A stretch of 33,800 bases of DNA, from assembly GCA_028286865.1 (NCBI GenBank), contig JAQBQU010000017.1:78395-112194 (forward strand), in the 5' to 3' direction. The notes below the pieces were generated by a model. It ran no database searches. It saw nothing but the letters and a program-made list of their open reading frames with translations, and was not told the origin of the DNA. The position numbers were made by a program, and so were the translations under genes. This document shows, piece by piece, positions 1-33,800 of this stretch; position 1 is the first letter of the stretch; the number at the start of each line of letters is the position of its first letter. Source of the stretch: Candidatus Kaiserbacteria bacterium (GTDB taxonomy: Bacteria > Patescibacteriota > Minisyncoccia > Phycocordibacterales > UBA2100).

Positions 1-476
1 GCGGCCGCTTCGCGCGCGTATTCGAGGTGCTGGCGCTGATCCGCTCCGACAGGCACGACGTCGGTATCGTAGAGGAGGATGTCGGCGGCCATAAGCATCG
101 GGTATGCGAAAAGTCCGGCATTCGCTTCGAGCCCCTTCGCGACCTTGTCCTTGAAGGCATGTGCTTGCTGCAAAAAAGGCACCGTGACGAGGCACTGGAA
201 TATCCACGAAAGCTCCGTGTGCTCCGGCACATCGGATTGTTTGAATATGATCGCCTGAGCGGGGTCGATGCCGACCGCCAAATAGTCCTTGGTGACATTG
301 ATGATATTGGTGCGTACCGCCGCCGGGTCGCGCAGTGAGGTGAGTGCATGGTAATCCGCGACCATCAGCATGCTGTCGTTCTCACGAGCGAGTTCTACAA
401 AGGGTTTGAGCGCACCGAAATAATTACCCACGTGAAGGGCGCCCGACGCCTGTATCCCCGTAAAAAGCCGTTGCAT
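1..476 (-). CDS. trpS: Tryptophanyl-tRNA synthetase, N-terminal part (runs off the left window edge)
   Basis: Reverse-strand translation from 476: MQRLFTGIQASGALHVGNYFGALKPFVELARENDSMLMVADYHALTSLRDPAAVRTNIINVTKDYLAVGIDPAQAIIFKQSDVPEHTELSW...; class I synthetase HIGH-like HVGN motif. Absent from the ORF track because it is open at the edge. Confidence 0.93.
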   Translation of the reverse strand, partial: MQRLFTGIQASGALHVGNYFGALKPFVELARENDSMLMVADYHALTSLRDPAAVRTNIINVTKDYLAVGIDPAQAIIFKQSDVPEHTELSWIFQCLVTVPFLQQAHAFKDKVAKGLEANAGLFAYPMLMAADILLYDTDVVPVGADQRQHLEYAREAA

Positions 477-508
477 AGGCGTAAATATAGCAGAAATACC
501 GACGAGCC

Positions 509-2083
509 CTAAGCTGCCGGGAACTCAATGATGAATCGGGAGCCCTTATCTTTTCCGTCGGATTCGGCCCAGATATGGGCGCCCTGGGCTTCTATAAAGG
601 TCTTGGCGAGATAGAGGCCGACGCCGGTGCCGAGAAGATTCACCTTCTGGGCATCAGCGCGCGAGAATTTCTTGAAAAGTTGCGGCAATACTGCGGGGTC
701 GATGCCGACACCGGTATCGCTCACCGTCGCACGGATAGCGACTCCATGGCGCTCGACCGAGATCGTGATACCGCCCTTCGGAGTGTATTTAAGAGAATTA
801 TCAACGATATTGCCGATCACCTCTTTTACCTTGCCCTCATCGCCTACGACCATGTATTTCTGCGCGGGATCGAATCGCGTCTCAAGCGTGAGGCCCTTTT
901 TATTGGCATGCGGCTTGTAACCGTCGGCGATGGAAGAAACGATCGCCGACATATCGAACGGGGCCTTCGCGAATTCGATCTGGCCGAGCTCCATCTTCGA
1001 TTTGCTCAGGTATTGCGCAATGAGGTTGAGCACGTCATTGCCCTGGATGAGGATCGTCTCGGCGACCTCTTTGGTCTTGGGACTCACCTCTCCGGTCGTG
1101 CCGTCCATGATAAGTGATGCGTAGCCTCGCATCGCGGTGATCGGATTGCGGATCTCGTGGGAAGCAAAAGTCATAAATTCAGATTTCTCCTCGCTCAGTC
1201 TCTGTATCTCCTCGCGCTGCTCGACCTCTCTGATGATGCTTCGGACCATGAGCACCGAGAAGCTCAGTACCAGTACGAAGACGCTCATGCGGAACACCGT
1301 TTCCCCGGCACTGCGGGAGTTCGCTATCTCGATGAGGCTCGTGACGGAGAGCAGGAATGCGACGACCTCGGTCGCGAGCACCTTTATATTGAGCAGATGA
1401 TACCGATATATAGCGTATGCGGTGCATGCGATAAAGGGAAAGATAAAAAGCGCCGAGAGCGGAAGAAAACGCGCGTTGTTGTAAAGCGCCGGGAGCACGA
1501 AGTTGAACATAAGAATGCACACGAAGGTAATGAACGTGCCCACGCTCATGACGACGATCTGACGACGGGCGTCGCCTTGTCTGCGAACTGCTTTTACAAC
1601 GAGCATAATGATGCCGCTCAATATCAGGGCCGCGACCGTGAGCCCGAAGACGGGTATCAGCGGCCCGTTCTGTATCTGTGTCACGACTCCGGAGCTTGAG
1701 GTCGCGGATACCTCTTTGAAGACCAGTGGCGTGAGGGTAAGGATCGAGACCACCCCCACGAAAGGGATAAGGAGCCAGTAGTACAAACGGTGGAACTTCT
1801 TACTATCGTCGGGGAAGACGGAGCAAAGCGTAAAGAACGCGAATGCATGCCAACAGGCGAAGAAAATAATCGTTCGCGTGATCCAGAGGCCGAACGACGC
1901 GACCGAGGGCTGATACTGTGCGTAGTTGGCGATGCTCCACACGATCGTGATGAGCGAAAAGATGAGGAAGGTACGATTGGTTATACTTTTTCTGTTGCTG
2001 AAATAGATCGTGAATCCCAGAAGGCCGATCCCTGCAGCGGTAATACCGACCGAGATGAGGTCAAGATTCAGTGCAAAGTTCAT
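509..2083 (-). CDS. Multi-TM (7TM-type N-terminus) sensor histidine kinase
   Basis: Multiple hydrophobic N-terminal segments; H-box FASHEIRNPITAMRGY; N-box VIGNIVDNSLKYTP; G-boxes DTGVGID and GTGVGLYLAK. Confidence 0.92.
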   Translation of the reverse strand: MNFALNLDLISVGITAAGIGLLGFTIYFSNRKSITNRTFLIFSLITIVWSIANYAQYQPSVASFGLWITRTIIFFACWHAFAFFTLCSVFPDDSKKFHRLYYWLLIPFVGVVSILTLTPLVFKEVSATSSSGVVTQIQNGPLIPVFGLTVAALILSGIIMLVVKAVRRQGDARRQIVVMSVGTFITFVCILMFNFVLPALYNNARFLPLSALFIFPFIACTAYAIYRYHLLNIKVLATEVVAFLLSVTSLIEIANSRSAGETVFRMSVFVLVLSFSVLMVRSIIREVEQREEIQRLSEEKSEFMTFASHEIRNPITAMRGYASLIMDGTTGEVSPKTKEVAETILIQGNDVLNLIAQYLSKSKMELGQIEFAKAPFDMSAIVSSIADGYKPHANKKGLTLETRFDPAQKYMVVGDEGKVKEVIGNIVDNSLKYTPKGGITISVERHGVAIRATVSDTGVGIDPAVLPQLFKKFSRADAQKVNLLGTGVGLYLAKTFIEAQGAHIWAESDGKDKGSRFIIEFPAA

Positions 2084-3126
2084 ACGGAGATTATAACGGG
2101 CTTTTTGCGCGCGGTTCGTGCAGTAGCAGGTCGTATCGGGACACCGACGCGCAACAGCATCGCGATGGTCGCGCTTTCAGCACGAACCTCGGTTGCAATC
2201 GTGTTGCGAGCATCAGATACACGCAGATGCAGCTCTGATTCGAAATCGGCATCTCTGCTTCGCGATAGATATTCCGCGACATAGAGCAAACCGGCCATTG
2301 GCTGTGCCGCAAGACCACTTGCGGTCGCGGTGAGCCAGATGCGTTGCATTGCTCTGCCCGCTCGAATGAAATCAGATGGTTCGGTATTCGTTAGAAGAAG
2401 AGCCGCGCACGCACCCGCTTGTGCGTATACCGCCGCGTTCGCGCTCGCTGCGCTGCGCGCAAATCCGAGCTTGTTAAGCAGGCGTATGACCGGCCAGTGT
2501 TTGATGACACGAAACGCGGCGCGCACCGGCGGCGGTAGCTCAGTGGTCTTGATATAGAGACCGGGGACGCCGGCATCGTTATCCGACCGCTTCCACAGAA
2601 TGCTCTTGAAAAAAAGTCGGTGCAGCTTACGAGTACGGAGCGCCACCTCCTCCATCACGCTGACCGCGTTTGCAATGCGGCTGATCCCCTCGCGGCTCGT
2701 CACGATCTCAATGGCAACACCGGGCTCTTTGATATCGCGTATCGCATTGAGGGCGTCTTCCGGGACGGAAAGCGCATAGGGCCCCCGCTGCGTATGCCGG
2801 CGCTCTATCGCATCCGAGAGCGGTGACTTTTCTGCTGCGCGTGCCGAGAACCGTATTCGAGCGGCTGTCTCGCTCGTGGGAAAGAGGTCGACCGATGCCG
2901 TAAGTCCTTCCTCTCCCGACGCGACGACTACGTTTTCAATGAGCGCGCCGATAGCAATATAAGTACCCCGCCCTTCCACATTGAGTATCGGGTGATCGAG
3001 CTCCGGCAATGCCTTGATGAACAGCTCATCGTCCGAAACAGAAAATTCCCATGGCTGGGAATTGTCCCCCGAGGGGGCTGAGACGGCGCGCGATACTATC
3101 TTCTCTATCGCGGCTCGGTGATTCAT
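2080..3126 (-). CDS. Nitroreductase-fold FMN protein, Acg/MoeY C-terminal-like
   Basis: AVSAPSGDNSQPWEF motif typical of Acg-type nitroreductases; 4-bp ATGA overlap with the upstream ThiF gene. Confidence 0.75.
   Translation of the reverse strand: MNHRAAIEKIVSRAVSAPSGDNSQPWEFSVSDDELFIKALPELDHPILNVEGRGTYIAIGALIENVVVASGEEGLTASVDLFPTSETAARIRFSARAAEKSPLSDAIERRHTQRGPYALSVPEDALNAIRDIKEPGVAIEIVTSREGISRIANAVSVMEEVALRTRKLHRLFFKSILWKRSDNDAGVPGLYIKTTELPPPVRAAFRVIKHWPVIRLLNKLGFARSAASANAAVYAQAGACAALLLTNTEPSDFIRAGRAMQRIWLTATASGLAAQPMAGLLYVAEYLSRSRDADFESELHLRVSDARNTIATEVRAESATIAMLLRVGVPIRPATARTARKKPVIISV
2090..2095 (-). promoter_or_regulatory. -10 TATAAT, 6 nt before the histidine kinase ATG, inside the nitroreductase CDS
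   Basis: Reverse: cccgTTATAATctccgtATG. Confidence 0.5.
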
Positions 3127-4241
3127 GACGTGAGACCGATGGTCTTGAGGAACTGCGCGCGCGCCGCTTCGCGGGCATCGTGCCGTGCTTCAAATTCTGG
3201 ATCAAGGATGGCGTCGAGACTGATCTCGCGCTTACTTTCTGAAAGCGGTTGGCCGAGGGCGAGGCGCTTGAGCGCGTACGCGATAGCAACGCCGGAAAGC
3301 GTGGCAGCATCACCGAGCTGCGGCCAGGAATATATCGTTTTGCCCACCTCCAATAGTGACGACATCATACGCTCGGTGACAAATGCGGGGCCTGCGATCT
3401 TAGTCGCAAGCTTCGGCAGCTCCTGCGGCGGAAATGTCTTGAACTCTTCGAGTGTGATATCTCCGACCGCACCATTGAAGAGCAGCGCCGTTTTATCGAG
3501 GTCGAACCGCTCAGCTTCAAAAATAATGTTGTCGCCGTTGTCGGTCGCCATAATGACCGGAATGCCGCGCGAGCGTGCCTCAAGTCGCAAGCGGATCTTC
3601 ATCTCAAGGTTATCGGTCTCCTCGACCAAGACATCCGCTCCTTCAAAGAAGGCGGCGATATTCGCGTCGGTCACGCCGGAGTCGTACACTTCTACGGTGG
3701 CGTAGGGATTGAGCTGATAGATATATTCAAGCGCGAGGTCGGTCTTCTTTCTCCCTACCGCAAGAAAGTCCTGCCGAATGCGATTGAGATTCGACGGTGA
3801 GACCGTGTCGGGGTCAGCGATCTTCACATGCTTTGCTCCGCCCATGAGTGCAAACGTGGTGAGTCCATGGCTCCCGACCGAGAGTCCTGCGTACGCCACG
3901 CAGATGCCGTAGAGCTTCTCTTGCTCTTCTTTGGTGATGATATTTCTGTTGCGAGCGGTGCGTATCTCCTGGTGCTCCTCCTCGGGCAAATAATGTGCAA
4001 GGGTGGAATTCCACGGGAAATAGACCCATTGTCCGCACGTTTCAAGCGGCCGCCCCTGTGTGTACGACACGATGAATGCCGCCGTCTCCTCGGCGTGTTC
4101 CCGCTTGAACTTGAAGGGCGGATTGCGTATCTCGCAGAGATCCGTAAGGAGCTCCTGATACTGATCGACGACGCGCGTCGGCTTCAAGCGATCCCGAAAT
4201 GCTTCGAAGGTCTCGATCGAGCTGTCGTGAAATACCGGCAT
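3123..4241 (-). CDS. ThiF/E1-like adenylyltransferase-fold protein (MoeY/Rv1355c N-terminal-like)
   Basis: Rossmann motif VAYAGLSVGSHGLTTFALMG; IADPDTVSPSNLNRIRQ; DNLEMKIRLRLEARSRGIPVIMATDNGDN. No CxxC zinc pairs and no Cys after the nucleotide-binding motif. Confidence 0.85.
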   Translation of the reverse strand: MPVFHDSSIETFEAFRDRLKPTRVVDQYQELLTDLCEIRNPPFKFKREHAEETAAFIVSYTQGRPLETCGQWVYFPWNSTLAHYLPEEEHQEIRTARNRNIITKEEQEKLYGICVAYAGLSVGSHGLTTFALMGGAKHVKIADPDTVSPSNLNRIRQDFLAVGRKKTDLALEYIYQLNPYATVEVYDSGVTDANIAAFFEGADVLVEETDNLEMKIRLRLEARSRGIPVIMATDNGDNIIFEAERFDLDKTALLFNGAVGDITLEEFKTFPPQELPKLATKIAGPAFVTERMMSSLLEVGKTIYSWPQLGDAATLSGVAIAYALKRLALGQPLSESKREISLDAILDPEFEARHDAREAARAQFLKTIGLTS

Positions 4242-4247
4242 GGCGCC

Positions 4248-4253
4248 ATTGTA
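4248..4253 (-). promoter_or_regulatory. -10 TACAAT, 6 nt before the ThiF-like ATG
   Basis: Reverse: gtgatacaccagtgaTACAATggcgccATG. Confidence 0.55.
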
Positions 4254-4285
4254 TCACTGGTGTATCACTTCGCGTATCGCGTTGC

Positions 4286-5791
4286 CTACTGAGTGCGAAT
4301 AACCCACTTTTGTTTTATGTCGCGGCGGAAATAGAGCGGGTCTTCGTGCGGCCAGAATATGAGATGCGGCTCGGCGCGTTCGCCCAGGAACTTTGCAAGC
4401 TCACTGAACTCCCCGTTCTTCTGCTTGAGGTCTTTTACGATCTCGGCAAGAAGCTGGGAGGAAAATGTCTTCGAGGCCTCCTTTTCGGAGCGGAGTTCAA
4501 TGTTGATCTCGAGGTATTGGTCGTGCTGGTCGTCATATTTGGTGACGAGCGTGAAGCGACCGGTCACGAACGGTGCGAAGACCTCCTGCAGAAGCGTCTC
4601 TTTGATGGTTTCCGGATAGATCTGGAGGCCATAGAGGGTCGTAGAAAGGTCAGAGCGCTCATATACATAGACAAAAGGGAGCTTCGCGAGCGAGGGCTCG
4701 ATCTTCGCGTCGCGCATCTCTTTTGCCAGATCGATGCCGTGCTCTTTGAAAAGGGATGCGATGCGCTCGAATGCGTAGACCCCGCCATTGTCGCCGATGG
4801 CGTAGCGGATCAAAGGCATCGCGCTATCTCCCGATATCAGAAGTTCGCCGTTGGATTCTTCAAAGGACGTAAAGGTCGGATTGAATTGTGCGAGTGTTGG
4901 CGTTTTGTTGATCGAACCGAAAAGTTTGGCAAAAAGCTCCGTATCGGCACCGGCGATGCGGCGTACCAGTATCGAAAGCGGTGTTTCCGCGGCCATAGTT
5001 CCCAGGTCGGCAGTTCCGTATATGTTCATGGTGTCGGTAAGCGCATTTTTGATGCCGGCTTTCTTTGATATGTAGTCGCGGAAATGCTCACTGAACGCCT
5101 CGGCGGCGAAAAGAAGCGCCATGCGATACCCTTTCAAAGAGATCCCCTTCTCTGCCGCTTCATCGATGACGTCCTTAATGAACGGAGGATACCCTGCCAA
5201 GATTATCTGGTCGTACTGCGGTGCGAGAAGTCGAAGGATCTTGAAGATCTCCGTCTTGTTGATGCCGGGAGTTATGACCGAGATCGGGTGTCCGCGCTTT
5301 CCGAGCAGCTGAAATGCCTGGTAGGTGATCAGTCCGCCGATCCACACGCCCATGCCGAAGCAGACGATAACGAGCGTGGGCTTGGTCTTCGAGAGCGAGC
5401 TCTGCAGAAAGAAACGCTCATGAACCAGCGCGGATTGCTCGTCAATTGCATGGGAGCGTGCAAAGTAGAACGGTTCTCCGGTCGATCCGGAGGTGGATGT
5501 CATGATGTGCGGAGTTGCGAGCGCCCCGCCCCAGAAAAGATCCTTGTACTTATAGTCGCGAAGATAATTATTTTTATTCGTCGGAGGAATATGGGTGATA
5601 TCCGCCGCGGAGTTCACAAGGTCTTTTACAAAGCGGTTCTTTTTGAGGAACGCCTTATACGCCGGAACCTCGCGGCTCATGCGCTGATAGAGCTTGTAGA
5701 TGTGGGCCTGGACCGCCTGAAAAGCATTGGAAGAGGGCTTGGCGGTCTTCGTGAGCGATCTGCGTTTTGGAGAGACGGTGGTCCGAGTCAT
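4286..5791 (-). CDS. Adenylate-forming enzyme, PaaK/CapK (phenylacetate-CoA ligase / coenzyme F390 synthetase)-like
   Basis: STSGSTGEPFYFARS P-loop; MNIYGTADLGTMAAETP; PLIRYAIGDNGGVY. The ORF extends to 5833, but a start at 5791 (MTRTTVSPKRR) sits exactly downstream of TATAAT. Confidence 0.82.
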   Translation of the reverse strand: MTRTTVSPKRRSLTKTAKPSSNAFQAVQAHIYKLYQRMSREVPAYKAFLKKNRFVKDLVNSAADITHIPPTNKNNYLRDYKYKDLFWGGALATPHIMTSTSGSTGEPFYFARSHAIDEQSALVHERFFLQSSLSKTKPTLVIVCFGMGVWIGGLITYQAFQLLGKRGHPISVITPGINKTEIFKILRLLAPQYDQIILAGYPPFIKDVIDEAAEKGISLKGYRMALLFAAEAFSEHFRDYISKKAGIKNALTDTMNIYGTADLGTMAAETPLSILVRRIAGADTELFAKLFGSINKTPTLAQFNPTFTSFEESNGELLISGDSAMPLIRYAIGDNGGVYAFERIASLFKEHGIDLAKEMRDAKIEPSLAKLPFVYVYERSDLSTTLYGLQIYPETIKETLLQEVFAPFVTGRFTLVTKYDDQHDQYLEINIELRSEKEASKTFSSQLLAEIVKDLKQKNGEFSELAKFLGERAEPHLIFWPHEDPLYFRRDIKQKWVIRTQ

Positions 5792-5797
5792 ATATAT

Positions 5798-5803
5798 ATT
5801 ATA
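5798..5803 (-). promoter_or_regulatory. -10 TATAAT, 6 nt before the PaaK-like ATG (with TGGACA 18 nt upstream)
   Basis: Reverse: TGGACA-N18-TATAAT atatat ATG. Confidence 0.65.
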
Positions 5804-6848
5804 ACACTGATTGTGCCGTATTGTCCAGGGCATACTTCATGCACTCAATTACACGGCCTAAATGCTCAGCGGAGGGGACGGACGCGCGTATCGTATTGCG
5901 CAGTACGTCTTGCGCGCTCGCGATGCCGCTCATTACATCGCCCCGAGCTACCATGATGCCCTGCTCAGACAAAGTCGTCTGCATGGATCCGCTGTCGGGG
6001 ACGCGCATGAGAATAAAGTTGGTCTCGGAGCTGTATGGGGTGATCCGCGGAAGCTCTCGCAATGCCGCCATGAATACATCGCGCTGTGCAATGACCGCAC
6101 GTACCCGCTCGCGAATATGGTCGATGTGTTCGAGTCCTCTGAGTGCCGCATACGCCGATGAGTGCGCGACCGGCCATGGAAGCATGCGTTCTCGAAGTGC
6201 AGCGACGGTATCGCTCCGCGCTATACAGTAGCCCACACGGGCTCCGGCGAGTCCGAATGCTTTTGAAAGGGTGCGCAGGATGATGAGCGGCTGCCTGCTC
6301 AGTCGACCGATCGACGACGTCTCTGCGAATTCAAAATATGCTTCATCAATAACGACGGTCGTCCCCTTTTTTTGGGCGGCATCAAGAATGCGATCAAGGT
6401 CTTCTTGGGGTATGCGACTGCCGAGCGGATTGTTGGGCTGACAGAGAAAGACGACATCCGTTCCCTCTTGTATGCAGGTAATGGTTGCTTCGGTCGGAAA
6501 TATAAATTGCCCGCCGTTCTCGCGATAGCACACGGTGTCATAGGCAAGCCCGACCGTCTTGAAAATGCGCTCGTATCCGTAGAATGTCGGCACCGGCAGA
6601 AGTACCCGTTTGCCGTCTTTTGCATAGAGCTCTGCGAGGACGCGGATAGCGGCGTCGGATCCGGGCGTCACCAGTATCTGATCCGCCTGTACGCCGGCGT
6701 ACCTTGCAAGTGCCGCGGCAATCTCCGAATAATCCGCATACGTGGAATATTCCTTTGTCGTCACCGAACTATAGGCCGCGAGGAGCACCTCATCGAGCAG
6801 CCAGTAGCTCTCGTTGTGCTGCAGCGCAATGACGTCGCTTCCGTGCAT
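5799..6848 (-). CDS. PLP-dependent aminotransferase, HisC-like (class I/II)
   Basis: CQPNNPLGSRIP, VIDEAYFEFAE, LRTLSKAFGLAGARVGY (PLP lysine motif). Confidence 0.88.
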   Translation of the reverse strand: MHGSDVIALQHNESYWLLDEVLLAAYSSVTTKEYSTYADYSEIAAALARYAGVQADQILVTPGSDAAIRVLAELYAKDGKRVLLPVPTFYGYERIFKTVGLAYDTVCYRENGGQFIFPTEATITCIQEGTDVVFLCQPNNPLGSRIPQEDLDRILDAAQKKGTTVVIDEAYFEFAETSSIGRLSRQPLIILRTLSKAFGLAGARVGYCIARSDTVAALRERMLPWPVAHSSAYAALRGLEHIDHIRERVRAVIAQRDVFMAALRELPRITPYSSETNFILMRVPDSGSMQTTLSEQGIMVARGDVMSGIASAQDVLRNTIRASVPSAEHLGRVIECMKYALDNTAQSVL

Positions 6849-6905
6849 AAGAGAGAGTATCGCCGTTTCTGGCGCACCTGCAACCCCCCGAGTGCGCGAA
6901 GCCCG

Positions 6906-7388
6906 CTAGCTGCGCACCGCTGCGAGCGCCGCATAGGAGCCGATCAGCCAGAACAGCGCATACGCCGAGCCGAATATCTCTGACGCGGGCGCCGAAAAAT
7001 GCCAAAGCGCAGAGAGTGCCGGCAGCTGCATCCAGAAGACTGCGAGCAGAGCGGTGGTCGCAAGGCCCGCGAGGATCGCGTTGGGCACTGAAGCAGAATT
7101 ATAGTCGCGCGAGATCCGATGCATCATGACCGTAAAGACGCCGAGCAGAAGGAGCAGTATCACGGCATACGGAACTCCTTTGATGCTTGCGAGCGACGCG
7201 CCCACGATGGCGCTTTTTGAGAGAAGTGCGGCACACAGATAGGTGGGCGGAAGTGCGAGAGAAAGCGCTATAGCTCGCGAGGCGCCGGAGCGAAGCGCAT
7301 CGACGGTCACGAGGAGTACCAAAGCGACCAGAATGATCCAATCGGTCGAGATATGCGCGAATGTTCCGGTGACCGAAGCAAGATCCAT
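6906..7388 (-). CDS. Hypothetical multi-TM membrane protein
   Basis: 160 aa, several hydrophobic segments; TATAAT located 6 nt before the ATG. Confidence 0.6.
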   Translation of the reverse strand: MDLASVTGTFAHISTDWIILVALVLLVTVDALRSGASRAIALSLALPPTYLCAALLSKSAIVGASLASIKGVPYAVILLLLLGVFTVMMHRISRDYNSASVPNAILAGLATTALLAVFWMQLPALSALWHFSAPASEIFGSAYALFWLIGSYAALAAVRS

Positions 7389-7403
7389 CGGGATATTATA
7401 ACT

Positions 7404-8489
7404 CTACAAACCTTCGTTCTTGAGTTCTTCTATCAGCTTCTGTGCATTCTTTGAAAGTTTCTTCGGGAACTGAATGTCGATCCGCACGAGGAGGTCGCCC
7501 CGACTGCGGCCCGTCGGCACGCCTTTGCCTTTGACGCGCAGCACTTCTCCGTGCGTGACACCGACGGGAATAGCGAGTTGGTGGTCGCCGTCGAGTGTAG
7601 TGATCGTATAGTGCGCACCGAGTAGTGCGTCCGAAAGTTTGATCGGCAGGCCCATCAGCAAATTCGAACCTTCGCGCGAGAAATTAGGGTCACGCTTCAC
7701 ATGGAGTTTTACATACAGGTCGCCCGCCGTTCCTCCCGGCGTCGCTTCGCCTCGTGCGGGCATACGTATCATTTCACCGTCGAGGACCCCGGCCGGGACC
7801 TCGATATGGATCTCCTCCTGCTTCCTGACGACTCCGGCACCCTTGCACGTGTCGCACGGCGTCTCCGGCACTTGTCCTTTGCCATGACACGTAGCGCAGA
7901 CCCGATTGGTAGTGATATTGCCGAACATCGTGTTGCGCGTCTCGCGCAGCTCGCCTTTGCCGTTGCAGGTACCGCACGTTTTCATTTTTGTGCCGGGCTT
8001 CGCCCCGCTGCCGTCGCACGTATCACACGTGCCGACTTTTGTGATAAGGACATCGCGCGTCGCGCCGAAGATAGATTCACGGAAGGAAAGTTCGATGTCG
8101 ATGGAAATATCGCGCCCCCTATTCGCCCCGCGGCCGCCACCGGCGCCCCCGAATATGTCGCCGAAGATATCGCCCAGATCGAATTCGAACGCCTGACCAC
8201 CCTGCCCTTGGAATCCCCCTTGAAAGCCGGAGAAATCAAATCCGCCGAATCCGCCCGCGCCCCCTTGCGGTCCGCCGCCGGCAAATGTCTTGCCGTAGGT
8301 GTCATATTCCGCACGCTTTTTCTTATCCGACAGTACTGAATAGGCCTCGCTTGCCTCCTTGAATTTTGCCTCATCCCCGCCCTTTTTGTCAGGATGATAT
8401 TTGTGCGCGAGTTTTCGGAACGCGCTTTTAATATCCTCTTCGGTTGCGCCCTTCTTTATACCGAGTATTTCGTAGTAGTCTTTAGCCAT
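7404..8489 (-). CDS. dnaJ: Chaperone DnaJ
   Basis: J domain [36 protein letters not shown]; Gly/Phe region; four CxxCxGxG repeats. Confidence 0.98.
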
Positions 8490-8496
8490 TTGATGA

Positions 8497-10359
8497 TTAT
8501 TTTGCTTCGGTCGAACCGGTATCGCCTTGTGTCGGCTCTGTCGGCGGAGGCGTCTGAGTATTCTTTGACATCGCCTCTCCGATAGTACTCATAGCGCTGG
8601 AGAGTGCGTCGGTCGCAGATTTTACAGCGTCAGGATCCGTTCCTGCTCGAGCAGCTTTAGCGGCATCGATCTTTTCCTGGACATTCTTCTTGATATCTTC
8701 CGAGACCTTATCTCCGTGCTCTTTGAGTGCTTTTTCTGCGGCGTAGACCGTCTGATCGAGCGTATTCTGTGCCTCCACAAGCTCGCGCTTCTTCTGATCG
8801 GATTCCGCATTTGCTTCCGCGTCTTTGCGCATCTTCTCTACCTCAGCGTCAGAGAGGCCCGATGACGCTTCGATACGGATGGACTGCTCTTTGCCGGTCG
8901 TCTTCTCCTTGGCTTTTACCGAGAGAATGCCGTTGGAATCGATATCGAAGGTGACTTCCACCTGCGGCATACCGCGCGGCGCCGGCGGAATGCCGTCGAG
9001 ATTAAAGCGCCCGAGCGATTTGTTGTCGGCCGCCATCGGGCGTTCGCCCTGCACGACGTGGATCTCTACCGAAGGCTGATTGTCGGAGGCAGTTGAAAAC
9101 GTTTGAGAACGGGATGTCGGAATGGTGGTGTTGCGCTCGATAAGCTTCGTGGCGACCCCGCCCATGGTTTCAATACCGAGTGAGAGCGGGATAACATCGA
9201 GGAGAAGCACGTCTTTGACGTCGCCCTGAAGAATACCTCCCTGGATCGCGGCACCGAGTGCCACGACCTCATCGGGATTCACGCCCATGTGCGGCTTTTT
9301 GCCGAAGAACTCTTCGACCGCTTTCTGAAGCGCGGGCATGCGCGTCTGGCCGCCGACGAGCACGACCTCATTGATCTCGGGATTCTTGAAAGGTGATGCT
9401 TCCATTGCGCGCTTCGTAATGGACATCGCGCGGTCGATGAATTCTTGGGTGAGTTCCTCAAGCTTGCCGCGGGTAAGCTTGATGAGAAGATGCTGCGGAC
9501 CGGCATCCGTCGAGGTGATGAACGGGATGTTCACTTCGGTCTCGAGTGCGGTCGAAAGTTCGATCTTCGCCTTTTCCGCTGCCTCATCGAGACGCTGGCG
9601 GGCGAGGGCATCGGTGCGTACATCGACACCGCTTTCACGTTTGAACTCCGTTGCGAGCCAGTCGATGATCTTCTGGTCGATGTCTTTGCCGCCGAGATGT
9701 GCATCGCCGTCGGTGGAGCGTACTTCGATCACATCATCACCTACTTCGAGCACCGAGATGTCGAATGTTCCGCCGCCGAAGTCGAAGACAACGATCTTCT
9801 CGTTCTTCTTTTTGTTGAATCCGTATGCGAGTGCCGCTGCGGTCGGCTCGTTGATGATGCGCTTCACATCGAGTCCGGCGATCTTGCCGGCGTCGCGGGT
9901 GGCTGCACGCTGTGCGTCGTTGAAATATGCAGGTACGGTGATCACCGCTTCGGTGATGGTCTCGCCCAAGCGCGCCTCGGCGTCGGACTTCAGCTTCTGC
10001 AGGATCATCGCCGACATTTCTTCCGGTCGGTACCACTGCTCACCCATCTTCACTTCGATGCCGCCGTTTGCTGATCTGCGCATCTCGAAGGGCACCGCAG
10101 AGCGGTCTTTAGCTACCATCTCTTCTTCGAAGTTGTGTCCGATGAAGCGTTTGATCTGATAGATAGTGTTCTTTGGATTGGTCACGGCCTGACGCTTGGC
10201 GATCTGGCCCACGATGCGCTCACCGGTTTTTGAGAGCGCGATGATCGACGGCGTCGTTCGTCCGCCTTCGGCGTTCTCCAAGATCATCGGCTCACCACCT
10301 GACACTACTGCCATTGCTGAGTTTGTTGTCCCGAGGTCAATTCCGAGTATTTTAGCCAT
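8497..10359 (-). CDS. dnaK: Chaperone DnaK (Hsp70)
   Basis: [19 protein letters not shown]...; start placed at 10359 rather than the ORF-track 10383. Confidence 0.98.
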
Positions 10360-10423
10360 ATTTGATACCTTATTTACTAACAAATGTGAGAGCGGATATG
10401 CTCTTTCTCACTGTCTTTTGATA

Positions 10424-11005
10424 CTACTCCTGATGCTTCTTTATGACAACTTGAGCCGGCCGGAGCACCTTTTCACCCGTTTTGTAGCCGTATCGAAGGA
10501 CCTTAAAGATCGATCCGGGCTCCCCGGGGACGTCGTCTTTCTCCTCAACGACATCGTGAATATACGGGTCGTATATTTCCCCTACTTTGCCGTATCGCTC
10601 GACGCCGTTGCCCGAGAGTGCGGCCAAAAGCTGATTGCGGACCTGATCCATGCCGCCGCGCCATTGCGGGTCGATTGCCTCCCATGAGGCGGAGCCGGTA
10701 GCCATATCGAAGCTGTCGAGCGCGGGAATGATGTCTTCGATAAGTCCTTCTTTTGCGCGCGCAGCTTGGCGCTCGCCGGTGGCGAATGCCTCTTTTTTCA
10801 TATTGATCGCGTCGGCTTTCGAGCGCTGCCAACCGTCGAGATATTCCGAGCGCTCCTTCTTTACTTTCTCGAGTTCGTCTCGTAGTTTTTGCATCTTCGC
10901 CTTTATGGCACCAACAGTACCGAGGTCGTCCTCGGGCTCGAAATCCAACTCTTCAGTGACCTGCTCCTCTTCCTGGGGAGCGTTATGTTCTTCGTGCTCC
11001 GTCAT
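10424..11005 (-). CDS. grpE: Nucleotide exchange factor GrpE
   Basis: Acidic N-terminus MTEHEEHNAPQEEEQ, coiled coil, C-terminal GYKTGEKVLRPAQVVI; internal start chosen at 11005. Confidence 0.93.
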   Translation of the reverse strand: MTEHEEHNAPQEEEQVTEELDFEPEDDLGTVGAIKAKMQKLRDELEKVKKERSEYLDGWQRSKADAINMKKEAFATGERQAARAKEGLIEDIIPALDSFDMATGSASWEAIDPQWRGGMDQVRNQLLAALSGNGVERYGKVGEIYDPYIHDVVEEKDDVPGEPGSIFKVLRYGYKTGEKVLRPAQVVIKKHQE

Positions 11006-11013
11006 ATGGCAGG

Positions 11014-11042
11014 AGTATAGCAAATCACTCTTCATAAAACAA
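11014..11042 (-). promoter_or_regulatory. Candidate grpE promoter TTGTTT-N17-TATACT, -10 ending 8 nt before the ATG
   Basis: Reverse strand reads TTGTTT tatgaagagtgatttgc TATACT cctgccat ATG. Confidence 0.6.
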
Positions 11043-11086
11043 AAAGCCTTGGAATAGATCATTACCTTCCGCAATGGCCAAAACGA

Positions 11087-11115
11087 AAGATCTCCCTTGC
11101 GGGAGATCTTTTCGA
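11087..11115 (-). terminator. Intrinsic terminator downstream of rpsI
   Basis: AAAGATCTCCC-ttgc-GGGAGATCTTTT stem-loop immediately after the rpsI stop. Confidence 0.8.
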
Positions 11116-11508
11116 TTATCGTTTTGACCATTGTGGGGCACGGCGTGCGCCCTTGAGACCGAACTTCTTTCGCTCACGCGCTCGCGGATCGCGCTTGAGG
11201 AAGCCGCGGACCTTGAGGTCTTTGCGCTGCTCGGGAACGAGCTCGATCATGGCGCGGGAGATGCCGAGGCGAATCGATTCTGCCTGAGCCTTCTTGCCGC
11301 CGCCAGAGACCTTCGCGGTCACGGTGTAGGTAGCGCCGAGAAGCGTGAGAGCTTCATAGGCGGTCTTCATCATGATATTGAGCGGAAAGTACTCTGCCGC
11401 ATCCATACCGTTGACGATCATGGTCGTGTTCTTCGCAGGAGTGATACGCACACGTGCAGTTGCCGTTTTGCGTCGTCCGACTGCTTCTGTGTATCGTGCT
11501 GTTGCCAT
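11116..11508 (-). CDS. rpsI: 30S ribosomal protein S9
   Basis: MATARYTEAVGRRKTATARVRI...; C-terminal KKFGLKGARRAPQWSKR. Confidence 0.97.
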   Translation of the reverse strand: MATARYTEAVGRRKTATARVRITPAKNTTMIVNGMDAAEYFPLNIMMKTAYEALTLLGATYTVTAKVSGGGKKAQAESIRLGISRAMIELVPEQRKDLKVRGFLKRDPRARERKKFGLKGARRAPQWSKR

Positions 11509-11512
11509 AAAA

Positions 11513-11890
11513 TTATTCGCTAATGATGAGGCTTTTCATGCGGCGTACGCGCATCGTGTTGTTCGGAAGCATGCGCTGTACCGCGCGGCGAACTGCTTCT
11601 CCGTATCCTTTGCGTGCATTGAGATTAGAAAGCGATTCGCGCTTCTGGCCTCCCGGGTGACCGGAATAGGTCGTGTAGATCTTCTGCGTTCGCTTTCGTT
11701 CGCGGGTATAGATCTTCGAAGCGTTGGTGACGATCACCTGCACGTTCGAATAGATGTTCGGCGTGTAGTCGGCATGCATCTTGCCCATGAGCGCCTTTGC
11801 GGCCTCAGAGGCGATACGGCCGATAGCGCGACCAGATGCATCGATCGTGTGCTTCTTCTGCTTTGGCAATTCTTTAGTCATAGTCTCCAT
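11513..11890 (-). CDS. rplM: 50S ribosomal protein L13
   Basis: HTIDASGRAIGRIASEAAKALMGK; YSGHPGGQK; start near 11890 or 11881 rather than 11998. Confidence 0.95.
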   Translation of the reverse strand: METMTKELPKQKKHTIDASGRAIGRIASEAAKALMGKMHADYTPNIYSNVQVIVTNASKIYTRERKRTQKIYTTYSGHPGGQKRESLSNLNARKGYGEAVRRAVQRMLPNNTMRVRRMKSLIISE

Positions 11891-11891
11891 A

Positions 11892-12248
11892 TTATTGTAC
11901 GAATTCGATTCGCGCTGATTCACCGACACGCTTGCCCACACGACCGAGGCGGACGATGCGGGTATAACCGCCGGCACGCGCAGCGTAACGGGTCGCAAGT
12001 GTATCGTGAAGCTTCTTCACGGTCTCGACGTCGTTGCCAAGGATCGATGCGATGGAGCGACGTGATGCAAGAGTGTTCTTCTTGCTGTTGGTGACGAGGC
12101 GTTCGATGTACGGACGAAGCTCCTTCGCTTTTGCGACCGTTGTGTTGATACCCTCATGCATAACGAGAGAGCGTGCGAGAGATCGCAAAAGTGCGGTTCG
12201 CTGGCGCTTGTCGCGGTGCAGGGTACGAGTTTTAACGTGGTGTCTCAT
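11892..12248 (-). CDS. rplQ: 50S ribosomal protein L17
   Basis: MRHHVKTRTLHRDKRQRTALLRSLARSLVMHEGINTTVAKAKELRP. Confidence 0.97.
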   Translation of the reverse strand: MRHHVKTRTLHRDKRQRTALLRSLARSLVMHEGINTTVAKAKELRPYIERLVTNSKKNTLASRRSIASILGNDVETVKKLHDTLATRYAARAGGYTRIVRLGRVGKRVGESARIEFVQ

Positions 12249-12252
12249 AGAA

Positions 12253-13230
12253 TTAAATTGATCGAAGGGTCAGTCCGAGATTTGAGAGGGCGCGCTTAAT
12301 GTCCTGAAGGCCTTTCTGTCCAAGTCCCTCGATCGCAAGAAGGTCGTCCTCTCGCTTGCGGACAAGGCCGCCGACGGTTCGGATCGAAGCGTTATCAAGT
12401 GCCATTTCGACGCGCTGCGGAAGCTTGAGTTCCGTGATGCGGGTCTTGAGCATTTCGGAATCCATCGGCGCGAGCTTTTCCTCGCGGGCTGCAGCAGAGC
12501 GGTCGTTGATGATCATAGAAGGCATTTCGACGACCTCCTCTTCCTTGAAGCCGACAACTGCCTTGAGCTGGTGGATCATGGTCTCGATAGCACGCTCGAG
12601 CGCCTCGCGAGGAGCCAAGGTGCCATCGGTCTCGATGATGATGCGCAAGCGGTTGAAGTCGGTGCGATCCCCCACGCGCATGTTCTCAACTTCGTAATTG
12701 GCGCGGCGGATAGGAGAAAAGATGGCATCAAGTGCGATGGTGCCGATGTCCACTCGCTCCTTCTGGTGCTCTTCCTTTGGAATGTACCCGAGTCCGCGTT
12801 CTGCGCGAAGCTCAAGTTCAAAGGTAACCTTGCCCGAGACTTCAGCGATATGCTGTTCAGGGTTCAAGACCTCTACCTGGCCCGGGAGTGTGAGATCACC
12901 GGCGGTCACTGATGCAGGGCCCTTCACGGAAAGCGTGATGGTCTGTGGCTCATCCGAGAGGAGCTTGAAGCGGATCTTGCGGAGATTGAGGAGTATCGTG
13001 ACAACATCCTCCTTCACGCCTTCGATGGTGGAGAATTCGTGCGCGACGCCCGGGATCTTCACGTGAGTGACAGCAGCGCCCGGAAGCGACGAGTGGATGA
13101 TGCGGCGGAGGCTGTTCCCAAGAGTATAGCCGTACCCCGGATAAAGTCCGTCGATCTCATATGTACCTGAGCGCTCGGATTCCGAGACGACACGTGGCTT
13201 TGAGGGCAATGCAATGTGATAGTCGGACAT
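12253..13230 (-). CDS. rpoA: DNA-directed RNA polymerase subunit alpha
   Basis: GYTLGNSLRRIIHSSLPGAAVTHVKIPGVAHEFSTIEGVKEDV; alpha-CTD LALDNASIRTVGGLVRKREDDLLAIEGLGQKGLQDI-like. Confidence 0.98.
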   Translation of the reverse strand: MSDYHIALPSKPRVVSESERSGTYEIDGLYPGYGYTLGNSLRRIIHSSLPGAAVTHVKIPGVAHEFSTIEGVKEDVVTILLNLRKIRFKLLSDEPQTITLSVKGPASVTAGDLTLPGQVEVLNPEQHIAEVSGKVTFELELRAERGLGYIPKEEHQKERVDIGTIALDAIFSPIRRANYEVENMRVGDRTDFNRLRIIIETDGTLAPREALERAIETMIHQLKAVVGFKEEEVVEMPSMIINDRSAAAREEKLAPMDSEMLKTRITELKLPQRVEMALDNASIRTVGGLVRKREDDLLAIEGLGQKGLQDIKRALSNLGLTLRSI

Positions 13231-13309
13231 ATAATTTTTGTTAAAAAATAATGACTAAAGTAAAGGATTGAGTAAAAAGAGTGACTGCGTGTTGCAGAAT
13301 ATTATAACA

Positions 13310-13918
13310 TCATCTGCTATAGAACTCAAACACCGTCGCATAATCGAGGCCGCTTCCTTCCATTGCGGTATACGTCGGCTCGCTTTCTACGGTCGCTTTA
13401 AGTGCTGGGACATCCGCCTTGAGCCAGTTCGGAGCAGCCTTCATGTTCTCCTTATCGGCGAGTACCGCAAAGAGAACGCTCGACTTGCTGCCTTCGCGGA
13501 CATCGATGACGTCGCCCTTTTTGAGGTGGTGCGAAGGTACCGTCGTGCGAGTGCCGTTGATCTTGATATGGCCGTGGCTCACCATCTGGCGTGCAGCGCG
13601 ACGCGTCGGAGCGAATCCGAGACGGTAGATAGCGCTGTCGATGCGGGATTCAAGTGCGATGTGGAGTGCCTTTGAAGGCTCGGCCGCTGAGAATGCCTTT
13701 TCCGCGTAGTTGGAAAGCTGGCGCTCGGAGAGCCCGTAGGTAAATCGCACCTTCTGCTTTTCGAGGAGCTGGCGTCCGTAGTCGGAACCTCCTCGTCCGC
13801 GCTTCTCCTTCTTTTTGGTGCGTGCTTCGGAGAGCGCAAATTTCTGCGACTGGGTCTGCTCGAAAATGCCTGCACCGAGGCGTTTTGCGATCTTGAATTT
13901 TGACTTTACAGGTAGCAT
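13310..13918 (-). CDS. rpsD: 30S ribosomal protein S4
   Basis: KQKVRFTYGLSERQLSNYAEKA; S4 domain LESRIDSAIYRLGFAPTRRAARQMVSHGHIKING. Confidence 0.97.
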   Translation of the reverse strand: MLPVKSKFKIAKRLGAGIFEQTQSQKFALSEARTKKKEKRGRGGSDYGRQLLEKQKVRFTYGLSERQLSNYAEKAFSAAEPSKALHIALESRIDSAIYRLGFAPTRRAARQMVSHGHIKINGTRTTVPSHHLKKGDVIDVREGSKSSVLFAVLADKENMKAAPNWLKADVPALKATVESEPTYTAMEGSGLDYATVFEFYSR

Positions 13919-13949
13919 GAAAAAGCGTGATATTAATAATTATTGATGA

Positions 13950-14384
13950 CTATATGCGACGTGGCTTCGGAGGACGCGGACCGTTGTGCGGTACCGGCGT
14001 ATCGTCAGCGATGCGTGAGATCTCGATGCCCTTTCCGGCGAATGCGCGCAGTGCCGATTCACGACCGGCGCCAACTCCACGGATGACCACATCGACTTCT
14101 TTGACACCGATGATGGCGGCCTTATCTCCCACAAGCTCCCCCACCTTGGCAGCAGCGAATGGCGTTCCCTTCTTGGCTCCTGCGAAGCCGAGGCTTCCGG
14201 ATGTGGACCACGCCATCGCATTTCCTCCCTTATCGGTAAGAAGTACTTTGGTGTTGTTGTAGGTAGCATGAATATGAAGCGTACCGGCGACGATATTCTT
14301 CTTTGCGGTACGTGCCAAAGAGCGCGACTTGAGTCCCGCGTCCACTGATCCGCCTGATTTTCGTATGATTCTTTTCTTACCCAT
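13950..14384 (-). CDS. rpsK: 30S ribosomal protein S11
   Basis: GTLHIHATYNNTKVLLTDKGGNAMAWSTSGSLGFAGAKKGTPFAA; start at MGKKRIIRKSG (14384). Confidence 0.97.
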   Translation of the reverse strand: MGKKRIIRKSGGSVDAGLKSRSLARTAKKNIVAGTLHIHATYNNTKVLLTDKGGNAMAWSTSGSLGFAGAKKGTPFAAAKVGELVGDKAAIIGVKEVDVVIRGVGAGRESALRAFAGKGIEISRIADDTPVPHNGPRPPKPRRI

Positions 14385-14428
14385 ATATATTTGCTTCGAA
14401 TTGATTGATGACAAGGACTACCCTTGGA

Positions 14429-14809
14429 TCATGTCTTCTCAAGCTTACGGCGACCTGATGTCATTGTCTTACGAACGTTGCCGCGGACGGTACGCGAATT
14501 GGTCTTTGAGCGCTGACCGCGTGCAGGAAGGCGGCGAAGGTGACGGCTTCCGCGGTAGGACTTGATGTCCTTGAGGCGACGAATGTTGCCTGAGATCTCG
14601 CGTCGTAGCTCTCCTTCGACGGTGAACTTTTCGATCGCTTCGCGGACAGCGGTCTCTTCTGCCGGTGTAAGGTCCTTCGGGCGCTTGCCTGCATCGATGT
14701 TGAGCCCTGCAAGAACCGTCAGCGCACGAGGACGTCCCACTCCATATACAGAAGTAAGGCCTATTTCGAGGCGCTTGTCTTCCGGGACGGTGATTCCTGC
14801 GATACGCAT
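14429..14809 (-). CDS. rpsM: 30S ribosomal protein S13
   Basis: MRIAGITVPEDKRLEIGLTSVYGVGRPRA; RHLRRLPARGQRSKTNSRT. Confidence 0.97.
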   Translation of the reverse strand: MRIAGITVPEDKRLEIGLTSVYGVGRPRALTVLAGLNIDAGKRPKDLTPAEETAVREAIEKFTVEGELRREISGNIRRLKDIKSYRGSRHLRRLPARGQRSKTNSRTVRGNVRKTMTSGRRKLEKT

Positions 14810-14857
14810 GATGATTTAATTATTGAGAGTTAGGTAATGGTGATGGGAGTGTTCGGG

Positions 14858-14971
14858 CTAGCCTTGTCGCTGCTTGTGGCGCGGGTTGGTGCAGATAACC
14901 CACAATCGCCCACGTCGTTTGACGTGTCGGCAATGCATACAAATTTTCTTAACAGATGATTTTACCTTCAT
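14858..14971 (-). CDS. rpmJ: 50S ribosomal protein L36 (missing from the ORF track, 37 aa)
   Basis: Reverse translation [37 protein letters not shown], with the L36 Cys/His zinc pattern. Confidence 0.95.
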
Positions 14972-14986
14972 AGAGTATGTGGGGTT

Positions 14987-15193
14987 CTAGCTGCGACGTA
15001 CGATCCGAGCGCGTCCGCCATAGGGGTCTATGTGCAGTTGTACGCGATCTCCGACGAGTACCTTAATACGGTGCAGACGCATTTTGCCCGCAAGGTACGC
15101 CAGAACGACATCCCCGGAACCGAGTTTGACGCGAAAGAGCGTGTTGGGGAGTGCCTCTTCGACGACTCCTTCTACGATCTCTGCATCAGACAT
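14987..15193 (-). CDS. infA: Translation initiation factor IF-1
   Basis: MSDAEIVEGVVEEALPNTLFRVKLGSGDVVLAYLAGKMRLHRIKVLVGDRVQLHIDPYGGRARIVRR; start at 15193. Confidence 0.95.
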   Translation of the reverse strand: MSDAEIVEGVVEEALPNTLFRVKLGSGDVVLAYLAGKMRLHRIKVLVGDRVQLHIDPYGGRARIVRRS

Positions 15194-15206
15194 ATCTGCG
15201 CCACGA

Positions 15207-15235
15207 AGAATAGCAACACTTGGCCATGCCGTCAA
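15207..15235 (-). promoter_or_regulatory. Candidate promoter of the infA/ribosomal operon: TTGACG-N17-TATTCT
   Basis: cgtcaa at 15230-15235 and agaata at 15207-15212 on the + strand, 17 nt apart; -10 ends 13 nt before the infA ATG. Confidence 0.65.
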
Positions 15236-15302
15236 CCCCTATCGTTGCAAAAGCAGCATCAAGGCAGCGTTCGTGTGTTTTGGCAAGCATGTCGGGCTAA
15301 GG

Positions 15303-16712
15303 CTACTGGGCCAAAGGCTTCGAGATCTCGACCTTTATCGCACTGGCGGTATCGGGGAACGTGCCCTTCCAGAAGGGTTCTACTCGTGCTGAAGCCTGCT
15401 GGATGCTCGGGATGCCGGCAACGATCGTCTGGAATGAGGCGTCGGATTTGCCGGCTAGAGAGCGCTGGAGAGCCCCCGCATCGACGTTCCATACCATGAC
15501 CGCCTTACCCGTCAGCGAGAACTGAAGCGGATCAGTCCCGATCGCGGTAGAAGTAGCTATATTTTGAGCACCAAAATCCGAACTCGGCACAAGTGTCAGT
15601 GTCGCGCCCGAAGTATCGATGCTGCTCGCCTGGGCGACCGCAGCTGCAAAATCCGTCTGCGTAAATGCCGGTACCGATACATGTGCGCTCTCATTGATCC
15701 GGATGCTGCCGTCGCTCTCTGATGTATCAGGCAGGTCGCGATACGTGATCTGCATCAGGTCCGGAAATATAAGAAGGTCATTGGTGGAGGCAGCGGCGGC
15801 ATTGGCCTTTGCCTCGAGTCTGGTGCGGATGCTGGAGATCGCTGCCTGGCGAGCCCCGTCAGCGACACCCGGCTTATCACCGACGAATCCGCCGACCATC
15901 GACTCGGTCGATTGCGCGTAGACCTTCGCGTACATGGTCGTGTTCGACTTGAGACCGGGGAGTGTGAATTTGGAAGCGCCGACATTGTAGTCAGCACCTG
16001 CCTTATCTGCCTGTACCGTGACCGTCACCTGCCCCGGAGTGGTACCGACCATGGAAGGTACGACCACATCGACCGGCACGCGGAATACGTGTCCGTCGGC
16101 CGTTTCGAAGCGGGTCGTAGCGATGAGCTTAAGTGGCGTGGTTTGATAGGCGTTGTAAATGGTGATATTCCCGCTGGCCTTATCCTCCGCGTGCACCGTA
16201 CCTTGGCTGGCTACTGTCTGAGAATCGGTAAGGTCGCTTTCTTGTGTGGAATACGTAAGGGAATCCGTGGCACCCGAGATCGCGGGATATGCCGTGAACT
16301 GCGACGAAGAGTCGAAGGTAAGCGCCTGGGAGCGCGGTGTCACTTTCACGGTCGTGGGACGCATCGCTACAAACAGAAGGAGGCCAAGAGCGACGACACA
16401 TGCGACGGCCGTCCCCCATATCCACCAGCGGGTCTTGCGCGGTCGTCGCGGCATTCCCATACCGACCGGGGGGACTTCGCGCGTATCACGATCAGGAAAG
16501 ATGCGGCGCGGCGCACGCGGCGTCACCTGAATATTGCGGATAGAGCGCTCGGACGGCTCTGATATGGCCCCCTGATCGAACTCCTCATCACGGTCTTCGT
16601 CAGATACCGAAGAGATCACCGGCTCAGGTGTTTCGGGAACTACCGGACGCGGGGCGCGTCGGATATGGTCATTGGATGGGGGCACGATGTCCTGGAAATA
16701 ATCTTTTGCCAT
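15303..16712 (-). CDS. Single-TM envelope protein with large extracytoplasmic region (possibly baseplate-J-like in CPR annotations)
   Basis: Charged N-terminal tail, TM segment WWIWGTAVACVVALGLLLFVAM, Ser/Thr-rich beta-like C-terminal region. Confidence 0.6.
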   Translation of the reverse strand: MAKDYFQDIVPPSNDHIRRAPRPVVPETPEPVISSVSDEDRDEEFDQGAISEPSERSIRNIQVTPRAPRRIFPDRDTREVPPVGMGMPRRPRKTRWWIWGTAVACVVALGLLLFVAMRPTTVKVTPRSQALTFDSSSQFTAYPAISGATDSLTYSTQESDLTDSQTVASQGTVHAEDKASGNITIYNAYQTTPLKLIATTRFETADGHVFRVPVDVVVPSMVGTTPGQVTVTVQADKAGADYNVGASKFTLPGLKSNTTMYAKVYAQSTESMVGGFVGDKPGVADGARQAAISSIRTRLEAKANAAAASTNDLLIFPDLMQITYRDLPDTSESDGSIRINESAHVSVPAFTQTDFAAAVAQASSIDTSGATLTLVPSSDFGAQNIATSTAIGTDPLQFSLTGKAVMVWNVDAGALQRSLAGKSDASFQTIVAGIPSIQQASARVEPFWKGTFPDTASAIKVEISKPLAQ

Positions 16713-16826
16713 TGTTGGGAGCAGAGCGATGTGTCGCTGCCGCTGATTATCGTTTCTAATGTGAAAATCCGCCTTCTGTCACCATTACCGAATATGAAAA
16801 GTATACCACGCAGCCCCCACCCTCCC

Positions 16827-17972
16827 TCATGAATCTGCTTCTATGTTGACAAGTGCGGTGTCCACCGCGAGTGCGGATTCCTGGGGAACGCCGAGTATCC
16901 AGTTCTCGATGCCCAGCGACTGCGGCGTATGTACCTCAAACGGCAAGGTCGTAATGGTGAACTGCGTGAAGTCGATGCGTGTGAAGAAGCGCCCGAGCCA
17001 GGTCTCGAGGTCATGATGGGTGATGAGGATCAGATCATTCGGCACGTGGCGAACCGCGGCCATTTTTCCGATGCATTCTCCGAAAATACGGGCCAGATCT
17101 GGCTCGGCGAGTGCCATCGCGCTCTGGACGGCTTCGCATGCTTCATTTGAGCAGGCTTCCCGTTCAAGCATTCGTATGTGACCGAGCGTTGCATCAGGCA
17201 GTCCGCCGCCGGCAAGCCGAGCGAGTATCGTGCGCACACCTTCAGGTACAATGCTTTGCTCGAATAGACCTTTGCGCAACGTGATCACGTGCGTGGTGTC
17301 GGTCGACATGTCGATGATAAGGACATCCGTATCGCTCAGGTCGGTGTCGTCGACGAAAGCCGCGATGGCGCGGGCACCTGAGCGCCAGGAGATCTTAGCG
17401 ACCGGAAAAAGTGCGCCGAGTGCGGAAGCGACGGCACTTTTTACATCTGCCTCGCAGTCGCTTATGAGCGACACCGCATCGAGCGTGCGGACTCGAACAT
17501 TTTCGTGACGTTTGGTGCGATATCCGTTGACCTCGATACGGGTCACGCTGGCTTCGATAAGCCTGCTCTGGTCTATCTCGGTCGCAAGCGCAAGGCCCGC
17601 TTTTGCGAGCTCCGCTACATGGGAGTCTTGCGCGGGCGTGTCGCTCTCGAATCGCTTGGCAGCACGCACGGTTTGCGTGTGGACCCACGGAGCATGGATG
17701 ACTGCGTGGACGGATAGTATAGGAGCCTTTTGATGATGTGCCGCGTATTGGGAGAGTGCGAGATCCCCCGCCTCCTTGATCTGGGCCGCGAGCATCCCTA
17801 CCGATTGCTCGGGAGTGTGCGGCTCGAATGAGAGCACCGAGCGACCTGTCGCGAGCACGGTCGATGTAACGCCGCTCGTCTGCACGATCGAAAGAGAAAC
17901 GCCGCCGACGCCGATGTCGGCGATAGCGCTCAATTTCCCCTTTCCGCCGTAGCCGAACGTCATGTCCACCAT
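16827..17972 (-). CDS. Actin-like ATPase-fold (FtsA/PilM-like) protein
   Basis: Phosphate-1-like ADIGVGGVSLSIV and phosphate-2-like VLIIDMSTDTTHVITL; start 17972 places TATACT 7 nt upstream. Confidence 0.55.
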   Translation of the reverse strand: MVDMTFGYGGKGKLSAIADIGVGGVSLSIVQTSGVTSTVLATGRSVLSFEPHTPEQSVGMLAAQIKEAGDLALSQYAAHHQKAPILSVHAVIHAPWVHTQTVRAAKRFESDTPAQDSHVAELAKAGLALATEIDQSRLIEASVTRIEVNGYRTKRHENVRVRTLDAVSLISDCEADVKSAVASALGALFPVAKISWRSGARAIAAFVDDTDLSDTDVLIIDMSTDTTHVITLRKGLFEQSIVPEGVRTILARLAGGGLPDATLGHIRMLEREACSNEACEAVQSAMALAEPDLARIFGECIGKMAAVRHVPNDLILITHHDLETWLGRFFTRIDFTQFTITTLPFEVHTPQSLGIENWILGVPQESALAVDTALVNIEADS

Positions 17973-18035
17973 TCTCAACAGTATATCGTCAAAATTCCTG
18001 CGATGCGCGTAGAAAATTTATTTCTGTTAGCAAGT

Positions 18036-19949
18036 TTAGATAAGGACCGCCTTTATTCTTCGTACGCCGGATGCGACCGCTTCCTCTTTTTGTATCTTGA
18101 AGGTTCCTTTGAGCTCGCTCGTATTGGTCACATGTGGTCCGCCGCAGAACTCAATGGAGTAGGCTTGGGTGAATTCGGGTTGTTCTAGTGTCGCTCCGAC
18201 CGGTCCGATTGAATAGACCGATACAAGGTCGGGATACTTGGCGCCGAACTCATGCTCAGCTCCCAACATTTCCGCATCCTCTTTCGGCAATGTCGAGCGG
18301 ACGACCGGGAGCGCTTCCTGGATGCGCTCGTTCACTATTTTTTCCACGACGGCGATCTCCTCTTTGGTCATTTTACGGCCGAACGAAAAGTCGATGCGCA
18401 GTCGCTCGGACGTGATGTTCGATCCGCGCTGGTGTACTTCGGGCCCGAGCACGGTCTGAAGCGCTTTCAGCAGCAAGTGATGGGCGGTGTGGAGACGCGT
18501 GGTCTGCTCAGAATGATCGGCGAGTCCTCCTTTGAACTTCTGTTCGGACCCCGCACGCGAAAGATCCTGATGCTTCTTCATTTCAGTCTTGAAGCCTTCC
18601 TCATCAATGCTGAGTCCGCGCTCTTTGGCGATCTCGGCGGTCATCTCGAACGGGAATCCGTAGGTAGTGAAGAGTGTATATGCGTCTTGGGACGATATTG
18701 AGCCGATCGCAACGATCTTTTCGAGTTCTTTCATACCGTTCTCAAGCGTGCGACCGAACTGCACCTCTTCTTTCCAGATCTCCGACGTGATCTCCTCATA
18801 CGCGTTCTCCCCGTCCAGTTCCGAATATATCTGCTTAAACTTTTCTATCACAATGACAGCACATCGATTGAGCATGCTCTCAGTGCCCTGGTCGCTTGGA
18901 ACTCCGATCTTTTGCGCATGCTGTATCGCACGGCGTATCAACCGTCGCAATACATAACCGCGTTCCGTATTAGAAGGCCGAATACCCGCCGCGAGCATGA
19001 ATGTAACGCCGCGGATATGGTCTGCGACGATACGGAACGATCTCGTGTAGCGCGCGTCTTCATATGACTTGCCGGAAAAATGCTCAAGGAGAGAAATGAT
19101 CTCTTGGAACACGTCATTCTTGAAAACATCCGGTTCGTTGTTGGCTGCTGCTGCGATCCGTTCAAGTCCTCCTCCGAAGTCGACATTGCGTTGGGCAAGT
19201 TTTTCAAAGCCATTCTCTTGCTTAACGTATTCCATGAAGACGTTGTTGCCGATCTCGACAAAACGACCGCAGTCGCAGTTCGGATGGCACTCTGCACCGT
19301 ATTTCGGATCGTGTGGTGTACCAAAATCGTAAAACATTTCGGTATCCGGCCCGCCCGGCTCACCGACAGGCATGTTCGCAGGTACGCCCGCGCGGCTCCA
19401 CCAGTTCTTCTTTGCGTCATATGCAAAGATACGCGCACCCCGCATGCCAAGCCGATAGCCGTCGGCTTCGCTTCCCATCGGTAAGAATGCGGCATCTATG
19501 CCACGAGACGCGAACAACGACTGCCAGATATCGACGGATTCGACATCCTGAGGTACCCCGATACTTTCATCTCCGATAAATACACTTATGTACAGATTCC
19601 GCGGATCGATACCAAGTTCTGATGTGAGAAATTCAAACATCCATTCGATCTGCTCCTTTTTGAAATAATCACCGAATGACCAGTTGCCGAGCATCTCGAA
19701 GAACGTCGTGTGCCGGTTGTCGCCGACCTCTTCAATATCTTCGGCGCGGAAGCTTTTCTGACTATCCGCGATCCGTGTCCCACCGGGATGGATCTCCCCC
19801 AATAGATACGGCAATATCGGCTGCATTCCAGAGCCGGTAAAGAGCGTGGTCGGGTCGTTTTGGGGAATGAGCGATGCCGACGGCACGATAGCGTGACCGC
19901 GCGCCTTGAAAAATTCGAGATATTTGGTACGGATATCGTTCACATTCAT
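18036..19949 (-). CDS. alaS: Alanyl-tRNA synthetase, short form (catalytic + tRNA-binding + editing domain)
   Basis: FTGSGMQPILPYLLGEIHPGGTRIADSQKSFRAEDIEEVGDNRHTTFFEMLGNWSFGDYFKKE; HTAHHLL and CGGPHV editing motifs; ends at SGVRRIKAVLI. Confidence 0.97.
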   Translation of the reverse strand: MNVNDIRTKYLEFFKARGHAIVPSASLIPQNDPTTLFTGSGMQPILPYLLGEIHPGGTRIADSQKSFRAEDIEEVGDNRHTTFFEMLGNWSFGDYFKKEQIEWMFEFLTSELGIDPRNLYISVFIGDESIGVPQDVESVDIWQSLFASRGIDAAFLPMGSEADGYRLGMRGARIFAYDAKKNWWSRAGVPANMPVGEPGGPDTEMFYDFGTPHDPKYGAECHPNCDCGRFVEIGNNVFMEYVKQENGFEKLAQRNVDFGGGLERIAAAANNEPDVFKNDVFQEIISLLEHFSGKSYEDARYTRSFRIVADHIRGVTFMLAAGIRPSNTERGYVLRRLIRRAIQHAQKIGVPSDQGTESMLNRCAVIVIEKFKQIYSELDGENAYEEITSEIWKEEVQFGRTLENGMKELEKIVAIGSISSQDAYTLFTTYGFPFEMTAEIAKERGLSIDEEGFKTEMKKHQDLSRAGSEQKFKGGLADHSEQTTRLHTAHHLLLKALQTVLGPEVHQRGSNITSERLRIDFSFGRKMTKEEIAVVEKIVNERIQEALPVVRSTLPKEDAEMLGAEHEFGAKYPDLVSVYSIGPVGATLEQPEFTQAYSIEFCGGPHVTNTSELKGTFKIQKEEAVASGVRRIKAVLI

Positions 19950-19954
19950 ATTAT

Positions 19955-20437
19955 TTATTGTTCCATTGCCTTGTGTATCAAGCCTACGCTATCTTCTTGA
20001 TTATAAAACTTTAAATTCCCTATCTCACTCACCGGTATCCACTCAGCGGCCCTCGTGTAGAGTTTTTCTTCGTCGGTCAGATGAGCGGTCGATATTTCTC
20101 CGGAAACATCCTTGGCAGTGTAGTAGATCACGATAGTGTGGCAATGCGCTTTTGTGTTCGGATGCGTGAAGAACTGATCTCCGACTCGCAGAAGTTCCCC
20201 GGGCGTCGCGGTCAACCCCGTCTCCTCTTTTATTTCGCGGGCGAACGCCTCGGTAATGGATTCCCCTATTTCGATCCCTCCTCCGGGAAAATCCCATCCG
20301 TCCCACTGACTGCTTAAAAGCACTTTGCCGTCGCGAACGATCACGCCGTACACTGAAGGGCGGAACTGGAGCTGGCTGACGGGCACTTCCGCTTTCTCTC
20401 CGTTGATGCCGATGCAAGTGACCGTACGCTCTTCCAT
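19955..20437 (-). CDS. Nudix hydrolase
   Basis: Nudix box GGGIEIGESITEAFAREIKEETGL. Confidence 0.95.
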   Translation of the reverse strand: MEERTVTCIGINGEKAEVPVSQLQFRPSVYGVIVRDGKVLLSSQWDGWDFPGGGIEIGESITEAFAREIKEETGLTATPGELLRVGDQFFTHPNTKAHCHTIVIYYTAKDVSGEISTAHLTDEEKLYTRAAEWIPVSEIGNLKFYNQEDSVGLIHKAMEQ

Positions 20438-20530
20438 GGCACGAGTGTATCACCGCGCTTTCTCCGCGGCGAGCAAAATGATGAGGAGAGCCAGATTTGC
20501 AGAGATATCGTAAGAGGATACTATGCGGGG

Positions 20531-21802
20531 ATGAAATACGACATCCATACGCTTTCCAACGGATTGCGCATCATTCTTGCTCCTCAAGCGAGCTCAAATA
20601 CCGCGACCGTCATGGTAATGGCGGGGACCGGCTCGCGGTATGAAGACCCCAAGGAGAATGGCCTCGCTCATTTTCTTGAGCACATGTTCTTCAAGGGAAC
20701 GAAGAAGCGTACAAGTGCACGAGTCATCAGCGAGGAGCTCGATGCTATCGGTAGCGTCTACAATGCCTTTACTTCAAAAGAGCGCACCGCGTATTACGCA
20801 AAAGTGAGTGATATCTATATTGATACCGCGATCGACGTCATCACCGACATATTCCTGCATTCGACGCTTCCGACAAAGGAGATCACCAAGGAGCGGGGTG
20901 CCATCATACAAGAGATCGACATGTATGAGGATATGCCGATGCGCACGATCGATAATGTTTTTGATGCGCTCATGTTCGGCACCGAGCATCCGCTGGGACG
21001 CACCATACTGGGGCCCAAGGAAAATATTCGCAGCTTCAAACGCACTGACTTCTCAGCCTATCTGAAGAAGAACTATTCGCCGTCCAACACGGTGGTCGTG
21101 ATCGCCGGATCTTTTAATTGTAAAAAAGTACTTTCTAAGATCCGGAAGGAATTCGGTGCCCTTAAGCCCACTGCCGCACCAACGTACCTATCCTTTACGC
21201 ACGCACAGACCTCGGCACGAGTGCTTATCAAACACAAGAAGACCGATCAAACGCAACTCATGCTCGGCGTGCCGGCCTACCCGTACGGCCACCGTGATGA
21301 ATACGCGCTTGCGGTCCTCGCGACGATCCTCGGCGGCGGAATGAGCAGCCGCTTGTTCATGGAAGTACGCGAAAAGCGCGGACTTGCCTACTCGGTACAA
21401 GCCTGGGTGGACAAGTACCCTGATGTCGGAAGCCTGGTGGTACAGGCGGGAGTTGAGCACGCAAAACTCGAGAAGGCTGTTGCGACGATACTTACGGAAT
21501 TCAAGAAGATAACGCGAAACAAAGTGCCGGCAGTAGAACTTAAAAAGGCACAGGCATATATGAAAGGAACGCTCACGCTCTCACTTGAAACGAGCGATCA
21601 CATCGCGGAAAATGCCGCGACCTCTCTGATCAATACAGGTCGCGTGCAGACGCTCGAAGAAGTGCTCAAGCAAGTGGACGCCGTGACAGTGTCTGATATT
21701 CAACGCGTTGCAAAAGACATTTTGAGAACAGATGGGCTAAATCTTGCGGTGATAGGTCCCCACACGGAGGAAAAAGCGCTGCTGAAGCTGCTGAAGATCT
21801 GA
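20531..21802 (+). CDS. M16 family zinc metallopeptidase
   Basis: HFLEHMFFKGT (HxxEH) with downstream ERGAIIQEIDMYED; GGGMSSRLFMEVREKRGLAYSV. Confidence 0.96.
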   Translation: MKYDIHTLSNGLRIILAPQASSNTATVMVMAGTGSRYEDPKENGLAHFLEHMFFKGTKKRTSARVISEELDAIGSVYNAFTSKERTAYYAKVSDIYIDTAIDVITDIFLHSTLPTKEITKERGAIIQEIDMYEDMPMRTIDNVFDALMFGTEHPLGRTILGPKENIRSFKRTDFSAYLKKNYSPSNTVVVIAGSFNCKKVLSKIRKEFGALKPTAAPTYLSFTHAQTSARVLIKHKKTDQTQLMLGVPAYPYGHRDEYALAVLATILGGGMSSRLFMEVREKRGLAYSVQAWVDKYPDVGSLVVQAGVEHAKLEKAVATILTEFKKITRNKVPAVELKKAQAYMKGTLTLSLETSDHIAENAATSLINTGRVQTLEEVLKQVDAVTVSDIQRVAKDILRTDGLNLAVIGPHTEEKALLKLLKI

Positions 21803-21818
21803 TCTCGACGAGAGATCT

Positions 21819-22643
21819 CTAGAGGCCGAGCGTCGCGGTATCGGGCTTTTCTTCGGTCTTAGGGGCACGCTTCGCAGCCTTCGGCGCGTAGCGGGCCATC
21901 AGCTTTTTGCCCACAGTCTCGCGATAGATACAGTAATCACACCCCGACGCAGCGTCGGGCAGTTCGTCGCCCTCAAGGCATTCTTTGATAGAGAGCAGCG
22001 TCGGCTCGACCCATGACGTGTCGCCTTTGTACGGAATGAGCGTGAGTTCAAATTCGAGTTTCGCATCGAACGCTTCCTTATCGGTGCCCGCGTTGGCATA
22101 CACGAAATATCCCGTGTCGCTCACAGAGAATCCGCTTTGTCGGAAGAGCCACTGGTAGACCTCCATCTGATGCTTGTATCCGATGTGCCAATCCTGATCG
22201 AGCGCATCGATCTTCTCGTCCTTGCTCGTGGATTTATAATCGACAATGATCAGCTCTCCGGCCGGATTAACCCAGATATCGTCTATCGCACCCGATACTT
22301 TGAATCCGGTTGCAGGATGTCGGTATTCAATACCTTTGAAATTCTCCCGCCATACATCCATATGAGCGTGAGAGAACGGTATCGCATCAAGCCCATATGC
22401 TTTCATAAGCGGATGCGTAGACTCAGCGGCTCGGTGAATATCAAATTCTTTTTTAAGAAGCGTGTCCACGGCACTATTGAGATTGAACGGAAAGCCGGAC
22501 GGCCTCGCGGTACCCAGCTTATTGTCGATGTAGAAACAGCGAGGGCACTCCTGAAAGAGGCCGATCTTTGAGCGCGATAAGCGCCAATTCTCCCCGCCGT
22601 AGTTCCATCGGGGGTTGCGATCCGGTTTGTAGAAGCCGCTCAT
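21819..22643 (-). CDS. PD-(D/E)XK nuclease family protein (RecB/Cas4-like)
   Basis: SGAIDDIWVNPAGELIIVDYKST (D...DxK), QMEVYQWLF (QxxxY); paired Cys ECPRC and CDYC. Confidence 0.85.
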   Translation of the reverse strand: MSGFYKPDRNPRWNYGGENWRLSRSKIGLFQECPRCFYIDNKLGTARPSGFPFNLNSAVDTLLKKEFDIHRAAESTHPLMKAYGLDAIPFSHAHMDVWRENFKGIEYRHPATGFKVSGAIDDIWVNPAGELIIVDYKSTSKDEKIDALDQDWHIGYKHQMEVYQWLFRQSGFSVSDTGYFVYANAGTDKEAFDAKLEFELTLIPYKGDTSWVEPTLLSIKECLEGDELPDAASGCDYCIYRETVGKKLMARYAPKAAKRAPKTEEKPDTATLGL

Positions 22644-22662
22644 TCACCCAGTATACCTCACG

Positions 22663-23166
22663 CTAAATTGTGGGATGAATATGATCGGGTGAATCGATCG
22701 TTCGCGCGTCGAACCAGTGCTTGAATCGATTTTCGATATACCACATGCCCGTAAAGAGCACGAGCGAAAGTATCGTTGAGAATATCGAGACCGCGTACAT
22801 CCCGAAGCCGACCGCAACACCGATCGCGGCGACCATCCAGAGTCCCGCCGCTGTGGTGACGCCATGGAGCGCGTCGGCGCGGAAGATGATGAGTCCGCCG
22901 CCGAGGAATCCGATACCGGTCACGATCGCAGCCGGCATTGCCAGCGGCAAGATGTTGGCCACACCGATGAATGCGGAGTTAACATAATTGTTGGTGATAA
23001 CGAAAAGGCAGGCGCCAAGAGCGACGAGTCCGAAGGTGCGAGTACCCGCCGATTGCCGTGCTAATACGGCGCGCTCGGTACCGATAACTCCGCCGAGCAG
23101 CATGGCGAGCAAAAGCTTGAGGAACATGATCGTGTTGGTATCTATAAAGTCGGTGACGTGTGGCAT
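22663..23166 (-). CDS. MgtC/SapB family membrane protein
   Basis: LLAMLLGGVIGTERAVLARQSAGTRTFGLVALGACLF; GIGFLGGGLIIFRADALHGVTTAAGLWMVAAIGVAVG. Confidence 0.92.
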   Translation of the reverse strand: MPHVTDFIDTNTIMFLKLLLAMLLGGVIGTERAVLARQSAGTRTFGLVALGACLFVITNNYVNSAFIGVANILPLAMPAAIVTGIGFLGGGLIIFRADALHGVTTAAGLWMVAAIGVAVGFGMYAVSIFSTILSLVLFTGMWYIENRFKHWFDARTIDSPDHIHPTI

Positions 23167-23201
23167 AGAAAGGAGTATATCCTGTGATTATTAAAAAGCA
23201 C

Positions 23202-24026
23202 TCATATTCCGCACAGCTGCTTTGCCTCTTCGAGCACATGCGGGATCTTCGATGGCGCCACCCCGTGCTCGGTCAAAAGATGCGGCGTTTGGACGCTTTT
23301 GCACAGAACGATCTTGTTTTCCATGAGCCGGCGTTTTTCGCCTTCCGAGAGCGTCGTCAGACACGTGAGCGGGTGCACTTTTGCCTCTTCTATCATCTGC
23401 ATGAGGCCCCGGGAGCGCGGATAATCCCAGCCGAGGAGCGTGAGATTGGAGCAGCGGGCGTACCGGATCGCGTTGCGGGTGAATTCCGTGTTGGTGACGA
23501 GCCACCCTTCGTCGACGCGCGATGACTCGACCGGTGCCTGGCGCAGGTCTTCGTAGCGCGCATGCACGTAGAGCGCGTCCTTGATGTCGGTCTTCCCGCC
23601 CGCCTCGTTGTGGAACTTCGCTTCGATGCCTATCGTGCGGCCATTCTTCTGCGCGAGCACATCGACCTCATGCGGCGCGCATCTTCCGGTGAGCATCTGA
23701 TCGGTCTTCACGGACCATCCGTGAGCGCGCAACACTTCGGCGAGGAACTGCTCGAAGGGAAATCCCGAGGGGCCGAGCGCAAAGAGCGCACGCTTGAGCG
23801 AGTAGCGTGCCGCCACCGGCGTCGTCTCTATCGTTTTGAGAAGCTCGAACGCGCGATGATATATCTCCCCGGTCGTCATGAACGGCTTCAGCTCATGAAT
23901 AATATGCGCCAAGACACGAGCACGTACCGTAGAAGATGCTCCTGCGTGTGAGAGCGAACGTTCAAGTTTGACCGGGTCGAAACGCTCTTTTTCGCCGCCG
24001 GCTTTTGTAATGAGTATATGTGCCAT
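23202..24026 (-). CDS. ATP-cone domain fused to PD-(D/E)XK (Mrr-like) nuclease domain
   Basis: N-term ITKAGGEKERFDPVKLERSLSHAG...ARYSLKRALFALGPSGFPFEQ (ATP-cone-like); C-term HEVDVLAQKNGRTIGIEAKFHN (D..ExK). Confidence 0.8.
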   Translation of the reverse strand: MAHILITKAGGEKERFDPVKLERSLSHAGASSTVRARVLAHIIHELKPFMTTGEIYHRAFELLKTIETTPVAARYSLKRALFALGPSGFPFEQFLAEVLRAHGWSVKTDQMLTGRCAPHEVDVLAQKNGRTIGIEAKFHNEAGGKTDIKDALYVHARYEDLRQAPVESSRVDEGWLVTNTEFTRNAIRYARCSNLTLLGWDYPRSRGLMQMIEEAKVHPLTCLTTLSEGEKRRLMENKIVLCKSVQTPHLLTEHGVAPSKIPHVLEEAKQLCGI

Positions 24027-24027
24027 A

Positions 24028-24441
24028 TCAATAACTATGTTCTATGGAGGGTATCACGCTGATACCGAGGGGCTGGTCGTCGAGGGTCGCCGTAAAGTAG
24101 ACGCCGGTCGAGGGCGCGAAGACGAGGGCGCGAAAGGGGCGTGGCGTATCTTCGTGCGAGCACGAGGCGATCGAAGGCTCGTTCCATGTCGTGAATTGCA
24201 GAAGGTAGGTGTCGGACGAAAGCTGCTCCGAATGCACCGAGAGCTCATCGCAGCTCGAATGCACCATCACCATACCGGAAAGGTTGTGCGCTCCCTGCGA
24301 GAGCGAGTCGCGGGCGACAATGATGCGGCTCGCATCTATCGCCGATGAAGTGATAGTGCTTCCGACCAACAGAAAAAAAGCATACGCGATCGCGCACGAC
24401 ACGATAAAGAACCACAGCATCCGCCGGAAGATTTCGGCCAT
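24028..24441 (-). CDS. Hypothetical protein with one N-terminal TM
   Basis: MLWFFIVSCAIAYAFFLLVGSTI segment; TACAAT 7 nt before the ATG. Confidence 0.5.
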   Translation of the reverse strand: MAEIFRRMLWFFIVSCAIAYAFFLLVGSTITSSAIDASRIIVARDSLSQGAHNLSGMVMVHSSCDELSVHSEQLSSDTYLLQFTTWNEPSIASCSHEDTPRPFRALVFAPSTGVYFTATLDDQPLGISVIPSIEHSY

Positions 24442-24446
24442 CCGGC

Positions 24447-25550
24447 TTATTGTACCTTCTCAAGCGTCGTCTCCACCATGCTATGCACAGAGACATCTTC
24501 GCAGCGCGCATCCACGATGGCACCCCCGAGACATATATCACCGTCGTAGAATACGATCGACTGTCCCGGCGATGCGATGTGCGGCTCGTCGAATGTTACG
24601 TAGACGTCATCGGTACGCTCCACCGTGACCGAAACCGGTGTCTCCCGGTAGCGGGATTGCGCCAAGACGCGCACCGGAAGCTTCGGCAGCTTCCCGACCC
24701 ACGTGATCTCCCGGACGCGGACGCGCGTGCACGCGGCATCGAGCTTGTTCTCAGAGACGGTGATAGTGTTCTTCGTCGTATCGAGCGCGGTCACATACTG
24801 CGGTTTTTGTGCCGGTAAGCCTTCCACGACGAACCCGTGACGCTGTCCGAGGGTGTAGAGCGCCGCCCCGTCATGCCGCCCGATCGCCTCTCCCTTGGTA
24901 TTGAGTACCGCACCTTCTTCGACGGTGATGAATCGCTTCAAGAAATCCCGCATCGAAACGTCTCCGATAAAACAAAGACCCTGGCTGTCGTGCTTGTCGG
25001 CAACGGGAAGATCGAGCGCCTTGGCCTTCGCGCGTACCTCCGGCTTTGTCATATCCCCGACCGGGAATATCGTCTTCAGCAGATCATTCTTGTCGAGCTG
25101 ATATAAAAAGTATGACTGGTCTTTATTCGTATCAATTGCGCGCAGAAGCTCTGCCGTACCAAATTCACGGCGGGTACGCGCATAATGCCCCGTCGCGATG
25201 ATATCGGCTCCGTTCTCGCGCGCCCACTTTGCGAACGTTCCGAATTTGATCTTTCGATTGCATGCCACGTCGGGATTCGGCGTCTCACCGCGCTCATACG
25301 ATGCGATCATCTCCGCGACCACCTCTTTCTGATAGTCGGCGGAGAGATCGACCTCTTTAAATGCGATGCCGAGCGAGGCCGCGACGCGCATCGCATCAAG
25401 ACGGTCCTTTGCCCACGTGCATTCGATGAATTCAGGCTGCCAGATCTTGATGAATACGCCCACGACCGCATACCCTTCTGCTTTGAGCAGCGCTGCAGAA
25501 ACGGCGCTGTCGACGCCGCCGGAGAGACCTACGAATACCGTTTGAGCCAT
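24447..25550 (-). CDS. mnmA: tRNA-specific 2-thiouridylase MnmA
   Basis: VFVGLSGGVDSAVSAALLKAEGY; NPDVACNRKIKFG; DSQGLCFIGDV; GQRHGF. Confidence 0.97.
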   Translation of the reverse strand: MAQTVFVGLSGGVDSAVSAALLKAEGYAVVGVFIKIWQPEFIECTWAKDRLDAMRVAASLGIAFKEVDLSADYQKEVVAEMIASYERGETPNPDVACNRKIKFGTFAKWARENGADIIATGHYARTRREFGTAELLRAIDTNKDQSYFLYQLDKNDLLKTIFPVGDMTKPEVRAKAKALDLPVADKHDSQGLCFIGDVSMRDFLKRFITVEEGAVLNTKGEAIGRHDGAALYTLGQRHGFVVEGLPAQKPQYVTALDTTKNTITVSENKLDAACTRVRVREITWVGKLPKLPVRVLAQSRYRETPVSVTVERTDDVYVTFDEPHIASPGQSIVFYDGDICLGGAIVDARCEDVSVHSMVETTLEKVQ

Positions 25551-25576
25551 CGCGCCACTATATCAGATAGCCCCGT

Positions 25577-26611
25577 TCACGTGCCGAGATAGAGCCGCTG
25601 CTTCGCCGCATGTTCTTTGTAGGTCTTGCTGAAGTGCGTTACGCCCTTGTTATCCGCCAGATAGAAGTAGTAATCACTCTTGATGGGATCCGCTGCCGCA
25701 AGCAGTGAATCGAGCGACGGGGAACCGATCGGCGTCGGAGGGAGACCTTTGTTCATGTACGTGTTGTACGGCGAATCGCTCAAAAGATCTTTCATGGTGA
25801 GCTGGAAGGTCCCCTTGCCGATCGTGTAGAGGAAGGTCACGTCGACCTGCAGCGCCATACCTTTGTCCATACGGTTCCAGAGGACTCCCGAGATCATACG
25901 GCGGTCTTGTGTGTTGCGCGCCTCACGCTCGATGATAGAAGCCATGATGACGATGTCGTGGAGAGAGCGGCCTGAGGCCTGGATCGTGGCATCGATGTCG
26001 GCCTCATGTGTATCGAAATTCTGTCGCATCGCCTGAATGACCATATCTTCGGTCGCGTTCGGCAGGAAGAAGTATGTATCGGGAAAAAGATAGCCCTCGA
26101 TCGGCTGCGCTTGTGCAAGAAAATTGGCCTGATTGAATCGCTCGAGCTTGCTCGCAAAAATGATCGACATCTCTTTGGTCGTCGCCCCTTCGGGAATACG
26201 GATGTGCTGTGCTTCGAGGCCGAATGCACCGAGCGATATGGAGTGTGCGATCGTGAATATGTCCATCGGCTGCTTAAAGATGTAATCTCCCGCTTGCACG
26301 CCCCGTTCGTGACCGAGCACTTTGACGAGCACGCGGAACAAGAACGGAGAGCGGATGACGCCGTCGTCGTAGAGCGTCACCGAGACCTGTTCGAGCGTCT
26401 GCCCTTTCGGGACGCTCACCAGCTTATCGACGGGAAATGTCGCGGGCGGCTGAACGGCGAATATATAGAGCGAGAGCGCGATGACTCCGCTTGCGAGAAT
26501 GATGATGAGGCTCGTCCTGTTGGCATGGAGCTTCCAGCTTTCGGCGAGCTGCTCTTCGGAATACTGTATCTCAATGAAGTACAGCTTCAGCTTTTTTAGG
26601 AACTGACGCAT
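25577..26611 (-). CDS. mltG: Endolytic transglycosylase MltG (YceG-like)
   Basis: N-terminal TM; EGYLFPDTYFF; ASIIEREARNTQDRRMISGVLWNRMDKGMALQVDVT; NTYMNKGLPPTPIGSPSLDSLLAAADP. Confidence 0.96.
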   Translation of the reverse strand: MRQFLKKLKLYFIEIQYSEEQLAESWKLHANRTSLIIILASGVIALSLYIFAVQPPATFPVDKLVSVPKGQTLEQVSVTLYDDGVIRSPFLFRVLVKVLGHERGVQAGDYIFKQPMDIFTIAHSISLGAFGLEAQHIRIPEGATTKEMSIIFASKLERFNQANFLAQAQPIEGYLFPDTYFFLPNATEDMVIQAMRQNFDTHEADIDATIQASGRSLHDIVIMASIIEREARNTQDRRMISGVLWNRMDKGMALQVDVTFLYTIGKGTFQLTMKDLLSDSPYNTYMNKGLPPTPIGSPSLDSLLAAADPIKSDYYFYLADNKGVTHFSKTYKEHAAKQRLYLGT

Positions 26612-26612
26612 A

Positions 26613-28061
26613 TCACTTCGGCAGATTCAGCGGAGGAGCGGACTTCGTCGCAGGAATACGGCTGAGTCCGGGAGCCGCGGCTATGCTGCTCGGCGGATGC
26701 CACATCGTTGCGATCGACTCGTTGGTAAGGACATTCGTCGGCATATGCCACGGCGAATGGAAGAAAAGACGGCGGCGGAACGCGTCTATCGCGCGTCGCG
26801 CATGCAGATTGAAGCGATAGTTATTTACATCCTGCCACGGAAAGTCGAACGGATTGTGCCAGCGCCTCGGGCGAAGGTGTGCGATGAAGTTCGGATTGCC
26901 GATCGGCTTCCAGAGCCAGCGCATGGCGGTCACCGTCGGTCCGTGCAGGTGCCCCGTCGTCGCATAAATGGCGCGTCCGCCGAATTCGAACGGATATTTG
27001 CCCTTGTGACGCTCCAGAGTGCGCATCGTCTCGGTCTGGCCCCAGGTCGCACGCGGCTGCGGCTGCTTTGTGTCCTTCGGATCGATATGCAGTTCGTGGA
27101 ACACTTCGTTGGTGATATCCGGATTAAGCACAGCCGCTTTGGTACGGATCTTTTCTACCTCGTGATCGATCGCGTGGATCCATTCGTGGTCCATTTCGCG
27201 CGTGAAGAAGAGCGGTCCGCCGCCGTTGCCGCACTTGCGGATGACGATCTGCACCCAGATCTGCTCTTCGGGGAGAATGTTGGACAACAGCTCGAGGATG
27301 GTCGCGAGCGGGTCGACCTTATATTCTTCCTTGGGATCTTTGTCGAGCTCAAAATCCACATAGCTCTTGATCGGATAGGCATTGATATGGAAATCATCCG
27401 GCTTTACGCCGGCGTATGATTCAAGTCGCCACTCGGTCGCGTACACGCTGTGTATCTTGGTATCGAACTGGAACTTCGAAGCGTAATCCTCCACTTCGTG
27501 CAGCTCTACTTCCGGATACTGGCCGTAGATAGCGCTTTCCATTTCCGCCTTGTAGTTGCGCCAGCACCAGATATAAAAGTGAAGCTCTCCTCCGAAGCTG
27601 GCTATCTCGAAAGAGAAGAACGGTCGCACCTGACCTTTCCATGCGCGGTGAATGAACGTAGTCTCGCCGGAGGAGATAGAAAGCAGCGAGATCGCCACTT
27701 CCATCGCGCGCGGTGATTTGTAGATCTCACGCGGCAAACGCACCTCAAGCAGGACCGGATTTCGACCGGAAAGAAAGAGCGACTGTATGTACCAGATCCA
27801 TGCCTTCCAGAATCCGATGAATAGCCCGATCGGCATCCATATAGGTGCCGTTGCGAGCAGCCAGCTGATGGTAAAGAACGGCAGCTGAGGCACCATGTGC
27901 ACGAGAAGCAGATAGAGTGCGGCGAAAAGCAGGCCGAGATAGAGCGCGCGCGAAATGCCCCAGTCGCCGGCATATTTCACCTGTGCTTTCAGATCGAAAA
28001 TAAGGCCGAAGAGCCAGGAAAAATATTGCGCAATAGCTCCTCCCTCGTTTCCTCCCGACAT
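26613..28061 (-). CDS. Conserved-looking membrane protein of unknown function
   Basis: TM segments LYLGLLFAALYLLLVHMV and FFTISWLLATAPIWMPIGLFIGFW followed by a ~350 aa soluble region; start at MSGGNEGG (28061), TAGAAT 7 nt upstream. Confidence 0.6.
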   Translation of the reverse strand: MSGGNEGGAIAQYFSWLFGLIFDLKAQVKYAGDWGISRALYLGLLFAALYLLLVHMVPQLPFFTISWLLATAPIWMPIGLFIGFWKAWIWYIQSLFLSGRNPVLLEVRLPREIYKSPRAMEVAISLLSISSGETTFIHRAWKGQVRPFFSFEIASFGGELHFYIWCWRNYKAEMESAIYGQYPEVELHEVEDYASKFQFDTKIHSVYATEWRLESYAGVKPDDFHINAYPIKSYVDFELDKDPKEEYKVDPLATILELLSNILPEEQIWVQIVIRKCGNGGGPLFFTREMDHEWIHAIDHEVEKIRTKAAVLNPDITNEVFHELHIDPKDTKQPQPRATWGQTETMRTLERHKGKYPFEFGGRAIYATTGHLHGPTVTAMRWLWKPIGNPNFIAHLRPRRWHNPFDFPWQDVNNYRFNLHARRAIDAFRRRLFFHSPWHMPTNVLTNESIATMWHPPSSIAAAPGLSRIPATKSAPPLNLPK

Positions 28062-28080
28062 ACAAATAATTCTATCACGC

Positions 28081-28106
28081 AAAAAGCCCCCTGATGGGGC
28101 TTTTTG
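28081..28106 (-). terminator. Intrinsic terminator
   Basis: AAAAAGCCCC-ctgat-GGGGCTTTTT perfect stem, downstream of the minus-strand gene ending at 28133. Confidence 0.85.
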
Positions 28107-28132
28107 GAATTATTTTCGAGTGCGGTCGAAGC

Positions 28133-29155
28133 TTACTTCGAGATCGTGTACTTTCCGTCGGGCAAGCGGGTGAACATACCGTTCTGGAGATTGACCGCTA
28201 TGGTCGCATCCTTTACGTATCGTTCGCGCTTTACGCGATCTACGATCTCTTCGCGCGTGAGCGGCCCTTCGCGCTCGATGATACCGGAGATGACATCACG
28301 CACGACGCCCGGCTCATAGCCCCACTCCTTGAGCGCGTAGAGTCCGCGTCCGACGAGGACAAAGCGATTGTCCTTGATGAGTTCATTGTGGGTCGTTGCG
28401 GGATGAGTCTCGCGGCCGAAGAGCTTTTCGATACCGGACGCCACTTCAGTGAAGTGCATCGGCGAGCCGTGGCGCTTGAGCGTGAGGTAGGCGAAGTCGC
28501 GGGTGTTCTTGATGCGCACATGAGGAGACTCCATGCGTCCCCATTCGCCGAGCGGATTCTTGCCGATGCGCTTTGAGATCTCGAGCCAGCGCGCGAGCAC
28601 CTCGTCGGGGCGGCCCTTCACGCCTTCCTGCTTGAGGAACTTCGCGAACATCTGAAGAAATTCGTCTTCTGCGGTGAGGCGATTCGATTCGAGCGACTCG
28701 TAGAGTGCGGTGAGCGCATTCTCTACCTGCTCGGCGAGCTGCTCATCGGTGTACCAGCGGGTCTTGAAATCCGCATTCTCGCGACGGTCTTCGAAATGAT
28801 GGCCGACAGTGAGGAGGAAGATCACGTGATTATGGTCGGAATCGGACTTCGCGATCTCGGAAAGAAGTGTGTGTTCGGCAAGAACGCCTCCGAGAGCGGA
28901 TACGGCACGCTTGAGGTCTTCGAGGGTCGTATTGTGATTGGAGTAGGTCTCGGAGTCGCGGACCGTCGCAATGCCGTGATTTTCGATCTGACGGATGCGC
29001 TCGCGGGTGATGCCGTACTCCTGGCCGATAGCGTCGAGCGTGCGCTCTTCGCCCTTTGCACTCAAGCCGAAACGGTCAACGAGCACCCGGCGGGAGCGGT
29101 CCGGGAGCTCCGAAAGGAGTTCTTTGGTGACGGATTTTGGCGAAAATGAAAGCAT
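28133..29155 (-). CDS. Sigma-70 region 4-like domain fused to HARE-like HTH domain (transcription regulator)
   Basis: ELPDRSRRVLVDRFGL...RTLDAIGQEYGITRERIRQIENHGI (sigma region 4); C-terminal MHFTEVASGIEKLFGRETHPATTHNELIKDNRFVLVGRGLYALKEWGYEPG (HARE-like). Confidence 0.8.
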   Translation of the reverse strand: MLSFSPKSVTKELLSELPDRSRRVLVDRFGLSAKGEERTLDAIGQEYGITRERIRQIENHGIATVRDSETYSNHNTTLEDLKRAVSALGGVLAEHTLLSEIAKSDSDHNHVIFLLTVGHHFEDRRENADFKTRWYTDEQLAEQVENALTALYESLESNRLTAEDEFLQMFAKFLKQEGVKGRPDEVLARWLEISKRIGKNPLGEWGRMESPHVRIKNTRDFAYLTLKRHGSPMHFTEVASGIEKLFGRETHPATTHNELIKDNRFVLVGRGLYALKEWGYEPGVVRDVISGIIEREGPLTREEIVDRVKRERYVKDATIAVNLQNGMFTRLPDGKYTISK

Positions 29156-29356
29156 ATAAATGGTTCGTTTATTTGACTATTTTAAGTCCTATGTCTTTGT
29201 TGTATCAGATATACTACCATGAGTCAAGGGTTCATGCAACCCCTGTGCAAAACTCGTCTCGCCGAGAGATATCCGCCATTTCGCTGTCCCCTTCTTTTCC
29301 CCAGCTAAGTCCCATTTTTCTCATATTTCATGGGGCCGAGATGAAAACACGCATGC

Positions 29357-29431
29357 TACTATCGCTGCATGACCAAGTAAGCGGGCGAAATGAGATCTCT
29401 CATTTCCGAGCGAACGGCGGTCACATCAAAT
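29357..29431 (+). promoter_or_regulatory. Candidate dnaB leader: -10-like TACTAT, 3-codon ORF (ATG ACC AAG TAA), hairpin
   Basis: TACTAT 29357-29362, ATGACCAAGTAA 29369-29380, GAAATGAG-atct-CTCATTTC 29387-29406, dnaB ATG 29432. Confidence 0.3.
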
Positions 29432-30832
29432 ATGGCTACACCGGGACCACGAGTTCCTCCGCAAGACGTAGAAATGGAGCGCGCCCTTTTGGGTGCACTT
29501 ATGCTCAACCAGAACGCGATGTACGAAGTGGCGGACCTCGTCGGCGTCGATTCGTTCTATGCGGGCAAGCACCGTGTCATCTACGATGCGATGATCACGC
29601 TCTATGCAAAAGGTGAACCGATAGACGTCGTCACGATCTCGAGCAAACTGAAAGAGCGCAAGCAGCTCACCGACGTGGGCGGCGCCGCGTACCTTTCTGA
29701 GATCGTGGGTACCGCGGCATCTCCGGGCAGTGCTCGTCACTATGCACAAAGTGTGCAGACCAAATTTGTGCTTCGCAGCCTCATCGATGCAGCTTCGAAG
29801 ATCGGTGAACTCGGCTTCGAAGAGCATCGCGATATCGAGCAGATACTCGACGAGGCGCAGCAGGCCGTATTTTCGGTGACCAACTCCCCGATGCTTCAGA
29901 CATTTTCTGCGATCAAGGACGAACTCGCAGAGGCCTGGGAGCGCCTCGAGACGCTCCAAAAGCACAAGGGTGCGATGCGCGGCGTCCCGACCGGCTTCGC
30001 GGCCCTCGACAATATGCTCTCCGGCTTCCAAAAATCCGACCTCATCATTCTCGCTGCCCGCCCGTCTATCGGTAAGACCACGCTCGCGCTCGACATCGCG
30101 CGCCAGACCGCGGTGAAGCACAAGACCTCGGTCGGATTCTTTTCGCTCGAAATGAGTTCTCAGCAGCTCGTCGACCGCATGCTCGCCGCGCAATCGGGCG
30201 TAAGCTCGTGGCGGCTCCGCACCGGTAAAATTTCCAAAGACGACGAGTACGAGCGCTTGCAGGAAGGCATCGCCACTCTCTCGGAGGCACCCATCTATAT
30301 TGATGACAAGCCCGGTATGACCGTGCTTTCGATGCGTAGCGTCGCCCGCCGACTGAAGATGGAGAAGGACCTCGGCCTCGTGGTCATCGACTACCTCCAG
30401 CTCATCACCCCATCAAGCGGCAAGTCGAATGAATCGCTCGTACAGCAGGTCACTGAGATATCGCGCTCGCTCAAGGGCATGGCGCGTGAACTCGATGTGC
30501 CCGTCTTGGCACTCTCCCAGCTCTCCCGCGCCGTCGAGCAGCGCGGCGGCCGCCCGCGTCTCTCCGACCTCCGCGACTCAGGCTCCATCGAGCAGGACGC
30601 CGACGTCGTGATGTTCATTCACCGCGACGACATGACGGGCAACCGCAACGAAAATGAGAAGACCAATATCGCGGAGATACTCGTGGAAAAGCACCGCAAT
30701 GGGCCGGTGGGCAAAGTGGACCTTCGCTTCGACGATGAAAAGACCACCTTCATGTCGATAGACAAGAGCGACTTCGGAGATTTCGGCTCGCAGCAGGAAA
30801 CGCAGGTCTCGGGCGACGCTGCGGCGTTCTAG
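29432..30832 (+). CDS. dnaB: Replicative DNA helicase DnaB
   Basis: PPQDVEMERALLGALMLNQNAM; Walker A AARPSIGKTTLALDIARQ; LVVIDYLQLI; QLSRAVEQRGGRPRLSDLRDSGSIEQDADVVMFIHRD. Start at 29432 rather than 29390. Confidence 0.97.
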   Translation: MATPGPRVPPQDVEMERALLGALMLNQNAMYEVADLVGVDSFYAGKHRVIYDAMITLYAKGEPIDVVTISSKLKERKQLTDVGGAAYLSEIVGTAASPGSARHYAQSVQTKFVLRSLIDAASKIGELGFEEHRDIEQILDEAQQAVFSVTNSPMLQTFSAIKDELAEAWERLETLQKHKGAMRGVPTGFAALDNMLSGFQKSDLIILAARPSIGKTTLALDIARQTAVKHKTSVGFFSLEMSSQQLVDRMLAAQSGVSSWRLRTGKISKDDEYERLQEGIATLSEAPIYIDDKPGMTVLSMRSVARRLKMEKDLGLVVIDYLQLITPSSGKSNESLVQQVTEISRSLKGMARELDVPVLALSQLSRAVEQRGGRPRLSDLRDSGSIEQDADVVMFIHRDDMTGNRNENEKTNIAEILVEKHRNGPVGKVDLRFDDEKTTFMSIDKSDFGDFGSQQETQVSGDAAAF

Positions 30833-30850
30833 CGCAAATTTCGCATACGG

Positions 30851-30856
30851 TATACT
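30851..30856 (+). promoter_or_regulatory. -10 element TATACT, 6 nt before the recR ATG
   Basis: tacgg TATACT gcgcgc ATG. Confidence 0.6.
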
Positions 30857-30862
30857 GCGCGC

Positions 30863-31462
30863 ATGGATCCCATCGAACGGCTTTCGAGAATATTTGAACG
30901 CTTTCCCGGCATCGGTCCGCGACAGGCAGCGCGATTCGTCGCATACCTGCTTCGCAGCTCCCCTTCGCTTCGACGCGAACTTGTCGAATCGGTCCAACAG
31001 CTCGGCGGGTCGGTGCATCAGTGCCAGGAATGTATGCGCTACCATGCGGGCGATTCCGCACTCTGCAGCATCTGCGGCAATCCCGAGCGCGAACACGAGC
31101 ACCTCGCCATAATCGCGAGCGATACCGACCTCGCGGCGCTTGAGCGAAGCGGCACCTACCGCGGACAATACTTCGTACTCGGGGGAACCATCTCACTCGC
31201 GTCGGATAAAACGAGCGGACTACGCATTCAGCAATTGCTGACAACACTACCCGATCGTCAGCTCGGCGGGCTCGAAGAGGTCATTCTCGCCTTTCCCGCA
31301 AATCCCGAGGGAGATGCCACTGCTGTCCGCGTGCGCGAAGACGTGCAATTACATGCACCCGAACTCCGCGTCACCGCACTCGGTCGCGGCCTCTCCACCG
31401 GAAGCGAGCTTGAATACGCCGACCCGGAGACGCTCAAGAGCGCGCTCGATAACAGGCGTTGA
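30863..31462 (+). CDS. recR: Recombination protein RecR
   Basis: IERLSRIFERFPGIGPRQAARFVAYLL; CQECMRYHAGDSALCSIC zinc finger; TOPRIM region. Confidence 0.97.
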   Translation: MDPIERLSRIFERFPGIGPRQAARFVAYLLRSSPSLRRELVESVQQLGGSVHQCQECMRYHAGDSALCSICGNPEREHEHLAIIASDTDLAALERSGTYRGQYFVLGGTISLASDKTSGLRIQQLLTTLPDRQLGGLEEVILAFPANPEGDATAVRVREDVQLHAPELRVTALGRGLSTGSELEYADPETLKSALDNRR

Positions 31463-31510
31463 TTGACCCCGTCTCCAAGCAATGATTAAGTTCACGTAGG
31501 AGGGCCCAAC

Positions 31511-31825
31511 ATGCTCAAACAGCCACGCACCTTTACGGATGCCCATGATCCCATGCTGCTCGGACTGATGCTCGAGGACCGCAAGCGGCTTCTGATGAAG
31601 TGGTCGGTAGGGCTGCTTCTCGCGGCGGTCATCATGACCTTGCTGGGAGCCTGGCAGGCGGCCATCGTCGTCTTCCTGCTCGTGACCCTCGTCTGGTCGA
31701 AGCATCGACAACTTTGTGAACGCGTGAAGACAAGCCGCTTCGGCGAAGGCGACAAAGATCTTGAATATCTCGATCAGTATTTCAACAGTCACGGAATACG
31801 GGCAGAGAACATGCACTTCTCCTGA
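31511..31825 (+). CDS. Small hypothetical membrane protein with strong Shine-Dalgarno
   Basis: AGGAGGG (31498-31504) 6 nt before the ATG; two hydrophobic segments SVGLLLAAVIMTLLG and AAIVVFLLVTLVW; followed by a terminator. Confidence 0.7.
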   Translation: MLKQPRTFTDAHDPMLLGLMLEDRKRLLMKWSVGLLLAAVIMTLLGAWQAAIVVFLLVTLVWSKHRQLCERVKTSRFGEGDKDLEYLDQYFNSHGIRAENMHFS

Positions 31826-31852
31826 GCCTCCGGCCTGCGCCGATACAATAGA

Positions 31853-31886
31853 AAACGACCCCGCTTCCGCGGGGCCGTTCTTTTTT
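31853..31886. terminator. Probable bidirectional terminator between convergent 31511 gene and rplU
   Basis: AACGaCCCCGC-ttcc-GCGGGGcCGTT followed by TCTTTTTT. Confidence 0.85.
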
Positions 31887-31890
31887 AGTT

Positions 31891-32208
31891 TTAGAGGCTG
31901 GTGATCTTGATGGTCGAGATCGGCTGGCGGTGGCCCTTCTTCTTGAAGTAGCGGCTCTTCTCGCGGTACTTGATGACCGTGACCTTCTTGTTGCGATCGT
32001 GAGTGACGAGTTCGCCCATGACCTTGGCGCCCTTTACATACGGAGCGCCGATGGCGATAGCTGAGCCGTCGTCGGTGAGGAGTACATTTTCGAAGGTGAT
32101 CTTGTCACCTGCATTCTGAACATCTGCTACGGTCTCGACATCGAGCACCATGCCTTCAGTGACAACGTACTGTTTGCCTCCCGTCTCTATAATTGCGATC
32201 TTTGTCAT
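31891..32208 (-). CDS. rplU: 50S ribosomal protein L21
   Basis: MTKIAIIETGGKQYVVTEGMVLDVETV; KVTVIKYREKSRYFKKKGHRQPISTIKI. Confidence 0.97.
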   Translation of the reverse strand: MTKIAIIETGGKQYVVTEGMVLDVETVADVQNAGDKITFENVLLTDDGSAIAIGAPYVKGAKVMGELVTHDRNKKVTVIKYREKSRYFKKKGHRQPISTIKITSL

Positions 32209-32218
32209 AAGTCCGTAG

Positions 32219-32247
32219 ATACTACAATTTATGGCTCAATTAGGCAA
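32219..32247 (-). promoter_or_regulatory. Candidate rplU promoter TTGCCT-N17-TAGTAT
   Basis: aggcaa at 32242-32247 and atacta at 32219-32224 on the + strand, 17 nt apart. Confidence 0.55.
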
Positions 32248-32258
32248 GTTTCTATCCC

Positions 32259-32287
32259 TTGACCTATTGACCGTTCCATGCTATACT
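32259..32287 (+). promoter_or_regulatory. Candidate promoter TTGACC-N17-TATACT for the 32335 gene
   Basis: TTGACC 32259-32264, 17-nt spacer, TATACT 32282-32287. Confidence 0.75.
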
Positions 32288-32334
32288 ATGTACTGCTTAT
32301 AGGGATTCCCCGCCAACCAAGGAAGGAACTCGTC

Positions 32335-32790
32335 ATGAAGAACAATTTCTTCGTCGCTCTCGGAGTTGCCGGTATTCTCATCGGCATGGCGATCAGTGCT
32401 GCGAACGCTCAGGAAACGACCGCGGCCCGCTCGGTGTTCGACCGCCCGCCGGGAAGCCTGCAGGATTCGCTTCCGGCAACGGACTTCGACAAGGGTTCGT
32501 ACGACGACTACCGTTCGGTCTCCGTGCCCGACTACTACGATGTCACGACGCCCTGCTTTGTCGGTCGCGACGCGATCAAGAAGCTCGGCAAACGCTCGTG
32601 GCAGGTCGGCTCGCTGACGCCCACCTATGACCGCAAAATGGTTCGCGCCGACCTCTTCCGCACGTCGAAGCACAAGAGCGCCACGGCCAGCTCGATGAGC
32701 TTCGAAACGACCTGCGTCATTCTGCCGCCGAAGTTCTGGACCGCGCGAACCGTCCGGGCCAGCGGCAAGTATCTCGCCGCGATGCGCTGA
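32335..32790 (+). CDS. Small predicted secreted protein of unknown function
   Basis: Sec signal peptide MKNNFFVALGVAGILIGMAISAANAQ (AxA); SD AAGGAAGGAA upstream; start 32335 rather than 32278. Confidence 0.75.
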   Translation: MKNNFFVALGVAGILIGMAISAANAQETTAARSVFDRPPGSLQDSLPATDFDKGSYDDYRSVSVPDYYDVTTPCFVGRDAIKKLGKRSWQVGSLTPTYDRKMVRADLFRTSKHKSATASSMSFETTCVILPPKFWTARTVRASGKYLAAMR

Positions 32791-32823
32791 TCCCCATTGT
32801 TCTGTCTCGCCTCCGAACAACTT

Positions 32824-32854
32824 AATGCCCGGGCACACAGCCCGGGCATTTTTT
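32824..32854. terminator. Intrinsic terminator (likely bidirectional)
   Basis: AATGCCCGGGC-acaca-GCCCGGGCATT followed by TTTT. Confidence 0.9.
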
Positions 32855-33800
32855 ATTCCTCGTCGGAGAGCGGCTTTGCTATCTGGAGCGATTCCAAGAC
32901 GGATGCGGTATTTGCGATCTTCATGACGTCCTTGTCGATCTTCTTAAGTTCCTTGTCCCCCGTATTGTAATGATTGACCGTAGTCGCGAGCGAGGAGCCG
33001 AGTTTTTTGTAATACGTATCGTACGCCTCGATGTGCTTCATCAGCACCTCCACGTTCTTCTTTATCTGCTCCGCATCCTTTTCTATCTTAAAGGCCTTGA
33101 ATCCGTACAGCACCGAGTTGAGGTATGCGAAGAAGGTCGTCGGCGAAACGATGATCACTTTCTTTTCGTTCTGTGCGTAGTCGAGTAGGTTGCGAGCATT
33201 GACCGATCCCACACTTCCCGTCACGAGGTCGTAATAGATCGATTCGGCGGGAATGTACATGAATGCAAAGCTCAGCGTCCCCTCCTCAGGGCGGATATAT
33301 TTGGATGTCTCATCGATGCGCTTCTTCAGGTCGCGCTTGAACGCCTCCTCGTATTCGGCTCGGCGCGCATCATCCTTTTCATCGAGCAGGCGAATGTAAT
33401 TCTCGAGCGGAAATTTTGCATCTACGGGCACGATCCCCTCCTGCACGAATATCGCGGCGTCGACTGTCTCACCGTTTGCAAAATCGTACTGCATCTTGAA
33501 ACGGTCCGGGGGCAGAATATTGGAAAGTATCAGTTCGAGCCCTGCTTCTCCGAGATTTCCGCGCTGCTTCTGGTTCTTGAGCACCTTCTCAAGATTCTGC
33601 AGCTGCTCGGCTATCGTGAACACCTGCTTCGTCGAAGCATTGGTCTCGGCGACGCCCTTTGCCACCTCGGTGAGCTGTTTGTGCACGACGTCGCGGATGT
33701 CGGTCGCGAGACGCTGCGATTCGCTGAACTGCGATTTCATCGAATCGAACATATTACGCGTCCCTTCGCCGAGCTTTTGTTCTAGCGAGCGCGAGAGGTC
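32853..33800 (-). CDS. rmuC: DNA recombination protein RmuC, partial (frame open to the right edge)
   Basis: NQKQRGNLGEAGLELILSNILPPDRFKMQYDFANGETVDAAIFVQEGIVPVDAKFPLENY; the frame continues without a stop from 33752 to 33800. Confidence 0.93.
   Translation of the reverse strand, partial: DLSRSLEQKLGEGTRNMFDSMKSQFSESQRLATDIRDVVHKQLTEVAKGVAETNASTKQVFTIAEQLQNLEKVLKNQKQRGNLGEAGLELILSNILPPDRFKMQYDFANGETVDAAIFVQEGIVPVDAKFPLENYIRLLDEKDDARRAEYEEAFKRDLKKRIDETSKYIRPEEGTLSFAFMYIPAESIYYDLVTGSVGSVNARNLLDYAQNEKKVIIVSPTTFFAYLNSVLYGFKAFKIEKDAEQIKKNVEVLMKHIEAYDTYYKKLGSSLATTVNHYNTGDKELKKIDKDVMKIANTASVLESLQIAKPLSDEE

Follow-up and report, generated by a model that had tools for sequence, protein, structure and literature searches.

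Genes and features at the locus

The window, by which we mean the whole 33,800-nucleotide stretch of DNA analysed here, contains five consecutive genes on the minus strand. The sequence-only reading from which we started had described these genes and guessed their families; all five ORFs were confirmed as real at the positions it gave, and Pfam and NCBIfam searches returned the same assignments. The genes encode a HisC-like fold-type I PLP aminotransferase of 349 amino acids (5799..6848; PF00155, 1.1e-48), a PaaK-like adenylate-forming enzyme listed at 515 amino acids (4286..5833; assigned by profile and predicted fold), a ThiF-like adenylating cyclase of 372 amino acids that corresponds to the N-terminal half of TrzS (3123..4241; PF00899, 5.6e-20), a nitroreductase-fold flavin-dependent oxidase of 348 amino acids that corresponds to the TrzS C-terminal half (2080..3126; PF00881, 9.7e-09) and a histidine kinase (509..2083). 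The kinase consists of a 7TM sensor half (residues 1-284, 1232..2083; PF16927 HisKA_7TM, 7.7e-13) and a kinase half with HisKA and HATPase_c domains (509..1231; PF00512, 7.9e-13 and PF02518, 5e-24). A membrane protein of 160 amino acids, also on the minus strand (6906..7388), belongs to no known family by profile searches. Slot comparison showed that it occupies the dnaJ-trpS slot irrespective of whether the enzymes are there, and it is therefore probably outside the pathway.

The 4-bp ATGA overlaps previously noted at two junctions (ThiF/nitroreductase and nitroreductase/kinase) are both real. They had been taken to imply coupling; a single transcript is not proven by overlap alone, because the kinase, ThiF and PaaK-like genes have -10-like hexamers of their own, each separated by exactly 6 bp from its start codon. 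These minus-strand elements are TATAAT at 2090..2095, within the nitroreductase gene, TACAAT at 4248..4253 and a leaderless-type TATAAT at 5798..5803. Since the last of these sits 6 bp before the ATG at 5791, that position (giving 501 amino acids) is a more likely start for the PaaK-like gene than 5833.

Co-occurrence of four core genes

Among 60 related genomes, the ThiF, PaaK-like, nitroreductase and cluster-type kinase genes were found in the same 13 and were all absent from the other 47, and there was not a single partial set of the four. A chance match of two such 13/60 sets has p ~2e-13, before allowing for shared ancestry. When the phylum, the CPR/Patescibacteria, whose members are tiny and for the most part uncultured, was sampled more widely, the PaaK-like ligase was present in 54 of 380 genomes; at the 67 fully flanked PaaK loci, ThiF was identified at 64, the kinase at 60 and the flavoenzyme at 55, with all four core genes at 51. 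A kinase directly ahead of trpS is often still present in same-genus genomes that lack the enzymes, as would be expected if the genes were adjacent by chance or the kinase were merely a resident of the dnaJ-trpS slot. We consider this explanation extremely improbable, since co-occurrence in the 13 of 60 genomes is perfect, of 48 PaaK loci away from the slot 41 have the kinase as well, and the cluster-type sensor half is found only where the enzymes are present. Random adjacency, against which the sequence-only reading had asked for its cluster to be checked, is thus refuted for the entire set by the co-occurrence and by the loci elsewhere than in the slot: the PaaK-like ligase, ThiF, flavoenzyme and 7TM histidine kinase are a real unit.

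The expectation that all five families would co-occur was borne out for these four genes but not for the aminotransferase, which is exchangeable and, being found at only 16 of the 67 fully flanked loci, is not a core member. Its homologues (40-47% identity) were detected in six same-genus genomes and, on contigs that are unbroken there, lie directly 5' of PaaK. PaaK is associated with any of three deaminating enzymes, namely the aminotransferase, a ScyB-like amino-acid dehydrogenase (22 of the 67 loci, one of which has both) and an aromatic ammonia-lyase. A role in the histidine pathway was rejected, since the aminotransferase scores 227 bits against TIGR01141 (hisC), under the cut-off of 276.55, and relatives carry other deaminating enzymes in its place. 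We regard it as an exchangeable front end that would convert an amino acid to a 2-oxo acid. This deamination step is not universal, because no recognised deaminating enzyme was found at 29 of the 67 loci.

Assignment of the enzymes and of the sensor kinase

The best NCBIfam match of ThiF is NF005901, the Rv1355c family (1.1e-77), which is also the second-best NCBIfam match of the flavoenzyme (1.5e-45). The flavoenzyme additionally matches the Acg family (1.2e-44) and the Acg structure 2ymv (9.9e-25), and Rhodococcus Rv1355c-family proteins with ~38% identity to ThiF are among the best plasmid matches. Each of the two window proteins corresponds to one half of the Rv1355c/TrzS model; their NF005901 scores (261.9 bits for ThiF and 155.7 for the flavoenzyme) are below the curated cut-off of 476, the genes being split. 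A fused ThiF-flavoenzyme lies beside PaaK and kinase genes in a Magasanikbacteria contig (L070). Where a TOMM- or MccB-like pairing of ThiF and nitroreductase had been suggested, the NF005901 match instead identifies the pair, at the level of sequence, as a split TrzS/TyzBC oxazolone cyclase-desaturase. The Asp of a (V/I)EE(C/T)D motif, D210 in the window ThiF, is likely the equivalent of TrzS D217. TrzS and TyzBC cyclise and desaturate N-acyl amino acids to oxazolones (PMC12856293, PMC10404671), compounds that acid hydrolyses (PMC12856293). Sulfur-carrier activation is disfavoured because the CxxC motif was found in none of 77 ThiF relatives and the window genome has no match to a ThiS/MoaD carrier (PF02597), and on these grounds a sulfur-carrier E1 (ThiF/MoeB) was ruled out. 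Gene absences in the window genome are provisional, since it is ~90% complete.

The PaaK-like protein was identified as PaaK by profile search and matched only PaaK-type CoA ligases and their relatives in the PDB. Its predicted fold (pLDDT 80) gave PaaK1/PaaK2 as top matches (4e-21 to 1e-19); the closest solved structures are CoA ligases, and benzoxazole-pathway ligases (6siw/6siy, 9s3l) were also among the Foldseek matches. The fold agrees with the profile search and would suit a CoA ligase and an amide ligase alike. The adenylation motifs were examined in 82 PaaK relatives, of which 79 have SG[ST][ST]G, 74 the A5-type motif and 77 the C-terminal Lys motif. The window genome had no match to FeeM-type N-acyltransferase (PF21926) and no detected acyl carrier protein, and the identified recurrent neighbour families of PaaK included no acyltransferase; a hidden N-acyl amino acid synthase was thus found in neither place. 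Because the usual N-acyltransferase and carrier protein were not found, the PaaK-like enzyme itself probably joins the acyl group; it could, alternatively, be merely an acyl-CoA maker. The PaaK-family enzyme ClxA is termed an amide ligase (PMC12519233).

The sensor half of the kinase tracks the enzymes throughout the phylum whereas the kinase half tracks the host genome or slot, the change from one to the other coming abruptly at about residue 280. Compared with the same-slot kinase from a genome of the same genus that lacks the enzymes, the window kinase is 76% identical in the kinase half and 23% in the sensor half. Median identity of the sensor half is 0.36 to cluster kinases elsewhere in CPR versus 0.19 to same-genus kinases without enzymes, while the corresponding values for the kinase half are 0.35 and 0.52 (permutation p 0.0002 and 0.54, respectively). 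The partial distance correlation with the flavoenzyme is 0.59 for the sensor and 0.00 for the kinase half; covariation of the sensor with PaaK is weak (partial r 0.10). This sequence covariation suggests that sensor specificity follows the synthase; what the sensor responds to may be a precursor or some correlate of the pathway. The predicted kinase model (pLDDT 85) matched, among the fold matches listed, through its cytoplasmic kinase half only, so the sensor fold gives no hint of the ligand. The window kinase has no response-regulator gene beside it, and response-regulator receivers occur within 8 kb of PaaK at 17 of the 67 loci.

A proposed pathway, its alternatives and known systems

We tentatively propose, with slightly less than even confidence, that the product of the CPR unit is an N-acyl (dehydro)amino-acid oxazolone or something closely related, and that the unit has its own receptor kinase. 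A front-end enzyme (the aminotransferase in the window, an amino-acid dehydrogenase or ammonia-lyase in relatives) would deaminate an amino acid to a 2-oxo or acrylic acid, a step for which we consider the case evenly balanced. The PaaK-like enzyme, in place of the acyl-CoA/ACP-dependent N-acyltransferase of known oxazolone clusters, would adenylate that acid and couple it to a second amino acid through the latter's amino group, which we find just as easy to doubt as to accept. It is likely, from homology to TrzS/TyzBC, that ThiF would then adenylate the N-acyl amino acid at its carboxylate and close the oxazolone ring, the alpha,beta double bond being introduced by the flavoenzyme. Detection of the product or a close derivative would, somewhat more probably than not, fall to the 7TM half of the kinase, which would feed the host's own phosphorelay. 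A small molecule derived from an amino or keto acid, produced by the enzymes and possibly sensed by the kinase, had been the central idea of the sequence-only reading; phylum-wide co-occurrence and sensor-enzyme covariation strongly and independently favour it, shorn of the TOMM/MccB pairing and of the aminotransferase as a core enzyme. An anaerobic life is presumed for many CPR bacteria and counts against the oxazolone reading, in that desaturation by TrzS and TyzC is O2-dependent (PMC12856293, PMC10404671).

An oxazolone-type product might instead have a non-signal role, as a membrane or redox metabolite, an antimicrobial or in metal binding, with the kinase sensing a related stress and regulating production. 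Regulators commonly adjoin their own pathway, as this would require, and antimicrobial and stress-linked roles are among those discussed for known oxazolones. The latter come from the study of TrzAS (PMC12856293). A general-stress sensor half, however, need not track the flavoenzyme and ThiF subtype throughout the phylum while the kinase half does not, and we judge a non-signal role unlikely, if deserving of consideration. It is also rather improbable that ThiF and the flavoenzyme use an aryl- or acyl-CoA made by the PaaK-like enzyme in some other heterocycle-forming or dehydrogenation reaction whose product is no oxazolone; the CoA ligases closest in structure and the benzoxazole-pathway ligases of the same fold speak for such a reaction, but the ThiF/flavoenzyme pair is closest to enzymes of demonstrated oxazolone activity (PMC12856293). 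LAP clusters with a nitroreductase gene beside YcaO are reported in CPR genomes (PMC7298704) and the window genome has a YcaO, as would suit modification of a ribosomal peptide by ThiF and nitroreductase in a TOMM/LAP-like manner, with PaaK as an accessory. We hold this to be highly improbable, as YcaO is not among the identified families recurring near PaaK, and the families matched by ThiF and the flavoenzyme are Rv1355c/TrzS and Acg. The window is on contig C13 and the sole YcaO detected on contig C7, and a TOMM/LAP cluster was rejected.

Extending the oxazolone proposal to the phylum is possible but doubtful. CPR signalling of this kind would be widespread and employ an amino-acid-derived autoinducer of the oxazolone type whose synthesis involves neither fatty acids nor carrier proteins, the 7TM kinase sensor would be swapped with the synthase cassette, and the dnaJ-trpS slot of the genus would be a polymorphic locus exchanging synthase cassettes and matching sensors. 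CPR bacteria, many of them believed to be symbiotic and to have very small genomes, would, if the proposal is true, possess a dedicated small-molecule signal and make it independently of fatty-acid synthesis and acyl carrier proteins. The physiological role of oxazolones is a major unresolved question for the authors of the TrzAS study (PMC12856293). Throughout the phylum, dozens of genomes show a genetic link between the putative oxazolone enzyme pair and a specific receptor kinase, and a signalling role is therefore directly testable. Our literature search, in which coverage of subscription journals was thin, returned no description of this set in CPR. The cluster had been put forward as undescribed, which, as far as the papers searched go, stands for the whole set but not for all of its chemistry, part of which is known in other phyla given that ThiF and the nitroreductase resemble a split TrzS/TyzBC.

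TrzAS (Rv1356c/Rv1355c), which is associated with tryptazolones, is found in Mycobacterium and Rhodococcus (PMC12856293). The CPR unit resembles it in having a ThiF-like cyclase and an Acg-type flavin oxidase close in sequence, which occur in fused form in CPR too (L070), and differs in that the genes are split, a TrzA-type N-acyltransferase was not found, a PaaK-like ligase is present instead and a sensor kinase belongs to the unit. Separate, operon-like ThiF and nitroreductase-family genes are shared with TyzACB, the tyrazolone cluster of M. tuberculosis (PMC10404671), and with the stieleriacine and thalassotalic acid clusters (PMC12479983); these use an N-acyl amino acid synthase, and the accessible parts of the sources describe no PaaK or kinase. 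NatL2 (PMC7204872) and ClxA (PMC12519233), both of benzoxazole biosynthesis, have the PaaK-family fold class, as the Foldseek matches above indicate. The window PaaK-like enzyme is only ~16-17% identical to them. In CqsA/CqsS and LqsA/LqsS, an autoinducer synthase (PLP or other) adjoins a multi-TM sensor kinase; the neighbourhood of synthase and kinase is alike in the window, but the synthase chemistry differs and there is no adjacent response regulator. In agr-type polymorphic signal loci the kinase half is constant and the sensor half changes together with the genes that make the signal, and the CPR unit shows the same pattern with its enzymes, although these are small-molecule enzymes and the agr-type signal is a peptide.

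Composition and co-occurrence of the cluster

The window carries five consecutive minus-strand ORFs (509-6848) with two 4-bp ATGA overlaps, as the sequence-only reading had described, and the families guessed there were borne out by Pfam and NCBIfam: a HisC-like aminotransferase, a PaaK-like adenylate-forming enzyme, ThiF, an Acg-type nitroreductase (the flavoenzyme) and a HisKA_7TM histidine kinase. The host genome is 871 kb and ∼90% complete, and is assigned to CPR/Patescibacteria because its sequence relatives bear names such as Kaiserbacteria and Parcubacteria. The cluster is flanked by housekeeping genes, namely dnaJ, dnaK and grpE on one side and trpS on the other. We noted a 160-aa membrane protein (6906-7388), lacking a Pfam or NCBIfam match, that sits after dnaJ in most same-genus genomes examined, with or without the enzymes. 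TATAAT-like hexamers lie exactly 6 bp 5' of the start codons of several window genes, including the kinase (2090-2095), ThiF (4248-4253) and PaaK (5798-5803), with the same spacing at the membrane protein gene and at genes at 22643 and 30863. These start-proximal hexamers suggest that leaderless transcription may be widespread.

A comparison of gene neighbourhoods across CPR had been proposed as a check, and when it was run the four core families (PaaK, ThiF, flavoenzyme and kinase) did co-occur, nearly all genomes compared being metagenome-assembled. Our fixed panel drew 36 genomes from the same genus and 24 from the same order, 60 in all with the window's own genome counted in. PaaK-like protein, flavoenzyme and ThiF each gave strong matches in 13 of these (ThiF had one additional weak match), as did the sensor half of the kinase, for which close matches at E <1e-30 were counted. 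The 13 genomes were identical for all four, and the other 47 had none; random coincidence of two such sets has p ∼2e-13, computed as if the genomes lacked shared ancestry. A PaaK profile identified 125 relatives on GTDB contigs, and the 80 listed carry the names of Patescibacteria lineages or are "bacterium" bins, bar one labelled Pseudomonadota, possibly misnamed. Across a phylum-wide sample, PaaK-like protein was present in 54 of 380 genomes (48 of 313 genera). At the 67 PaaK loci with sufficient flank we found ThiF at 64, flavoenzyme at 55, kinase at 60 and all four at 51. Gene order was not fixed, ThiF and flavoenzyme sometimes being swapped, and the unit therefore survives rearrangement.

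Predicted chemistry of the enzymes

ThiF corresponds to the N-terminal part of the Rv1355c model (1.1e-77) and the flavoenzyme to its C-terminal part (1.5e-45). Rv1355c is TrzS, which converts an N-acyl amino acid to an oxazolone by ATP-driven cyclisation and O2-driven desaturation (PMC12856293); TyzB and TyzC are its unfused equivalent (PMC10404671). The best plasmid matches include annotated Rhodococcus Rv1355c proteins (∼38% identity), and the motifs RTARNRNIIT, GLSVGS, NLNR and EE(C/T)D align across ThiF. A sulfur-carrier E1 role for ThiF is unlikely, since the CxxC motif occurs in 0 of 77 relatives and no ThiS or MoaD was found in the ∼90% complete host genome. The roles of all cluster enzymes are putative assignments by homology, and desaturase chemistry of this type known so far requires oxygen.

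The PaaK-like protein has adenylation motifs and the PaaK fold, and three different amino-group-removing enzymes are associated with it. A HisC-like aminotransferase is found at 16 of the 67 loci (median 27 bp upstream of PaaK) and a ScyB/ELFV-type amino-acid dehydrogenase, matching the NF035922 tryptophan dehydrogenase (1e-74), at 22 (median 3 bp upstream); an aromatic ammonia-lyase directly precedes PaaK at locus L019 and directly follows it at L025. The best model for the L019 enzyme (3023-4624) is flexirubin tyrosine ammonia-lyase (5.7e-165), with TSG in place of the usual ASG triad, which forms the MIO cofactor. The common output of these front ends would be a carbon skeleton stripped of its amino group and open to activation by PaaK. 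At 29 of the 67 loci no front-end gene was recognised, so the acid used there may be drawn from the cellular pool. Searches of the ∼90% complete host genome found neither the N-acyltransferase of known oxazolone clusters nor an acyl carrier protein, the control search for the latter being positive in 11 of 14 genomes. Since PaaK-family enzymes can form amides, as described for ClxA (PMC12519233), PaaK itself may supply the N-acyl bond.

Several clusters carry further genes. ThiF is fused to an alpha/beta hydrolase domain at L107 (11455-13419), where PaaK and two kinases adjoin, and S9-type peptidases or hydrolases occur in five clusters. A methyltransferase-like family (L043:5340-6281 and ten relatives) lies near the flavoenzyme and kinase and is a possible tailoring step. 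Elsewhere in the window's own genome is a YcaO gene (contig C7:5469-6455), possibly of a separate azole-peptide (LAP) system; LAP systems of this kind have been reported in CPR (PMC7298704).

Sensor and kinase halves of the histidine kinase

Same-genus genomes that lack the enzymes mostly retain a histidine kinase in the dnaJ-trpS slot, with other genes replacing the enzymes. Since this retention looked contrary to a functional link, we split the kinase at residue 284 for comparison. Sensor halves (residues 1-284) of kinases from loci with the enzymes have a median identity of 36% to such kinases elsewhere in CPR vs 19% to same-genus enzyme-less kinases, whereas the kinase half (HisKA plus HATPase_c) shows the reverse, 35% vs 52%. 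When only the genus and its nearest relatives were compared, the sensor distinguished kinases with the enzymes from those without (permutation p 0.0002), which the kinase half did not do (p 0.54). Compared with the kinase of L112 (same slot, no enzymes), identity of the window kinase rises from ∼0.28 to 0.88 at one point near residue 280, while identity to that of L045 (another lineage, enzymes present) is spread over the whole length.

Over 53 cluster loci, sensor distance correlated with that of the flavoenzyme (r 0.62; 0.59 controlling for kinase half) and ThiF (0.47; 0.42), and weakly with PaaK (partial r 0.10), whereas the kinase half, controlling for sensor, gave 0.00 with flavoenzyme and 0.08 with ThiF; identities between pairs lack phylogenetic independence, and each protein's own kinase half serves as internal control. 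Read most simply, this covariation has the sensor recognising something that ThiF and the flavoenzyme determine, and a product, intermediate or substrate would fit alike. One cluster (L075:13643-18670) has three kinases in a row, the sensor halves of two of them grouping with those of non-cluster kinases.

The slot is polymorphic in genomes without the enzymes. Beside the kinase we found a FabH/KAS III-like gene (L112), a 621-aa aldehyde-dehydrogenase-like enzyme (L119, L129), an acyl-ACP-reductase/PigE-like enzyme (L114) or a histidine-decarboxylase-like PLP enzyme (L121), and a 270-326 aa family with no assigned identity overlaps or lies near it in L116, L124 and L127. Kinases with the same neighbour have sister sensor halves (L119/L129; L124/L127).

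Relation to known systems

Oxazolone chemistry and synthase-kinase pairs are already known; the combination of oxazolone-type enzymes with a kinase was not found in the open-licence literature searched. We place the set outside the Trz/Tyz family because the N-acyltransferase, looked for as a defining feature of that family, was not found in the host genome. TrzS holds ThiF and flavin oxidase in one polypeptide, whereas the window encodes them as two genes; at L070 (Magasanikbacteria) the two are fused in TrzS-like fashion, with PaaK and the kinase adjoining.
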